Assembly (NCBI RefSeq): GCF_963677155.1 | Contig: NZ_OY781884.1 | Location: forward strand, 3,034,501-3,098,500 | DNA: 64,000 bases | Direction of reading: 5' to 3' | Source: an uncultured Draconibacterium sp. | GTDB taxonomy: Bacteria > Bacteroidota > Bacteroidia > Bacteroidales > Prolixibacteraceae | Shown: positions 1 to 64,000 of the stretch, in pieces | Position numbering within the stretch: the stretch's first letter is position 1 | Layout: the number at the start of each line of letters is the position of its first letter | The notes under the pieces: model-generated | Databases searched by the model: none | The model's input: only the letters and a program-made list of their open reading frames with translations | What the model was told of the DNA's origin: nothing | Position numbers and translations under genes: made by a program

Positions 1-24
1 AACATTAAAACATTTAATAAAACA

Positions 25-84
25 CTTAGCGGTATGATAGTGAAGTGCCTTGAAATCCCGCACTACGCATATTCGAGCCGTTAG
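25..84. repeat. attC-like imperfect inverted repeat upstream of lgt
   Basis: A roughly 60-base imperfect palindrome. The inner arms AGTGC (44-48) and GCACT (60-64) pair perfectly. The outer ends read CTTAGCGG (25-32) and GCCGTTAG (77-84), which are only partly complementary. Its shape and its GCCGTTAG end resemble integron-type recombination sites carried by some Bacteroidota, but the canonical GTTRRRY core is not met exactly. No integrase is in the window. A related but weaker element follows lgt. Confidence 0.35.
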
Positions 85-131
85 TTGGAAAGCTGAAAAA
101 ACCAAAAATGAGACAAGATTGAGATAAAATT

Positions 132-977
132 ATGGTATTAAATTATATTCACTGGAATCCCGACCCTGAGATTATAAATGTTTTTGGAATCTCAATCCGT
201 TACTACGGACTATTGTTTGTAACAGGACTGATTATTTGTCTTTATATTCTTGGCTGGATTTTTAAAAATGAGAATATTCCTCCCGCGAATCTGGAAAAAC
301 TTTCAATTTATGGAATGATTGGAATCCTTGCAGGAGCGAGATTAGGACATTGCCTTTTCTACGAACCAGGCTATTACTTTGCACATCCTCTAGAAATGAT
401 TTTACCTGTTAAATTCATAAATGGAGGAGTTAAATTTACAGGCTATCAGGGATTGGCTAGTCATGGAGGAGCATTAGGACTGATAATTGCACTTATTTTT
501 TACTCCAAAAAAACAAAACATGCAATAATTGACACTCTTGATTTGATTGCAGTAGTTGCGGGAATTGGAGGCGGATTTATTCGACTTGCAAACTTAATGA
601 ATTCGGAAATTATTGGAATGCAAACATCAAAACCGTGGGGGTTTATATTTGAGAGAGTCGATAATATTCCAAGACATCCTGCCCAACTATATGAAGCGCT
701 CACCTACTTCTTGATTGCGGGAATAACAATAACGCTTTACAGGACAAAAAGAGAATACTTAAAAAATGGTTTCTTTTTTGGATTAACATTAGCCTTGATA
801 TTTACAGCTAGATTTTTCATCGAGTTTATTAAAGAAAGACAAGTAGATCTTGAAGAAAGCATGAAACTCGACATGGGACAATTATTGAGTATTCCCTATA
901 TAATCATTGGGGTTGGATTTATAATATATGGAATACGAAAAACGAAAAGAAATAAAAGTTCAGTGCATATTGCATAG
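132..977 (+). CDS. lgt: Prolipoprotein diacylglyceryl transferase
   Basis: Inner-membrane enzyme that moves diacylglycerol from phosphatidylglycerol to the lipobox Cys of prolipoproteins, the first step of lipoprotein maturation. The 281-residue product has the usual length and about seven hydrophobic segments. Family signatures are visible: GARLGH near residue 68, SHGG at 110-113, the Lgt signature RLANLMNSEIIG from R151 and HPAQLYE at 182-188, followed by the C-terminal RFFIEFIKE segment. The start at 132 gives the expected N-terminus. It would serve the many lipoproteins encoded here. It stands alone, with attC-like sequence on both sides, so it may be a cassette-borne or second copy; that is inference. 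The family call is firm. Confidence 0.93.
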   Translation: MVLNYIHWNPDPEIINVFGISIRYYGLLFVTGLIICLYILGWIFKNENIPPANLEKLSIYGMIGILAGARLGHCLFYEPGYYFAHPLEMILPVKFINGGVKFTGYQGLASHGGALGLIIALIFYSKKTKHAIIDTLDLIAVVAGIGGGFIRLANLMNSEIIGMQTSKPWGFIFERVDNIPRHPAQLYEALTYFLIAGITITLYRTKREYLKNGFFFGLTLALIFTARFFIEFIKERQVDLEESMKLDMGQLLSIPYIIIGVGFIIYGIRKTKRNKSSVHIA

Positions 978-1023
978 CGGGGTCTGGTGGTGTGCCATTC
1001 GCGGATTCTCGCATCGCCGTTCA
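975..1023. repeat. Possible second attC-like element after lgt
   Basis: Begins in the lgt stop codon with TAGCGG, passes GTGCCAT and TCTCGCA, and ends GCCGTTCAG. The order of these blocks (TAGCGG, GTGCC, CGCA, GCCGTTAG-like) echoes the element at 25-84. Overall identity is low, so a relation to the first element is only suggested. Confidence 0.2.
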
Positions 1024-1414
1024 GTTCTCTCGGACAGGAACGCTCTCCAATTTAAACGATGAACCTATAGCATAGAAGATTTTTCAGAAGATAACTTCCT
1101 CTGCTGACGCGGATTTTCAACCGTGCCCTGGTTGTGACCCAGATCGATAATGACATCAATCTTTTAAACGACTATTAATCGAACCAGTTTTCTGTCCCTT
1201 TTCTAAATCTATTCACATTCTCGGTATCCGGTACATGGGAGTGCTTCCTTTTATCAGATTTAAAAGAACTACTACATAACAGTGGGTTCTAATGTGAATT
1301 AATTATTTTTACAATATGATTTAGCATATATAACTTAAGTATTTGTAGGATATGAAAGACAGCGAAACTTCTTAGCCTCATTATTCATTATCAAATATTT
1401 GTGGAGTTTGTATT
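978..1414. other. Intergenic region, no gene seen
   Basis: 437 bases between lgt and the HTCS gene. The first half (about 978-1230) is visibly richer in G+C than the second and has no ORF with coding character. The second half is AT-rich and probably holds the regulator's promoter, but no clear TTG-N19-TAnnTTTG pair was found. Confidence 0.5.
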
Positions 1415-4400
1415 ATGAGAATATTGTTGAGATATATCATTACTATTTTATTGTCGATAGTAGTCATTGCTGCAAAGGCTGAATTGACCAATAACATATT
1501 CGACATCAGGCATATCGGCTATTCGGAAGGTCTCAGCAGTCAACGTGTATTTTCGATTGTTGAAGATCAGAACAGCGCAATGTGGATTGCCACAAAAGCA
1601 GGAATAGATCGCTATAACGGCAATACCATAAAAAGCTATACATTATCAGGTAACTTTTACTACGGAGACATGGGCGGGCGTACACTTCGCTTGCTGTACG
1701 ACAAGCAGTACGGACTATGGGCGTACGACAATACCGGGAGAATCTATCGTTATTCAATACAGGATGACCGTTTCGAACAATATATGTACTTGGCCCAATT
1801 CATCAACAAAGAAATTATTTTAAACAAGTTGTCGCTGGATCAAAACGGAACATTATGGTTGGGACTTAGCATAGGGCTATATAAGAAAGAAGCTGAAAAA
1901 ACGATCACTCCGGTCATTAGCGGACAATATGTAAATGACATTATATCTACAGGCGAATCGCTTTTTATTGGTACATCCACAGGGGTGCTACAGCTTTCGT
2001 ACGCGCAATTAGACAAAGCGGATTGGCTGCTAAAAGGAAAAGATGTACAGACGCTCTTTCACGACGTAACGAGTAATGAACTTTGGGTAGGTACTTTTAA
2101 TAATGGCTTGTGGGTGAAGAATCTAAACACTTCTGATCTGCTCCGCCTGGAAGAACAAAGCTCAGGATTTCTGAACCCGATAAGAGCGATTACAAGCTAT
2201 AACACGGAAACATTGCTGGTAGGAATAGATGGAGGAGGAGTTTACGCAGTTAATCGGGATTCGAAAAAGTGTCATCTGCTTATGAGTACGGAGGATAGCA
2301 CCGATATTTTCTTACCAAGCAACGGAATCTATGCCGTCACCAAAGATAACCAGGGAAACATTTGGATAGGAAGTTACACCGGGGGAGTATCTGTTGCTAT
2401 TTTATTGAAATACCCGATTACGATATTAACCCATCAAAGGGGAAATCCGCAATCATTAGCGAATAACAATGTCAATGATGTTGAAGAAGATGCCAATGGA
2501 AACCTATGGTTTGGCACTGACATTGGAATCAGTGTTCGAGATAAATCCTCGCATTTGTGGAGTCACTGGTTAAAGGGTGCTGTTGTTGTCGCCTTGAGCA
2601 AAGGGGAGAATGGATCGGTATGGGCAGGAACTTACGGAGACGGCATATACCTTCTGAACAGCGGGAAACAGGTTGTTCGTCATCTTACCAAACAACAGGG
2701 AGGGCTAACAACAAACTATGTTTTTTCGCTCAAACAAGATACAGACGGGAACTTATGGGTGGGAGGCCTGGATGGACAACTGTTGATGATGGATAAACAG
2801 GGACGCCCGGAGCGAACATTCGATATTAAGTGGATACATTCCATAGAGGAGGTGAATGATGATCAAATAGCTGCAGCCACAGTGAATGGGTTCTGCCTGG
2901 TAAATAAGCGTACCGGAGATATACAACGCTACGCCACTTCACAAGAACATCACGAACAAAATGTCAGCGCCTATATTATATCAATGCTTTTTAATGCCGA
3001 CAGCACTGTATGGCTGGGAACCGAGGGAGGAGGGCTAAATCTTTATGATATGCGAACCCGGGAGTCAAGAATATTCACCATGCAGGACGGGCTTCCGTCT
3101 AACGACGTATACAGTCTGCAACGAGATGCCAGAGGACGTCTGTGGGTAAGTACGGGAAAAGGACTTGCGCTCATCGAGAATTTCCAGGTGTCGAACCTTA
3201 ATTATTTGGGTGACATCGACAAAGAATATAACAAATCTTCTTTTGTACGGCTTACGGACGGGAAATTTGCCTATGGCAGTACGAATGGCGCTGTCTTAGT
3301 TACGCCCGACTCGATAACTATGACAAACTATCAGGCCCAATTAAAATTTACCGGCTTGACAATAGATTATTTGACCGCCGATGAAGAAAAGCGTTTGCGG
3401 CCTGCAATCTACGACATGCTGAAGAAAGGCATGGTTGAACTTGACTACAAACACAACTCATTCTCAGTATCCTTTGAGTCGATCAATTACCGCTTTCAGC
3501 GTGACATTGCATACCAGTATATTCTGGAAGGATACGAGAAATCATGGAGTAGCCTGTCGTCCAATGGTATGGTGAGGTACACGAATGTGTCTCCGGGCTC
3601 TTATCTCCTTAAAGTACGCAGCTTGCGCCGAAATAATGGGAAAACAATATCTGAACAAACACTTGTTGTAAAAGTCGCTCAACCCTGGTGGAATTCGTGG
3701 TGGGCATGGATGCTTTACATTTGCGTGGTGGGTATTGTCTTGTCTTTTATTTGGCGTTACAAGAGCAATCAACTTCAGAAACGGTACGATGAAGACAAAA
3801 TAAGGTTCTTCATTGATACTGCACACGACATCAGGACACCTGTAACACTAGTTATGGCTCCTTTGGACGACCTGCGTAAGGAAAAGGGGCTCTCGGACAA
3901 AGCCCTTTACCTCCTGGAACTGGCCCACAACAATACGAATAAGCTTTATAAACTGATCACTCAGCTGCTCGAATTTGAAAAAGCAGACACCCACAAGCAG
4001 CACACTGTATTAACCCCTTTAAATTTCAATGATATCCTTGCCGAAGAGATTGCCGGTTTCCAGCCATTGTGCGACAAGAAACAATTGCATTTAAGTCTCT
4101 CGTTGCCCGATGAAGACGTTTACGTTATGGCAGATTTGCATATTGTTGAGATACTGCTGGACAATCTCGTTTCCAATGCCATTAAGTATACGATGCCGCA
4201 AGGTGATGTTCGCATAAGTTTAAATTACACAAAACGAAAAGCCATTATAGAGATCAAAGATAGTGGCATAGGCATTCCGAAAAAGGCAAAGAAACACTTG
4301 TTTGCTGATGTTTACAGAGCCGAAAATACACAGAAATTGAACGAAGGTGGAACAGGCTTTGGGCTCTTACAGGCACGCCGGATAATAAAAATACTACGCG

Positions 4401-5428
4401 GAAAGATTACTTTTCAATCCGAAGAGAACAAAGGCAGTACCTTTACAGTAACGCTGCCGAGAACGTATGCTGTTCCTAACTTCGACTCTAAGCAAGCTGT
4501 TACCCCAAAAGAACTCATGTTCCCGAAAACGACAGATGCTGCCGGTCAAAAAGTAAGTAAGACAGGCCGCATAAGCCGGCAAAGAGGAAAAGATACGCTG
4601 CTTATCGTAGAAGATCACGAAGCCCTTCGTTATTATCTGCGGAAAACTTTCGAGAACGACTACCGGGTGGTTGACGTTGCTGACGGGCAGGAAGCGCTCA
4701 CATACCTCTCAGACGAATACCCTGACCTGATCCTGTCCGACGTAATGATGCCGGGCATACAAGGAGATGAGCTTTGCAGGCTGGTCAAAGAAAATCCGGA
4801 CACTTCGGGCATACCCTTTATCCTGCTTACTGCAAAAGTCAATCATGATGCCACTGTTGAAGGATTAAAGAAAGGTGCGGACGATTATATTCCCAAACCA
4901 TTCAGTACTGAGATTCTGAAGCTGAAAGTACAGAGCCTGATTACTAACAGAAACAGACAGCGGGATTTTTTCATGCGGCAAGCTCTTTTACAAGTTGAAG
5001 CAGAAAAAGGACACCTGAATAATGATGAGAATCAGGGAATAACCGCAAAAGCTCACAACAATAAAACGGATGAACCGGATTTGGACATGCTATCAGAAAG
5101 TGATCGTCAGTTTATCATACGGGCGACTCAACTTGTCATCGCAAACATGAGTAATGCTGATTTTAACATCAATACCCTTTGTCAGGAAATGGCCATGAGC
5201 CGGACTCTTTTTTACAGCCGTCTAAAATCACTGACAGGAAAAGGGCCCCAAGAGTTTATGCGTATCATCCGACTTCAGAAAGCAGCGGAACTATTGAAAG
5301 ACGGTAGAAGCGTGACCGAAGTTGCCGCAGACACCGGATTTGTAAATCCAAAATACTTTAGTTCGTTGTTTAAAAAACAATTTGGCATACAACCTAGCAA
5401 ATACAATCAAGCCGATTCAGCGCCATAA
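1415..5428 (+). CDS. Hybrid two-component system sensor/regulator (HTCS)
   Basis: One-protein two-component system that senses an oligosaccharide in the periplasm and switches on the adjacent polysaccharide locus. Domain order in 1337 residues: signal or N-terminal anchor (1-22); about fourteen Reg_prop beta-propeller blades (about 30-670) with repeated 'GNLWFG/GTVWLG'-type motifs; Y_Y_Y domain (about 680-760); one membrane span (about 763-782); HisKA with phospho-acceptor H804 in AHDIRTP; HATPase_c with N-box DNLVSNAIKYT (N921) and G boxes; receiver with acidic pair E1066/D1067, phospho-acceptor D1109 and K1161; AraC-type HTH (about 1230-1337). All key residues are present, so it should be functional. 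It lies directly upstream of GH16-SusC-SusD and is presumably their activator. Confidence 0.95.
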   Translation: MRILLRYIITILLSIVVIAAKAELTNNIFDIRHIGYSEGLSSQRVFSIVEDQNSAMWIATKAGIDRYNGNTIKSYTLSGNFYYGDMGGRTLRLLYDKQYGLWAYDNTGRIYRYSIQDDRFEQYMYLAQFINKEIILNKLSLDQNGTLWLGLSIGLYKKEAEKTITPVISGQYVNDIISTGESLFIGTSTGVLQLSYAQLDKADWLLKGKDVQTLFHDVTSNELWVGTFNNGLWVKNLNTSDLLRLEEQSSGFLNPIRAITSYNTETLLVGIDGGGVYAVNRDSKKCHLLMSTEDSTDIFLPSNGIYAVTKDNQGNIWIGSYTGGVSVAILLKYPITILTHQRGNPQSLANNNVNDVEEDANGNLWFGTDIGISVRDKSSHLWSHWLKGAVVVALSKGENGSVWAGTYGDGIYLLNSGKQVVRHLTKQQGGLTTNYVFSLKQDTDGNLWVGGLDGQLLMMDKQGRPERTFDIKWIHSIEEVNDDQIAAATVNGFCLVNKRTGDIQRYATSQEHHEQNVSAYIISMLFNADSTVWLGTEGGGLNLYDMRTRESRIFTMQDGLPSNDVYSLQRDARGRLWVSTGKGLALIENFQVSNLNYLGDIDKEYNKSSFVRLTDGKFAYGSTNGAVLVTPDSITMTNYQAQLKFTGLTIDYLTADEEKRLRPAIYDMLKKGMVELDYKHNSFSVSFESINYRFQRDIAYQYILEGYEKSWSSLSSNGMVRYTNVSPGSYLLKVRSLRRNNGKTISEQTLVVKVAQPWWNSWWAWMLYICVVGIVLSFIWRYKSNQLQKRYDEDKIRFFIDTAHDIRTPVTLVMAPLDDLRKEKGLSDKALYLLELAHNNTNKLYKLITQLLEFEKADTHKQHTVLTPLNFNDILAEEIAGFQPLCDKKQLHLSLSLPDEDVYVMADLHIVEILLDNLVSNAIKYTMPQGDVRISLNYTKRKAIIEIKDSGIGIPKKAKKHLFADVYRAENTQKLNEGGTGFGLLQARRIIKILRGKITFQSEENKGSTFTVTLPRTYAVPNFDSKQAVTPKELMFPKTTDAAGQKVSKTGRISRQRGKDTLLIVEDHEALRYYLRKTFENDYRVVDVADGQEALTYLSDEYPDLILSDVMMPGIQGDELCRLVKENPDTSGIPFILLTAKVNHDATVEGLKKGADDYIPKPFSTEILKLKVQSLITNRNRQRDFFMRQALLQVEAEKGHLNNDENQGITAKAHNNKTDEPDLDMLSESDRQFIIRATQLVIANMSNADFNINTLCQEMAMSRTLFYSRLKSLTGKGPQEFMRIIRLQKAAELLKDGRSVTEVAADTGFVNPKYFSSLFKKQFGIQPSKYNQADSAP

Positions 5429-5768
5429 CGAATTTAGGATCGGGTTCTTTTCTGTTAGATTGATGACAATTTAATGTTATTGGCGCTTCTTAATTCACAA
5501 ATAGTCCGATTCTACAGCTTCACCTATAGGCAATGAAAAGACGACTGGAAGCCCCTTGAACAGGGCGTGATCGAAAAATTGTCAGGAATCGAACCTTATT
5601 TGTCAGCTATCAACCCATTGTTTTTGTCTCCTATTCGCATTTTTGCGTTGCTATTTTGAATAAAAGGCAAGCCAAAAGGAAAATATTCCGGATGTGCGTA
5701 CGGGAGATTTTAATCGCGGCCTTACTCAAAAAAGCCAAGGAAACAAGTTTTGCCTAAATAATTGTAAT
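5429..5768. other. Intergenic region before GH16, no gene seen
   Basis: 340 bases between the HTCS stop and the chosen GH16 start. An upstream in-frame ATG at 5694 would add 25 residues that do not look like a signal peptide, so this stretch is treated as leader and promoter DNA. No hairpin terminator or clear -33/-7 pair was found. HTCS-activated promoters often lack a recognisable consensus. Confidence 0.5.
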
Positions 5769-6596
5769 ATGAATAAAACAGCAGTAGCAGTGTTACTACT
5801 CTTAGTGTGTTTGATGCAGCAATCTTGTTCATCAAACAGTGATGGAGATACAGAAGAACACGGGGATTTCTTTTTCAAAGACGACTTTGAATCTTTTAAT
5901 GACGATATCTGGACCAAAGAAGTGCATGAGGCCGGATGGGTAAACCAGGAATTGCAGGCTTACGATGCAGCCCATGTTTCGGTGGGTACTGACGAAGGGA
6001 AATCGGTGTTGATTTTAACTGCCGAACGCAAAGGCAATAAAATCTACTCCGGACGTGTAAATACCGAGGGGAAAAAGAACTTCAAATTCAGAAAGATAGA
6101 GGCAAGCATTAAGCTTCCTAAAACCGCTAACGGACTTTGGCCGGCTTTCTGGATGATGGGAGACAACGGAAAGTCCTGGCCGCAATGCGGAGAAATAGAC
6201 ATTTTGGAGATGGGCGAACGTAATGGAATTACTGAAGCTACAACCGAAACATTTCTGAACACAGCGATTCACTACGGGACTGATGCCGGTTCCGGACATG
6301 AGCAGGAATTTCATGCGGCAAACTTCTCTCATAGCCTACAGGATGGCAAATATCATACTTATAGTCTGGACTGGAACGAAGATCGGCTGACAGTATCGGT
6401 TGATAATATCGAATTTTATTCATTCGATATTAGTAAAACCAGCGGTCGCTCTGTGTATTTCCACGATAACTTCTTCATTCTGTTTAATCTTGCTGTAGGT
6501 GGTTCTTTTACCGGGATCTCCGACATAAACGAAATTACGGCTTTAAAAGAAGGCGAAAAGGCGAACATGTATATTGATTGGGTAAAAATCTATTAA
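5769..6596 (+). CDS. GH16 family endo-beta-glucanase (laminarinase-like) lipoprotein
   Basis: Predicted surface or periplasmic endo-glycanase of 275 residues. The start at 5769 is preferred because it begins a classical lipoprotein signal (MNKTAV..., lipid-attachment C20), followed by an acidic linker typical of surface-exposed Bacteroidota lipoproteins. The GH16 catalytic signature ExDxxE is intact: nucleophile E142, D144 and acid/base E147 in GEIDILEMG. It is preceded by GLWPAFWMMG and followed by the beta-jelly-roll strands, ending ADMYIDWVKIY-like as the family does. These features are closest to beta-1,3- or mixed-linkage glucanases of subfamily 3; the substrate is inferred. It is the only glycoside hydrolase in this locus and lies 16 bp ahead of susC. 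Confidence 0.88.
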   Translation: MNKTAVAVLLLLVCLMQQSCSSNSDGDTEEHGDFFFKDDFESFNDDIWTKEVHEAGWVNQELQAYDAAHVSVGTDEGKSVLILTAERKGNKIYSGRVNTEGKKNFKFRKIEASIKLPKTANGLWPAFWMMGDNGKSWPQCGEIDILEMGERNGITEATTETFLNTAIHYGTDAGSGHEQEFHAANFSHSLQDGKYHTYSLDWNEDRLTVSVDNIEFYSFDISKTSGRSVYFHDNFFILFNLAVGGSFTGISDINEITALKEGEKANMYIDWVKIY

Positions 6597-6612
6597 TCTT
6601 AACATAAATTCT

Positions 6613-9600
6613 ATGAACGTAAAAGCTTACAAATACATTTTGTATTGCGGACTACTATCGGCCTGTCTGTTTGGAAGTGTATTCCAAGTGAAAGCGGTAG
6701 GGGTAAATGATTCCGCTGTAGAACAACAAGAACTCAAAGTTACAGGAGTGGTAAGGGATGCTCTTGGTACCATCATTGGAGCAACTGTTGTTGAGAAAGG
6801 AAATCTCAGCAATGGAACCATAACCAATGAAGAAGGAAAGTTCAGTCTGGATGTGCATCCGGGAGCCATTATTATTATTAGCTATATTGGTTATAAAACC
6901 CAGGAGCTCGTAGCTAGTGAGGCTCCGCTGGACATTGTTTTAGAAGAAGACAGCAAAATGGTTGACGATGTGGTGGTTACTGCCCTGGGGATTAAAAGGG
7001 AACGTAAGGCACTGGGTTATAATGTGGCCGAAGTAAAGGGCGATGCCTTTACAAAAGCCAAGGAAACCAATGTCATTAATTCAATGGCTGGCCGCGTACC
7101 TGGGCTGGTAGTTAGTCAAACCGCTGCCGGGCCATCCGGATCTACCCGTGTTCTCTTGCGTGGTAGCACCGAAATGACCGGGAATAACCAGCCACTGTAT
7201 GTAATCGATGGTATTCCACTCGACAATACCAATTATGGTAGTGCCGGTACATCTGGTGGTTTCGACCTTGGCGATGGTATTTCAGGCATCAACCCCGATG
7301 ATATCGAAAATATGTCGGTACTTAAAGGTCCTGCTGCTTCTGCTCTTTACGGTAGTCGTGCCAGCCATGGTGTTATCCTGATTACCACCAAAAAAGCAGA
7401 CGGAAAGAAAAGTTTCGATGTGGAATACAACGGAACCCTTACTTTCGACACACAGCTTGCCAAATGGAACGACATTCAACAGGTTTATGGCATGGGCAGC
7501 AACGGTACTTATAGCATTGATGCGGTATCTAATACCAATAAAAGTTGGGGTGCGAAAGCTGACGGAAGCAACTCGCTGAAATACTTTGACGGCGTAGAAC
7601 GACCATACTTCATCATGCCCGATAATACCTCTGGCTTTTTCCGCACAGGTCTTACTTCCAGCAATACTGCCATCATCAGTTCAAGCAGTGGTAATGGAGG
7701 GGTACGCTTCACTTATTCCGACATGCGTAACAAAGACATTGTGCCGGAAACCCATATGAGCCGTAACATCTTTAACCTGCGTGCCAATACTTCTATGGGG
7801 AAAGTGGATTTTGATTTCAGTGTTAACTATACGCGTGAAGATGTAAAAAATCGTCCTGCTTTAGGAGATAGCAAATCGAATATTGGTAAAAACCTGATGA
7901 CTTTGGCCACCACCTACGACCAACGCTGGCTAAAAACGTACCAGGATGCAAGTGGCGAATACGCCAACTGGAATGGTATGGATCCCTACAATGTGAATCC
8001 TTATTGGGATGTCTATAAAAACAACAACGACTCAAAGAAAGATCAATTCCGATTCAGCGGAAAAGCTATTTGGAATGTTAATAAACACCTGAAGTTCCAG
8101 GGAACAGCGGGTGCCGAACTCAACTGGTTTGTTTTCGAAGACTATAAAGCTCCCACTACTCCCGGGTTTGAAGCAGGACGCCTTCAAAACAGTTCATTTC
8201 AAAACCGGATGTATAATTTTGAGCTACTTGCTCTTTATAACAATAGCTGGGGAGACTTCGACTTTAATGGTACTCTCGGAGGTAATGTGTACAAGGTGGA
8301 TAACAAAACCACTGTAACCACTGCTCAGGATATGCAAATTCGCGATGTAGTGGCATTGATGAGTTTTAATGAAATAAGCGTAGAGCCAAGTAGTTACCGC
8401 AAGCAAATCAACTCGGTCTATGGTGCTGCTAATTTGGGGTGGAAACACATGCTTTATTTTGATGCCACGCTACGCGGAGACCAGTCGTCGACTCTGCCTA
8501 CCAGTAACAACATCTATGTCTATCCTTCTTTCTCTGGCAGTTTTGTGTTTTCCGAACTCGCTCAGTTAAAGGAAATCATACCTTACGGAAAGCTTCGTAT
8601 GTCGTGGGCCCAGGTAGGTAGCGATACTGACCCTTACCAGTTAGGGCTGGTATATACTAAGTCTAAATTTACTTATCCCGGCTACACCATCGGCTATATC
8701 GACAACAACACAATTCCAAACAAGGATTTAAAACCTACAAAGACAAACTCTTTCGAGATAGGTTTGGATACAAAGTTTCTAAATAATCGGGTTGGCGTAG
8801 ATTTTACCTACTATACGCAGACTAGTAAAAATCAGATTATGGGAATGGCCAACTCCTGGACATCTGGCTACAACTACCGACTGATCAATGCCGGCGAAAT
8901 TGAGAATAAAGGTATAGAAGTAGCTCTTAATACACGTCCCATTGAAACGAAAGACTTTTCCTGGGATTTAAATCTGAACTTCTCGAAGAATAGCAACAAG
9001 GTAAAAACACTTGTCGACGATATGGATATGTTTGAATTGGAAAAAGCTGCCTGGCTTGATGTTCAGGTAGCAGCCAAAGTGGGCGAGGATTTCGGTTCGA
9101 TTGTAGGACCAGACTTTAAATACAATGAAAATGGAGATGTCCTCATCGATCCACAGACTGGTTTGCCACAATATGACAAGAGTAATCATGTGCTGGGAAA
9201 TGCATCCTGGGATTGGACCGGAGGTGCAACCACTACTTTAACTTACAAAAGGCTGTCGCTTTCTGCCATCTTTGATATAAAAGTGGGAGCTGATCTTTAC
9301 TCCATGTCTGCCCGTGCTGCTTATGAATCGGGAAAGAGCAAAGAAACACTTGTCGGACGTGAAGGATGGTACCGATCAGAGGAGCAACGTCAAGCTGCCG
9401 GCATTGCCAAAGGATCTTCTTGGACTCCAACTGGAGGGTATATCGCTCCCGGCGTAATCGATAATGGCGACGGCACTTATCGTCCCAATGACATTTACAT
9501 CAATCCTGAGGATTACTGGATGAGTGTAAGCCGTAATGCGCCGTCGATGTTTGTATTTGATAACTCGTATGTGAAATTACGCGAACTAACGCTGAGTTAC

Positions 9601-9801
9601 AATGTTCCAAAATCTCTGTTAGGAAACGTTGTAAAAGGTCTCAATCTCTCATTTGTTGCTCGTAACCCATTTATTATATGGAAAAACATTCCGAACATCG
9701 ATCCGGATTCCAATTATAACAACACTACTGGTATGGGCATGGAGTATGGCTCATTACCATCGCGCCGAAATTATGGGTTCAACGTAAATGTTAAATTCTA
9801 A
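6613..9801 (+). CDS. susC-like: SusC/RagA-family TonB-linked outer-membrane transporter
   Basis: TonB-dependent channel that imports oligosaccharides through the outer membrane together with its SusD lid. The 1062-residue protein has a signal peptide (about 1-29), a carboxypeptidase-regulatory-like Ig domain (about 42-112, VTGVVRDA...ISYIGYKTQE), a TonB-box/SusC signature region (VDDVVVTALGIKRERKALGY), a plug with LRGSTEMTGNNQPLYVIDGIPL and an acid-rich turn, and a beta-barrel ending in a terminal Phe (NVNVKF), as needed for BAM insertion. It follows the GH16 gene by 16 bp and precedes susD by about 40 bp, so one transcript is likely. The exact glycan cannot be read from the barrel. Confidence 0.96.
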   Translation: MNVKAYKYILYCGLLSACLFGSVFQVKAVGVNDSAVEQQELKVTGVVRDALGTIIGATVVEKGNLSNGTITNEEGKFSLDVHPGAIIIISYIGYKTQELVASEAPLDIVLEEDSKMVDDVVVTALGIKRERKALGYNVAEVKGDAFTKAKETNVINSMAGRVPGLVVSQTAAGPSGSTRVLLRGSTEMTGNNQPLYVIDGIPLDNTNYGSAGTSGGFDLGDGISGINPDDIENMSVLKGPAASALYGSRASHGVILITTKKADGKKSFDVEYNGTLTFDTQLAKWNDIQQVYGMGSNGTYSIDAVSNTNKSWGAKADGSNSLKYFDGVERPYFIMPDNTSGFFRTGLTSSNTAIISSSSGNGGVRFTYSDMRNKDIVPETHMSRNIFNLRANTSMGKVDFDFSVNYTREDVKNRPALGDSKSNIGKNLMTLATTYDQRWLKTYQDASGEYANWNGMDPYNVNPYWDVYKNNNDSKKDQFRFSGKAIWNVNKHLKFQGTAGAELNWFVFEDYKAPTTPGFEAGRLQNSSFQNRMYNFELLALYNNSWGDFDFNGTLGGNVYKVDNKTTVTTAQDMQIRDVVALMSFNEISVEPSSYRKQINSVYGAANLGWKHMLYFDATLRGDQSSTLPTSNNIYVYPSFSGSFVFSELAQLKEIIPYGKLRMSWAQVGSDTDPYQLGLVYTKSKFTYPGYTIGYIDNNTIPNKDLKPTKTNSFEIGLDTKFLNNRVGVDFTYYTQTSKNQIMGMANSWTSGYNYRLINAGEIENKGIEVALNTRPIETKDFSWDLNLNFSKNSNKVKTLVDDMDMFELEKAAWLDVQVAAKVGEDFGSIVGPDFKYNENGDVLIDPQTGLPQYDKSNHVLGNASWDWTGGATTTLTYKRLSLSAIFDIKVGADLYSMSARAAYESGKSKETLVGREGWYRSEEQRQAAGIAKGSSWTPTGGYIAPGVIDNGDGTYRPNDIYINPEDYWMSVSRNAPSMFVFDNSYVKLRELTLSYNVPKSLLGNVVKGLNLSFVARNPFIIWKNIPNIDPDSNYNNTTGMGMEYGSLPSRRNYGFNVNVKF

Positions 9802-9842
9802 ACGAATTTCAAGTTTAATTCATTCACAAAGAATATAATACA

Positions 9843-11525
9843 ATGAAATACAATCTATCTTATATTGCAATAATATTGGTGACCTCTTTGCTGTTCTTTA
9901 CCGCTTGCAGTGATAAGTACATGGAAGATATGAACACCGATCCTTCGAAGGCTGACTCTGTTGACCCCAATGCCCAACTGACTACTGCACAATTGCAAAC
10001 GTACGGTGACCTGGGTATGGTTGAGATCTATCGCAACTATCTTTACGCATTCAATCAACATCTAATGGGATGTTGGAATACTACAAATTTTGGAGGACGT
10101 CACACACAGGATAATAGTGAGATGAGCCGTGTCTGGACATCGTTTTATCCAAAGGCCATCAAAGACATCACAGATGCAGAATCCCGGACTGCTAACGACT
10201 CCCTTAAGGTAAATATTAATTCGGCCTTGCGTATATACAAAGTCTATCTCATGTCTGTTATCACAGACATTTATGGTGATGTACCTTACAGCGAAGCGGG
10301 TAAGGGGTTTCTCGAAGGAAAGTTTACCCCCTGTTATGACACACAGGAAGAAATATACAATGATTTCTTTTTGGAGTTAAGTAGTGCTGTTGCCAGCTTT
10401 GATGCCAGTAAAGATCGAATTACAGGCGATGTTATTTATAAAGGAGACATTGCAGAATGGAAGAAGTTAGGTAATTCTCTTCGTCTGCGCTTTGCTATGC
10501 GAATCTCCGATGTAGCACCGCAAAAAGCTCAGGAAGAGTTTGAAAAAGCACTACAAGCTGATGGCGGTATTCTGGAGAATGCCAGTGACGATGCACTTAT
10601 CAAATACATGAATATTTCGTTCAGCTTTGGGCAGGAAGCTTATTCCGATTATCGGGGTAATGCCTTGTCGCAGTTACTCTTCGGTAATGACCCAGCCAAT
10701 AATCCTAGCTACCTTTGTTCTACCTTTTATAATCAGCTTTATGATACCGACGACCCCCGTACTTTCAGGATCGCTCGCTTCTATTACGATGGGCTTATGA
10801 GTTCCACAAGTCCTGACAACCGTATTGACTTAACTGATGAGATCATCGCCAAAGGTGTTGAAACTCACCCTCGTGATCCGGGAGCTTTCTCTTATAACCC
10901 CTGGCCTACTGGTTACGACAGCGATATATTGAAAGAGCTTGCCAAAACCAATCCTTCAGTCGAAACTAGTGTTGCTCGCGAAACTGAACCCAAACTGGCC
11001 AATAATTTTCTCAGAGGAGATAATCCCGGTGTCGTGATAACTTCGGCAGAAGTGAAGTTTCTGTTAGCAGAAGCCAAATTAAAAGGATGGAATGTTGGAG
11101 GTACCTCTGTTAACGACCTGTATATTCAAGGAGTACGGGAAGCTATGGATTTTCTGACTGATAATTATAATTGTGAAGCTGTATCCGACGAGGAATTCAA
11201 TACGTTCATCCCGAATATTAACATAGGCTACACCAACGAGCAGAAAAAGAAAGCGATTAACACGCAAGCTTGGATTCTTCATCTGACCAATCCGGCCGAG
11301 TGCTGGGCCAACGTTCGCCGATCAGGCTATCCCGCGCTTAAATCTCCTGCCGATTACGGCTTCGGCCAGTTCCTAACCGGAGGTAATGAAATTCCGGTAC
11401 GCCTTTCTTATCCGGTACTCGAATCATCATATAACAAAGCAAGTTATGATGACGCATTGACCCGAATGGGAGGTGATGATAGCTGGCACACACGCGTATG
11501 GTGGAATAAAATAATTACGGAATAA
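9843..11525 (+). CDS. susD-like: SusD/RagB-family glycan-binding lipoprotein
   Basis: Surface lipoprotein that caps the SusC channel and binds its glycan. It has 560 residues with a signal peptide and lipidated C22 (LLFFTAC), followed by SDKYMEDMNTDP, the characteristic SusD N-terminus. The helical TPR-like core, the NTDPSKADSVDP segment and the C-terminal ESSYNKASYDDAL...RVWWNK match the SusD-like_2 type often paired with SusC proteins of this length. Its position directly behind SusC confirms the pair. In this family the binding site is formed by aromatic residues; which ones act here is not determined. Confidence 0.94.
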   Translation: MKYNLSYIAIILVTSLLFFTACSDKYMEDMNTDPSKADSVDPNAQLTTAQLQTYGDLGMVEIYRNYLYAFNQHLMGCWNTTNFGGRHTQDNSEMSRVWTSFYPKAIKDITDAESRTANDSLKVNINSALRIYKVYLMSVITDIYGDVPYSEAGKGFLEGKFTPCYDTQEEIYNDFFLELSSAVASFDASKDRITGDVIYKGDIAEWKKLGNSLRLRFAMRISDVAPQKAQEEFEKALQADGGILENASDDALIKYMNISFSFGQEAYSDYRGNALSQLLFGNDPANNPSYLCSTFYNQLYDTDDPRTFRIARFYYDGLMSSTSPDNRIDLTDEIIAKGVETHPRDPGAFSYNPWPTGYDSDILKELAKTNPSVETSVARETEPKLANNFLRGDNPGVVITSAEVKFLLAEAKLKGWNVGGTSVNDLYIQGVREAMDFLTDNYNCEAVSDEEFNTFIPNINIGYTNEQKKKAINTQAWILHLTNPAECWANVRRSGYPALKSPADYGFGQFLTGGNEIPVRLSYPVLESSYNKASYDDALTRMGGDDSWHTRVWWNKIITE

Positions 11526-11550
11526 CAATAAAGAAGTAAATTGAAGAAAT

Positions 11551-12807
11551 ATGAAAACGATATATTTTATACTATTTGCTGTACTTGCTGTGAGTTTTTC
11601 ATTTACAGCATGCAACGATGAAGATCCGTTCTCAACAGCTACAGCTGGTGATGATCCGCGGATACTCGACCCGATTTTCCCGGACCGCGAAAACGGAGAA
11701 CTGCCTGTAATCGCCAATATAAGCAGAGATGCCAACCTCACAATGGAGTTGACAGTTACTCCGGCCGATTATACCACCGTTTCATGGCAGATAGACGGAA
11801 CGGAAGTACAAACCGGAACAACGCTCGACATCAATCTTAAAGCAGGAACCTATCCGTTTAAAGTAACCGTTTCAACCGAAGCCGGTAAATCGACCTATCG
11901 CGAGGGTATCGTACAAGTAAATCCTTTGCAGGATGATCCGTGGGCAACGGAAACAGGCTTTGAGCGTATCATCGCCCCGGGAATAAACGCACGTCTTTAT
12001 GGCAACAATCTTAACAACGTAAAAAGCATTATTATCGATGGAACAACCATCACCAATATTGTTTACGTTGATTCAGAAGACAATGACTATATCGAGTATG
12101 AAGTTCCTGCCGATCTGGCTGAAGGTGAGCATCGTGTGGTACTGGTAGATAATGATAACAACGAGTACGGTGGTAATATCGTCAAAGTTACATATACGGC
12201 GCTTATCACTTCAGGAGCCGACCGAACCAATGCGAATAGAGAATGGGTAATGACCGGGATCAATCTCGACCAGATTGCTTCACTAACATTCGCAGGACAA
12301 ACTATCACTGAGTTTACACGGCAGTCGGCCACTGAAATCGCACTTACCTGCCCTCAATTGGAAGACGGGGAATACAAACTGACAGGTAGTACAAAAAGCG
12401 GAACAGACTTGGAATTCTATAAAGATAAAAACGTCGTTACAGAACAGACAGTCACCGTTTCTTCAACCACTGTGCTCTGGCAAGGACACCATTACGTATC
12501 GTGGGATTTGCCGGACGATAGTCCTAACAAAACTTTCAACTTGATTGGCAGTGATGTGTTTGCTACGTTAAAAGCTGGTGCTGTCTTGAGTATTCATTAT
12601 TCAGTAGCCACTGAAGCAGAATATCACCAGTTACGCACCGTTACCGGCTGGTGGAATGATTTACCAGGTACTGCTGTAATCGAGTTCTCGGAAGCCGGTG
12701 TGAAAGAGATAGAGCTAACACAAGAGATCCTAAATAAAATTCAGGATGAAAGCGGATTTCTTTGCGTAGGGCATGGTTACTATGTGGATATGGTAACCGT
12801 ACAGTAA
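11551..12807 (+). CDS. IPT/PKD-domain surface glycan-binding lipoprotein
   Basis: 418-residue lipoprotein (C21 after SFSFTA) placed where SusE/F-type surface glycan-binding proteins usually sit. The first part (about 45-125) reads as a PKD-like Ig fold (TVSWQIDGTEVQTG, AGTYPFKVTVSTEAGKS). The middle (about 130-290) contains two IPT/TIG-like repeats (LYGNNLNNVKSIIIDGTTI and GINLDQIASLTFAGQTI). The last 120 residues form a separate beta-rich, aromatic domain (WQGHHYVSWDLP, GWWNDLPG) that may hold the carbohydrate site. It starts 25 bp after susD and is followed by a strong terminator, so it closes the operon. Assignment as a binding protein rests on context and fold rather than sequence identity. 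Confidence 0.75.
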   Translation: MKTIYFILFAVLAVSFSFTACNDEDPFSTATAGDDPRILDPIFPDRENGELPVIANISRDANLTMELTVTPADYTTVSWQIDGTEVQTGTTLDINLKAGTYPFKVTVSTEAGKSTYREGIVQVNPLQDDPWATETGFERIIAPGINARLYGNNLNNVKSIIIDGTTITNIVYVDSEDNDYIEYEVPADLAEGEHRVVLVDNDNNEYGGNIVKVTYTALITSGADRTNANREWVMTGINLDQIASLTFAGQTITEFTRQSATEIALTCPQLEDGEYKLTGSTKSGTDLEFYKDKNVVTEQTVTVSSTTVLWQGHHYVSWDLPDDSPNKTFNLIGSDVFATLKAGAVLSIHYSVATEAEYHQLRTVTGWWNDLPGTAVIEFSEAGVKEIELTQEILNKIQDESGFLCVGHGYYVDMVTVQ

Positions 12808-12850
12808 TAAGAGACAAGAAGACTTATCATTAAGATTATACTACTGAAGA

Positions 12851-12887
12851 GGCTGTCTGCATATGCAGGCAGCCCTTTCTTTATTTA
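12851..12887 (+). terminator. Rho-independent terminator of the PUL operon
   Basis: Near-perfect 24-base palindrome GGCTGTCTGC/ATATGCAGGCAGCC (12851-12874, one U-G wobble) followed by CTTTCTTTATTT. It lies 44 bases after the last PUL gene. Confidence 0.85.
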
Positions 12888-13393
12888 TGAAAGATCCTTA
12901 AGTGAAGTTAAAAGACATTATCAACAAAAGATGCTTAGTGGACAGGAGAATAGATTTGTAACTCTATAAATTCTGTAGTCAAATAGTTTCCTGTAGCTTA
13001 GCTTCAACAGATATAAAATACAACGGCTTTATGCATAAAGCATTCCGCTTCTCTAGTTTATTTTTAATAGTCATTGACAATGATGAGTCAGCCGTATAAT
13101 AAAATTGCAGGTTCAGCCTTCCTTGCGGTCGTTTAACACAATATCGGCTAAATTCATGCTCATTACAGAGAAATATTTAACTTTTTTGATCGGCGAAGCA
13201 TCAATGCTTCTTCTGAATCTTTTAATGCAAAATTGAAAGCTTTCAGGGCTACATTAAATACTTCCTTTTTAGAGTAGCTAAAATCGATGCCTGAAAAAGT
13301 TGAGTTCACCAGATTTAAAGGTGAGGCGATTTCGGCCGCATATCCGCAAGTGTATATAAAAAACAAAAGGGAAAACAGCGTTTTTCCCTTTTG
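12888..13393. other. Intergenic region, no gene seen
   Basis: About 500 bases between the PUL terminator and tRNA-Phe. The only ORFs of any length run through the tRNA and lack coding character. No inverted repeat, promoter pair or known RNA was recognised. Confidence 0.5.
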
Positions 13394-13466
<73 letters not shown>

Positions 13467-13512
13467 TTTCTAAAGTTGAGCTTTAAGTAGCACCCCCTTT
13501 ATTTTGGTGTTG

Positions 13513-13542
13513 CAAAAGTATACATTTTTTTAAAATCACAAA
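13513..13542 (-). promoter_or_regulatory. Bacteroidota-type promoter of tRNA-Phe
   Basis: On the minus strand TTTG (13539-13542) and TACTTTTG (13513-13520) are 18 bp apart, matching the primary-sigma TTG/TAnnTTTG consensus. The -7 box ends 46 bases before the mature tRNA. Confidence 0.65.
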
Positions 13543-13856
13543 GTTCAATACGAAAAAAAAGCAAAAAAAATCAATTTTTTCAGCTTCGGAAATTCACAGC
13601 AGTTGTACGTGATTGATCGTTTTTCCCTCATGTTTAATTGAAACAGAATTACTTGTACCCCAAATTCGCCAAAGAAGGGTTGTCCCTTTTTATTTGAAAG
13701 CTCCGGGCCAGAAAAAATCAGTAATTATTATTCGGATAATTTTGGACTATTATTAATGGTTACAATTTTACATTGAATCCTTTCATGCGTTTTATACGCC
13801 GCATGAGTCTGCAATCCAATACTTTTTATACTTTTGCACGATTAGTTTAATAGACA
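13543..13856. other. Intergenic region between tRNA-Phe and M16 protease
   Basis: AT-rich, about 314 bases, with no gene. A -7-like TACTTTTG at 13829-13836 lies 20 bases before the protease start and probably serves it, but no TTG is correctly placed upstream. Confidence 0.45.
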
Positions 13857-15086
13857 ATGGTTGATACTGATTATCTGACACATACATTAAATAACGGCAT
13901 TCGAATAATTCATCAGCAAACCGACTCGCCGGTGGGGCATCTTGGGGTTTTAATAAATACCGGATCGCGCGATGAAAAGGAAGATGAACATGGCCTGGCA
14001 CACTTTATCGAGCACTCGGTTTTTAAAGGTACAAAAAAGCGTAAGTCGTTTCATGTGCTTAGCCGTATTGAAGGTGTTGGTGGCGAGTTGAATGCTTATA
14101 CCACAAAAGAAGAAACCGTGCTGTATGCTACTTTTTTAAGTGAGCATTACGAGCGCACAGCCGAATTATTGAGCGATATTCTTTTTAACAGCACCTACCC
14201 CGAAAAGGAGCTCAAGCTCGAAAAAGAGGTGGTGGTCGAGGAAATAAACTCGTATTACGATACACCGTCGGAGTTGATCTTTGATGAATTTGAAGAGCAG
14301 GTTTTTGATGGTCATCCCATTGCCCGCAATATTTTAGGCACAAAAGAAAAGTTGCGTTCTTTTAACCGCGACAAGATTTTTAATTTTATTGCCAATAATT
14401 ACCATACCGATCAAATGGTGATTAGTTCGGTGGGTAATATCAGTTTTACTACTTTGCTAAAAATGCTGGAGAAGTATTTTGGAGAGGTGGAGCAAAGTTT
14501 GCGACAGTTGAAAAGAGAGCAGTTTGTGAATTATCAACCGCAATCAAAAACGGTAATAAAAGATACTTTTCAGGCACATTGCGTAATGGGGAATGTGGCT
14601 TTCGATTTTAAAAATCCAAAGCGTATTGCCATGGTTTTGCTGAACAATGTACTGGGCGGACAAGCGCTAAACTCGCGCTTAAACCTAGCCATGCGCGAAC
14701 GTCGTGGAATGGCTTATAACGTGGAGTCGGCATACACGGCGTATTCCGATACTGGTTTATTTAATGTGTATTTCGGCACCGATAAAGAGAACCTGAACAA
14801 AGCGGTGGCATTGGTGCATAAAGAGTTTGACTTGTTGCGCGACAAAAAAATGGGAGCCGTTCAGTTAAGTCGTGCAAAAAAACAGTTGATTGGTCAGATT
14901 GCCATCTCAACCGAAACTCGCGAAGATATGATGCTCACTATCGGAAAAAGTTTTATGCTATTTGATAAGGTTGACCCGTTACGGGTGATCTTCAAAAAAA
15001 TTGAAGCCATTAGTGCCGAGGATATTCAGGAAGTAGCCAATATTATATTGGACAAGAACCAGATGAGTACGTTGATTTATAAATAG
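13857..15086 (+). CDS. M16 (pitrilysin/processing-peptidase-like) zinc metalloprotease
   Basis: 409-residue, single-unit insulinase-family peptidase without a signal peptide, the size of bacterial mitochondrial-processing-peptidase-like (YmxG/PqqL-type) proteins. The inverted zinc motif HFIEH (H49, E52 catalytic, H53) and the third ligand E129 (76 residues after H53) are intact, so this is an active-type subunit. The C-terminal half carries the family's non-catalytic domain, with RERRGMAYNVESAY. The next gene starts 5 bp after its stop with a GAAGGA ribosome site, so the two are very likely co-transcribed. Substrate unknown; M16 enzymes degrade peptides or processed leaders. Confidence 0.9.
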   Translation: MVDTDYLTHTLNNGIRIIHQQTDSPVGHLGVLINTGSRDEKEDEHGLAHFIEHSVFKGTKKRKSFHVLSRIEGVGGELNAYTTKEETVLYATFLSEHYERTAELLSDILFNSTYPEKELKLEKEVVVEEINSYYDTPSELIFDEFEEQVFDGHPIARNILGTKEKLRSFNRDKIFNFIANNYHTDQMVISSVGNISFTTLLKMLEKYFGEVEQSLRQLKREQFVNYQPQSKTVIKDTFQAHCVMGNVAFDFKNPKRIAMVLLNNVLGGQALNSRLNLAMRERRGMAYNVESAYTAYSDTGLFNVYFGTDKENLNKAVALVHKEFDLLRDKKMGAVQLSRAKKQLIGQIAISTETREDMMLTIGKSFMLFDKVDPLRVIFKKIEAISAEDIQEVANIILDKNQMSTLIYK

Positions 15087-15091
15087 AAGGA

Positions 15092-15730
15092 ATGGATAGG
15101 CAGAAGGCATTACATCAATATATTTTGGATCATATCGATGAGGAAGATCCTGTGTTAACTGAACTTGATCGCGAAACTAACCTGAAAGTATTAGGTGCCC
15201 GCATGATATCGGGGCATTTACAGGGGCAGGTGTTAACGATGCTGACAAAGATGATTCGCCCCAAATCCATTCTTGAATTGGGAACATTTACCGGTTATTC
15301 GGCTATTTGCCTGGCGAAAGGGTTACCGGAAGATGGTAAGCTGATTACTGTTGAGGTTGACGATGAACTGGAGTCGTTGGCTGCTAATTATTTCGAAAAA
15401 GCTGGTGTGGCACATTTAATTGAACAAAAAATCGGGGCTGCTACAGAGTTGATCCCTTCGCTCGATCAATCGTTCGACTTGGTTTTTATTGATGCAGATA
15501 AACGCGAGTATGTAGAGTATTACCAACTGTTAATAGAGAAAATGCAAGCAGGAGCGTACCTGGTTGCCGATAATACGCTGTGGAGCGGTAAAGTACTCGA
15601 CAAGCCTCGCCACGATGATCGGCAGACTATTGGGATTCTTGAATTCAACAAGTTGGTTAAAAATGACGATCGCGTGGAGAAGGTAATTCTGCCACTGCGC
15701 GATGGAATGACTGTTATTCGTAAGAAATAA
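15092..15730 (+). CDS. Class I SAM-dependent O-methyltransferase (CCoAOMT/TrmR-like)
   Basis: 212-residue methyltransferase of the O-methyltransferase_3 family. The SAM-binding motif LELGTFTGYS begins at residue 61, acidic motif II is EVDDE near 88-92, and the metal-binding FIDADK and ADNTLW segments follow. Bacterial relatives include caffeoyl-CoA-type enzymes and TrmR, which methylates 5-hydroxyuridine at tRNA position 34. Lack of a signal peptide and linkage to housekeeping genes fit a cytosolic tRNA or small-molecule role, but the substrate cannot be decided. Stop-to-start distance to the M16 gene is 5 bp. Confidence 0.85.
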   Translation: MDRQKALHQYILDHIDEEDPVLTELDRETNLKVLGARMISGHLQGQVLTMLTKMIRPKSILELGTFTGYSAICLAKGLPEDGKLITVEVDDELESLAANYFEKAGVAHLIEQKIGAATELIPSLDQSFDLVFIDADKREYVEYYQLLIEKMQAGAYLVADNTLWSGKVLDKPRHDDRQTIGILEFNKLVKNDDRVEKVILPLRDGMTVIRKK

Positions 15731-15844
15731 CTCACAATTGTCTTCCTGTAACAGTACACGAAAATAATTTCATTACCAGATCAGAGGTAAGTCCTCTTTT
15801 GGCCGCGCAATTTATCGATCTATAATTTCGCTTAAGTCAATTCC

Positions 15845-17089
15845 CTAGTTGGCATTATTATTCCCTGACGCTGGCTGTCCCTTTTTTGCTTTAAAACCCT
15901 GCTTCCGTTTTCTGTTTGGATTATTATTTCTCCGTTTGTTTGGTCTATTACTCTTCTCTCCGTTTTCCGCAGCGGATTGTTTGTTTTGCGGATTGTTGCT
16001 CTTGTTTTCGAAATTCCGGCCTCCCTTTTTGTTGCGTCGTTTTTTGTTACGCGAAGGTGTCTTTTTGTCAAAACGATCCAGGCTTTCGTCAAGCGTAACT
16101 TCCATACTATTTTGCTCTTTTGGTTGAGCGCTGAATGTCTGAACTTCGGGTTTTATGCCTCGTTTGTTTTTCTGAATGATATCGCGCACCTGTTTTAGCG
16201 ACAGGTTAAAAGTAGTTCCCATGCTTCCTGCCAATCCGTACCAAATCTCTTTCTTCAGGTAATCGGTTTTAAAAGGCTTGGCAATTCCCGATGCCAGTTC
16301 AAGGTCGAGTAATTCGCGCGGGAATTCGTTTCCTGCCTCAATGTAGGCGTCAAGTTCGTATAACAGGCAGCATTTTAGTTTTCCGCAGGCACCAGCCATT
16401 TTCTGTGCTGATGGCGATAAACCTTGTTTCAGCGCCGCGTCCGACGAGATGCTTGAAAAATCGGTTCGCCAGCTTGAGCAGCACAACTCGCGACCGCATG
16501 AGCCAATACCACCGATCAAACCGGCTTCCTGACGGGCGCCAATTTGTTTCATCTCCACTTTTATGCGAAACTCGCGGGCATACACTTTTATTAGTTCCCT
16601 GAAATCTACACGCCCTTCGGCCAGGTAGTAAAAAATCGCTTTTTTATTGTCGCCTCTATATTCAACATCGCCAATTTTCATGTCTAAGCCCAACTCCAGA
16701 GCTGCCTGTCGTGCTCTAATCATGGTGGCTTTTTCGCGGCTGCGTGCTTCATTCAGTTTCTGAATATCGGCATCGCTGGCTTTGCGGTAAACCACATTCA
16801 GGTTATAGCGCGACGGATTTTTAATCCGCAGTTTAAATTGTTTTTCGGCCAGGTAGCCGGTTAAAGTTACCTCGCCAACATCGTGCCCCGGCGAGGTGGC
16901 AACAACAATTTTATCTCCGCGTTTTAGCGGGAGATTTTCAACATTTTTATAGTATTCTTTGCGGGTCGACTTAAACTTAACTTCAACAATATCTGATTTA
17001 TCGGTGGTGTCTGGCAAATCACTTAGCCAGTCGTATCCTTGTGTTATGCTACTTGTTGAATTATTGAACGAACATCCATTACAACTCAT
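15845..17089 (-). CDS. PSP1-domain protein, RicT (YaaT) homologue
   Basis: 414-residue cytosolic protein with a central PSP1 domain (about 60-320). In Bacillus subtilis RicT forms an iron-sulfur complex with RicA and RicF that affects RNase Y and phosphorelay; the Bacteroidota role is not established. The RicT-type cysteines are present (GIGSCGRELCC and GACGKLKCC). An N-terminal MSCNGCSF adds a further Cys pair. The last ~75 residues are a low-complexity Lys/Arg/Asn-rich tail, probably disordered and possibly RNA-binding. It is a single-gene unit on the minus strand. The family call is secure; the tail is unlike B. subtilis RicT. Confidence 0.85.
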   Translation of the reverse strand: MSCNGCSFNNSTSSITQGYDWLSDLPDTTDKSDIVEVKFKSTRKEYYKNVENLPLKRGDKIVVATSPGHDVGEVTLTGYLAEKQFKLRIKNPSRYNLNVVYRKASDADIQKLNEARSREKATMIRARQAALELGLDMKIGDVEYRGDNKKAIFYYLAEGRVDFRELIKVYAREFRIKVEMKQIGARQEAGLIGGIGSCGRELCCSSWRTDFSSISSDAALKQGLSPSAQKMAGACGKLKCCLLYELDAYIEAGNEFPRELLDLELASGIAKPFKTDYLKKEIWYGLAGSMGTTFNLSLKQVRDIIQKNKRGIKPEVQTFSAQPKEQNSMEVTLDESLDRFDKKTPSRNKKRRNKKGGRNFENKSNNPQNKQSAAENGEKSNRPNKRRNNNPNRKRKQGFKAKKGQPASGNNNAN

Positions 17090-17308
17090 ATAATCCTCTC
17101 TGCTTTCTGTATGAAGTGTGGCTTTTGTCTTGCACTAGTTTCGCAAGGTTAGTTCACACCCCAATTAAATAATTCCATGCAAAGATTGGAAAAAAGAATT
17201 GATTTTTCTAATCTGGAACAAGTCTAAATTAAAATATTGTGTTTTATTTATGCGCGAATCGAGCTTTTTTGTTCCTTTATTGGAAATTAAATAAGGCAGA
17301 AAACACTC

Positions 17309-18493
17309 ATGAATCTCTTAAAGCGGCTTTTAGTTGTAATATTTGTAGCCCTAACTTTTAATGGGCTGGCTTTTCAATTGTCAGACAAGGCCACGGTTAG
17401 CATAATTACCTGTAGCCCGGGAAACGAAATGTATTCAGTTTATGGGCATTCGGCAATTCGGGTAAAAGATCCGCGCTTGAATTTTGATGTGGTTTTTAAC
17501 TACGGTATTTTCGATTTTAGCAGCCCCAATTTTTTGTATCGTTTTTGTGCCGGGCAAACCGATTATCTGCTTGGCGCCTATCGTTTTGAGACCTTTTTGA
17601 ATGAATACCGACACGATAAACGCAGTGTTTTTGAGCAGGAACTGAACCTTTCAGCACAGGAAAAACAAAAAATATTCGATTTTTTACAATGGAATGCCCA
17701 GCCCGAAAACCGGGTATATCGCTATAATTTTTTCTTTGATAATTGTGCCACACGGGTACGCGATGTAATTGCTGATAACGTAAATGGAGGAATAACTTAT
17801 ACCGACAGTGCCAGCCATAAAACGCTGCGAACGCTGATAAAAGATTGTCACCAAAAAATAAGATGGCTGAATTTTGGTATCGATTTTTTGGTCGCTGCTG
17901 AATCAGACCGTGAGGCAACGCTCGAAGAAGAAATGTTTTTGCCCGATTATGTAATGCAGCATTTTTCTACGGCAAAAAGAAATGATAATGGGCAGAATAT
18001 TGCCCAATCGGTGCAAGTGCTTTATCAGGCACCAGAGCAAACTTTGTCACTGACGTGGCTCTGGAGTCCGCTGGTTGTATTTTCGTTGTTATTGTTGGTG
18101 GTAGCTTTTTTTACCTGGAAACAGTTTAAAAACGGTGAAATGAAGCCAGCACTTGATGTTTTGCTTTATGGTATAAACGGACTCGGTGGTTTATTGCTTA
18201 CCTGGTTTACCATTTATTCCGAACATCCGGCAATGAGTCCCAATTATAACCTCATGTGGCTGGTTCCGCTGAGTCTGCCATTTGCAATTGTTTACTTACG
18301 AAAAAAGTGGCGTCCGGCAGTGCGTTATTATCATCTTGTTTTTGCTGTATGGATGATCGTGTTTTTTGTTTCATCGCCCTTTATTCCACAGAAATTTCAT
18401 CCGGTATTTTTCATCATGGCAGCCACATTTTTTATCCGCGCATTGGCACATTCGCTGCTAATTCTAAGGTCATTAAAAGGTTCCCGCAAATAA
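17309..18493 (+). CDS. DUF4105-domain membrane protein
   Basis: 394-residue protein with an N-terminal hydrophobic signal/anchor (about 1-22), an extracytoplasmic DUF4105-type domain (about 28-235, with SVYGHSAIRVKDP and NYGIFDFSSPNFLYRFCAGQTDY) and four to five C-terminal membrane spans (about 245-390). The His and Cys in the conserved SxYGHxxIR and FDNCATR segments resemble residues of NlpC/P60-like or Lap-type folds, but a catalytic role is not shown. This architecture is common in Bacteroidota. It precedes mutS by about 90 bp on the same strand, with mutS having its own -7 box. Function unknown. Confidence 0.7.
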   Translation: MNLLKRLLVVIFVALTFNGLAFQLSDKATVSIITCSPGNEMYSVYGHSAIRVKDPRLNFDVVFNYGIFDFSSPNFLYRFCAGQTDYLLGAYRFETFLNEYRHDKRSVFEQELNLSAQEKQKIFDFLQWNAQPENRVYRYNFFFDNCATRVRDVIADNVNGGITYTDSASHKTLRTLIKDCHQKIRWLNFGIDFLVAAESDREATLEEEMFLPDYVMQHFSTAKRNDNGQNIAQSVQVLYQAPEQTLSLTWLWSPLVVFSLLLLVVAFFTWKQFKNGEMKPALDVLLYGINGLGGLLLTWFTIYSEHPAMSPNYNLMWLVPLSLPFAIVYLRKKWRPAVRYYHLVFAVWMIVFFVSSPFIPQKFHPVFFIMAATFFIRALAHSLLILRSLKGSRK

Positions 18494-18565
18494 CCATTCA
18501 TGCGAATTGTTGAAAAGTTTGGATGAACAAATTTGTCCTGAATTTTCTCCATGTATTGAAACAAT

Positions 18566-18573
18566 TATCTTTG
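18566..18573 (+). promoter_or_regulatory. Putative -7 box for mutS
   Basis: TATCTTTG matches TAnnTTTG and lies 8 bases before the mutS start codon, which would give a nearly leaderless message. No TTG is found at the right distance upstream, so the call is tentative. Confidence 0.3.
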
Positions 18574-18580
18574 CTCAACT

Positions 18581-21202
18581 ATGGCAAAAAAGGAAAAGAA
18601 ATATGTAGAAACACCACTTATGAAGCAATATTATGCGATCAAGGACAAACATCCTGATGCGGTTTTGCTTTTTCGTGTGGGCGATTTTTATGAAACGTTT
18701 GGAGAGGATGCCATAAAGGCGGCGGAAATCCTGGGAATTACATTAACGCGCCGGGCAAATGGTTCTGCCAGTTATGTGGAATTGGCAGGTTTCCCGTACC
18801 ATGCGCTGGATACCTATCTCCCTAAGTTGGTACGGGCCGGACAGCGAGTGGCGATTTGCGAACAGCTGGAAGATCCGAAAATGACGAAGAAGATCGTGAA
18901 ACGTGGGATTACCGAGCTGGTAACTCCCGGTGTTTCCATCAACGATAATATTCTTGAGAACCGTGAAAATAACTTCCTTGCATCGGTTCATTTCGATAAA
19001 AAGCGGGCAGGTATTGGCTTTCTCGATATTTCAACCGGAGAGTTTCTGGCCGCCGAAGGAAGTTTTGAATACATCGATAAATTATTGAATTCCTTTCAGC
19101 CCAAAGAAGTGTTGTTTCAGCGCGGAAGAGGGAAGGAGTTCAACGATCTTTTCGGAACAAAATTTTACACCTTCAACCTGGAAGACTGGGTGTACACCGA
19201 CGATGCTGCAAACGATCGCTTGACGCGGCATTTCGAAACCAGTTCGTTAAAGGGATTTGGTGTGCATAACATGCAGTTGGGCATTATTGCCGCCGGAGCA
19301 ATTATGCATTACCTTGATATTACTCAACATCAAAAATTAAGTCATATCTCTGGTTTAAGCCGGATTGAGGAAGAACACTATGTTTGGCTCGACCGGTTTA
19401 CCATTCGTAACCTGGAGTTGTTTGCTCCGCTTCACGAGAGTGGAAAAGCACTCATTAATGTGATTGATAAAACCATTACACCAATGGGATCGCGTTTGCT
19501 GAAACGCTGGATGGCACTGCCTTTAAAAGATATCGATCCGATAAATGAGCGACTGGAAGTGGTGGAGCTTTTCCTGAAAGATCCGGAGACAAAAGAAAAC
19601 CTGGAAGAACATCTTCGTCAGATGGGCGACTTGGAGCGACTGATCTCAAAAGTTGCGGTAGGACGGATCAACCCGCGCGAAGTGATGCAAGTGAAAAATG
19701 CGCTGGCGGCAATTGTTCCGATAAAAGCTGCTTGTTCCGATGTTGAGAATTCTGCATTAAATCGTTTTGCGGAGCAGTTAAATCCTTGTGATCTGATTCG
19801 GGAGAGAATTGAGCAGCAGATTGTTGCCGATCCGCCAACTGCCGTAAATAAAGGGAAAGTGATTGCCGAAGGTGTTTCCGAGGAGTTGGATGATCTGCGT
19901 AAAATCGCTTATTCGGGAAAAGATTACCTGGCGCAAATTCAAAAACGCGAAAGCGAAAAACATGGCATCCCATCGCTGAAGATCAGCTTTAACAATGTTT
20001 TTGGTTACTATATTGAGGTGCGGAACACGCATAAAGATAAGGTGCCGGCCGATTGGATTCGTAAACAAACGCTGGTTAGTGCCGAACGTTACATTACAGA
20101 GGAGCTAAAGGAATACGAACAAAAAATTCTTGGTGCTGAAGAAAAGATACAGGTGTTGGAAAGCAAGCTCTTTGGCGAGCTGATCTTTGCCTTATCGGAA
20201 TACATTTCGGCTATTCAGTTGAACTCGCATATTCTGGCTCAAATCGATTGTTTATTGTCGTACGCTACGTGTGCAACATCTTATAAATATTTCCGCCCTG
20301 AGGTGAACGATGCCACTTCAATTGAGATAAAAGAGGGGAGACATCCGGTTATCGAGCATCAATTACCAATTGGGGAGTCGTACATTGCCAATGATGTGAA
20401 GTTGGATCAGGAAGATCAACAGATCATTATTATCACGGGGCCAAACATGGCCGGTAAATCGGCACTGTTGCGTCAAACAGCATTAATTGTGCTGATGGCG
20501 CAAATGGGATCGTTTGTCCCTGCAGAAGTGGCTAAAATTGGTTTTGTGGATAAAATTTTCACCCGTGTTGGAGCATCGGACAATATTTCGTTGGGCGAAT
20601 CAACGTTTATGGTGGAGATGAACGAAGCGGCCAGCATCTTGAATAATGTTTCCGACCGCAGTCTGATTCTTTTCGATGAGCTGGGGCGAGGAACCTCAAC
20701 TTACGACGGTATTTCCATCGCCTGGTCGATTGTGGAGCATTTGCACGAACATGCTTTTACCAAAGCAAAAACACTGTTTGCCACCCACTATCACGAGCTC
20801 AACGAAATGGAAGGAGCTTTCCCGAGGGTAAAAAACTTTAACGTTTCCATAAAGGAGGTGGGTAACAAAGTTATCTTCTTGCGTAAGCTGGTTCGTGGAG
20901 GAAGCAACCACAGTTTTGGTATCCATGTAGCGGGCATGGCCGGAATGCCAAAATCGGTAATTCAACGTGCCGAGCAGATATTATCGAAACTGGAAGGCGG
21001 AAAAGAAAAGGAAAGTTTAAGTAAACCTTTAGAGGAGATTGGCGAAAACCGCGAGGGTATGCAGTTGAGTTTTTTCCAATTGGATGATCCTGTGCTAAAG
21101 CAAATTAGAGATGAGATAGCCGGACTGGATGTGAATAACCTTACGCCAATAGAAGCCCTGAACAAGCTAAATGAAATAAAGAAATTGACAGGAATTTCTT
21201 AA
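18581..21202 (+). CDS. mutS: DNA mismatch repair ATPase MutS
   Basis: 873-residue mismatch-recognition protein of the usual MutS length. The lesion-reading F36-Y37-E38 (GDFYETF) that stacks on and contacts the mispaired base is intact. The connector, lever/clamp (about 265-560) and ATPase domains follow in normal order. Walker A is GPNMAGKS (G620-S627), the Walker B region is [15 protein letters not shown], and the His of the [10 protein letters not shown] loop is present. The C-terminal helix-turn-helix dimerisation region is complete. It acts with MutL, which is not in this window. It is followed by the tRNA cluster, which has its own promoter. Confidence 0.98.
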
Positions 21203-21218
21203 TGGGCTTCAATAATTT

Positions 21219-21248
21219 TTGCCAGATAAAAAAATAGCAATATATTTG
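21219..21248 (+). promoter_or_regulatory. Bacteroidota-type promoter of the Gly-Leu-Gly tRNA operon
   Basis: TTG (21219-21221), a 19-bp spacer and TATATTTG (21241-21248), an exact match to TTG-N19-TAnnTTTG, ending 34 bases before the first tRNA. Confidence 0.75.
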
Positions 21249-21282
21249 CATCGCTTTTGAAAAAGCAAGTTCATTAAAATAC

Positions 21283-21355
<73 letters not shown>

Positions 21356-21377
21356 CATTCACGATAATGCAAAGGAT

Positions 21378-21465
21378 GCCCGGGTGGTGGAATTGGTAGA
21401 CACGTTGGACTTAAAATCCAATGATCATTATGATCGTGCGGGTTCAAGTCCCGCCTCGGGTACCA
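21378..21465 (+). tRNA. tRNA-Leu (TAA)
   Basis: Class II tRNA with a long variable arm (ATGATCATTATGATCGT region). Acceptor arms are GCCCGGG and CTCGGGT (G-U at positions 1-72, as in E. coli tRNA-Leu UAA), and the anticodon loop ACTTAAAAT gives TAA. The 3' CCA is encoded (21463-21465), unlike the neighbouring tRNAs. Confidence 0.96.
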
Positions 21466-21468
21466 TTT

Positions 21469-21541
<73 letters not shown>

Positions 21542-21548
21542 CGTTAAA

Positions 21549-21578
21549 AGGCTTCACAATTTTGTGAGGTCTTTTTTG
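21549..21578 (+). terminator. Terminator of the tRNA operon
   Basis: GCTTCACAA and TTGTGAGGT form a 9-bp stem with wobbles, followed by CTTTTTT, about 10 bases after the last tRNA. Confidence 0.75.
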
Positions 21579-21662
21579 TGCCTAATATTTTGCACTTGGT
21601 TGGCTGCCCGGTTTTTCGCTTTACCGGTTTTCATTATTTTATCTCCTGTTCGCTGAAAATCA

Positions 21663-21694
21663 AAAAAGGCCATCTCTTTTGAGACAGCCTTCTT
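21663..21694 (-). terminator. Terminator of the outer-membrane protein gene
   Basis: Read on the minus strand, AAGGCTGTCTC and GAGATGGCCTT form a stem around AAAA, with a following run of T. It lies 22 bases after the stop of the gene ending at 21717. Confidence 0.75.
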
Positions 21695-21716
21695 ATTTTA
21701 TTTTGCGTTACTGGTT

Positions 21717-22202
21717 TTATTCAAACACGTAGCGGACATTTAATCCAAAACCATCCCAGTGAAAAGTGGTTTCGTCGATAACCTCCAACGATGGGCGGTA
21801 ATCAAGTCCTAATGCTACGGGGATATCAACAAAGCGGTATTCAAGTCCGATTTCAAAAGCGGCACCCAGGCTAAAATTCGTTTTGCTGTCTTTTACGCCT
21901 GCCTTATACACCGTTTCATCTAAAATGGCCAGATAAGGTCCAACGCCCATATACCAGTTAAATGCTTCGTCGCCCAGCGGGCGGTACAGGAAATCCCAAA
22001 GCAGGTCGGCTGCTACGCCATCGCCAAACGAGAGGTCGGCATGCAGGCGATTAAATTCCCCGGTTGAGAAAATTCCATCTATGGCCACATTTCCGGCCGA
22101 AACATCGCCAAAACGCACCCCTAATTCCTGAGCATTTCCAATAAACATTCCGGCAAATGCCAATACCACTGTCAATACAATTTTTTGTAATCTCCTTTTC
22201 AT
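21717..22202 (-). CDS. Small outer-membrane beta-barrel protein
   Basis: 161-residue secreted protein with a clear Sec signal peptide (MKRRLQKIVL...IGNAQ, cut after about residue 24). The rest alternates hydrophobic and polar residues in short strands (NWYMGVGPYLAIL, FSLGAAFEIGLEYRF, LGLDYRPSLEV) and ends LNVRYVFE, close to the C-terminal signature of outer-membrane barrels. It resembles the small eight-stranded OmpA/OmpW-like or porin-like proteins common in Bacteroidota. It lies 26 bp downstream of the M48 protease gene on the same strand and has its own terminator after it, so the two may share a transcript. Function unknown. Confidence 0.7.
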   Translation of the reverse strand: MKRRLQKIVLTVVLAFAGMFIGNAQELGVRFGDVSAGNVAIDGIFSTGEFNRLHADLSFGDGVAADLLWDFLYRPLGDEAFNWYMGVGPYLAILDETVYKAGVKDSKTNFSLGAAFEIGLEYRFVDIPVALGLDYRPSLEVIDETTFHWDGFGLNVRYVFE

Positions 22203-22228
22203 GTTTTTTACGTTTTCTGTTTCTATAA

Positions 22229-23695
22229 TTATTTACCTAAAATTTTAATCAAGTCTCCTCTTTTTAGCTCGTCTGTCAATTCTCTATTATTTAGTAAAGC
22301 CATTTCTTCAAATCTGTCCTGCGGAACTTTGTAATAAGCAAATGCATCTTTTAACGAAACCGATGCACTATTGATTGAAATTACTTTTATCCGATCAGGC
22401 TGGATATTAAGTTTCGAGGCGTTGGTTAGTCGGGCAAAATTTTTCATTGTCGACTCAAATGCGGGCTTGTAACCATTAAAATTCGCATCTAAACAAAGCC
22501 CGTGAAAGGTATAAACCACTCCATCTTTTTCGATAAAATACGACAGAATTTTAAGTACCTGTTCCTGCCCTGCATCGTTTTGCGAAACCTGCTCCGAAAT
22601 AGTAACCACTGTATTTAACCCGTTTAGTTTAACAGTGCTTTTATCGATTAGGTTTAGTTGCAAATCGGAAATTGTTTTTTGCGCAACGGCATCGGCCCCT
22701 TTTTCCTGCGAAAGCTTAAAAATCATTGCAGCATCCTTACTTGCAGGAACAATTTGTACCTGCATTGGCGAGTTAACCAGAGTCCAGTTTTCAGGAATGG
22801 GAAATTGAAAGGCCAGATCGGGGTGATAAAACATGTTATTCTCAACAAATCCCTGACGTGGATTTTCTCCATATACAATTCCGTCAATCATCTTAAGATA
22901 TTCTTTGGTATTAACGGCAAACGATTGAGTCGGTAGTTTTGCCTGCCACTCTTCAGTAATTTGATTTACTGTAATATTCCGCTGGCCCGGATCGGGGTGT
23001 GTCGACATCCAGGAGGGAACGCCTTCGTGGCTGCTCGCCATTTGCATTTTATTCAGTACATCGAAAAATTCGGCCATTTGATGAGCATCGTAACCAACTT
23101 TCGATGCATATTCAACGCCCAACCGGTCGGCCTCGCGTTCGTTGGCACGGCTAAAGCTTAAAAACAACAGTTGCATAGCCGCGGAAGCTTCACCCGCAAA
23201 TTGTGCAACTTCGGGTACGGCAATCATTCCGGCAGCAAGTGCCAACTGGCTAAGTTGCTGTCGTGTTTGTTGCTGAACCGAATGGCGTGCCGTAACATGA
23301 CCAATTTCGTGCCCTAATACACCCATTAGTTCGGCCTCGTTATTAAACTGGGCCAGTATTCCTCGTGTGAAATAAACATATCCGCCCGGCACCGCAAAAG
23401 CATTTACTACGGGCGAATCCAATATTCTGAAATGGAATTGTAAGTTCGGGCGATGCGAGATTTTGCCTATTTCTGTACCTTTTTCTGTAATAAAGTTTAG
23501 CAGTTCTTCATCTTCGTACAATCCAAATGTTGAAATAACCGTTGGGTCGTATTGTGTTCCCATAGCAATCTCCTGTTCTTCGGTCATTAGTACCAGTTGT
23601 CTCTTCCCGGTAACGGGGTTTACAGCACACGACGGTATCAGCAGCGCTAACGAAACGGTTAAAAGAATTACCGAGAGTGTTTTAATTGTTCTCAT
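22229..23695 (-). CDS. M48-family zinc metalloprotease lipoprotein (LoiP/BepA-like)
   Basis: 488-residue periplasmic metalloprotease. Lipid attachment is at C23 (LLIPSC), followed by AVNPVTGKRQL, a segment typical of LoiP/YggG-type M48 enzymes. The zinc site HEIGH (H129, E130, H133) and the third ligand in RANEREADRLG are intact, so it should be active. Residues about 270-420 form an extra domain not found in E. coli LoiP. The last ~55 residues (IKVISINSASVSLKDAFAYYKVPQ...LKRGDLIKIL) resemble the C-terminus of BepA-associated or LysM-like modules. The likely task is quality control of envelope or outer-membrane proteins, fitting the co-directional barrel gene that follows. Confidence 0.88.
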   Translation of the reverse strand: MRTIKTLSVILLTVSLALLIPSCAVNPVTGKRQLVLMTEEQEIAMGTQYDPTVISTFGLYEDEELLNFITEKGTEIGKISHRPNLQFHFRILDSPVVNAFAVPGGYVYFTRGILAQFNNEAELMGVLGHEIGHVTARHSVQQQTRQQLSQLALAAGMIAVPEVAQFAGEASAAMQLLFLSFSRANEREADRLGVEYASKVGYDAHQMAEFFDVLNKMQMASSHEGVPSWMSTHPDPGQRNITVNQITEEWQAKLPTQSFAVNTKEYLKMIDGIVYGENPRQGFVENNMFYHPDLAFQFPIPENWTLVNSPMQVQIVPASKDAAMIFKLSQEKGADAVAQKTISDLQLNLIDKSTVKLNGLNTVVTISEQVSQNDAGQEQVLKILSYFIEKDGVVYTFHGLCLDANFNGYKPAFESTMKNFARLTNASKLNIQPDRIKVISINSASVSLKDAFAYYKVPQDRFEEMALLNNRELTDELKRGDLIKILGK

Positions 23696-23832
23696 TTTTT
23701 CTGAATTTTTGAAATTGGTTAAGAATCCACATTTATTCGTATCAGAATGCTTATAACTTGTCTGTATTGGCTTAATTGTTAAATTCGCCTTTACACAAAG
23801 ATACTATTTACTTTATTTTTAAAATCACCCAC

Positions 23833-25365
23833 ATGTTAATACGTAAAACGGTACTTATTTATTTTAGCCTGTTGGTGTTTCTGTTTTCAAGTAATGCCCA
23901 GAACGAAGCACTGTCGAAAATCGATATTTCTGATTTAAAGGAATACCTTACATTTATTGCTTCCGACGAATTACAGGGACGCGAACTGGCTACCGAAGTG
24001 GATGGTTTGGAGATAGCGGCAAACTATCTGGCCGATTATGCAAAAGAAATTGGGCTGAAACCAGCTGTGGAAGACTATTTTCAAACGGTACCAATTTTAC
24101 ACACCACACTAAGTACAGATGATTTTATTGAAGTAAAGAATGAGAAGGGAAAGTCGGTTTATCGGTCGGATGAGCTAGTAAAACTTAACCAATCAGAAGG
24201 CGTTTATCGTCTCAACGAGGAGCCTGTTTTTTTTATTGGCTTTGGCGAAAATATTGATTTGTATAATTTAAAAGACAAGCTTGTTGTGGTAGCACAGGGA
24301 AATGCCGAATCCTTTACCCGCAATGAGGTATATAAATGGCAAAATCGAGTGGAGCGTGCAAAAATTAACGCTATAATGGAAAAGCAGCCCAAAGCTTTAT
24401 TGATTATTGCTAATCCGAAAGACAAGAAAAATATAAACTTTCAACAATTGAAGGGGTGGTTGAGGCGTCCGGGATACAGCGTAAAAAAAGACGAAGTATC
24501 GGAGCGACCAGCTGTTTTATTGGCAACCTCAAAAGTAGCCGATGCCTTACTGGGGAAGAGAGGTCGATACGAAAAATACCTCAAGAATCTTGTTGACGAA
24601 TCAGAAGTCGCTAAAGAAATTTCAGGAACGCTTAGCGTGAAAATTGGTTCGGAACCGGAAGTGCTACAGGAAAAAAATGTAATTGCTTACATTGAGGGAT
24701 CGGATCCGGTTTTAAAAAATGAGTACATTGTTTTTATGGCGCATTACGATCATTTGGGAGTGGGGACAAATGGCGATGTGTACAACGGTGCCGACGACAA
24801 TGGCTCGGGAACAGTAGCCATTATGGAAGTGGCCGAAGCTTTTGTTTCGCTAAAAGAAAAACCAAAACGAAGTATTGTTTTTCTGTGGGTAACCTGCGAA
24901 GAGAAGGGACATTTTGGATCAAGTTATTATTGCGATCATCCGGTGTTTCCGCTGGATAAAACAGTGGCTTCCATAAATCTGGATATGGTAGGCCGTGTAT
25001 ATGACGGCCCGCGCGACGATGTTTGGAAAGAATCGCCCAAAAAAGTGAAAGACTTTGATGGGTTGTATACCCTGTCGAACGATGTGTGGCCCGAGTTAGC
25101 CGAAATAAATGCAATACACTGTGCCGAATTGGGATTAGTGCCAGACACCAGTTTGCCGAAAGAGCGTTTTTTGCGAGCCAGCGATCATTACCATTTTCAT
25201 AAAAAAGGTGTGCCCATTTTGAATTATTCCACTGGTTATCATGCCGATTACCACAAAGTTGGCGATGAAGTGGAAAAAATTAACTTTGAAAAAATAAAAC
25301 GTGTTGCCGATCTCTGTTTCCTGGTTGGTTTTGATTTGGCTAATAAGGAAGATATTGAGTTTTAG
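23833..25365 (+). CDS. M28-family zinc aminopeptidase, secreted (copy 1)
   Basis: 510-residue exported peptidase. The start at 23833 is chosen because it begins the signal peptide MLIRKTVLIYF...SSNAQ; an upstream in-frame ATG at 23776 adds a hydrophilic 19-residue lead. The co-catalytic two-zinc M28 site is visible: MAHYDHLG (His), GADDNGSGT (bridging Asp), the CEEKGHFGS Glu pair, INLDMVGR (Asp) and a C-terminal His in STGYHADYH. An inserted PA-like region (about 120-280) precedes it. It is paired 25 bp upstream of a paralogue with the same layout, so the two probably act together on peptides in the periplasm or outside. Confidence 0.88.
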   Translation: MLIRKTVLIYFSLLVFLFSSNAQNEALSKIDISDLKEYLTFIASDELQGRELATEVDGLEIAANYLADYAKEIGLKPAVEDYFQTVPILHTTLSTDDFIEVKNEKGKSVYRSDELVKLNQSEGVYRLNEEPVFFIGFGENIDLYNLKDKLVVVAQGNAESFTRNEVYKWQNRVERAKINAIMEKQPKALLIIANPKDKKNINFQQLKGWLRRPGYSVKKDEVSERPAVLLATSKVADALLGKRGRYEKYLKNLVDESEVAKEISGTLSVKIGSEPEVLQEKNVIAYIEGSDPVLKNEYIVFMAHYDHLGVGTNGDVYNGADDNGSGTVAIMEVAEAFVSLKEKPKRSIVFLWVTCEEKGHFGSSYYCDHPVFPLDKTVASINLDMVGRVYDGPRDDVWKESPKKVKDFDGLYTLSNDVWPELAEINAIHCAELGLVPDTSLPKERFLRASDHYHFHKKGVPILNYSTGYHADYHKVGDEVEKINFEKIKRVADLCFLVGFDLANKEDIEF

Positions 25366-25390
25366 CAATAATCTTTTCAAACCTAAAAAT

Positions 25391-26962
25391 ATGAACACCA
25401 AATTACTTTTTACGTTTTTTTGCGTTGCAGTTTCAGTTGCGGCTGTTGCTCAAAAAAAGGAATTGCAAACGATTACCGAAAATGATTTGAGAGCGCACCT
25501 TGAATTTATTGCCAGTGACAATATGCGCGGGCGCGATTTTTTTACCGAAGTTCCGGGCCTCGATCTTGCTGCCGATTACCTCAAGTCGCAATGTTTAAAA
25601 ATGGGGTTAGCTCCCGGAGTTGAAGGTTATTTCCAAAATGTTGAGATGCAGGCTGTAAAACCGGATATGGATCAGACTATTTTTCGATTAATAGACGCCA
25701 ACGGAAATGTTAGCTACGAGACCAAAAATATTTTTTCGTTGGGAGGGCCTCCTAAAAGCGATACCATATCGGGCGAAGTGGTGTTTGCCGGTTATGGCTG
25801 GTATAACGAGGAGACAAAATACAACGACACCAAAGATCTGGATTTGAAAGGTAAAATTGTGTTGGTGATGACCCGTACCCTCGAACAGGTAAAAGAAGGT
25901 AAAAGTCCTGACATGGATACCGAAATGAGAAAAATGGTGAGAGCCTTGATGGGAGGAGCTAAAGCGGTGATTCTGGTGAACGATCCGATGAATCCGAATA
26001 CCGAATACATTGAAAGTATACGAAAATATGCAACCGGTGGAAATCTCTCATTAAAAGGAAAAAGAGGCTCGCTAATTCTTCCGATTAAGTTAATTTTTGG
26101 AACAGAAGAACTGGGGAATAAAATAGTGGAAGCAGCAGGAGAAACTTTGGCTGGTTTGCAGCAGGAGATCAATAAAAGTAAAAGTCCAAAATCATTTGCC
26201 GTCAAGAACCTGAAAACAGAAGTTAATTTGGTAAAATCAACTGAATTAATTGTTGGAAAAAACGTTATTGCAGTAGTTAAAGGCAGCGATCCTGAGTTGA
26301 AGAATGAGTGCATTGTTTTTTCTGCACATTACGATCATTTGGGAACCGACGGAAAAGGCGGTATTTACAACGGTGCCGATGATAACGGGTCGGGAACAGT
26401 AGCTTTGCTGGAAATTGCAGAGGCATTTCAAAGTATGGAAAAGAAACCTAAACGAAGCATTGTTTTTGTCTGGGTAACCGGCGAAGAAAAAGGACTGCTG
26501 GGCTCCGATTATTATTCGCAGCATCCGGTATTTGCAATGGAGAATACGTTGGTTGATATTAATCTCGATATGGTCGGCCGCTCAGCAGAAAAGGAACTGG
26601 ATTCGGTGGCGGTTAGTTCAAAAAGTTTGGCCGGTACTAACGGAATGTACATCATCTCGGGGCGGCAAAGCACCGAACTCATGAATGTTAGTGATGAGGT
26701 TTGTGAAGATCTTGGCCTTGTTCCGAGCGATGAACTAACAAAAGCTTTCCTAACACGAAGCGATTATTACCACTTTTATAAAAACGGAGTGCCAATTCTT
26801 GGTTTGTCAACTGGTCTGCACGACGATTATCATCAGATTACCGATGAGATAGATAAGATCGATTTCCTTAAAATGAAGCGGGTTGCGCAGTATGCGTTTT
26901 CGGTTGCTTACAAGCTGGCTAACCAAAAGGACCGTTTGGTTGTGGATAAGCCGGTTCAGTAA
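25391..26962 (+). CDS. M28-family zinc aminopeptidase, secreted (copy 2)
   Basis: 523-residue paralogue of the preceding gene. The start at 25391 gives the signal peptide MNTKLLFTFF...AAVAQ. Motifs are intact: SAHYDHLG, GADDNGSGTVA, GEEKGLLGS, INLDMVGR and STGLHDDYH. The middle holds a protease-associated insert (about 105-280, FAGYGWYNEETKYND, GKIVLVMTRT) larger than in copy 1. Both start with the motif FIASD followed by RGR/QGRE, a Bacteroidota M28 feature. Tandem arrangement with a single terminator after this gene indicates an operon created by duplication. Specificity unknown. Confidence 0.88.
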   Translation: MNTKLLFTFFCVAVSVAAVAQKKELQTITENDLRAHLEFIASDNMRGRDFFTEVPGLDLAADYLKSQCLKMGLAPGVEGYFQNVEMQAVKPDMDQTIFRLIDANGNVSYETKNIFSLGGPPKSDTISGEVVFAGYGWYNEETKYNDTKDLDLKGKIVLVMTRTLEQVKEGKSPDMDTEMRKMVRALMGGAKAVILVNDPMNPNTEYIESIRKYATGGNLSLKGKRGSLILPIKLIFGTEELGNKIVEAAGETLAGLQQEINKSKSPKSFAVKNLKTEVNLVKSTELIVGKNVIAVVKGSDPELKNECIVFSAHYDHLGTDGKGGIYNGADDNGSGTVALLEIAEAFQSMEKKPKRSIVFVWVTGEEKGLLGSDYYSQHPVFAMENTLVDINLDMVGRSAEKELDSVAVSSKSLAGTNGMYIISGRQSTELMNVSDEVCEDLGLVPSDELTKAFLTRSDYYHFYKNGVPILGLSTGLHDDYHQITDEIDKIDFLKMKRVAQYAFSVAYKLANQKDRLVVDKPVQ

Positions 26963-26983
26963 TTCAAGAAAATATTTCTCCTA

Positions 26984-27027
26984 AAAAAACAGCTCTTTCA
27001 AAATATTTTGAAAGAGCTGTTTTTTTA
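26984..27027 (+). terminator. Rho-independent terminator after the M28 pair
   Basis: Perfect inverted repeat ACAGCTCTTTCAAAA/TATTTTGAAAGAGCTGT with an A-run before and a T7 run after. It starts about 25 bases after the stop. Confidence 0.9.
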
Positions 27028-27174
27028 CCCTGTTCTGTACGATCATAATCATGACTTTTGACTGATAAATTTGTGTTAATTTTTCCTGCCTGTCGTCTAT
27101 GTTTAAAATGAGCAAAAGTTAAAAACATATTTTTGTGCTCTAAGAATGTAGATATTTATATATAATAATACGAA

Positions 27175-29664
27175 ATGTCAAAATATTTAATCATCGGAGG
27201 AGTTGCCGGCGGTGCAACTGTGGCGGCCAGGCTGCGTCGTATAGACGAGCAGGCAGAGATCATAATTTTTGAACGCGGAGCACATATTTCATATGCAAAC
27301 TGCGGATTGCCCTATTATATCGGAGATGTTATTAAAGAGCGGGAGAAATTGCTTTTGCAAACGCCCGAAAGTTTTAAAGCCCGCTTAAATGTTGAAGTAC
27401 GGGTTTTTAACGAAGTAGTGAAAATTGATCGCGAAAAGAAGGCGGTTGTTATTCGCAATCTGGAAACCGGCGAGGAGTATACCGAAACTTACGATAAGTT
27501 GGTATTGTCGCCGGGAGCGGAACCGATCAAACCTCCGATTTCGGGGATTAAAGATTCATCGATTTTTACGCTGCGAAATGTGGCTGATACCGATAAAGTA
27601 AAGGCGTATTGTAACGAAACCCAACCTAAAAGAGCAGTGGTGGTTGGCGCCGGTTTTATCGGCCTTGAAATGGCTGAAAACCTGCACCATTTAGGAATGA
27701 AAGTGTCAATCGTGGAAATGGCCAAACAGGTAATGGCACCGCTTGATTACGAAATGGCGGCGGTAGTTCACCAGCACCTGAAAACCAAACAGGTGGAGTT
27801 CTTTCTAAAAGACGGAGTTACTTCGTTTAAACGTGAAAACGGAGTGTTGAATGTTGCCTTGCAATCAGGGCGTCAAATTGAAACTGATCTGGTAATTCTC
27901 TCGATTGGTGTAAAGCCGGAAAACAAACTGGCGCGTGAAGCCGGATTGGATCTTGCACCAAATGGCGGAATTATTGCCAATGAGTATTTGCTAAGTAACG
28001 ACGAAAACATTTATGTGTTGGGCGATGCGATGGCATTTCCTCATCCGATAACCGGAAAACTGAGCAATATTTATCTGGCTGGTCCGGCCAACAAACAAGG
28101 CCGTATTGTGGCCGACAATATCGTTAGCGGAAATACGCGCAAGTACAAAGGTGCTATTGCTACAGCAATCGCCAAAGTATTTGATATTACGGTGGCATCA
28201 ACAGGTATTCCTGAAAAAACACTGAAAAGTGAAATGATGCCTTACACGGCAAATATTATTCATGGTGCGTCGCACGCCGGTTATTATCCCGATGCTTTGC
28301 CATACACATTAAAAATTCTTTTCCATCCTGAAAACGGGAAGTTGTATGGTGCGCAAATGATCGGTTACGAAGGAGTTGATAAACGTATCGACCTTATTGC
28401 AACCGTATTGAAACAAGGTGGCAGCATCTACGATCTGCAGGATATTGAGCATGCTTACGCACCTCCGTTTTCATCGGCAAAAGATCCGGTGAACCAGGCA
28501 GGTTTTGCGGCAGAAAATATCGTTAGCGGCAAACTTAAAATCGTTAGCTGGGACGAGATTCATAACTTTCATTCGGAAAACATTGTATTGCTCGATGTTC
28601 GTACGGCTGCCGAAAATGAATTGGGAAACATTGAAGGTTCGGTGAATATTCCTGTGGATGATTTACGCGAGCGGTTAAGTGAACTTCCAAAAGACAAAAA
28701 AATAATTGTTTATTGTGGTGTTGGTTTGCGTGGCTACATTGCATGCCGTATTCTTACTCAATCGGGTTTTAGCGAAGTTTACAACCTAAGTGGCGGCTAC
28801 AAAACCTACGAGCACTCCATTTGCAAACAAAGTAACGAAGATATTTTCGAGGCCAATTACATTACCAAAAACGATCATATTTATCGCGGAAAAGCGAATA
28901 GCGAGCAGGCGATAATTGAAGGTGCGGCGGTAAAAACTATTCAGGTTGATGCCTGTGGGTTGCAGTGTCCCGGGCCAATTTTGAAGCTGAAACAGGAAAT
29001 TGAAAACATTAAGCCCGGCGAGCGTTTGGAGCAAATTTCTACCGATATGGGGTTTATGAACGATGTGAAGTCGTGGTGTAACATGACCGGTAACAAGCTG
29101 GTTTCCGTTTCGGCTGAAAAGGGTAAAGTAAAAGCCCTGATTGAAAAAGGAAAAAAGCAAGAGGAAAGCAGTGCCAAAACGAGTGCGGCACCAGCCAAAA
29201 ATAAAACCATGGTGGTTTTTAGCGACGATATGGATCGTGCACTGGCATCTTTGGTAATTGCCAATGGTGCAGCTGCCATGGGAAGTAAAGTAACATTGTT
29301 CTTCACTTTCTGGGGATTGAATGTGATTAAGAAGTCGGACAAGCCACATGTTGAAAAGGACATGATGAGCAAAATGTTTGGTTCGATGATGGCAAAAGAT
29401 GCCGGCGATCTGAAACTTTCGAAAATGAACATGATGGGAGTGGGTGCCAAAATGATGAAGAAGCGCATGTTGACCAAGAAAGTGGATTCGCTGGAAGATA
29501 TGCTTCAGACGGCCATGGAAAATGGTGTGCAAATGATTGCCTGCCAAATGTCGATGGATGTAATGGGGGTTGACAAAGAAGAATTGATGGAAGGTGTTGA
29601 AATAGGAGGTGTTGCTACTTACCTTGAGGAAGCTGACCAGTCGAATTTGAATTTGTTTATTTAG
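27175..29664 (+). CDS. Four-domain sulfur-transfer flavoprotein: CoA-disulfide-reductase-like, rhodanese, TusA, DsrE
   Basis: 829-residue cytosolic fusion. Residues 1-445 are an FAD/NAD(P)-dependent disulfide reductase of the CoA-disulfide/NADH-oxidase type: FAD motif GGVAGG (8-13), redox C43 in SYANCGLPYY, and an NAD motif near VVGAGFIGLEMAE. Residues about 460-550 are a rhodanese domain with persulfide Cys C514 in YCGVGLRG. Residues about 590-660 are a TusA domain with C598 in the CPGP motif. The remainder (about 680-829) is a DsrE/DsrF-like domain with C790. All four reactive cysteines are present, so persulfide sulfur could pass from the reductase/rhodanese to TusA and DsrE within one chain. 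The acceptor is unknown. It is monocistronic, with its own terminator. Confidence 0.92.
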   Translation: MSKYLIIGGVAGGATVAARLRRIDEQAEIIIFERGAHISYANCGLPYYIGDVIKEREKLLLQTPESFKARLNVEVRVFNEVVKIDREKKAVVIRNLETGEEYTETYDKLVLSPGAEPIKPPISGIKDSSIFTLRNVADTDKVKAYCNETQPKRAVVVGAGFIGLEMAENLHHLGMKVSIVEMAKQVMAPLDYEMAAVVHQHLKTKQVEFFLKDGVTSFKRENGVLNVALQSGRQIETDLVILSIGVKPENKLAREAGLDLAPNGGIIANEYLLSNDENIYVLGDAMAFPHPITGKLSNIYLAGPANKQGRIVADNIVSGNTRKYKGAIATAIAKVFDITVASTGIPEKTLKSEMMPYTANIIHGASHAGYYPDALPYTLKILFHPENGKLYGAQMIGYEGVDKRIDLIATVLKQGGSIYDLQDIEHAYAPPFSSAKDPVNQAGFAAENIVSGKLKIVSWDEIHNFHSENIVLLDVRTAAENELGNIEGSVNIPVDDLRERLSELPKDKKIIVYCGVGLRGYIACRILTQSGFSEVYNLSGGYKTYEHSICKQSNEDIFEANYITKNDHIYRGKANSEQAIIEGAAVKTIQVDACGLQCPGPILKLKQEIENIKPGERLEQISTDMGFMNDVKSWCNMTGNKLVSVSAEKGKVKALIEKGKKQEESSAKTSAAPAKNKTMVVFSDDMDRALASLVIANGAAAMGSKVTLFFTFWGLNVIKKSDKPHVEKDMMSKMFGSMMAKDAGDLKLSKMNMMGVGAKMMKKRMLTKKVDSLEDMLQTAMENGVQMIACQMSMDVMGVDKEELMEGVEIGGVATYLEEADQSNLNLFI

Positions 29665-29705
29665 TTATTTCTCGCGGATTACGCGAATTAACGCTGAAAT
29701 TTATT

Positions 29706-29740
29706 GAGGGCTTCACTTTTGTGGAGCCCTCAATATTTTT
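29706..29740 (+). terminator. Terminator of the sulfur-transfer fusion gene
   Basis: GAGGGCTTCAC and GTGGAGCCCTC (one wobble) around a TTTT loop, followed by AATATTTTT, 41 bases after the stop. Confidence 0.85.
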
Positions 29741-29745
29741 CGTAC

Positions 29746-29777
29746 AAAAAAAGCTGCCCAAACAGAGCAGCTTTCGT
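29746..29777 (-). terminator. Terminator of the Gfo/Idh/MocA gene
   Basis: On the minus strand AAAGCTGC and GCAGCTTT pair, followed by a long T run. It starts about 20 bases after the stop at 29796. Confidence 0.8.
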
Positions 29778-29795
29778 TTTAATATTTTCAAGGAA

Positions 29796-31199
29796 TTATT
29801 GTCTTGCAGCTTTCAATCCTTCAGTAGTAGTGTAATATTTTACAATCATATTGGGAACTTCCCATTCAGGTAATTTCCCGTCAATTAAATATTGCAGGTA
29901 TTTTTTTGTTACCTGTCCGAAATGGGCTTCGTGACCAACCTTATATTTTTCAGGAATATTCATCACCCACTTTTTGTCGCCAATCTTTTTTACTGAAATT
30001 CCGGGATAAGTTTCTGCCAAACCTGTTACGGCATTATTCAAACTTCCTGCAAACTCCATCGCATCAGCATCTGTCGCTTCAATGTAAAGTTGTGGTTTGT
30101 ACCCCTCTTCTTCACCCTGAATAATTTCGAGGTTACACTTAGTGCCACGCATAATGGAGTAGTGCGTGTCGCCAGCTCCTTCAGGCGCTTCAAAATTCCA
30201 GATTACCGATGCTTTGGCATGAACGCCTTTTAGCGTGTAATTGATCTCGCCGTTGCAATAAACTTTTAAAATATCTCCCTCAACATCTTTTTTCAGGAAC
30301 TCTGGATATTCATCAAGCGAAGTCGATTTTTTAAACATCTCCGGTGTAAGGCTAGTGGTCCAGTGTTTGGCCGAAATAATCTCTACATCTTCTTTCGAAA
30401 GAACTACCTCGGGGAAAGCTTCCCATTGAATCAAATCAACAAGGTGCGTGTTTACATCCACAATTCCTTCGCCCTGTTGTTGGGTGTCGAAATACCATGC
30501 CGGACGCTTTAACGGATTCCCTGAAACGTATTTGAAAAAGTGGTGTACACTTTCCTTGGTAATTGCCGGATTTTCGGTAGTTCCTTTCTGAAGTGTTCCA
30601 AAAACCTCGGGTAATTGCGATAATTCGCGTTGTAACATGGTTGTAATTTCATGGCGCTCGGTCATAATATCATATAGCAAAACTCCATTTTCTTCGGCCA
30701 CTTGAAACGCTTTTTCCAGCTTCGGAAATTCCTCGGGCGAAATTACCATTGGTTTGTCGGCCAGTACGTTAATTCCGGCTTCAACGGTTTTTAAAATGTA
30801 ATCGGTTTTTTTGCCGTTGTTTCCGGCTGTAACCATCACGTTTCCGGGTTTTTCTGCCAACATTTTTTCCAGGTAATCCTCACCTGTATAAACTTTTTCC
30901 ACCCACGATGTTGGGTTTTCTTCGCGAGTATTATAGCTTTCAATTCGTTTCAGATGATCCTCTACATCTACACCATCAGGAGCATAAACATTTACAACCG
31001 GATCGACCTGGTCGTACATCGATTTTTGTACCAATGCAGCATGAAAATGTCCCGGGTCGAGAGTCATGATTTTTACTTCTCCTTTTGCACCTGTAAACGT
31101 GTTTCTCTCCTTTTCAGAGTCGGTTGATTTTTGACTGCCCCCGGTGCAGGCAGAAAATAGAATTGCCAGTGTTGCAGCCACAGTTGATAGGTATTTCAT
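29796..31199 (-). CDS. Gfo/Idh/MocA-family oxidoreductase, lipoprotein-type
   Basis: 467-residue predicted oxidoreductase with a lipoprotein signal (C18 after ILFSA), which is unusual for an NAD(P)-dependent family and suggests periplasmic location. After a linker the Rossmann part runs from about 40 (IMTLDPGHFHAALV) to about 175, with LADKPMVI in place of the usual EKP motif. The C-terminal alpha/beta sheet domain carries DVNTHLVDLIQW, equivalent to the catalytic H-x-x-D region. It matches the Bacteroidota group with a 'putative oxidoreductase C-terminal' domain. A full GxGxxG cofactor loop is not evident, so cofactor use is uncertain. It is adjacent to glycan-active genes and likely modifies a sugar. 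Confidence 0.75.
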   Translation of the reverse strand: MKYLSTVAATLAILFSACTGGSQKSTDSEKERNTFTGAKGEVKIMTLDPGHFHAALVQKSMYDQVDPVVNVYAPDGVDVEDHLKRIESYNTREENPTSWVEKVYTGEDYLEKMLAEKPGNVMVTAGNNGKKTDYILKTVEAGINVLADKPMVISPEEFPKLEKAFQVAEENGVLLYDIMTERHEITTMLQRELSQLPEVFGTLQKGTTENPAITKESVHHFFKYVSGNPLKRPAWYFDTQQQGEGIVDVNTHLVDLIQWEAFPEVVLSKEDVEIISAKHWTTSLTPEMFKKSTSLDEYPEFLKKDVEGDILKVYCNGEINYTLKGVHAKASVIWNFEAPEGAGDTHYSIMRGTKCNLEIIQGEEEGYKPQLYIEATDADAMEFAGSLNNAVTGLAETYPGISVKKIGDKKWVMNIPEKYKVGHEAHFGQVTKKYLQYLIDGKLPEWEVPNMIVKYYTTTEGLKAARQ

Positions 31200-31360
31200 G
31201 AAGTATTTGTATTAGTTATTAGATTTCCGTTGGGTACACGCAAAATTATACTTTTAATTGTGTTTCGAAAGCAAATGGGCAAAAAGAAGTTGTAAAAGAA
31301 AAAGCATTCACATCATCCGCGACCAATATCAATTTTCATCAATCTTGAATCAATCAGCAC

Positions 31361-32698
31361 TTAAGGCTCAACGTAGTATTTTATGCTGCAATCGTAATTG
31401 GTGTAATGAATATATTTATTGTTTTCCATCCATAAAACTACTGTTTTCGAATCTTTTGGTTGATAACGGGGTATGTATGGACGAACGTTATCGAGTGTTG
31501 AATTTTGCGTAATTGGTTCAATATTCCAGGAATTTCCTCCGTTTGTAGTGGTACGCTTTTCAATTTCAAAAACTCCGTTTATCTCGCGCGACAGGTAAAT
31601 CTCGTTGGGTTTATTCGGGTTTAAAGTCATGTTGCCCATGTAGTGCGGTTCGCGCTCTGTTTCTCCTTCGGGTGTTTGCGGAAACCATTTGCCGGCTTTG
31701 CAGATTTCGTGGTCTTCCCATGTTTTTGTGTCGGCATTGTACCAGGCGTAATAGTAACGATGATCGGTTTCCTGCGGATGACGTGTGTACAAAATGTAAG
31801 GTGTTCCATCCTTTTCCACCACATCGCAAATCCAGGCACGTCCATGTTCTTCGTCGGCTTTGTACACTACCGATGCATCCTTAACCTGAAATGGCAATCC
31901 GCTGAGGTCGCAAATTTTTGTGCCGTCAGCTTTCCAGAATGCACCTTTCTCGTAATAGCAATAATAAACCGAGTTGGTGGGTTCAACGCGCGGATGCCCG
32001 TCGGTAAATATCATATGGATTTTTGATTTTCCATCGGAATAATATTTTACGTAAGGCCGGTTACCGGAAGTAAACGGAACATCGCTCATTAACACATATT
32101 GTTTGTTCCATGTTTTGCCATTATCATCCGAAATAATCATGTTGGGTTTAAATCCGATCCAGCGTCCAAAAACAAACAGTTTGTTATCCTCTTGGCTTAA
32201 TATAACTGGATTGGCATAAGTAAAAGTTTCTCTCGGAAATTTCTTGAGCAGCTCTTCGTTTGTAGGTTTAAAAACCACATTCTTACCAAAACTATCAATA
32301 TCAGTGCCGTTTGTAGTTGTATTGCTCAAAATGCCTTTACCCGTTGAGTGCCAGGAGAACATAGTGAGAATGTTGCCATTTGGAAGTTTTGTAAATGCAG
32401 GATTATCATGATCGTCGAATTCAAACTGCGGATATATGTTATTAAATTTTGCTTCTTTGGTTTCCGGGTTTAAGGAAGCCACTTCTATCGATCCGTCTTT
32501 TTTTACCCAACCGGTAACGATTTTGTCGGCATCGGTATAAATTGCACGCGGATCAGAGAACCAGCACCAGGCACCATCATCACAGAGTGTATGAATAGTT
32601 GGAGTTTGTTGTGTTGTTTCAGTGTTTTTTTTCGCAGAGGAGTTGCATGCGAACAGAAATACAAGCGAAAGAACTGGTAACAGAAGAATAGGTTTCAT
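31361..32698 (-). CDS. BNR_4-family (ulvan-lyase PL24/PL25-like) lipoprotein
   Basis: 445-residue lipoprotein. The start at 32698 yields MKPILLLP... with lipid-attachment C18 (LFLFAC); an ATG seven codons upstream is less likely. The seven-bladed propeller begins with DDGAWCWFSDPRA, a hallmark shared by BNR_4 proteins, which include the ulvan lyases of PL24/PL25. Further family segments are DDHDNPAF, YANPVIL, GNRPYVKYYSDGKSKIHMIFTDGHPR and a late SREINGVFE. Lyase activity needs specific His/Tyr/Arg residues that I cannot align by eye, so 'lyase' is a hypothesis and 'BNR_4 propeller' is the secure part. It is divergent from the GH2 gene; the two plus the Gfo/Idh gene form a small glycan cluster without SusC/D. 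Confidence 0.78.
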   Translation of the reverse strand: MKPILLLPVLSLVFLFACNSSAKKNTETTQQTPTIHTLCDDGAWCWFSDPRAIYTDADKIVTGWVKKDGSIEVASLNPETKEAKFNNIYPQFEFDDHDNPAFTKLPNGNILTMFSWHSTGKGILSNTTTNGTDIDSFGKNVVFKPTNEELLKKFPRETFTYANPVILSQEDNKLFVFGRWIGFKPNMIISDDNGKTWNKQYVLMSDVPFTSGNRPYVKYYSDGKSKIHMIFTDGHPRVEPTNSVYYCYYEKGAFWKADGTKICDLSGLPFQVKDASVVYKADEEHGRAWICDVVEKDGTPYILYTRHPQETDHRYYYAWYNADTKTWEDHEICKAGKWFPQTPEGETEREPHYMGNMTLNPNKPNEIYLSREINGVFEIEKRTTTNGGNSWNIEPITQNSTLDNVRPYIPRYQPKDSKTVVLWMENNKYIHYTNYDCSIKYYVEP

Positions 32699-32783
32699 GA
32701 TAAATATTTTGGGAGTCAAAGTTATTAAATCGTACTTTTCTACTTTGATTCAGGATTATCAAATTTTCCATTTTTTCTGTTAA

Positions 32784-36629
<3,846 letters not shown>

Positions 36630-36641
36630 ATACGTAATGTT

Positions 36642-36680
36642 GTGATGGTCACACTCTAAGTGAGACTATCACTGTTTTGT
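36642..36680. terminator. Hairpin between convergent GH2 and queG genes
   Basis: 14-bp stem GTGATGGTCACACT / AGTGAGACTATCAC with a CTA loop, one mismatch and one wobble (36642-36672), followed on the plus strand by TGTTTTGT. It lies between convergent genes and may stop both. Confidence 0.6.
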
Positions 36681-36688
36681 ATAAATGG

Positions 36689-37612
36689 TTAAGAGTTGAG
36701 GTCTTTCAAAAACTGCAAATTCCGCAACAATCCTTTGTAACCGGTGCGTTTTACCGCCGAGTTTTTAAAAAGCTCGTTAAACAGCGGGCGTTCCATATTT
36801 TCCCAATCCTGTTTTTGCAGTGTTAAAAGTTTGGGGTGAGGTTTCAACCCGGCTTCGTTGTGTGGTTCCGATTTTAAATTCCACGGACATACATCCTGGC
36901 AGATATCGCAGCCAAATACCCGGTTTTCAAACTGGCCTTTCAAGTTGTCATCCATTTCACCCCGCACTTCAATGGTTTGGTACGAAATACATTTGCGGGC
37001 ATCAACTACCCGCTCGTCAACAATGGCTTTTGTGGGGCAGGCATCAATACATTTTGTGCATCGCCCGCAGTGGTCGCGCACTAGTTTCGGGTCGTCGTAC
37101 GGCAGCTCAATATCGATGATCAGTTCGCCAATAAAAAAGAAACTGCCATGTTCCGGCGAGATGAGGTTGCTGTTTTTTCCTACCCACCCAAGACCTGCTT
37201 TTCGTGCCCAGGCTCGCTCTAAAACCGGCGCTGAATCAACAAAAGGCCGCCCTGAGCAAGGTGTTATTTCTTGCTGAATAAATTGAAGCAGCTCCTTCAG
37301 TTTGTCTTTCATTACAAAATGATAGTCGGTACCGTAGGCGTATTTTGAAAGTACAGGCGCTGTTGGATCATCCTGTGTTGATTCAGGGAAATAGTTCAGC
37401 AGCACAACAATAATGGTTTTGGCATTCTCAACCAACAACGACGGATTTAAACGCTTGTCGACATTACGGTTCATGTAGCCCATTTCGCCATGCATATCGT
37501 TTTCGAGCCAGGCTTTCAGGCGCGGTTCTTCTTCTTCCAAGAACGAAATTGGAAGAATGGCATGGTCGAGAAATCCGAGCGATTGGATTTTATGTTTTAG
37601 TTGCTGCAGCAT
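36689..37612 (-). CDS. queG: Epoxyqueuosine reductase
   Basis: 307-residue cobalamin- and iron-sulfur-dependent enzyme that reduces epoxyqueuosine to queuosine in the wobble position of GUN tRNAs, the last step of queuosine synthesis. The catalytic Asp is D126 in VDSAP, and the signature LERAWARKAGLGWVGKN follows. Two 4Fe-4S clusters are supported by C182, C185, C188, C192 and C208, C235, C238, C242. Length is slightly below that of QueG proteins with a C-terminal HEAT repeat, which this one lacks, as usual in Bacteroidota. It is convergent with GH2 and divergent from the Ppx/GppA gene. No other queuosine gene is in the window. Confidence 0.95.
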   Translation of the reverse strand: MLQQLKHKIQSLGFLDHAILPISFLEEEEPRLKAWLENDMHGEMGYMNRNVDKRLNPSLLVENAKTIIVVLLNYFPESTQDDPTAPVLSKYAYGTDYHFVMKDKLKELLQFIQQEITPCSGRPFVDSAPVLERAWARKAGLGWVGKNSNLISPEHGSFFFIGELIIDIELPYDDPKLVRDHCGRCTKCIDACPTKAIVDERVVDARKCISYQTIEVRGEMDDNLKGQFENRVFGCDICQDVCPWNLKSEPHNEAGLKPHPKLLTLQKQDWENMERPLFNELFKNSAVKRTGYKGLLRNLQFLKDLNS

Positions 37613-37771
37613 ACTATAATGTTGTTGTGCAAAATAATATAATCAACCAGAACTAAAAAATAGCTGGTGCAGATCATTATTCGGGGAGCCCGCATGAAAT
37701 ACTAAGAAAGCTTTGGATATTATGGCAAAGGTGTCTTAATTTGTCGCCATTCAACATTTCAAAATTATTTT

Positions 37772-38689
37772 ATGCGCATTGCTGTTATCGATTTAGGAAC
37801 AAACACCTGCAACCTGCTTATTGCCGAAATAAATAGTACAGAGTACAACCTTTTGCACCAAAGCAAGGAAATGGTAAAGCTGGGTGACGGAAAAATCAGG
37901 GATAACCAAATTAGTGATGAAGCGACTTTTAGGACGAAGGCAGCGTTTATTTCGCATAAAAAGGTGATGGATACTTTTGGTGTTGATGAGATAAGAGTAT
38001 TGGCGACATCGGCGGTACGAACTGCCGATAATAAGGCCGAGTTTGTAGCCGCAATTGAAAAGATTTGCGATTGTTCTGTTGAAGTTATTTCCGGAGAGCG
38101 CGAAGCTGAGCTTATCTTTAAAGGTGTTTTGCTGGCTTTCATAAAAATTGAATTTCCTTCTGTAATTCTGGACATTGGAGGTGGCAGCAACGAGCTGATA
38201 TTAACTGACAAGGAAGCAATTCTTTGGAAAGAAAGCCGACCAACAGGCATGTCGAGGATCATTAACTCGTTTGATCTTTCTGATCCGATTACTGATGAAC
38301 AAGTTCGTAAACTTCAGCAGTTTTTTGCATCAGAACATCAAACGGCAATTCGGAATTGTACAGAAAAGAATGTTGCTACTTTAATCGGCTGTTCGGGTGC
38401 CTTTGATACGATTGCCGATATGATTGATGAGGTTAATCCGGGAGAGAAACAACGGGTGACAAAGATAGTTTCGCTGGAGGAATTCTATGCCGTTTATAAA
38501 AAATTGCTGCAATCAACCCGCGACGAACGTTTGCAAATGAAAGGTATGGATTATATGCGTGTTGACCTGATTGTGCCGGCTGTAATCTTGATTGAAACGC
38601 TGATTTCTTCAATTGGAATTAAACAGATCATACAAACCGATTTTGCTTTGCGCGAAGGCGTGTTGTACGAACTTTTAGCTGCTAAATAA
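37772..38689 (+). CDS. Ppx/GppA-family exopolyphosphatase/pppGpp phosphatase
   Basis: 305-residue ASKHA-fold phosphatase. The phosphate-1 loop VIDLGTNTCNLLIAE is at the N-terminus, ATSAVRTADN and GEREAELIFKGV in the middle, and the second glycine-rich loop LDIGGGSNELIL near 130. Family members hydrolyse polyphosphate or convert pppGpp to ppGpp. At this length it lacks the C-terminal HD domain of E. coli Ppx/GppA, which is common in Bacteroidota. Its stop codon abuts the stop of the amrS remnant on the other strand with no base between. Which substrate it prefers cannot be read. Confidence 0.9.
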   Translation: MRIAVIDLGTNTCNLLIAEINSTEYNLLHQSKEMVKLGDGKIRDNQISDEATFRTKAAFISHKKVMDTFGVDEIRVLATSAVRTADNKAEFVAAIEKICDCSVEVISGEREAELIFKGVLLAFIKIEFPSVILDIGGGSNELILTDKEAILWKESRPTGMSRIINSFDLSDPITDEQVRKLQQFFASEHQTAIRNCTEKNVATLIGCSGAFDTIADMIDEVNPGEKQRVTKIVSLEEFYAVYKKLLQSTRDERLQMKGMDYMRVDLIVPAVILIETLISSIGIKQIIQTDFALREGVLYELLAAK

Positions 38690-38950
38690 TTATAGAGCGA
38701 AAGTTTCACATTTCGTACATTCCCTTTCGGCATTAAGATTTGTGATTTCTGTATTATAACGGTTTCTTGAAATAAACGGCGCATTACAATTCGTACAATA
38801 AGTGGTTGATCGTTTCTGGTTACTAACATTTTCCAAATAAACATGTTTTAGTTGTGTTTTGGCCACATCGTACAACTTCGTTAAAGCTTTTAGTGGAGTG
38901 GCGGGTATGTTTAACTGGTATTGCGGATAGTAGCGCGAAAGATGAAGCGG
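38690..38950 (-). pseudogene. 3' remnant of an AmmeMemoRadiSam radical SAM gene (amrS-like)
   Basis: The minus strand reads continuously from PLHLSRYYPQYQ, through TPLKALTKLYDVAK and HVYLENV, to a Cys pair (YCTNC) and a final CTKC, about 86 residues. This is the expected C-terminal part of AmrS proteins (HFSRFHPxY, TPxETLxxAYxIAK, YVYxGNV, NTYCPNCGxLLIxR). A TAA lies two codons before the first matching residue and nothing upstream continues the protein, because the XRE-S24 gene ends at 39005. The radical SAM core is therefore missing. No partner amrA/amrB gene is seen. Similarity is judged by eye, but several motifs agree in order. Confidence 0.7.
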
Positions 38951-39004
38951 AACTTATATTATATAACTTTTTAAAGTTACGAAAGGAAAGCGAGAGTAGT
39001 TTCT

Positions 39005-39811
39005 TTAGTCTTGTCCAATTTTTGATCCGAGCTTTTTGATGGCCTGTTGCATGTTGTCTATTTGTTTCATCAGCACATTAATGTCCGACTCCGGCTCTGG
39101 GATACTGGAGTTTAGGTAGCACACAAATTTCCATACTTCGGTAACATCGCCAATTGGGATATCGTACGGTTTAAATGTTTTGTTCAGCGAAATAAGGTTC
39201 AGCGAATGTTCGGAATCAATGTTGTTTTGAACCACTTTAAAAACAATACCTTCGTCGCGCGTAACAACAATATAAGCTTCTTTGCTTTTAATGTTGTAGA
39301 AGTCCTGAATGAATTCGCCAATTATGATCGATCCGGCGGGGATGGGCAACATCGAGTCGCCTTCGATGGTAAAAGCCCGGTATTTCTTTTCTTTCGACAA
39401 AAACGGCAACTGAAAAACCGGAAGTTTTCCGATGTATTCCGGGTCGGCAAAACAATTTACATAACCGGCTTTAGTTTTTTCGTTTACAAACTCAATATTG
39501 TCGTTGTTGTCCGAATCAACAGTCGTCGCAATTACCCGCAATTTCGAGCCGCGTATGAATACATCAAATCCATTTTGCAGATCGGTGAACTGACTTTCTG
39601 ATAATTGTTGCATATCAATATTAATCAGTGTGTCGATGGCGATGCCAAAATATTTCGAAAAAGTCTGAAGGTGTGAAACCGTAGGTTGGCTAATCTCATT
39701 TTCGAGGGCATTTACCGAAGTTCGTTTTAACTTCAGCGCTATAGCCACCTCGTTTTGTGTACGTTTTTTTCTTTTTCGTAACAGCTTGATATTCTTTCCA
39801 AAGAAGTTCAT
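39005..39811 (-). CDS. XRE-family repressor with S24 (LexA-like) protease domain
   Basis: 268-residue DNA-binding regulator. Residues about 7-62 form a HTH_3 domain (TQNEVAIALKLKRTSVNALEN). Residues about 115-225 are an S24 domain with nucleophile S153 (GDSMLPIPAG) and general base K192 (VFKVV). An Ala-Gly pair (A115-G116, KAGYVNCFADPEY) lies 38 residues before S153, where LexA-type proteins cut themselves, so RecA-stimulated self-cleavage is plausible. The C-terminus is a short coiled coil (MKQIDNMQQAIKKL). It is divergent from the radical SAM/DUF4130 pair; palindromic GATAAT sites lie between them, suggesting autoregulation and control of those genes by DNA damage. Confidence 0.88.
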   Translation of the reverse strand: MNFFGKNIKLLRKRKKRTQNEVAIALKLKRTSVNALENEISQPTVSHLQTFSKYFGIAIDTLINIDMQQLSESQFTDLQNGFDVFIRGSKLRVIATTVDSDNNDNIEFVNEKTKAGYVNCFADPEYIGKLPVFQLPFLSKEKKYRAFTIEGDSMLPIPAGSIIIGEFIQDFYNIKSKEAYIVVTRDEGIVFKVVQNNIDSEHSLNLISLNKTFKPYDIPIGDVTEVWKFVCYLNSSIPEPESDINVLMKQIDNMQQAIKKLGSKIGQD

Positions 39812-39830
39812 GTGGGAAAAATTATTTCTT

Positions 39831-39838
39831 CAAAAGTA
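39831..39838 (-). promoter_or_regulatory. Putative -7 box for the XRE-S24 gene
   Basis: TACTTTTG on the minus strand matches TAnnTTTG, 20 bases before the start codon. No clear -33 TTG was found. Confidence 0.35.
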
Positions 39839-39877
39839 AAAAATATTCTTGCAGTTTAAAAAGAAATGATTAGTTTA

Positions 39878-39931
39878 TTATCGATTAGTGTGATAATATA
39901 ATTATCAAAAAAATAGTTAATTCAGATAATC
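39878..39931. promoter_or_regulatory. Candidate operator array with TTATC/GATAAT palindromes
   Basis: In the divergent intergenic region GATAATATAATTATC (39892-39906) is a perfect 6-3-6 palindrome. TTATC at 39878 pairs with the GATAA at 39892, and another GATAATC starts at 39925. Repeated half-sites next to a HTH repressor suggest its binding sites. The DNA is AT-rich, so chance is not excluded. Confidence 0.45.
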
Positions 39932-39983
39932 ATATTTCCTTAATGTTCCTAAATGTTTAACCCCAAAATGAACTGAGGTTCCT

Positions 39984-40013
39984 AATCCCTGGTATAACTG
40001 CCGGGGATTTTTG
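39984..40013 (+). terminator. Terminator-like hairpin in the leader of the radical SAM gene
   Basis: AATCCCTGG (39984-39992) and CCGGGGATT (40001-40009) form a 9-bp stem (one wobble) with an 8-base loop, followed by TTTTTG, only 30 bases before the start codon. It may be an attenuator or may insulate the gene from upstream transcription. Confidence 0.55.
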
Positions 40014-40042
40014 ACTAAAAACAGAACTATGAAATAAAGACT

Positions 40043-41332
40043 ATGAATGAAGCAGTACATGAAAAACTGAAAATATTATCCGATGCCGCAAAATATGATG
40101 TGTCGTGTGCATCGAGCGGGAGTAGCCGGGCAAATACCAGCAAAGGAATTGGCAGCGGTGTGGCATGTGGTATTTGCCATAGTTTTACCGAAGACGGGCG
40201 CTGTGTAAGCCTGTTTAAAATACTGATGACCAATAATTGTATTTACGATTGTGCTTACTGTATTAATAGACGTACAAACGACCGTCCGCGGGCAACTTTT
40301 ACGGCACAGGAAATTGTGGATCTTACAATCGGTTTTTACCGCCGAAACTACATTGAAGGATTGTTTTTGAGTTCGGGCGTGATAAAAAGCCCGGATTACA
40401 CTATGGAGCGGATGGTGTTGGTGGCTAAAAAGCTTCGCAGCGAAGAGAACTTCAATGGCTACATTCATTTGAAAGCAATTCCGGGAGCCAGCCGCGAGTT
40501 GATTAGTGAGGCCGGAATCTGGGCTGATCGGTTGAGTGTAAACATGGAAATCCCGACAGAGCCAAACCTGAAAAAGCTGGCGCCGGAAAAAAGCTACCCT
40601 GACATTGTAACTCCCATGGGGCAAATCCGCGATTCGATTCTTGTGGCGAAGGAAGAACGGCAAAAGTACCGAAAAGCACCGCGTTTTGCTCCGGCCGGAC
40701 AAAGTACACAATTGATTGTTGGAGCCACTCCCGAAACCGACCGGCAGATTATTTTGCTCTCGTCGGGATTGTACAAAAAACAAAACCTGAAACGTGTATA
40801 TTTTTCGGGCTACCTGCCGGTGAACAGTTATGATGAGCGTTTGCCAGCGATTAACCGGCCGCCGTTGGTGCGCGAAAACCGTTTGTATCAAAGCGATTGG
40901 CTGATGCGGTTTTATCATTTTAAAGCCGAAGAAATTTTAAGCGAAGATCAGCCATTTCTGGATTTGGATGTTGATCCGAAACTGGGATTTGCGTTGCGAA
41001 ATATGCATCTGTTTCCGGTGGATATTAACCGCGCTGATTACGAAATGATTCTTCGGATTCCAGGTGTTGGGGTACAGTCGGCGCAAAAGATTATCCTGGC
41101 GCGTAAACACCGCCGGCTAAACTCACTGCATTTGAAAAAACTTGGAATAGTGATGAAACGTGCCAAATACTTTATTACCTGCAACGAGTTGTCTGCCTAC
41201 AAAATGGAATGGGAACCGCAGCGGTTAAAACACAAATTATTGTGCGAAATAAATTCGAAATACAAAAAGTCGCTTGATACGCAGTTGAAACTGTTTACCG
41301 ATTTTAAGCCGGTGTTGCCAACACTTCATTAG
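40043..41332 (+). CDS. Putative DNA modification/repair radical SAM protein
   Basis: 429-residue radical SAM enzyme of the group found next to DUF4130 and uracil-DNA-glycosylase-like proteins (the UDG-linked rSAM family). The cluster motif CxxxCxxC is C66, C70, C73 (CIYDCAYC). Extra cysteines in CASS, ACGICH and GRC (residues 22-54) precede it. The TIM-barrel part is followed by a helix-hairpin-helix (about 335-385, ILRIPGVGVQSAQKIILARKH), indicating DNA binding. The next gene, 49 bp downstream, is its usual partner. The chemistry is not established for this family; a DNA-damage role is inferred from the HhH domain, the partner and the LexA-like repressor beside it. Confidence 0.9.
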   Translation: MNEAVHEKLKILSDAAKYDVSCASSGSSRANTSKGIGSGVACGICHSFTEDGRCVSLFKILMTNNCIYDCAYCINRRTNDRPRATFTAQEIVDLTIGFYRRNYIEGLFLSSGVIKSPDYTMERMVLVAKKLRSEENFNGYIHLKAIPGASRELISEAGIWADRLSVNMEIPTEPNLKKLAPEKSYPDIVTPMGQIRDSILVAKEERQKYRKAPRFAPAGQSTQLIVGATPETDRQIILLSSGLYKKQNLKRVYFSGYLPVNSYDERLPAINRPPLVRENRLYQSDWLMRFYHFKAEEILSEDQPFLDLDVDPKLGFALRNMHLFPVDINRADYEMILRIPGVGVQSAQKIILARKHRRLNSLHLKKLGIVMKRAKYFITCNELSAYKMEWEPQRLKHKLLCEINSKYKKSLDTQLKLFTDFKPVLPTLH

Positions 41333-41381
41333 TCTCAGTTTTCTGTCGCAGTATCCAGTATCTAATTTTTAGTATCCAGCT

Positions 41382-42155
41382 ATGAAAATATATACCTACG
41401 ATAATACTTTTGAGGGATTTTTAACCTGCGTTTTTGATTGCTACAACCGAAAAGATTTTCCGGTTGATATTTGTTCGCGTAATGGCGAGCAGCGCTACCT
41501 TTTTGTTGAGAGTATTGATATTTCTACTGATTCGAAAAAAGCAGAACGGGTTTGGAAAGGTATTCAGAAGCACCTGTCGGGGAGAAACAAGCAGTTGCTT
41601 TTTTATGCCTACTTATCGGAAGAGTTAGGGATTGAAATGAAGATCTACCGTTTTTTACGCCGTATGTTCAGCGGGCACTTGAACCTGGAGACCGACTACG
41701 GCGATCCCGATGTCCTGCATCTCACACAGACCTCTCAAAAGGTAAAAAAGGAAGCCATGCGTATGCTGCAGTTTGTGCGGTTTCAGCGCACAAAAGACCA
41801 GATGTATTTTTGCGGCATCGAACCCAGGTACGATGTGATTCCGTTAATCATTAATCATTACCAAAAACGTTTTGCCGATCAGCGCTGGCTGATCTATGAT
41901 TTGCGGCGTAACTATGGAATTCTGTACGGTAGCGAAAAGGTGGAAGAAGTGGTATTGACGAAAAAGCAGTTTAATGCCTACAACGGCCAGGTAAAAGAGG
42001 AGTTGTTGCATGAGGGCGAAGATTTTTATCAAAAACTTTGGCGCTCGTACTTTAAACATGCAAATATTGAAGAGCGCAAAAACCTGAAATTGCAACGCCA
42101 GCACATGCCGCGACGCTTTTGGCGTTATCTGCCTGAAAAACAGGAGGCGAATTGA
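41382..42155 (+). CDS. DUF4130-domain DNA-metabolism protein (radical SAM partner)
   Basis: 257-residue protein of the TIGR03915/DUF4130 family, which almost always lies beside the DNA-repair radical SAM gene and in other bacteria is fused to a uracil-DNA glycosylase domain. Here it is a stand-alone partner. Visible segments are YDNTFEGFLTCVF at the N-terminus, RMLQFVRFQRTKD and IEPRYDVIPLI in the middle, and the conserved tail NIEERKNLKLQRQHMPRRFW. Function is unknown; context indicates DNA repair. Its last 112 bases recur as a diverged copy at 45026-45137, beyond the KAP cassette, so its 3' end has been involved in a recombination event. The reading frame itself is complete. Confidence 0.88.
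   Translation: MKIYTYDNTFEGFLTCVFDCYNRKDFPVDICSRNGEQRYLFVESIDISTDSKKAERVWKGIQKHLSGRNKQLLFYAYLSEELGIEMKIYRFLRRMFSGHLNLETDYGDPDVLHLTQTSQKVKKEAMRMLQFVRFQRTKDQMYFCGIEPRYDVIPLIINHYQKRFADQRWLIYDLRRNYGILYGSEKVEEVVLTKKQFNAYNGQVKEELLHEGEDFYQKLWRSYFKHANIEERKNLKLQRQHMPRRFWRYLPEKQEAN
42044..42155 (+). repeat. Direct repeat, copy 1 (3' end of the DUF4130 gene)
   Basis: 112 bases inside the DUF4130 gene, ending at its stop codon. They match 45026-45137 at 99 of 112 positions without gaps. The encoded 36 residues plus stop differ from copy 2 at only two residues (Ala-Asn against Ile-Thr). Similarity ends exactly at the stop codon. Confidence 0.9.
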
Positions 42156-42318
42156 TGCCGTTCTAAAGTATGAAGGCAATAAAATCTAATTTTAATAAAA
42201 TATATTTTCATTTAAAGAATTGTATAATCTCATATTCCTGAAATTCAAAATAAAGAATTAGTCAACTTAAAAGTAATTTTTTTATTTTTATGTATTCTTT
42301 CTGAAATCCTAACTAATT

Positions 42319-44022
42319 ATGAATAAGACTAATTTACCTCCAACGAAAATAAAATCAAGAATTGATTTTTGGAAGCGATTTTCAATCACCTTATCCGTTT
42401 TATCCGTTTTAATTATTTTAGGGCCATTAATTCTGCAACTCTTTTTCTCAAAATTTACTGTTCTACTCTCACAATTGATAGAATATGATTATGAATCTAA
42501 AGAATTTTGGATAGTCATTTTCAGTCTGGTAGTCCTAGTCTGTTATATTCTTAAATCCTTTGAGAATAACGCATTTCCAAATAGAAGTAAGTTTCTGAAT
42601 GATTTGGTAATTGTTTTTTTATGTGGATGGTACTGGCTCTTCTTACGTACTGAAGTATACGAAATCAATGGTATACAATTTGAGCTTGAATCATATTCCT
42701 TTGTCAATTTTAAATATTTCGATTTTCTATTAACTCCTGGAATATTTAGCTTGTTTAGACTGATATCAGATTTTATTTCAAGGAGTAAAAAAATAGAACA
42801 TAGGTCAGTGTGGATAAATGATAAGCCATTGGTTAATATTGAATCAGAGGATTTTGGGCGTAAGGAGTTAGTAAATAGAGTCGTAAGTGAAATCAATTCA
42901 TTTTCGGACCACGAGAGTTCATTCACAATTGGAATTGTTGGTCCTTGGGGGTCGGGGAAAACGTCTTTTATCAAGATATTACAGGATAAAGTAAACACTG
43001 GGCAAAATATTATTATTGATTTTAATCCATGGCAGTATCCTGAAGAGACGAATTTGACTCGTGTATTTTTAAAGGAAGTAGAAAAGCATTTATGTCGCTA
43101 TTCTTTTTCTACCAACAGAATCAATGATTATTTGAATCAGCTTTTTAAGGGGAACATAAATTGGTGGGGGACTTTAACGAACTTATTTATTAAGGAGAAA
43201 AACATTCGAGATGTACATGAAAGTATAAAAGAGTCTATATTAGATGCAAAGAAGAGACTCATCGTTTTTATTGATGACATAGATAGGTTACAAGCAAATG
43301 AAGTTTATGAGGTTTTAACTATAATTCGGAATATTGGGAATTTACCTAACACTGTTTTTGTGTTAGGATATGATAAAGATTATTTATTAGATATACTGGA
43401 AGATAAGATTAAACATCCTCAACGTTACTTGTCTAAATTCTTCCAAGTTGAGTTTTCTCTTAGTAAAATAACAGATTTAAAAGTAAGAGAAGAGTTGGCT
43501 AATAAGTTGGAGATATCTTTTCCCGAATTTAAAAAGGATTATGTTGCTAGTTCTAATGAAGAAGAATTTGAGTCTGCTGATGCCCTCCTGCAGAGTATTG
43601 AAATTGTAAAGCTTCTGAAAAATAAGCGAGATGTAGTTAAATTGATGAATGTGATTAATACTACTTGGCCAATTTTAAGAGAAGCATTAGTTTTAAGAAT
43701 ATATTTACAGCTAGAAATATTACGTCTAAAGTACGGAAATATTTATTCGAAGTTAAAATATAGAGATAAAGACTTTTTAATTGAAAATGAAAGTGCAAAA
43801 TTGTACCTTTTTAAGACTGATGTAAAATTGGATGAAATAGTTAAGAATTCCAATGACAGAGATATTATCATATCAACATTATCATCGATGTTTCCAAATA
43901 ATGGGAGAGAGAGAAATTTAAAGTCAATTCGGCGAGTTGAAAAATTTGATTCTTATTTTCAAAACCAATTGACAACATCTGCATATGAAGAATTAGAGCA
44001 ACTTAGAGGAAATGAAGAATAA
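42319..44022 (+). CDS. KAP-family P-loop NTPase, membrane-anchored
   Basis: 567-residue protein. The N-terminal third has three likely membrane spans (about 21-43, 63-80, 93-109). The P-loop domain follows: Walker A GPWGSGKT (208-215), the KAP hallmark FNPWQ (235-239), Walker B LIVFIDDIDRL (314-324) and sensor-like NTVFVLGYDKDYL (344-356). KAP NTPases are signalling ATPases; some (such as plasmid F PifA) block phage. Homologues are often longer, with the helical C-terminal part in the same chain, while here the chain ends at FDSYFQ...LRGNEE and overlaps the next ORF by 11 bp. DNA is clearly more AT-rich than its neighbours (28% G+C in 43501-43560 against 43% in 41161-41220), which points to transfer. 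A defence role is inference. Confidence 0.88.
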   Translation: MNKTNLPPTKIKSRIDFWKRFSITLSVLSVLIILGPLILQLFFSKFTVLLSQLIEYDYESKEFWIVIFSLVVLVCYILKSFENNAFPNRSKFLNDLVIVFLCGWYWLFLRTEVYEINGIQFELESYSFVNFKYFDFLLTPGIFSLFRLISDFISRSKKIEHRSVWINDKPLVNIESEDFGRKELVNRVVSEINSFSDHESSFTIGIVGPWGSGKTSFIKILQDKVNTGQNIIIDFNPWQYPEETNLTRVFLKEVEKHLCRYSFSTNRINDYLNQLFKGNINWWGTLTNLFIKEKNIRDVHESIKESILDAKKRLIVFIDDIDRLQANEVYEVLTIIRNIGNLPNTVFVLGYDKDYLLDILEDKIKHPQRYLSKFFQVEFSLSKITDLKVREELANKLEISFPEFKKDYVASSNEEEFESADALLQSIEIVKLLKNKRDVVKLMNVINTTWPILREALVLRIYLQLEILRLKYGNIYSKLKYRDKDFLIENESAKLYLFKTDVKLDEIVKNSNDRDIIISTLSSMFPNNGRERNLKSIRRVEKFDSYFQNQLTTSAYEELEQLRGNEE

Positions 44023-44863
44023 TCTTTCATTTAAAAATAAGGTGTATGATTTGTGGAATAGAAATCCTGAAACAAGGGATGACACAATTGGATATTTATT
44101 AAGTATAGATAAGTTTCAGTCTTTTCAGGACTGGAAGAAAGTTATTGAAGTGTATTTTGAAGTTGATACATATTTTCTAGAAAAACATTCGGATAAAATT
44201 ATTGATGTAATTCATAAAGGGCAGGATGAATTTTCTAAGGATGAGGTATCAGGTTTTTTGGTTGATTATTTAAAAGAAGATTCGAAGATTGAATATAATT
44301 ATTCAAATTTTCTTTATTTGCTTAATCAACAACACAAAAAAACAAATAAGGATTCTCGTACGACATTCACAAAAAAGGAGTTACAAGAGATATGTTTAGG
44401 AAGGCTAGAGCGATTTATTAAGAGCTCAATTAAAGATGTTGAAATTGCATTTAACATTTTATATTCGTGTTGGGATTATGTGGATGATGATAATATAGTC
44501 CATATTTCAGGTGCAGCTCTTGAATTAATTCGAGGCTATATTGACGAAGTGCCGGAACAATATCTAAGATTCATTATTAGACATCAATTTTATCCAATCA
44601 ATCCAGACATTTCAGGAGGACGATATATTTTTGTACTAGAACCTTTTACAAAACAGATATTTAAAGGATGGGATAATTATGAGTTCTTTTTAAAGAAATT
44701 GCAAGAGAATTCAAATGTAAACAGAAAAACGGTTGAATGCAATCTGAAATTCTATAGGTTATTTAAGTTAAATAATTACGAAAGTGTACCAATTCATAAA
44801 GATGACCTTAAGTTGTTTAAACATTGTTCGAGACAAATTGAAGATATTTTAAATGATATTTGA
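44012..44863 (+). CDS. Uncharacterised partner of the KAP NTPase
   Basis: 283-residue soluble protein, not recognised. The start ATG at 44012 lies inside the last codons of the KAP gene (11-bp overlap, different frame), which implies translational coupling. No signal peptide, membrane span or Cys/His metal motif is seen. The sequence is helical and charged, with a notable segment YIFVLEPFTKQIFKGWDNYEFFL near residues 210-232 that recalls the C-terminal region of longer single-chain KAP ATPases. It may therefore be the C-terminal half of a split KAP protein, or an effector or adaptor controlled by the NTPase. AT-rich like the KAP gene. Confident as a gene; function unknown. Confidence 0.8.
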   Translation: MKNNLSFKNKVYDLWNRNPETRDDTIGYLLSIDKFQSFQDWKKVIEVYFEVDTYFLEKHSDKIIDVIHKGQDEFSKDEVSGFLVDYLKEDSKIEYNYSNFLYLLNQQHKKTNKDSRTTFTKKELQEICLGRLERFIKSSIKDVEIAFNILYSCWDYVDDDNIVHISGAALELIRGYIDEVPEQYLRFIIRHQFYPINPDISGGRYIFVLEPFTKQIFKGWDNYEFFLKKLQENSNVNRKTVECNLKFYRLFKLNNYESVPIHKDDLKLFKHCSRQIEDILNDI

Positions 44864-45025
44864 TAACTTCATACTCGATTATTTTATTAAAAACTAGATT
44901 ATCTGTTGTGGGTAATTAATTGTCATTTCCTTTTGCATTAGCAGCAAAATAGAGATATTATCAAACGTAAAAACTGATCCAATTCATACCATAGATAAAG
45001 ACCCTGAATCAATAAAAATCTGACT
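44864..45025. other. AT-rich spacer at the right end of the KAP cassette
   Basis: No gene. The last ~20 bases (ATCAATAAAAATCTGACTCTCG) still resemble the DUF4130 sequence ATCAAAAACTTTGGCGCTCG that precedes copy 1, so weak homology may extend left of the clean 112-base repeat. No integrase, tRNA or hairpin end was found here. Confidence 0.45.
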
Positions 45026-45137
45026 CTCGTACTTTAAACACATCACTATTGAAGAACGCAAAAACCTAAAATTGCAACGCCAGCACATGCCAAGGCGTTT
45101 TTGGCGTTATCTGCCCGAAAAACAGGAGGCGAATTAA
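45026..45137 (+). pseudogene. Displaced 3' end of a DUF4130 gene (direct repeat, copy 2)
   Basis: Ungapped 112-base match to 42044-42155 with 13 differences. The frame stays open to TAA and reads SYFKHITIEERKNLKLQRQH and onward, with only Ala-Asn to Ile-Thr changed, so divergence happened under protein-level selection. A TGA lies two codons upstream and there is no start, so it is not expressed as a protein. A strong terminator begins about 20 bases after its stop, whereas none follows copy 1. This suggests copy 2 is the ancestral end of the operon, separated from its gene by the cassette. Confidence 0.85.
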
Positions 45138-45156
45138 GCTTAGTCGATATTGAACG

Positions 45157-45202
45157 AGAAAAAGGCTCAGATCTTTTTAATAGATCTGAGCCTTTTTTTT
45201 TC
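45157..45202. terminator. Strong bidirectional terminator
   Basis: AAAAGGCTCAGATCT and AGATCTGAGCCTTTT form a perfect stem with a short AT-rich loop. T-runs follow on the plus strand and, read backwards, on the minus strand. It serves the DUF4130-remnant side (plus) and the permease gene (minus). Confidence 0.92.
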
Positions 45203-45224
45203 GAAGCCAGGAACTAGCTATTTT

Positions 45225-46430
45225 TTATAAATCTTCCTTTTTTGTTGCCGGCAATACCAAATTCAGAATAATACCTACTGCTGCAGCCAGCCCAATTCCG
45301 GCCAGCGAGAAGGTTCCGTATGAAATAACGGCACCACCAATTCCAACGGTAAGAACAATTGAAACAATAACCTGGTTACGGGTTTCATCCATGTTGGTTT
45401 TTGAATCAACCAGCGTTTTAATACCGATAGATGCAATCATTCCGAAAAGAAGAAGCATAATTCCGCCAAGCACCGCCTGTGGAATGGTTTTCAGGAACCC
45501 GCTGATTTTTCCAACAAAGGCGAAAACAATTGCTGTTATGGCTGCTATGCGTAAAATGAATGGATTGGTAACCTTGGTAAGTGTTATGGCTCCGGTTACT
45601 TCAGAGTAAGTGGTGTTAGGCACACCTCCGAAAAATCCGGCCAGACCGCTGGCAATACCATCGCCAAGCAGCGTACGGTGCAAACCTGGTTTTTCAATAA
45701 AGTTTTTGTTGCATACACCACCAATGGCATACATATCGCCCACATGTTCGATAATTGGAGCAATGGCTACCGGTATCATATACAAAATGGCCTGCCAGCT
45801 AAATTCAGGAGCGGTAAACTCTGGCAGACCTATCCATGCTGCTTCTTTTATTGGTGTAAAATCAACTTTTCCCATTATTATGGAAAGAATGTAGCCAACA
45901 ATTATGGCAATGAAAATTGGGATCAGTTTGATCATTTTCTTGCCGAAAATAACTACTGTAACGGCTGTAAGTAGCGAAACTACAGCAACCGTCCAGTCGG
46001 TTTTTGCCATGTCAACTGCTGTAGATGCCAGCGATAATCCGATTAACAGGATGATAGGGCCAACCACAACCGATGGGAAAAGCCGCTCGACAAAGGTTAA
46101 GCCGCGTAGTTTAACCAGTGCTGATACTACGCCGTAAACCACACCTACAGCAATAATTCCCGAAAGTGTACCGGGCCAGCCATAAAGTTTTGTGGCTTCA
46201 ATAATTGGAGCAATAAAAGCAAAGCTGCTACCCAGAAAAACAGGTACCTGTCCTTTGGTAATTAAATGAAAAAGCAGCGTGCCTATACCTGCTGTAAAAA
46301 GCGCAACGGCCGGATCGATGCCCACAAGTAATGGGACCAAAACGGTAGCACCAAAGGCCACAAATAAGAACTGCACACCCAATACGGTGTTTTTTAAGGT
46401 TAACTGTTCACGTAAAGTTTTACCACTCAT
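45225..46430 (-). CDS. uraA: Uracil permease, NCS2 (UraA/PyrP-like) family
   Basis: 401-residue inner-membrane nucleobase:proton symporter with about 14 membrane segments. NCS2 features are visible: FVAFGATVLVPLLVGIDPAVALFTAGIGT at the N-terminus, the substrate-site segment around ALAPIIEHVGD-like (VAIAPIIEHVGD, Glu of TM8), and GFFGGVPNTTYSEVTGAI with the TM10 Glu, both typical of uracil rather than xanthine transporters. Length agrees with UraA. It is a single gene between two hairpins; no pyrimidine operon is nearby and no PyrR-type leader was recognised. Substrate is assigned by family resemblance. Confidence 0.88.
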   Translation of the reverse strand: MSGKTLREQLTLKNTVLGVQFLFVAFGATVLVPLLVGIDPAVALFTAGIGTLLFHLITKGQVPVFLGSSFAFIAPIIEATKLYGWPGTLSGIIAVGVVYGVVSALVKLRGLTFVERLFPSVVVGPIILLIGLSLASTAVDMAKTDWTVAVVSLLTAVTVVIFGKKMIKLIPIFIAIIVGYILSIIMGKVDFTPIKEAAWIGLPEFTAPEFSWQAILYMIPVAIAPIIEHVGDMYAIGGVCNKNFIEKPGLHRTLLGDGIASGLAGFFGGVPNTTYSEVTGAITLTKVTNPFILRIAAITAIVFAFVGKISGFLKTIPQAVLGGIMLLLFGMIASIGIKTLVDSKTNMDETRNQVIVSIVLTVGIGGAVISYGTFSLAGIGLAAAVGIILNLVLPATKKEDL

Positions 46431-46458
46431 GTTTTTTGTATTCGTTTAAAATTTGCGC

Positions 46459-46492
46459 AAAAATATACCCGTTTGCGAAAGAAACGGGTATA
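46459..46492 (-). terminator. Terminator of the DUF1080 gene
   Basis: TATACCCGTTT (46464-46474) and AAACGGGTATA (46482-46492) form a perfect 11-bp stem. On the minus strand it is followed by TTTTTG. It separates the DUF1080 gene from uraA. A -7-like TATTTTTG for uraA overlaps its end (46458-46465). Confidence 0.8.
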
Positions 46493-46503
46493 AAGTATAT
46501 TTT

Positions 46504-47298
46504 TTATTGAAGTAATTCGGCGGGAATCTCCTTAATTGGTTTTAGCCGGACTGATTTTACAAATAAATCGCCGCCTTCGGATTGGATTTGGATTTTCCCT
46601 GAACTCAGCGGATTTATTTTACCATCTTCATTAACTCCAGTGTTGGTATTTACCATGGTAACTTGTCCGTTAACCAGATGAACTGTTGTACGGCCAATGC
46701 TATAAAGTTCAACGGTATTCCATTCTCCCAGTGGCTTTTCTGCATCAACGGCCTTTTTTATCCCCGGGCCGTTAAAGTCTTTTCCAAACTGGGTAAGTTC
46801 TCCTCCCTTTGTAAATTGAAAGCCTTTTTCGGTTTGTTTGGCTTCGGTTTCACAACAAGTATTGTTCATCAGGTAAGTATCGCCCATATTTTCGTGCATC
46901 AACTGGCATTCGATGTTGGTCATCCATGTGCCAATAGCTTCTCCAAAATCGCCAAAACTGTGGTATAAAAGTCCGCTATTGCGGGTTGTGTAAACCTGGT
47001 CTCCCCATTTAAATATCAATTCCAGATGGTAATTGGCAAAAGTGTCGACAGTAGCCAGCGAGCCATTTACTTCTCCGCTGATATGAATTAGCTTTTCTCC
47101 GTCAATATCAACAACCTTAAAAACGTTCTCGGGGTTGGCCTTTTCGTGCAGCTGTTCGAAGCCGGTAAGCGGAGTCCCGATGTAGGTTACCCAGCCGTCG
47201 AGATTTTCGCCATTAAACAACGGTTGCCAAGGGGCTTCGCACGAACTAAATAAGATGCTAAGGATAGCGAGTGAAATAAAAAATGTAAATTTCTTCAT
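46504..47298 (-). CDS. DUF1080 (3-keto-disaccharide hydrolase-type) lipoprotein
   Basis: 264-residue lipoprotein (C20 after ILFSS) with a single DUF1080 domain, a concanavalin-like jelly roll. The N-terminal LFNGENLDGWV and the WKxGD/TRNSGLLYH, EWNTVELYSIGRTTVHLVNG and GKIQIQSEGGDLFVKSVRLKPI segments are characteristic. Some members hydrolyse 3-keto-glucosides produced by Gfo/Idh/MocA-type oxidoreductases; others only bind sugars. A lipoprotein-type Gfo/Idh gene lies in this window at 29796-31199, but 15 kb away, so a link is speculative. Single gene with its own terminator. Enzyme activity not shown. Confidence 0.82.
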   Translation of the reverse strand: MKKFTFFISLAILSILFSSCEAPWQPLFNGENLDGWVTYIGTPLTGFEQLHEKANPENVFKVVDIDGEKLIHISGEVNGSLATVDTFANYHLELIFKWGDQVYTTRNSGLLYHSFGDFGEAIGTWMTNIECQLMHENMGDTYLMNNTCCETEAKQTEKGFQFTKGGELTQFGKDFNGPGIKKAVDAEKPLGEWNTVELYSIGRTTVHLVNGQVTMVNTNTGVNEDGKINPLSSGKIQIQSEGGDLFVKSVRLKPIKEIPAELLQ

Positions 47299-47327
47299 AA
47301 GGTGATGGTTTAGATGTAATTGACATA

Positions 47328-47360
47328 AAAAAACTGCCCCATAAATATAGGACAGTTTCT
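47328..47360 (-). terminator. Terminator of the small HTH-like gene
   Basis: AAACTGCCC and GGACAGTTT form a stem with one mismatch around an AT-rich loop. The minus strand runs into TTTTTTTA. Confidence 0.65.
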
Positions 47361-47383
47361 TAAATATTTTTATTTTTTCTCTA

Positions 47384-47635
47384 TTAAACCGCTGTGCTAG
47401 CTAATTGTTGCGCTCGTTCCAAAATTGCCGTATCATCCAAGAGAACAATTCCTCCGTTTGGTCCTGGCTCCATGTGAATTCCCACTGCTTTTCCATTTGT
47501 GTAGTTAGCGCCTCCGAAATAATTCCTGACAGTTTCTTCTTTTAATTCAAATTCTTGCGCTATTTGTTTAATCGAACCGTCAGGTAAGCTGTCTTTAATT
47601 TTACGCAGCTCATTAAATGTTATCTTTTTTTCCAT
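47384..47635 (-). CDS. Small HTH-like conserved protein
   Basis: 83-residue protein. The first half (FNELRKIKDSLPDGSIKQIAQEFELKEETVRNYFGG) looks like a helix-turn-helix or sigma-like recognition unit. The second half (GIHMEPGPNGGIVLLDDTAILERAQQLA) is a short conserved module seen in small Bacteroidota proteins of this type. No signal or membrane segment. It is flanked by its own terminator and about 260 bases of AT-rich upstream DNA, so it is expressed alone. DNA or RNA binding is a guess from the HTH-like pattern; function unknown. Confidence 0.65.
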   Translation of the reverse strand: MEKKITFNELRKIKDSLPDGSIKQIAQEFELKEETVRNYFGGANYTNGKAVGIHMEPGPNGGIVLLDDTAILERAQQLASTAV

Positions 47636-47896
47636 ATCGCTGTGGTATTAATTAATAATTATTGTATTTGTAAAGAACGTGCTTTAAAAGTATAATTAAT
47701 AATTTAATAATAAAAGCGTCATCAACTACTATTGTTAAATGTTATAACACAAGAGGAAAATTATGTGTATTACAGAGGTGTTGGATTGTTGTAAACGGCT
47801 GAATTGTAAGGGTGTTGAGTTTTTGTGATATGTTGTAGAACAGGTCTTGTTAAGGTGTTTGTTAACATTTTTTAAGGGAAGCCGGACAGTCGTGTT

Positions 47897-50848
47897 TTAT
47901 TCAGAAATAATACTGTCGTAGATGGCCTGATGCATGGCTGTACGGATGTTTAGTTCGTAGAGTTTTGAATTGTTTCGGGTTGGGTAAACGCGGTTCGACA
48001 TAAAGATGTATAGTAGCTCGTTTTCGGGGTCGGCCCACGCAAAAGTTCCGGTGTATCCGCTGTGTCCAAAACTCCTTTTGCTACTCGACACTGCAGGGTA
48101 TGCATTTTCCAAATCATTTTTATAATTGTCGATTTTAGGTTTGTCGAAACCCAGGCCTCTTCGGTTTTTATTTTCAGGATATTGAATGCGTGTAAATTCG
48201 TTTAAGGTTAAGTCGGAGATGTAACGCCGGCCACCAAAATATCCTTTTTGCAAATACATTTGAAATACCTTGGCCAGATCGTTTGTTGAGCCAAATAAAC
48301 CGGCATTTCCGGAAACGCCACCCATCATTGCGGCTCCTTCGTCGTGTACATAACCCCGCAGTTTTTCCATCCTGAAAAAGTCATCCGTTTCGGTGGGAAT
48401 AATCTGGGCAGGAGGAAAATGTTTGTAGGCGTTAAATGTAATTGTATGCGCTCCCAAAGGGCGGTAGAAAGTGTTTTTCACATATGATTCGTAAGGAGTG
48501 CCGGTAAGGTTTTCAATAATGTCGGGGTACAGGTAGAAACTCAATCCCGAATACAGGTATCTTTTTCTGTGCAGCAGTTCCGATGTTCGGATGGTGTCGA
48601 ACATCGTTTTTCTGAAATCGTGATTCATACACAAATGTTCCGATACGCGAACATCAAATTGTGGCGAGGGATGATCTTGAAACACATTTTTATCGAGTGT
48701 TCCGTCTTTCTGCACGGTCATTGTCCAGAAAGCGATCCATGAAGCCAAACGAGACTGGTGAGCTAAAATCTCACGGAAGCTCAGGTTTTCTTTGTTGCTG
48801 CCAATAAAATCGGGCCAGTATTTACTAAACTTATCATCAACATTCATTTTTCGCTCGTCAACTAAGCGCATAATTGCAGGTAGCGGACCGGTAACTTTAG
48901 TAATCGATGCCCAATCGTAAATATTATTCTGGTTTACCGGGTAAATGCTGTCGTAGGTTTGAAACCCGTAACACTTGTGAAAAACCACTTGCCCATCTTT
49001 GGCAACCAAAACCTGGCAGCCAGGGTATGCGCCTTCCGAAATCCCAAGATTCGCCAGCGAATCGATTTTTCGGTTCAGAATAGCAGAACTCATTCCGGCC
49101 TCCTCGGGAATGGTGTACGAAAATGTTTTATTCGGTTCAACAGTTAATCCATCGCCGGCTTTAAAGCGTCTGTCGGAAGTGACCGGAAGCTTTCCGTTTG
49201 CTTTAAATGCACCAAAAATAAGCTGCGCAGCCAATTCCTGAGTCAATTCATTATCCTGGTGAGCTACAATCAATGCATCGGCATGATGAATGTTGGCAAA
49301 GTGTTTCAATGCATAAGCGTTTCCGAAAAGCGAAAACACAACATGTTGTTCATTTACCAAATCAATAACCGCTTGTTTTTGTATTTCGGAAATACCATAA
49401 TCGTTTGATGAGTATTTATTGATTCCTGTAACTCCGGCAATAATAAAGTTGTAGTTGCTTAGTTCCTGACGAAGATTTGCCCAGGTCTTCTCTGTAGCAT
49501 CTTTTGGTAGCCAAAAATGATCCATACTGGTATATTTTGCCAGCATATTTTGATAGGCTGATTTTTGGTCGCCACCGATCATGATTGTTGCAATGGTGCG
49601 TTTATCCAAATCTTGTACCGGAAGTGTATTGTCGTTATTTATAACAACAGTCATCGATTTTTTAATTAGTTTTCGGTTGGTGACCTGGTATTCGGGAGCG
49701 TTAAGATCGGCAGTAATATTTTTTAAATCCACCGGTTGGTAGTTGCTTAATCCTACCCAGCGTTTTAGTGCCAAAACAGTTCTGCACTTTTCATTAATTT
49801 CATTTTCGCTTATTTCGCCGTTGGCAATTGCTGCTTTTATTGTTGCCACAGCTTTTGCCACATCCTCTACAAATTCTATCATATCGTTTCCGGCGATCAA
49901 GGCTTCCAGTTCTGCTCTTCCGGCTGTAGTTTGTACGCCTTTCATGGTTATGGCATCGGTAACCACAAAACCTTTGTAGCCAATTTCGTCTTTTAAATAA
50001 CCAGTTACCACTTTTTTCGAGAGCGATGAGGTTATCCCTGAATCATCGAGCGAAGGAACATTTAAATGCCCCGACATAATTCCTGTGATTCCCTTTTTAG
50101 ATAAATACCTGAACGGATAGCTTTCAATGCTGTCGATACGGCTTTTCGAATGCGGAATAAGCGGCAGTGTTTTGTGCGAGTCGGTTTTGGTGTCGCCATG
50201 TCCGGGAAAATGTTTCGCCACCGGAATAACATTGTTGTCTTGCATTCCTTTTGCCACCATCCATGATTTTTCAGCTACATTATGCTTATCTTCTCCAAAC
50301 GAGCGAAATCCGATAACCGGGTTAAACGGATTGGTATTGATATCGGCAACCGGCGCAAAATTCATTTGAATTCCCATTCGTTTTAGCTGGCTGGCAAAAT
50401 CCTGCCCCATTTGGTAGAGCAGGGAAGTATCCTGCACTGCACCCAACGACTGTGCATACGGATAAACAATTGTGCTGTCGGTTCGCATGGCGGGGCCCCA
50501 TTCGCCGTCAATAGCTACCAAAAGTGGTGTTTCAGAAGCAGCCTGAAATTGATTGATCCATGCGGCATTTTTTGTTGGAGAACCCTGCATTACAAGAATT
50601 CCTCCGGGTTTCCAATCTTGTATTCTTTTCTTGAAAATAGCTTTGGCTGCATCGTTTTGTTTGGGGTAAACGGTAATCATCATCAGTTGGGCAATGCGCT
50701 CATCTAAACTCATTTTTTCGAGTTGCTGATTTACCCATTCATCATTTTTGTATTGCAAAAACGGAGGTTCCTGAGCAGAGGCGCTGTTGGCCAGTGAAAG
50801 CACTAAAATGGTAAAAAGTAGAAATATTGTAGGTGTTGGTTTCATCAT
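47897..50848 (-). CDS. NagZ-type GH3 beta-N-acetylglucosaminidase fused to a serine beta-lactamase-like domain
   Basis: 983-residue secreted bifunctional protein (signal about 1-25, NSASAQ). Residues about 35-370 are a GH3 catalytic barrel with the NagZ loop KHFPGHGDT (212-220), the Asp-His dyad D223/H225 and nucleophile D298 in VVTDAITM, so N-acetylglucosaminidase activity on muropeptides is expected. Residues about 390-585 are the GH3 C-terminal domain. Residues about 600-983 are a beta-lactamase/transpeptidase-like domain with S648-I-T-K651 and a late HSGYTG (KTG-equivalent) motif, probably an esterase or D,D-peptidase rather than a drug-resistance enzyme. It is divergent from the NamZ gene; both act on peptidoglycan. 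ATGATG leaves the first codon ambiguous by one. Confidence 0.92.
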   Translation of the reverse strand: MMKPTPTIFLLFTILVLSLANSASAQEPPFLQYKNDEWVNQQLEKMSLDERIAQLMMITVYPKQNDAAKAIFKKRIQDWKPGGILVMQGSPTKNAAWINQFQAASETPLLVAIDGEWGPAMRTDSTIVYPYAQSLGAVQDTSLLYQMGQDFASQLKRMGIQMNFAPVADINTNPFNPVIGFRSFGEDKHNVAEKSWMVAKGMQDNNVIPVAKHFPGHGDTKTDSHKTLPLIPHSKSRIDSIESYPFRYLSKKGITGIMSGHLNVPSLDDSGITSSLSKKVVTGYLKDEIGYKGFVVTDAITMKGVQTTAGRAELEALIAGNDMIEFVEDVAKAVATIKAAIANGEISENEINEKCRTVLALKRWVGLSNYQPVDLKNITADLNAPEYQVTNRKLIKKSMTVVINNDNTLPVQDLDKRTIATIMIGGDQKSAYQNMLAKYTSMDHFWLPKDATEKTWANLRQELSNYNFIIAGVTGINKYSSNDYGISEIQKQAVIDLVNEQHVVFSLFGNAYALKHFANIHHADALIVAHQDNELTQELAAQLIFGAFKANGKLPVTSDRRFKAGDGLTVEPNKTFSYTIPEEAGMSSAILNRKIDSLANLGISEGAYPGCQVLVAKDGQVVFHKCYGFQTYDSIYPVNQNNIYDWASITKVTGPLPAIMRLVDERKMNVDDKFSKYWPDFIGSNKENLSFREILAHQSRLASWIAFWTMTVQKDGTLDKNVFQDHPSPQFDVRVSEHLCMNHDFRKTMFDTIRTSELLHRKRYLYSGLSFYLYPDIIENLTGTPYESYVKNTFYRPLGAHTITFNAYKHFPPAQIIPTETDDFFRMEKLRGYVHDEGAAMMGGVSGNAGLFGSTNDLAKVFQMYLQKGYFGGRRYISDLTLNEFTRIQYPENKNRRGLGFDKPKIDNYKNDLENAYPAVSSSKRSFGHSGYTGTFAWADPENELLYIFMSNRVYPTRNNSKLYELNIRTAMHQAIYDSIISE

Positions 50849-51014
50849 AATAAATTGCTAAAAATTTGTGCTACACGCTAAACGTTTATCGGAATAAAAT
50901 AGTACAAAAAAGCGCATTATAGTTTTATTTCGTTTCACTTTTTTAAGCAGATGATTGCTTCTGAAAAAAATTAAAAACTATCTTCGTTTGCGCAAATGTA
51001 ATATTTTAAAGCCT

Positions 51015-52184
51015 ATGTTAAGGATTCTTTTAGTGTTAGTTTTATGGATTTTAGCCGGTGGTTGCATGGCCCTGCAAGATAATGAAATTATTGTAGGAGC
51101 GGAGCGTACTTCGCTATATTCAGATGTGCTGAAAGACAAAAATGTGGGGGTGGTGGTAAACAACACTTCAATTGCTAAAGGCGAGCATCTGGTTGATTTT
51201 TTATTGAATCAACAGGTTGATGTAAAAAAGATATTTGCGCCAGAACATGGCTTTAGAGGCGATGTTTCAGCGGGAGGAGAAGTAGAAGACGGATTGGATA
51301 AAAGCACGGGTTTGCCGGTTTTTTCGCTCTACGGAAAAAACAAAAAACCAACTGCAGAACATTTTGATGGACTGGATGTGGTTATTTTTGATATTCAGGA
51401 TGTAGGTTGCCGTTTTTATACCTATATTTCAACCATGCATTATGTTATAGAAGCGTGTGCCGAATATGATATTCCGCTGATTATTTTTGACCGTCCAAAT
51501 CCGAATGGCGATTATGTTGCTGGCCCAATCCGAGAGGAAGGTTTTGAGTCGTTTGTAAGTCTCGATCCCATTCCTATTGTGCATGGATGTACGGTTGGCG
51601 AACTCGCAAATATGATCAATGAAGAAGGCTGGCATGCTGCCAATAGAAAATGCGATATTACGGTTATACCCGTAAAAAATTACGATCATAAAATGGCTTA
51701 TTCTTTGCCGGTGCGTCCGTCGCCAAATTTACCCAACGATCTTTCAGTGCGCTTATATCCATCGTTATGCTTTTTTGAAGCTACGAGCGTAAGTGTTGGA
51801 CGTGGAACCGATTTTCCGTTCCAGGTTTTGGGTGGTTTAAACGAAAATCTTGGCACTTTCGAGTTTACTCCGCGTAGTATTCCCGGCGTGGCAATAAACC
51901 CGCTGAATAAAGACAAAAAATGCTATGGTGTTGATTTGCGGACACTGAAAGAGACACCAAAATTTACATTGAAATACTTCCTCGACTTTTATAGTAAATA
52001 CGAGAATGAAGCTGATTTCCTCACGCGGGAAAGTTGGCTGAATCTGCTTGCCGGAACCGACTCCATGATCAAACAAATCAGAAAAGGGAAAAGCGAAGTT
52101 GAAATAACTAAAAGCTGGCAGCCTGGGTTGGAAGATTTCAAACAACTGAGAAAAAAATATTTATTGTACCCCGATTTCGAATAA
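51015..52184 (+). CDS. namZ: Exo-beta-N-acetylmuramidase, GH171 (NamZ/DUF1343), lipoprotein
   Basis: 389-residue DUF1343 protein. The start at 51015 is chosen for its lipoprotein signal (MLRILLVLVLWILAGGC, C17). The family releases MurNAc from the non-reducing end of peptidoglycan fragments (shown for Bacillus and Tannerella NamZ). Typical segments are VGVVVNNTSI, FAPEHGFRGDVSAGGEV, DIQDVGCRFYTYISTMHYV, FDRPNPNG and SPNLPNDLSVRLYPSLCFFEATSVSVGRGTDFPFQVLG. It is divergent from the NagZ fusion and lies 9 bp ahead of a sodium symporter gene, so the three make a peptidoglycan-salvage unit. Confidence 0.9.
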   Translation: MLRILLVLVLWILAGGCMALQDNEIIVGAERTSLYSDVLKDKNVGVVVNNTSIAKGEHLVDFLLNQQVDVKKIFAPEHGFRGDVSAGGEVEDGLDKSTGLPVFSLYGKNKKPTAEHFDGLDVVIFDIQDVGCRFYTYISTMHYVIEACAEYDIPLIIFDRPNPNGDYVAGPIREEGFESFVSLDPIPIVHGCTVGELANMINEEGWHAANRKCDITVIPVKNYDHKMAYSLPVRPSPNLPNDLSVRLYPSLCFFEATSVSVGRGTDFPFQVLGGLNENLGTFEFTPRSIPGVAINPLNKDKKCYGVDLRTLKETPKFTLKYFLDFYSKYENEADFLTRESWLNLLAGTDSMIKQIRKGKSEVEITKSWQPGLEDFKQLRKKYLLYPDFE

Positions 52185-52193
52185 ACAAAAATT

Positions 52194-53645
52194 ATGAGTC
52201 CATATCTAGTTCTGGGAATTGTACTTGGTTATTTTTTAGTACTGATATTTATTTCGTGGTTAACCGCGCGAAAAGCCGATACACAGGCTTTCTTTACTGC
52301 TAACCGAAAATCGCCGTGGTATTTGGTGGCCTTTGGTATGGTTGGTGCCACACTTTCGGGAGTAACTTTTATTTCTGTTCCGGGAGAAGTTGGTAATTCT
52401 GCCTTTTCGTACCTGCAATTTGTTTTCGGTAACCTTGTGGGGTACTGGCTTGTGGCGGGTATTCTACTGCCTTTGTATTATCGTCTGAACTTGGTTTCAA
52501 TCTATTCGTTTCTTGATGACCGTTTTGGGCCACGATCATACAAAACCGGCTCTTTTTTCTTTTTGATTTCGAAATTGATAGGGGCAGCTTTTCGGTTGTT
52601 TTTGGTTGCGGGAGTGTTGCAAATTGCCTTTTTCGATGCCTTTAATATTCCTTTTTCGTTAACCGTAATTGTTACTATCGCACTTATTTGGGTGTATACT
52701 TTTAAGGGAGGAATTAAAACCATTGTTTGGACCGATACGCTGCAAACACTTTTTTTGGTGAGTGCGGTTATTTTTACCATTGTAGCTATTTCGCGAAGTC
52801 TTGATTTGAACTTGTCGGGGCTGGTGAAAACCATTACCGACGATAGTAACTCGCAACTTTTCTTTTGGGACTGGCGCTCGGGAAATAACTTCTTTAAGCA
52901 GTTTGTTTCGGGTATGTTTATTACCATTGTTATGGTTGGTATGGACCAGGACATGATGCAGAAAAACCTGACCTGCAAAAATAAGTGGGAAGCCCAGAAA
53001 AATATGCTGGTGTTTAGTTTGTCGTTTCTGTTTACGGTGGTGTTGTTTTTAAGTCTGGGGGTAATGTTATATATTTTTGCCCGTGAGCATGGAATTAGTA
53101 TTCCTGAAAATACCGATGATCTTTATCCGATGTTGGCTTTAAAATATTTTGGATTGCCTGTGGGAATTGCCTTTTTATTGGGTATTACGGCTGCAGCCTA
53201 TTCAAGTGCCGATTCTGCATTAACCGCGCTAACAACCTCATTTACTGTCGACTTTTTGAAAATACATAAATACCCAGAAGAGAAGAAACGCCGTATGAAA
53301 ATGATGTCGCACTTAATGTTTTCGGTGCTGTTAATTGCTGTAATTCTTGTTTTCGATGCTATTAATAATCAGAGTATTGTGGTGGCAGTATTTACGGTTG
53401 CCGGTTACACTTACGGGCCTATTCTTGGGTTATTTTTGTTTGGCATGTACTCTTCGCGAAAAGTGAAAGATAAGTGGGTGCCTTATATCGGAATTTCTGC
53501 GCCCGTTTTGTGCTATTTTATTTCTAAATACTCCGAAGTGCTTTTTGATGGTTATCAGTTTGGATTCGAATTGCTCATACTTAACGGAGCAATAACAATG
53601 CTTGGATTACTACTTATTTCAGAAAAAAGAGCTGTTAAGCACTAA
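52194..53645 (+). CDS. Sodium:solute symporter (SSS family), possible amino-sugar importer
   Basis: 483-residue SSS permease with about 13 membrane segments. Family features are ATLSGVTFISVPGEVG near TM2-3, GIKTIVWTDTLQTLF (the sodium-symporter signature GGIKxVxWTDxxQ), MVGMDQDMMQKNLTCK and AAAYSSADSALTALTTSF. Starting 9 bp after namZ, it is almost certainly co-transcribed and may import MurNAc or muropeptides released by NamZ and NagZ; Tannerella forsythia has a dedicated MurNAc transporter in a comparable cluster. Substrate inferred from context only. Confidence 0.85.
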   Translation: MSPYLVLGIVLGYFLVLIFISWLTARKADTQAFFTANRKSPWYLVAFGMVGATLSGVTFISVPGEVGNSAFSYLQFVFGNLVGYWLVAGILLPLYYRLNLVSIYSFLDDRFGPRSYKTGSFFFLISKLIGAAFRLFLVAGVLQIAFFDAFNIPFSLTVIVTIALIWVYTFKGGIKTIVWTDTLQTLFLVSAVIFTIVAISRSLDLNLSGLVKTITDDSNSQLFFWDWRSGNNFFKQFVSGMFITIVMVGMDQDMMQKNLTCKNKWEAQKNMLVFSLSFLFTVVLFLSLGVMLYIFAREHGISIPENTDDLYPMLALKYFGLPVGIAFLLGITAAAYSSADSALTALTTSFTVDFLKIHKYPEEKKRRMKMMSHLMFSVLLIAVILVFDAINNQSIVVAVFTVAGYTYGPILGLFLFGMYSSRKVKDKWVPYIGISAPVLCYFISKYSEVLFDGYQFGFELLILNGAITMLGLLLISEKRAVKH

Positions 53646-53684
53646 TGATTACGAATAAATGTTAAAAATTGTGAATTGATTTTT

Positions 53685-53692
53685 TATATTTG
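53685..53692 (+). promoter_or_regulatory. Putative -7 box upstream of the beta-helix lipoprotein
   Basis: TATATTTG matches TAnnTTTG and lies 50 bases before the TTG start codon at 53742. The nearest TTG sequences upstream are too close (13 bases or less), so the -33 element is not certain. Confidence 0.35.
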
Positions 53693-53741
53693 TAAAATAA
53701 CGGCAGAAAGTGGACGTTATAAGGATATAAATTAATTCGAA

Positions 53742-55181
53742 TTGGTTAAATATTTACTTCAAATACTGGCTGCAACCCTTGTGCTTGTCATGCTCTTCTC
53801 ATGCGAGGATGATGGGTATTTGACATCTACTGATGCTCAACTCAATTTTTCGGCCGATACCGTAACATTCGATACCATTTTTACTTCTTTTGGTTCAACA
53901 ACACGTCGATTTACTGTTAGTAACCCCTACGACGAGGATGTTTTGATTTCTCGAATTCGTTTGGCAGGAGGAGATGCTTCTAATTTTAGGTTAAATATTA
54001 ATGGTTTCGAAAGTAGCGAGCTATATGAGGTTACCTTACCGGCAAAGGACAGTATTTATATTTTTGTTGAAGTAACCATTGACCCAACCGGACAAAACTT
54101 ACCAATGGTTGTACAGGATTCGGTTGAGTTTACCACTAACTCAAATTTCCAGAGTATAATGCTGGAAGCTTACGGACAGGATTTTAAACTGATAAAAAGC
54201 GAAAGGATTAAAACAACTACCTGGACCGCAGAAAAGCCCTACCTTGTTTACGATTATGCCTATGTGGATAGTACGTCGACCTTAACGATTGAGCCGGGAA
54301 CAAAAATATATTTTCATAAAGGAGCTGGAATGTATGTTCGTGGAAATGTTGTCGCCGATGGAACTTTCGAATCGCCGATAATATTCCGGGCCGACAGGCT
54401 GGAACCAGCGTATGAAGATATTCCCGACCAGTGGAATGGCATTGTGTTGTACTCCGGAAGTCATGATAACGTATTTAATTTTACCACGATAAAAAATGCA
54501 AATATTGGTTTGCAGATAGGAACTATTGAAAACGAAGGTTACGCCTCGGTAGCGCTTACCAATTCGAAAATTGAAAATATGGCTTATGCAGGAATTTTTG
54601 CTTTAAAATCGAAAGTTTATGCTTATAATGCCCTAATTGCCAACTGTGGATTTTATGCTGCAGCGTTGCTTGTTGGTGGCGAATATGAATTTTACCACTC
54701 TACTATTGCCAACTATTGGGGCAACTTTGGACAAGCTGTGCGAACTACACCATCGTTGGTTGTTTCGAACGTGCTTGTTGTTGAAAACTCAAAAGGCGAA
54801 CAAGTTTCGTATAATGGCGATTTAACAAAAGCAACTTTTGGAAACAGTATCATTTTCGGTAATATTGGAAATGAACTGGAGTTAGGCGATAACGAAGAAA
54901 ATACATTTAATTACTTGTTTGACCATTGTATTATTCAGGCTCCTGATACATTGAATACCAGTAATACCGAACATTTTGTTAATGCAATGATCGGGATGGA
55001 ATATGATCCTCGTTTTGTTGATCCCTACGATGATTACAATTTTGAGTTGGATACTTTATCGGCAGCAAAAGATGTGGGAACAACAAAATACTCTGGGCGG
55101 TTTCCTGCTGACTTGTTGAACAGAAGCCGAACTGGCGAAGATGGCCCCGACCTGGGAGCTTACGAACGCATTGAAAAGTAA
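53742..55181 (+). CDS. Surface lipoprotein with right-handed beta-helix
   Basis: 479-residue lipoprotein (C21 after LVMLFS). Residues about 30-145 look like an Ig/ASPM-like domain (FDTIFTSFGSTTRRFTVSNPYDEDVLISRI). Residues about 170-440 form a parallel beta-helix (LTIEPGTKIYFHKGAGMYVRGNVVADG, NFTTIKNANIGLQIG, LTNSKIENMAYAGIFALKSKVYAYNALI). The C-terminus (RSRTGEDGPDLGAYE) is the usual end of such Bacteroidota surface proteins. The start must be TTG at 53742: an in-frame stop lies three codons upstream, and the first ATG would remove the signal peptide. It is followed after 1 bp by an EEP-family gene. Ligand or substrate unknown. Confidence 0.8.
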   Translation: MVKYLLQILAATLVLVMLFSCEDDGYLTSTDAQLNFSADTVTFDTIFTSFGSTTRRFTVSNPYDEDVLISRIRLAGGDASNFRLNINGFESSELYEVTLPAKDSIYIFVEVTIDPTGQNLPMVVQDSVEFTTNSNFQSIMLEAYGQDFKLIKSERIKTTTWTAEKPYLVYDYAYVDSTSTLTIEPGTKIYFHKGAGMYVRGNVVADGTFESPIIFRADRLEPAYEDIPDQWNGIVLYSGSHDNVFNFTTIKNANIGLQIGTIENEGYASVALTNSKIENMAYAGIFALKSKVYAYNALIANCGFYAAALLVGGEYEFYHSTIANYWGNFGQAVRTTPSLVVSNVLVVENSKGEQVSYNGDLTKATFGNSIIFGNIGNELELGDNEENTFNYLFDHCIIQAPDTLNTSNTEHFVNAMIGMEYDPRFVDPYDDYNFELDTLSAAKDVGTTKYSGRFPADLLNRSRTGEDGPDLGAYERIEK

Positions 55182-55182
55182 A

Positions 55183-56205
55183 ATGAAACAATTACTTTTT
55201 TGTTTATCCCTGATTCTGTTTATTGCAAAAAGCAATGCTCAAACTGACGATGCCAAATTTTCAATACTCTTTTATAATGTAGAAAACCTTTTTGATGTAC
55301 GAAATGATTCATTGACTAATGATGATGAGTTTACGCCCATAGGTGAACGGCACTGGACGCGAAAGCGTTTTGATGATAAAATCAATAATGTCTCGAAAGT
55401 ACTTCTTAGTGCCGGAGGTTGGCAAATGCCCGATTTAATTGCTTTGGCAGAAATTGAGAATCGTTTTGTGGTTGAAAGCCTTATCAAAGATACCCCACTA
55501 AAAGCTACGCCTTACAAAATTATTCATAAAGAGTCTCCTGACCCGCGGGGAATTGATGTGGCGCTAGTATATAACACCGAAACCTTTTATCCGCTAGATT
55601 ACGCGTATTACCCACTTGAAGATAAAAATGGAGGCATTCGAAAAAGTCGTGAAATTCTTTATGTTTTAGGGACAATAAATGGAGGTGACTCTGTTCATGT
55701 GTTTGTAAACCACTGGCCCTCTCGTTATTCAGGATTGATGGAAACACGACCGGCACGAAAACAAGCGGCGCGTTTACTTTTATCGAAATACAATGAAATC
55801 GTCCAAAAAAATGATAAGGCCAAAGTGGTTATTGTAGGCGATTTTAACGACCAGCCCACTGATGAAAGTATATCGCAGGATCTTGGTGCTTCTGATCCTT
55901 TAGATAATAAATCCGCTGGTTTATACAATCTATCTTTACCCTGGATGAATAAGGAGGAGGGGACTTTAAAGTACCAGGGGCGGTGGTTTGTTTTCGATCA
56001 GATAATTGTTTCGCCGGGTTTATTGACAGCAACAAATGGTTTAAGCACTAAGCCTGAAGATGCAACAATTTGCAAACTTCCCTTTTTATTTGAAACAGAT
56101 GAAACCCGCGGAGGTCGAAAGTTGCATCGTACTTACACGGGCTATAGATACAATGGTGGATTTAGCGACCATTTACCGATTCTATTAAAGTTGCAGGTGA
56201 ATTAA
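55183..56205 (+). CDS. Secreted endonuclease/exonuclease/phosphatase-family protein
   Basis: 340-residue exported EEP hydrolase. The start at 55183 lies one base after the previous stop and begins the signal peptide [13 protein letters not shown]...SNAQ; an upstream in-frame ATG would overlap the previous gene. Metal-site motifs are intact: [20 protein letters not shown] (catalytic Glu), [21 protein letters not shown] and a final GGFSDHLPI. The family includes nucleases and phosphodiesterases; the secreted Bacteroidota group may scavenge phosphate or DNA. Operon with the beta-helix lipoprotein. It overlaps the convergent cca gene by 4 bp. Confidence 0.85.
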
Positions 56206-57611
56206 TCATTTGCTTTCAACCCCATTTCTTCTGCTCTTTTCATCATAAAAGCAAAAGCTTCCTCGTAATTGTTATGAATTTCGCCATCTAAAATTGCTTC
56301 TTTAATGGCATCTTTCAGCAGGCCAACTTCGCGGCAAGGCGACAAGTTAAAAGTTTTCATAATTAGGTCGCCATCAACCGGAGGCTGGAAATTCCGAATA
56401 GCATCTTTTTCTTCAATTTCCTTTAATTTTTGTCGAACCACCTTGAAGTTTTTCATGTAGCGTTTCACCTTCTCCGGATTCTTCGATGTAATATCTGCCT
56501 CGCAAAGTGTCATCAAATCATCAATGTCATCACCGGCCTCGAAAAGCAAGCGCCGCACGGCTGAATCAGTAACAATGTCTTCCGACAATACAATTGGTCG
56601 CATGTGCAGTCCTACCATTTTCTGAACGTATTTCATCTTTTCATTCAGCGGTAATTTCATGCGTTTAAAGATCTTGGGAATCATTTTTACCCCCACAAAA
56701 TTATGCGCATGAAAAGTCCAGCCCAGGCCTTCAATAAAACGTTTTGTTTTGGGTTTGGCAATGTCGTGCAATAATGCCGACCAACGCAACCACAAATTAT
56801 CGGAGTTCGGTACCAGGCGGTCGAGCACCTCAATGGTGTGATAAAAATTGTCTTTATGACCGATACCGTTCACTTTTTCAACACCTTTCATATTTTGCAG
56901 CTCGGGGAAAATTATGGCTAGCAAACCGGTTTCTTCCAGAAGTCGAAAACCTTTCGATGGTTTTGGAGCCATAACAATTTTATTTAGTTCCTCGATAATA
57001 CGTTCGGCTGAGACGATTTTAATGCGGTCTTTATTTCGGGCAATTGCTTTTAGGGTTTCATCCTCAATTTCAAAATCAAGCTGAGTGGCAAACCGAATGG
57101 CACGCATAATTCGTAACGGGTCATCAGAAAACGTAATATCAGGATCGAGCGGAGTGCGAATGATCTTGTTATTCAAATCTTCCATCCCGTTAAACGGATC
57201 GACTAACTCGCCAAAACGATCGCCGTTTAAACAAAAAGCCATGGCGTTGATGGTAAAATCGCGGCGGTTCTGATCGTCTACCAGCGTTCCGTCTTCCACA
57301 ATCGGTTTCCTTGAGTTGCGTTGGTACGACTCTTTCCGGGCACCTACAAACTCAATTTCAAGGTCATTGTATTTTAACATGGCGGTGCCAAAGTTCTTGA
57401 ATACATTTACTCTTGGGCGGGGCTTAAGGCTTTTCGCCACTTCGGTGGCGAAATCAATGCCACTGCCAATGGTTACAATATCAATATCTTTTGAAGGGCG
57501 GTTGAGATATAGATCACGCACATATCCTCCAATTACATAAGTTTCTGTTTCAACACGGTCGGCAACTGCCTGTATATCTTTGAAAATCTTCTCTTTTAGC
57601 TTGCTGTTCAT
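56202..57611 (-). CDS. cca: CCA tRNA nucleotidyltransferase (class II) with HD domain
   Basis: 469-residue enzyme that adds or repairs the 3' CCA of tRNAs. The nucleotidyltransferase head holds GGYVRD (28-33) and the metal-binding D42-x-D44 (KDIDIVTIG), then [11 protein letters not shown], and [16 protein letters not shown] in the neck. An HD domain follows ([10 protein letters not shown] about 285), which in this class gives phosphohydrolase activity. Two of the three tRNA species in this window lack an encoded CCA, so the enzyme is needed. It is convergent with the EEP gene (4-bp overlap) and divergent from trxA. A poly(A) polymerase role is less likely at this length. Confidence 0.92.
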
Positions 57612-57705
57612 CTGTCAAAAATCGTATTTCAAAATGGACAATTCTGCCACTTTGATAAAAAATCGTGACAAAATTACAATTATTTAGTTGAAATTAAGTA
57701 GTAAC

Positions 57706-57735
57706 TTGGGAATTCAAAATTTGGTATTATCTTTG
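57706..57735 (+). promoter_or_regulatory. Bacteroidota-type promoter of trxA
   Basis: TTG (57706-57708), 19-bp spacer, TATCTTTG (57728-57735), matching TTG-N19-TAnnTTTG. The -7 box ends 52 bases before the start codon. Confidence 0.7.
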
Positions 57736-57787
57736 ATATGTAAATATTGAAATAAATAGATATATAAATATTGAAAAGTATAAAATC

Positions 57788-58159
57788 ATGTTGGAACATT
57801 TAACGAAAGAAACATTTAAAGAGAAAGTTTTCAATTTTGAAACTAATAAAGAGTGGAAATACGAAGGTGAGAAGCCATGTTTGATCGACTTTTATGCCGA
57901 TTGGTGTGGACCATGTAAAATGGTAGCTCCGGTGTTGGAAGAGTTGCAATCGGAGTATGGCGACAGTATCGTAATTTACAAAGTAAACACTGAAGAACAA
58001 CAGGAATTAGCCGGAATGTTTGGTGTGCAAAGTATTCCCTCATTACTGTTTGTGCCACAAGACGGACAACCACAAATGGCAATGGGAGCACTTCCGAAAC
58101 AAACTTTCGAGAAAGCCATTTCTGATGTATTGAAAGTTGAAAAACCTCAGGCTAATTAA
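57788..58159 (+). CDS. trxA: Thioredoxin
   Basis: 123-residue cytosolic thioredoxin with the active site W39-C40-G41-P42-C43-K in DFYADWCGPCKM and the cis-Pro loop VQSIPSLLF. The N-terminal extension of about 20 residues (EHLTKETFKEKVFNFETNKEW) is typical of Bacteroidota thioredoxins. There is no signal peptide, so it serves cytosolic disulfide reduction. Monocistronic with a consensus promoter. Its stop overlaps the convergent murF stop by 8 bp. Confidence 0.95.
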   Translation: MLEHLTKETFKEKVFNFETNKEWKYEGEKPCLIDFYADWCGPCKMVAPVLEELQSEYGDSIVIYKVNTEEQQELAGMFGVQSIPSLLFVPQDGQPQMAMGALPKQTFEKAISDVLKVEKPQAN

Positions 58160-59447
58160 GAAGATCGAGTACTTTTTCAAGCTGTATACCGCGGGAACCT
58201 TTTATCAAAATGTTCCCGTTTTTTATGGGCTCATTTTTTAGGTAAGCACATAATTCGTCAACATGAATAAAGGATTTTATGCTGTTCCCAGTGTTGACCT
58301 TCGAGAATTCTTTACCCACCAAAAAAATGCTGCTTTTCAAATTTTCAGGAATCATCTCAACGATTTTGGAATGTTCCTCCTCTGAATATTCTCCCAGTTC
58401 AAGCATATCGCCAAGAATAAGGTATTTGTCGCCTTTTAAGTTTTCCAGGAAACTTTCGATGGATGCCGCCATACTTGTGGGATTAGCATTGTAAGCATCC
58501 ATTATAATCTTTATATTTCCTTTGTTTATCAACTGAGAGCGATTGTTGGTAGGCTGGTATTCTTTAATTGCCTGTTGGATTTTTAGCGGGTCAACATCAA
58601 AATAATTCCCGATGCAGGCAGCTGCTAATATATTTTCAAAATTAAAGTCACCAATCAGATTGCTGTTTAGGTAAAGTACGCCCTTTTTAAAATTGGCTTT
58701 TACGTGAAGAAATGGAGGACTCTGGATGGTTTCGCCGGTGAACAACGCATTTTCTTTTCCGTATGAGATACGTTTAGGAAGTGATTTGCCAATTTCTTCA
58801 AGTAGTTTATTGTCGGCGTTGTAAAAAACAACTCCATTCTTCTTCCTGAGGTAATCGTATAATTCGCCCTTGGTTTTAATTACGCCTTCAAACGAACCAA
58901 ACCCTTCGAGGTGTGCCCGGCCGATATTGGTGATAATGCCAAAATCAGGATCGGTAATTTTACACAGATCGGCAATTTCTCCCGGATGATTGGCACCCAT
59001 TTCTACTACGCCAAATTCGGTGTGTTCATTCATGGCAAGCAGAGTTATTGGAACGCCGATATGATTGTTCAAATTTCCTTGCGTAAAGCTTACTTTGAAT
59101 TTTTTTTCAAGTACTGTTGAGATCAACTCTTTTGTGGTTGTTTTGCCATTGGTGCCGGTAATGGCAAGTATGGGCAGTCCCAATAGTTTTCGGTGATGAT
59201 GGGCCAATTGTTGTAACGAGGTCAGCACATCGTCTACCAGTAATATTTTGTCATTGGTGGCATATTCTGCTTCGTCAACAATGGCAAAAGCAGCTCCTTT
59301 TTTAAGGGCATCGTGGGCATATTTATTGCCATTAAAATTGGCACCTTTTAGTGCGAAGAAAATGCAGCCATTCTCAATTTTACGGCTATCGGTAGATACT
59401 TTTGTTGATTTCAGAAAACAACTGTAAATAGTTTCAATACTTGTCAT
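58152..59447 (-). CDS. murF: UDP-N-acetylmuramoyl-tripeptide--D-alanyl-D-alanine ligase
   Basis: 431-residue cytosolic Mur ligase that adds D-Ala-D-Ala to the UDP-MurNAc tripeptide, ending soluble peptidoglycan precursor synthesis. The ATP loop GTNGKTTTKE runs from residue 98 (K102). STDSRKIENGCIFFALKG at the N-terminus is the MurF/MurE substrate domain, EMGANHPGEI the Mg-binding segment, and DAYNANPTSM plus LGDMLELG identify MurF rather than MurE. Length is normal. It lies downstream of gldJ on the same strand (a terminator-like hairpin between), an order conserved in many Bacteroidota. Confidence 0.95.
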   Translation of the reverse strand: MTSIETIYSCFLKSTKVSTDSRKIENGCIFFALKGANFNGNKYAHDALKKGAAFAIVDEAEYATNDKILLVDDVLTSLQQLAHHHRKLLGLPILAITGTNGKTTTKELISTVLEKKFKVSFTQGNLNNHIGVPITLLAMNEHTEFGVVEMGANHPGEIADLCKITDPDFGIITNIGRAHLEGFGSFEGVIKTKGELYDYLRKKNGVVFYNADNKLLEEIGKSLPKRISYGKENALFTGETIQSPPFLHVKANFKKGVLYLNSNLIGDFNFENILAAACIGNYFDVDPLKIQQAIKEYQPTNNRSQLINKGNIKIIMDAYNANPTSMAASIESFLENLKGDKYLILGDMLELGEYSEEEHSKIVEMIPENLKSSIFLVGKEFSKVNTGNSIKSFIHVDELCAYLKNEPIKNGNILIKGSRGIQLEKVLDLLN

Positions 59448-59475
59448 AAAGCAAAAATAAGATTCAATTTGGCAT

Positions 59476-59507
59476 AAAAAAAGCTCCGCAGTTGTACGAA
59501 GCTTTTC
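59476..59507 (-). terminator. Terminator-like hairpin after gldJ
   Basis: On the minus strand AAAAGCTTCG and TGCGGAGCTTTT form an interrupted stem ending in a T7 run, about 20 bases after the gldJ stop. Confidence 0.65.
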
Positions 59508-59525
59508 TGAAAATATTTTTATGAT

Positions 59526-60977
59526 TTAGAAACCTTCAGGGCTTCCAACTCTTGTCATTGCACAACGGAACCCAAGATCGTTCTGTGCTTTTGTTTGCTC
59601 CAGGTAACGTCGTGTTCCGGGAACCAACCAATAAGGGCGATCTTGCCACGATCCTCCTTTGTATACACGTACTTCATCATCAATCAATGAAGAGAATGCA
59701 CCCGGTCTGTCATCCTGAATATACATGCCTTCGGTTTGTTTTTCGTTCCCAATCCATGTATCACCTTCAACAATCTGCGAGTTAGGATCACCATCCAGAA
59801 CATTTCGGTAGTCCATTCCGGCAATTGTGTCTTTTATGAGTTCACCATATTGGTCTCTCATTAATTGTCCATTTTGGTCGTGACGATATTCTGTGATTAC
59901 ATTACCACGGAATGGGTTAAACTCTTCCATATCGTTTAACGACATTGGACGGTATACATCTGCAACCCACTCGTTAACGTTACCCGACATACAATATAAA
60001 TTGTAATCGTTAGGTTCGTAAGAGAAAACTGGTGCAGCAATGTCTGCATTGTCGTTCAGTGCTCCTGCCATACCCATCATATCACCACGTCCACGAACAA
60101 AGTTGGCTTTTAATCGGCCTTTTTCTTTTTTCTTATCCTGACGCAGGTACGAACCATTCCATGGGTACAATTTGCGGTCGGTAAGTAATTCGCCATCGGT
60201 GTTGCCAATTAAACCGTAGGCTGCATATTCCCATTCTGCTTCGGTTGGCAGACGGTAATTCGGGAGCATAATCCCATCTTCCCACTTTGGGCGACGTGTT
60301 GTTCCATCTGGATTTTCAACAGGTTTGTCTCCTTCTGTTCCCTGGTAAATTCCAGCTAAATAGGTATCTGTTGTATAAACGTTTTCGCCCGATTGAGTAT
60401 TGTCATGTGTAATAATGCCTTTATCTACTAGTATTTGCTCGTTTACCCTGTCGGTACGCCAGGCACAATAAGCTTCAGCCTGTTCCCAGCTAACACCAAC
60501 TACCGGATAATCTGAATATGCCGGATGACGGAAGTAGTTGTTCACATAAGGTTCGTTGTAGGCTAAATTCTTACGCCAAACACTTGAGTCAGGGGTAATA
60601 GCCTTCATTTTTTCTACATCGCCGGGGTATACACGACCTGTCCAATGGGTAAATTCACGATAGTCCTGATTTGAAACTTCTGTTTCGTCCATGTAAAATG
60701 AAGCTACAGTAACTCTTCGTGGGTAATTGTCGTTGCGGTACATTACGTCCTGTTCAACACGCCCCATGGTAAAAGTACCACCCTGAATAAAAACTAAACC
60801 CGGTCCGGCTTCCTGCTCGTAACCCGAAACATTTGGAATATTTCCGGTTTCTTCAGCATTGTATTCCCAACCAGTAGTTCGTGATGATTTCCCCTTACCT
60901 CCTCCGAATAATCCACATCCGGATACGGATACAGCCAAGGCAATATAAACGAGTGGTTTTAATTTGTTAAAATTCAT
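59526..60977 (-). CDS. gldJ: Gliding-motility lipoprotein GldJ
   Basis: 483-residue lipoprotein with a formylglycine-generating-enzyme-like (SUMF1) domain, needed for gliding and type IX secretion in Flavobacterium. The start at 60977 is chosen because it begins the lipoprotein signal (C21 after AVSVSG) and because a -7 box overlaps an upstream GTG at 61004. Domain motifs: FIQGGTFTMGRVEQD, YMDETEVSNQDYREF, YPVVGVSWEQAEAYCAW, NYRLPTEAEWEYAAYG, NVNEWVADVYRP and KGGSWQDRPYWL. The catalytic Cys pair of true formylglycine enzymes is not evident, as in other GldJ and GldK proteins. Divergent from porU, an arrangement typical of the secretion/gliding locus. Confidence 0.9.
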   Translation of the reverse strand: MNFNKLKPLVYIALAVSVSGCGLFGGGKGKSSRTTGWEYNAEETGNIPNVSGYEQEAGPGLVFIQGGTFTMGRVEQDVMYRNDNYPRRVTVASFYMDETEVSNQDYREFTHWTGRVYPGDVEKMKAITPDSSVWRKNLAYNEPYVNNYFRHPAYSDYPVVGVSWEQAEAYCAWRTDRVNEQILVDKGIITHDNTQSGENVYTTDTYLAGIYQGTEGDKPVENPDGTTRRPKWEDGIMLPNYRLPTEAEWEYAAYGLIGNTDGELLTDRKLYPWNGSYLRQDKKKEKGRLKANFVRGRGDMMGMAGALNDNADIAAPVFSYEPNDYNLYCMSGNVNEWVADVYRPMSLNDMEEFNPFRGNVITEYRHDQNGQLMRDQYGELIKDTIAGMDYRNVLDGDPNSQIVEGDTWIGNEKQTEGMYIQDDRPGAFSSLIDDEVRVYKGGSWQDRPYWLVPGTRRYLEQTKAQNDLGFRCAMTRVGSPEGF

Positions 60978-61003
60978 TGTATGCATAAATTTTCTCATCG
61001 ACA

Positions 61004-61011
61004 CAAATATA
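61004..61011 (-). promoter_or_regulatory. Putative -7 box for gldJ
   Basis: TATATTTG on the minus strand matches TAnnTTTG and lies 26 bases before the chosen ATG at 60977. No TTG was found at the right distance. Confidence 0.4.
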
Positions 61012-61059
61012 ACTAATTTGTTCTATTCTTATTGTTCAGCCTTTTCAATTATTTTATTC

Positions 61060-61088
61060 TTGATTTAATAAGGATGTTAATATCTTTG
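61060..61088 (+). promoter_or_regulatory. Bacteroidota-type promoter of porU
   Basis: TTG (61060-61062), 18-bp spacer, TATCTTTG (61081-61088). The start codon is 96 bases further on, giving a leader of about 90 bases. Confidence 0.65.
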
Positions 61089-61184
61089 GCATTATAAGAC
61101 GTTAATCTGTGGTTGGTTTGCTGTGGTATTTGCAATATTTGAACCCGGAAGCCGTTTACAAGCTTATATTATTGACCGTATTTT

Positions 61185-64000
61185 ATGAATAAATATCTAC
61201 TCCTGTTATTTGTTGTTCTGGTTGGTTTTGCTGTTAGCGATGTGCATAACGAGATTATTGTACTTAACTGGCAGGAAAACCCGGGTAGTAGCGACGGAGA
61301 AGTGTTGGAATTTTTTGAGAATGCTGATATGTCGGGCGATATGGCGCACCTTTCTTTGCCTGTTTATACCCGGCTTTATCAACTCGATAATCCAAATAGA
61401 ATACTTCGGTTTAGTATAGAGAATCCTGTTTTTGAAGAGCTGAGTGATAGTATTAAAGAACTATTAGCAGTTGAAGTTCCTTCGGAAATAGAGGTGAATA
61501 CTTCTGTTGTACAGTCGGGGGACGAGAAAAAAATAGAACTTCAGATCATTCCTCTGAAAGAAGAAAATGGAAAAATTTACCGATTAAAAAGTTTTGGATT
61601 ACGCTCCGCTCCCGATGTTTATAAAAAATCGGTTCAAGCGATAAATTGGAAATCAGAATCGGTGTTGGCAACGGGAGACTGGGTGAAAATTAGAATTTCC
61701 GGCAAGGGAATCTATAAAATACCATATTCGAGTTTAACTGCCTGGGGATTTTCAGATCCAAGCCAGGTGGGAGTATTTGGAAGCGGAGGAATAATACAAT
61801 CGGAAGATCCCGGAGAGATTAATTACGATGACTTGCAGGAGTGTGCCGTTTGGACGGCCACGAACAATGGCGAACAGTGTTTGTTTTTTTATGCACCCGG
61901 AATTACCGAGTGGGATTTAAACACATCAGGTGTTTTTACGCATCGTTCGAACGAATATACCATGCAGGGATATTTTTTTCTGGGAAATACCGGAACACCA
62001 AAACAACCTGAAATACTTGACAATATTTCATCGGGAATTACACATTCAACATCAACGTTTGATTGTTATGACTTGATAGAGCAAGAAAAATACAACTTGT
62101 TGGAAATGGGGTCGGGTAAACGTTGGTATGGTGATCGGTTTACAAATGGCGGATCAAAAACCTACACTTTTACGGTTCCTGATCCGGCAGAAGTAACAGC
62201 AGCCAAATTAACAGTGAGCGGTGCTGCACGGTCGTTTCGGTCGTCGGATTTTGGGATTGCCGCCAACGGAACGGAAGCAGGAACAGTATCATTCAGAAGT
62301 GTTAATACCGGTGAAACTTATGGTATTTTTGCCGATTCCGAAACCAAAACAATAGATGTTGATTTGTTGGAAGGCGAACAGGAAATCAGTATTAGTTTCA
62401 ATGCTTCCAACAGCAGTGCTGAAGCGTGGCTCGATTATCTGGAATTGAACTACCGACGAAACATTGCGGTGGGTGATGTGCCTTTGTTCTTTCGAGATTC
62501 AAAATCGGTTGGATACGGGAATGTTGTTGAGTTTCAAATTGCCAATGCAGGAAATGATACCAAAGTGTTGGACGTTTCAGATGTAAACAATACAAAAGAG
62601 ATAAGTGCGGTGCTAAATGGTACTGATTTACGTTTTAAACAAGAAGCCTCGGAATTAAAAGAATATGTGGTCTTTAATACTACAGGGACTTTTCCGGAAC
62701 CGACATTTGTTGAAAACGTTGAAAACCAGAATTTACACGACATAAGCACCCCGGAATTCCTGATCATTTCGCACAGCAACTTTATGAGTTCTGCCGAAGA
62801 GCTGGCCAATTTTCACCGTACGCAGGATGGAATGAGTGTGGAAGTGGTTGATGTAAACGATGTTTATAACGAATTCAGTTCGGGCAGCAAAAGTGCCACC
62901 GGAATCCGAAATTTTATTAAAATGATTTACGACCGGGGGAACACTCTAAAATATGTATTGCTTTTTGGCGATGGCAGTTACGATAACCGAAACATCACCG
63001 GAAGTGGACTGAATTTTATCCCCACTTACCAATCTTCGAATTCGCTTGATCCGTTAAACTCATATGTTAGCGACGATTATTTTGTAATGCTCGATGCCGG
63101 AGAGCGGTTATGGAATGGGGCAATCGATTTGGGGATTGGACGAATTCCGGCATCAACAGCTTATCAGGCGCAGTTGGTGGTTGATAAAATAAAACGCTAT
63201 TACGAACCGGAGGCTTTGGGCGACTGGCGAAATGTGGTTTGTATGATCGGAGATGATGGCGATACCGGAGTTCATATGCGGCAGTCGGAGCAAATTGCCG
63301 ATACACTTAATCGCAGTTACGGAGAATTTATTACCGACAAAATATATTTTGATGCATATGCCGAAAATATCACACCGGCAGGTGAGCGCTATCCTGAAGT
63401 AAATGCGGCAATTAATGAAAGGGTAGAAGAAGGGGTGCTCATTCTTAATTATATCGGGCATGCCAATAACAGTTTCCTGTCGCACGAACATGTATTGGAA
63501 AAAGGAGATATTAATTCGTGGTCGAACCGAAATCAGTTACCGATTTTTGTAACAGCTACTTGCGAGTTCAGCCGGTTTGATGCTGATGAAACCTCGGCAG
63601 GAGAGGAAGTACTGATGAATCCAAATGGTGGTGGTATCGGGCTGTTTTCTACCACACGAGTGGTAACTTCAGGCGCGAACTTTATGCTGAGCCGCAGTTT
63701 TTACCGCTTTATTTTTGCCAAAGACGAAAACGGAGAACACTACCGCATGGGCGATGTAATGCGCCTCGCAAAATCTAACCTTGCAAACGGAATCAACAAA
63801 CGTAACTTTTCGTTGTTGGCCGATCCTGCATTAAAACTTTCGTATCCGAAATACCAGGTAGTTACCACTTCAATAAATGGCAAGGATGCAACAAGCAGCG
63901 CCGATACGATTGGCACACTCGAAAAAATTACCATCGAAGGTTATGTGGCCGATTATTTCGATAAGCGAATTGATAATTTTAACGGTGAGATAACACACAC
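61185..64000 (+). CDS. porU: Type IX secretion sortase PorU (3' end beyond window)
   Basis: Open from ATG 61185 to the window edge (938 codons seen; the family has roughly 1100-1300). The protein starts with a signal peptide (MNKYLLLLFVVLVGFAVS). It has the C25 gingipain-like domain with catalytic H759 (NYIGHANNS) and C793 (VTATCEFSRFD), preceded by LLFGDGSYDNRN and LGIGRIPAST. PorU removes the C-terminal signal of type IX cargo and attaches A-LPS at the cell surface, working with PorV, Q and Z. It is divergent from gldJ; porV would be expected just to the right. The end reads FDKRIDNFNGEI, in the usual post-peptidase domain. Confidence 0.93.
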   Translation, partial: MNKYLLLLFVVLVGFAVSDVHNEIIVLNWQENPGSSDGEVLEFFENADMSGDMAHLSLPVYTRLYQLDNPNRILRFSIENPVFEELSDSIKELLAVEVPSEIEVNTSVVQSGDEKKIELQIIPLKEENGKIYRLKSFGLRSAPDVYKKSVQAINWKSESVLATGDWVKIRISGKGIYKIPYSSLTAWGFSDPSQVGVFGSGGIIQSEDPGEINYDDLQECAVWTATNNGEQCLFFYAPGITEWDLNTSGVFTHRSNEYTMQGYFFLGNTGTPKQPEILDNISSGITHSTSTFDCYDLIEQEKYNLLEMGSGKRWYGDRFTNGGSKTYTFTVPDPAEVTAAKLTVSGAARSFRSSDFGIAANGTEAGTVSFRSVNTGETYGIFADSETKTIDVDLLEGEQEISISFNASNSSAEAWLDYLELNYRRNIAVGDVPLFFRDSKSVGYGNVVEFQIANAGNDTKVLDVSDVNNTKEISAVLNGTDLRFKQEASELKEYVVFNTTGTFPEPTFVENVENQNLHDISTPEFLIISHSNFMSSAEELANFHRTQDGMSVEVVDVNDVYNEFSSGSKSATGIRNFIKMIYDRGNTLKYVLLFGDGSYDNRNITGSGLNFIPTYQSSNSLDPLNSYVSDDYFVMLDAGERLWNGAIDLGIGRIPASTAYQAQLVVDKIKRYYEPEALGDWRNVVCMIGDDGDTGVHMRQSEQIADTLNRSYGEFITDKIYFDAYAENITPAGERYPEVNAAINERVEEGVLILNYIGHANNSFLSHEHVLEKGDINSWSNRNQLPIFVTATCEFSRFDADETSAGEEVLMNPNGGGIGLFSTTRVVTSGANFMLSRSFYRFIFAKDENGEHYRMGDVMRLAKSNLANGINKRNFSLLADPALKLSYPKYQVVTTSINGKDATSSADTIGTLEKITIEGYVADYFDKRIDNFNGEITH

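Follow-up and report, generated by a model that had tools for sequence, protein, structure and literature searches.

Small defense cassettes often sit in genomes without an integrase to explain them. Homology-facilitated illegitimate recombination (HFIR) is known from S. pneumoniae, A. baylyi, P. stutzeri and E. coli and, in the part of the source available (PMC3240628), has one homologous and one illegitimate side, the latter usually with 3–10 matching bases, and non-homologous cargo is gained. According to the same part of that source, published HFIR mostly deletes recipient DNA; among 60 unexpected E. coli clones, 56 yielded the PCR product expected from duplication of the homologous end (109–950 bp in the 14 sequenced), an outcome attributed to single crossovers with circles lacking part of that end (PMC3240628). 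For the T6SS effector modules of Vibrio cholerae, and for rhs tips, the available part of PMC5361080 describes a conserved upstream anchor, the entry of a new module and older sequence that ends up farther downstream; one such displaced piece is an effector's 3′ end. As to PifA of the F plasmid, one paper doubts that it evolved for immunity. At the locus described here, which lies in a window of 64,000 nt of NZ_OY781884.1 (all positions are within this window), a likely antiviral pair seems to have been brought in with a foreign copy of the adjoining gene, and the short repeated tail that follows the pair looks like a remnant of the genome's own gene.

A repeated DUF4130 tail around a KAP gene pair

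The locus comprises the following features.

40043..41332, + strand: radical SAM gene (TIGR03916), the DUF4130 partner and left-hand neighbor
41382..42155, + strand: intact DUF4130/TIGR03915 gene, 257 aa (PF13566, 7e-50; TIGR03915, 1e-79), ending in tail copy 1 and TGA
42044..42155, + strand: tail copy 1, interpreted as the allele of the donor; 88.4–89.3% identical to clade A, 4 window-private sites
42156..42318, + strand: AT-rich spacer between DUF4130 and KAP, with alignment to Maribellus sp. YY47
42319..44022, + strand: KAP P-loop NTPase (ORF1), 567 aa (PF07693, 1.9e-36; PADLOC PifA, 2.6e-44)
44012..44863, + strand: ORF2, 283 aa, its start overlapping the KAP stop by 11 nt
44864..45025, + strand: spacer behind ORF2, with a 35-codon open frame (44916–45023) ending at the junction
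45014..45026, no strand: right junction; 9 of 13 positions are recipient-type (longest exact run AAAA), against 4 of 17 immediately to the left
45026..45137, + strand: tail copy 2, interpreted as the recipient's DUF4130 3′ end, now orphaned; TAA stop, 95.5% identical to relative G031 and 93.8% to relative G032, no private sites
45156..45200, no strand: stem-loop terminator between convergent genes (z −5.8), matched in the G032 empty site
45225..46430, − strand: uracil/xanthine permease (PF00860, 5.7e-94)

A repeat search over 38–50 kb revealed a single direct repeat of at least 25 bases (42032–42153 and 45014–45135; spacing 2982, 87% identity). A reading made from the letters alone (the sequence-only reading) had claimed a second occurrence of the final 112 bases of DUF4130, located 2,982 bp downstream and differing at 13 positions and in two residues, and direct comparison of copy 1 (42044–42155) with copy 2 (45026–45137) confirmed this: the 13 differences change A to I and N to T, and the stop codons are TGA in copy 1 and TAA in copy 2. 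A 141-base tail query run against the complete genome (one contig of 5.27 Mb) matched just these two places at E ≤ 0.001 (1e-68 and 1e-36), which excludes a chance repeat. Position-by-position comparison with G032 and G031 showed clear homology of copy 2 from about 45026, with a fuzzy stretch at 45014–45025. The stem-loop 3′ of copy 2 has a folding energy of −29 kcal/mol where shuffled versions average −12 (z −5.8), whereas the 68 bases 3′ of copy 1 fold unremarkably compared with shuffles (z −0.7), as expected from the claim that a strong terminator stands behind copy 2 alone.

The GC content is about 0.28–0.33 in the cassette and mostly 0.38–0.49 around it. Consistent with the reported absence of an integrase, Pfam scanning of the 12 window proteins at 36.7–52.2 kb revealed no integrase or transposase family; 1 of the 12 was without any family. 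Rfam gave no match on 41.3–45.3 kb, and the copy 2 stem-loop was absent from the output of a simple terminator scan.

The KAP protein belongs to its family by a PF07693 score of 126 bits (cut-off 20) and carries Walker A at 207–216 and Walker B at 315–320 (IVFIDD at 315); simple hydropathy marks two strongly hydrophobic N-terminal segments, 25–43 and 63–81. The description of the locus as a KAP NTPase with an unknown overlapping gene held for the two overlapping genes but not for the second being unknown. Single-chain homologues of KAP plus ORF2, 850–859 aa long, exist, so the two genes represent a long KAP NTPase split in two; ORF2 is the detached C-terminal domain of such a protein. That ORF2 is an unrelated hitch-hiking gene was rejected. 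Its assignment as a KAP domain names an orphan gene and offers a testable two-subunit PifA-like system in Bacteroidota.

The first ORF2 profile matched the window itself alone in the phylum sample (1 of 395), and the wider profile matched 16 of 393 in the order sample at E ≤ 0.01, window included. Among the loci built for nine other wider-profile matches (L105–L113), four had a KAP frame within the stretch; G620 and G073 match both profiles, G652 and G613 the wider one only. One single-chain homologue, in G095, lies directly behind a DrmMI- or type IIG-type methylase. In plasmids, the cassette DNA had no match and the KAP protein returned 1028 records, all below 60% and each with less than 80% of the query covered; phages gave one match only (25.5%), IMG/VR nine loci at just 23–29%, and solved structures no convincing match. 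Considering the family and the neighborhood of its homologues, the pair is likely a PifA-like membrane defense.

Empty sites and the pair in Maribellus sp. YY47

In G032, the nearest relative by downstream genes, a single DUF4130 is followed by 100 bp and then by the permease. This is the predicted empty site, one DUF4130 tail followed by the terminator, and the TAA stop codon, spacer and terminator of copy 2 all match it, in agreement with the claim that copy 2 is the gene's original end. Different cargo between duplicated tails had also been predicted, but a second tail was found in none of the 25 relatives carrying DUF4130. The permease lies to the right of DUF4130 in 21 of these 25 (fetched stretches), and the contents of the DUF4130–permease gap do differ among relatives. 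Of the 37 genus genomes, 35 lack ORF2; a contig scan that used six short peptide patterns, and could pick up close relatives only, yielded 1 relative among 25 candidates.

These data bear on a tandem duplication of DUF4130, in which the 5′ part of the second copy was lost and the KAP pair inserted. Such a history would leave a 3′ fragment in direct orientation, as observed, but a second DUF4130 or tail is missing from all 25 relatives with the gene, the two tails differ like those of different species, and copy 2 runs into a G032-type empty site. The sequence-only reading had named a full second DUF4130 as an origin of copy 2 that would count against its model; with 0 of 25 relatives showing one, that origin is unsupported, and we regard a tandem duplication as very improbable.

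Besides the window, the KAP pair was found in a single genome, that of Maribellus sp. YY47, where the same permease lies to the right of the pair but a second tail is missing. This indicates that the repeat does not belong to the cassette, and the idea of a tail repeat as a cassette property was accordingly rejected. The sequence-only reading had named the pair without a duplicated tail in all relatives as evidence against its model. Maribellus alone shows this arrangement, which calls for a modified model but does not overturn it. The Maribellus contigs end behind DUF4130 and before KAP in repeats that occur at 7 and 8 places; the once-contiguous DUF4130–KAP order is therefore probably interrupted by an insertion sequence. 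The right part of the window's DUF4130–KAP spacer aligns to the region upstream of the Maribellus KAP gene (78% over 97 bp, E 1e-13), and the left part aligns weakly to DNA behind the Maribellus DUF4130. The spacer behind ORF2 had no relative among the collected loci compared, and its 35-codon frame had one weak match (E 0.02) besides itself in 140 family genomes.

Compared with Maribellus, the NTPase core is 91% identical in DNA with dS about 0.3, whereas DUF4130 and the permease are 73% and 76% identical with dS of at least 1.7 or saturated, which argues that the NTPase core moved between lineages. ORF2, with dS 1.1–1.3, is nearer the flanks than the core, and recent movement is therefore shown for the NTPase core only. 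Within the KAP gene, amino-acid identity is 55% in the N-terminal module versus 92% in the NTPase core.

The same relative weighs on a site-specific integrative island, with the 112-bp repeat as an att-like sequence and the integrase acting in trans or lost. Restoration of a gene's 3′ end is common among islands, and a single-chain homologue in G035 lies near a tyrosine recombinase and a relaxase. By contrast, the repeats of the window are about 87–88% identical (13 differences in 112) where an island would have identical ones, none of the 12 proteins at 36.7–52.2 kb is an integrase, and Maribellus carries the pair at the same locus without the repeat. An island is hardly credible here.

Proposed import of a donor block and its direction

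The explanation we favor, with somewhat better than even confidence, is that a donor DUF4130 allele and the KAP pair were imported together and joined illegitimately inside the recipient DUF4130, leaving copy 2 as a transfer scar. The recipient would have had the G032-like order DUF4130–terminator–permease and the donor, an unsampled relative, the order DUF4130–KAP–ORF2, as proposed for Maribellus before its insertion sequence. Homologous recombination at or upstream of DUF4130 would have swapped the recipient gene for the donor allele. The other end meets the recipient DUF4130 112 bp before its end without real homology, and a process akin to HFIR may have made this join. The outcome would be an intact donor DUF4130 trailed by the KAP pair, with the final 112 bp of the recipient gene and its terminator persisting as a scar; the radical SAM gene is possibly also within the imported tract. 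The earlier idea of an allelic tail arriving with the cassette by homologous or end-replacement recombination, without an integrase, fits best, whereas a fresh two-gene insertion gives way to the probable import of a DUF4130–KAP–ORF2 block from a donor already so ordered. In this split PifA-like NTPase, ORF1 is the membrane-anchored NTPase with a variable N-terminal module and ORF2 its detached C-terminal domain; by family and homologue neighborhood, ORF1 most likely senses infection at the membrane and, with ORF2, would halt growth of the infected cell.

In a tree of the downstream genes the window is the sister of G032 (100/99, 14 rows), and for radical SAM plus DUF4130 this relation was rejected (p 7e-8). 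For DUF4130 alone, neither window + G031+G032 (p 0.27) nor window + G032 (p 0.14) was rejected; the discordance across the cassette comes mostly from the radical SAM gene, in which G031 and G032 may themselves have recombined. The DUF4130 body is 87.6–89.2% identical in DNA to five clade A relatives; body and copy 1 are both about 88–89% identical to clade A, and copy 2 is 90.2–95.5% identical. Because clade A tails are 88.4–93.8% identical to each other, copy 1 stands at the edge of their range, not outside it. Tail sites favored copy 2 for G031 by 10 to 3 (p 0.09, on 112 bp only) and against the clade A consensus by only 7 to 5. The direction of transfer is thus the weak point, 112 bp being too short to settle it.

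Alternatively, a circle of 2,982 bp, carrying the last ~112 bp of DUF4130 and the KAP pair, could have entered by a single crossover, giving hybrid tails and leaving the body the recipient's own. The repeat unit has the length of such a circle, and the E. coli end duplications ascribed to circles provide a precedent (available part of PMC3240628). However, since the body and copy 1 resemble each other in divergence, and since copy 2 is recipient-like over its length, the crossover would need to lie near the very end, which is conceivable; moreover, the scanned proteins nearby include no integrase, and the Maribellus pair has no second tail. We consider a circle doubtful.

No left breakpoint of the favored block import was located, identity to G031 and G032 being 87–88% throughout 22–42 kb. 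Identity to G032 is 87.8% at 22–42 kb, 92.5% at 45.2–51 kb and 90.7% at 51–63.5 kb; a distant 20-kb genome sample gave 91–92%, and a distant-background sample at 4.2 Mb no long collinear match. If the cassette were old at the locus, and tail 2, the terminator, the permease and beyond had come from a G032-like relative, the rise from 87.8% to 92.5% and the Maribellus pair at the same locus would be expected. Yet the distant sample and the 90.7% make the downstream value look like background, and 35 of 37 genus genomes are without ORF2, which makes an old cassette improbable.

More speculatively, and we would give it little credence, the DUF4130 3′ end could be a recurrent docking address for defense modules that spread without an integrase, carried as an appendage of a housekeeping repair gene and pushing old gene ends downstream, with the split KAP as a two-chain sensor in which exchange of the N-terminal module is independent of the NTPase core.

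Comparison with described systems

Against the Qat system, QatA scored 54 bits (cut-off 600), and the Pfam names of scanned proteins were of kinds other than QatB, QatC and QatD; the Qat-specific scan covered ORF2 and DUF4130. The methylase directly before the G095 homologue, DrmMI- or type IIG-type, recalls DISARM or type IIG, but no DrmA or DrmB was seen in the 5 of 11 frames there scanned with PADLOC, and the Pfam-scanned neighbors of the window pair include no methylase or helicase family. With PifA of the F plasmid the pair shares the KAP NTPase, and PADLOC's PifA model gave the strongest match (2.6e-44). PifA differs in that two stretches of the model were matched, the best covering positions 155–352 of 720, and in that the protein of the window comes as two separate chains and has hydrophobic segments at the N-terminus and the ORF2 domain.

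As for the mode of arrival, the displacement of T6SS modules, as far as the available part of its description goes, resembles the window in having an anchor gene, an incoming module and an old 3′ end moved downstream; there effector-immunity types are exchanged, whereas here the anchor is a putative repair gene and the orphan its own 3′ end. The likeness to HFIR lies in a proposed homologous side, a putative illegitimate junction and the gain of non-homologous cargo. The junction has 9 of 13 matches at 45014–45026 with a longest run of 4, the recipient sequence being deduced from G032 and G031, and on the homologous side there is tree discordance left of the cassette, with no breakpoint in the identity scan. 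Unlike the deletions typical of HFIR, the window shows a 112-bp duplication. Mechanism and family are both known, and the locus is an instructive example: because the empty sister site, the same-locus relative without the repeat and the scar are all available, it allows a base-level look at how cargo could be imported on a housekeeping gene with no integrase involved.

The repeated gene end and its empty site

The sequence-only reading reported that the 3′ end of the DUF4130 gene (41382..42155) recurs downstream, and the repeat is real: a search of 38-50 kb returned one direct repeat (42032-42153 and 45014-45135; 87% identity, spacing 2,982 bp), with no third copy at E ≤ 0.001 in the whole single-contig genome. 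Copy 1 (42044..42155) and copy 2 (45026..45137), the two versions of the gene's last 112 bp, differ at 13 bases. Two residues change as a result, and copy 1 ends in TGA where copy 2 has TAA. A strong stem-loop follows copy 2 by about 20 bases (z −5.8); none stands out 3′ of copy 1 (z −0.7). The DNA between the copies has a GC content of about 30% and carries the following genes:

42319-44022, KAP NTPase
44012-44863, ORF2, overlapping KAP by 11 nt

No integrase or transposase was found among 12 window proteins at 36.7-52.2 kb by Pfam scan. A 35-codon open frame at 44916-45023, with one weak match in our search, terminates at the copy 2 junction and could represent the last part of a further gene from the donor.

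In a tree of the uracil/xanthine permease to the right of copy 2 and three further downstream genes (5,190 columns, 14 rows), the window was sister to G032, followed by G031, with full support. G032 has a single DUF4130 gene, then 100 bp, then the permease, and its gene tail has in common with copy 2 the stop TAA, which some further relatives also have, a short spacer and the terminator. Because these three elements match the G032 empty site, we conclude on sequence grounds that copy 2 is the original end of the gene, which bears out the earlier proposal.

Full-length DUF4130 was found in 26 of the 37 genomes of the genus sample, which includes the window's own. The 25 relatives each had a single match genome-wide, and a second one, the tail, occurred only in the window's genome; one additional genome had a match of 33 residues only. 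The tail DNA was present once per DUF4130-bearing stretch (25 of 26 fetched stretches), apart from trivial 16-18-nt matches. By whole-genome matches and fetched stretches, the duplicated tail was absent from 25/25 relatives with DUF4130. The permease lay 3′ of DUF4130 on the fetched stretch in 21 of these relatives; it was missing from the stretch in three and on a separate contig in G020. The distance was 18-164 bp in nine relatives and about 1.5-1.7 kb in seven, where a 411-aa ORF, read by eye as a putative PQQ-type beta-propeller, intervenes. In the other five it was 407, 489, 2,407, 8,810 and 8,829 bp, and the 407-bp gap (G007) holds an apparent end or remnant, again by eye, of the same ORF. 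The slot thus varies in length and content among these 21 relatives: it may be empty or hold the propeller-like gene, its remnant, or 0.5-8.8 kb of other DNA.

Other repeats were also seen. A 172-nt direct repeat (24672-24843 and 26257-26428; 73%) lies in two adjacent long frames, probably paralogues, and two 77-nt copies (21283-21359 and 21469-21545; 99% identical) look by eye like putative tandem tRNA genes. In the stretch L098, two pieces of about 230 and 66 bases (12239-12557 and 19871-19936) make up a dispersed repeat, for which dozens of places were listed in the six relatives searched; its DNA had no Rfam match.

Histories of the cassette and its flanks

Within the 37-genome sample the KAP-ORF2 pair was found in one other genus member, G020 (Maribellus sp. 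YY47; KAP 82%, ORF2 80%), where it adjoins the permease and has its own terminator 3′ of ORF2 and no tail. The DUF4130 gene of G020 ends about 215 bp from a contig end, and the KAP contig begins 228 bp 5′ of KAP. Each of these two contig ends occurs at several places (7 and 8, query counted), as an insertion sequence would, and 5/7 and 4/8 of the matches begin at one of a contig's first three bases. The window's DUF4130-KAP spacer aligned with the KAP side of G020 (78% over 97 bp, E 1e-13) and with the DNA 3′ of its DUF4130 (55 bp, 73%, E 0.06-0.09), the latter being no stronger than the chance matches of that search and counting by its expected position alone. From these contig ends and spacer alignments, the order DUF4130-KAP-ORF2 probably belongs to both genomes, and the duplicated tail to the window's alone.

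Compared with its G020 counterpart, the window's NTPase core (KAP 166-567) was 91% identical in DNA (dS about 0.3), as against 73% for DUF4130, 76% for the permease and 68-79% for three more neighbours (dS about 1.5 or more, or saturated), indicating that the core was exchanged long after the hosts diverged. KAP residues 1-165 (42319-42813) were only 55% identical to the G020 locus (DNA 65%, dS 1.4), compared with 92% for the remaining KAP. Because this N-terminal module diverges far beyond the core, its history differs from the core's, and this membrane module seems to have been exchanged independently. ORF2 (81.5%, dS 1.1-1.3) was closer to the flanks than to the core, which leaves the core as the evidence for recent exchange.

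As to which side is foreign, identity to clade A, five close relatives, was 87.6-89.2% for the DUF4130 body, 88.4-89.3% for copy 1 and 90.2-95.5% for copy 2; members of clade A averaged 91.7% among themselves for the body and 91.2% for the tail (88.4-93.8). Copy 1 has four private sites and copy 2 none. The sister relation of the window and G032 was rejected by the radical SAM partner gene plus DUF4130 (p 7e-8) and by radical SAM alone (p 0.011), but not by DUF4130 alone (p 0.14). The region 41000-42155 rejected a grouping of the window with G031 and G032 (p 0.036); DUF4130 (p 0.27), radical SAM and the regulator at 39005, each on its own, did not, and a tree of 40043-42155 clustered these three genomes, with poor support. 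Among tail sites, G031 was closer to copy 2 (10 versus 3, p 0.09), the clade A consensus hardly so (7 versus 5). To G032, the window was 87.8% identical over 22-42 kb, 92.5% over 45.2-51 kb and 90.7% over 51-63.5 kb; a distant 20-kb sample (91-92%) resembles the last two values, so the left side seems the more unusual. No left breakpoint was visible. Import of the left block together with the cassette is most likely, though not proven. The allelic tail supposed earlier probably did come in, but the repeat does not mark the cassette, as the tail-less G020 pair shows; it is most likely a scar of transfer. The regulator 5′ of the radical SAM/DUF4130 repair pair (39005-39811; HTH and peptidase S24) may, at a guess, control that pair in an SOS-like manner.

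KAP and ORF2 as one split protein

ORF2 alone matched no family above cut-off in Pfam, PADLOC and further profile searches. A family search gave hits in 3 of 140 genomes, including the window's and G020, and located an ORF2-like stretch (35%, E 2e-18) within a long G095 frame, itself a KAP protein. For the KAP protein of G035, hhalign gave an alignment of 200 columns with ORF2 (E 4e-4, probability 34%); no match to ORF2 came from the five remaining long KAP candidates of the six compared. A profile including the G095 and G035 homologues added KAP-bearing frames in G652, G620, G073 and G613 of the order sample, and G620 and G073 also matched the narrower ORF2 profile. The single chains measure 850 (G095), 850 (G620), 856 (G652), 859 (G035), 685 (G073) and 1000 aa (G613). 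Those of 850-859 aa are close to the summed length of window KAP and ORF2 (567 + 283 = 850 aa). On the evidence of these homologues, the two genes are halves of one protein, split identically in both genomes carrying it. The sequence-only reading observed soundly, but only half of its interpretation holds: copy 2 as the former gene end is borne out and the arrival of an allelic tail is probable, but the repeat is most likely a scar and the "two-gene module" a single split protein.

In G095 (L116 7743-19976; 5 of 11 frames scanned with PADLOC), the single-chain KAP gene is part of a restriction-type operon. It is flanked by a DrmMI- or type IIG-type methylase and a GmrSD-type gene (GmrSD_N), and upstream lie an AlbA_2 protein and, further off, a DpdE/DrmD-type helicase. 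In G035 (L117 4909-12645), a tyrosine recombinase and a relaxase are encoded close to the 859-aa KAP; the family may also ride on a mobile element. The best PADLOC match of the KAP half was PifA, which according to PMC8594841 acts by abortive infection and is proposed to detect T7 proteins and to kill through membrane depolarisation; in that study it stopped few phages, and the authors question whether it evolved for immunity. A putative defence role is our best guess for the pair.

Junction and comparison with known systems

The window matched G032/G031 at 4/17 positions in 44997-45013, at 9/13 in 45014-45026, where the longest exact run was 4, and at almost every position thereafter. Such a junction is compatible with an illegitimate joint aided by a few matching bases; in homology-facilitated illegitimate recombination, according to PMC3240628, junctions usually comprise 3-10 bp plus a deletion. 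Alternatively, a single crossover of a circular molecule may have produced the repeat. This explanation stays alive because 56/60 clones in the same study gave a PCR product of the duplicated part of the homologous end; the duplications, 109-950 bp in 14 sequenced clones, were ascribed there to single crossovers of circles. One-sided homology has been proposed, in PMC5361080, to displace gene ends in Vibrio T6SS modules. Both mechanism and protein family are of known kinds; what sets this case apart is the split pair and the clearness of the presumed scar.
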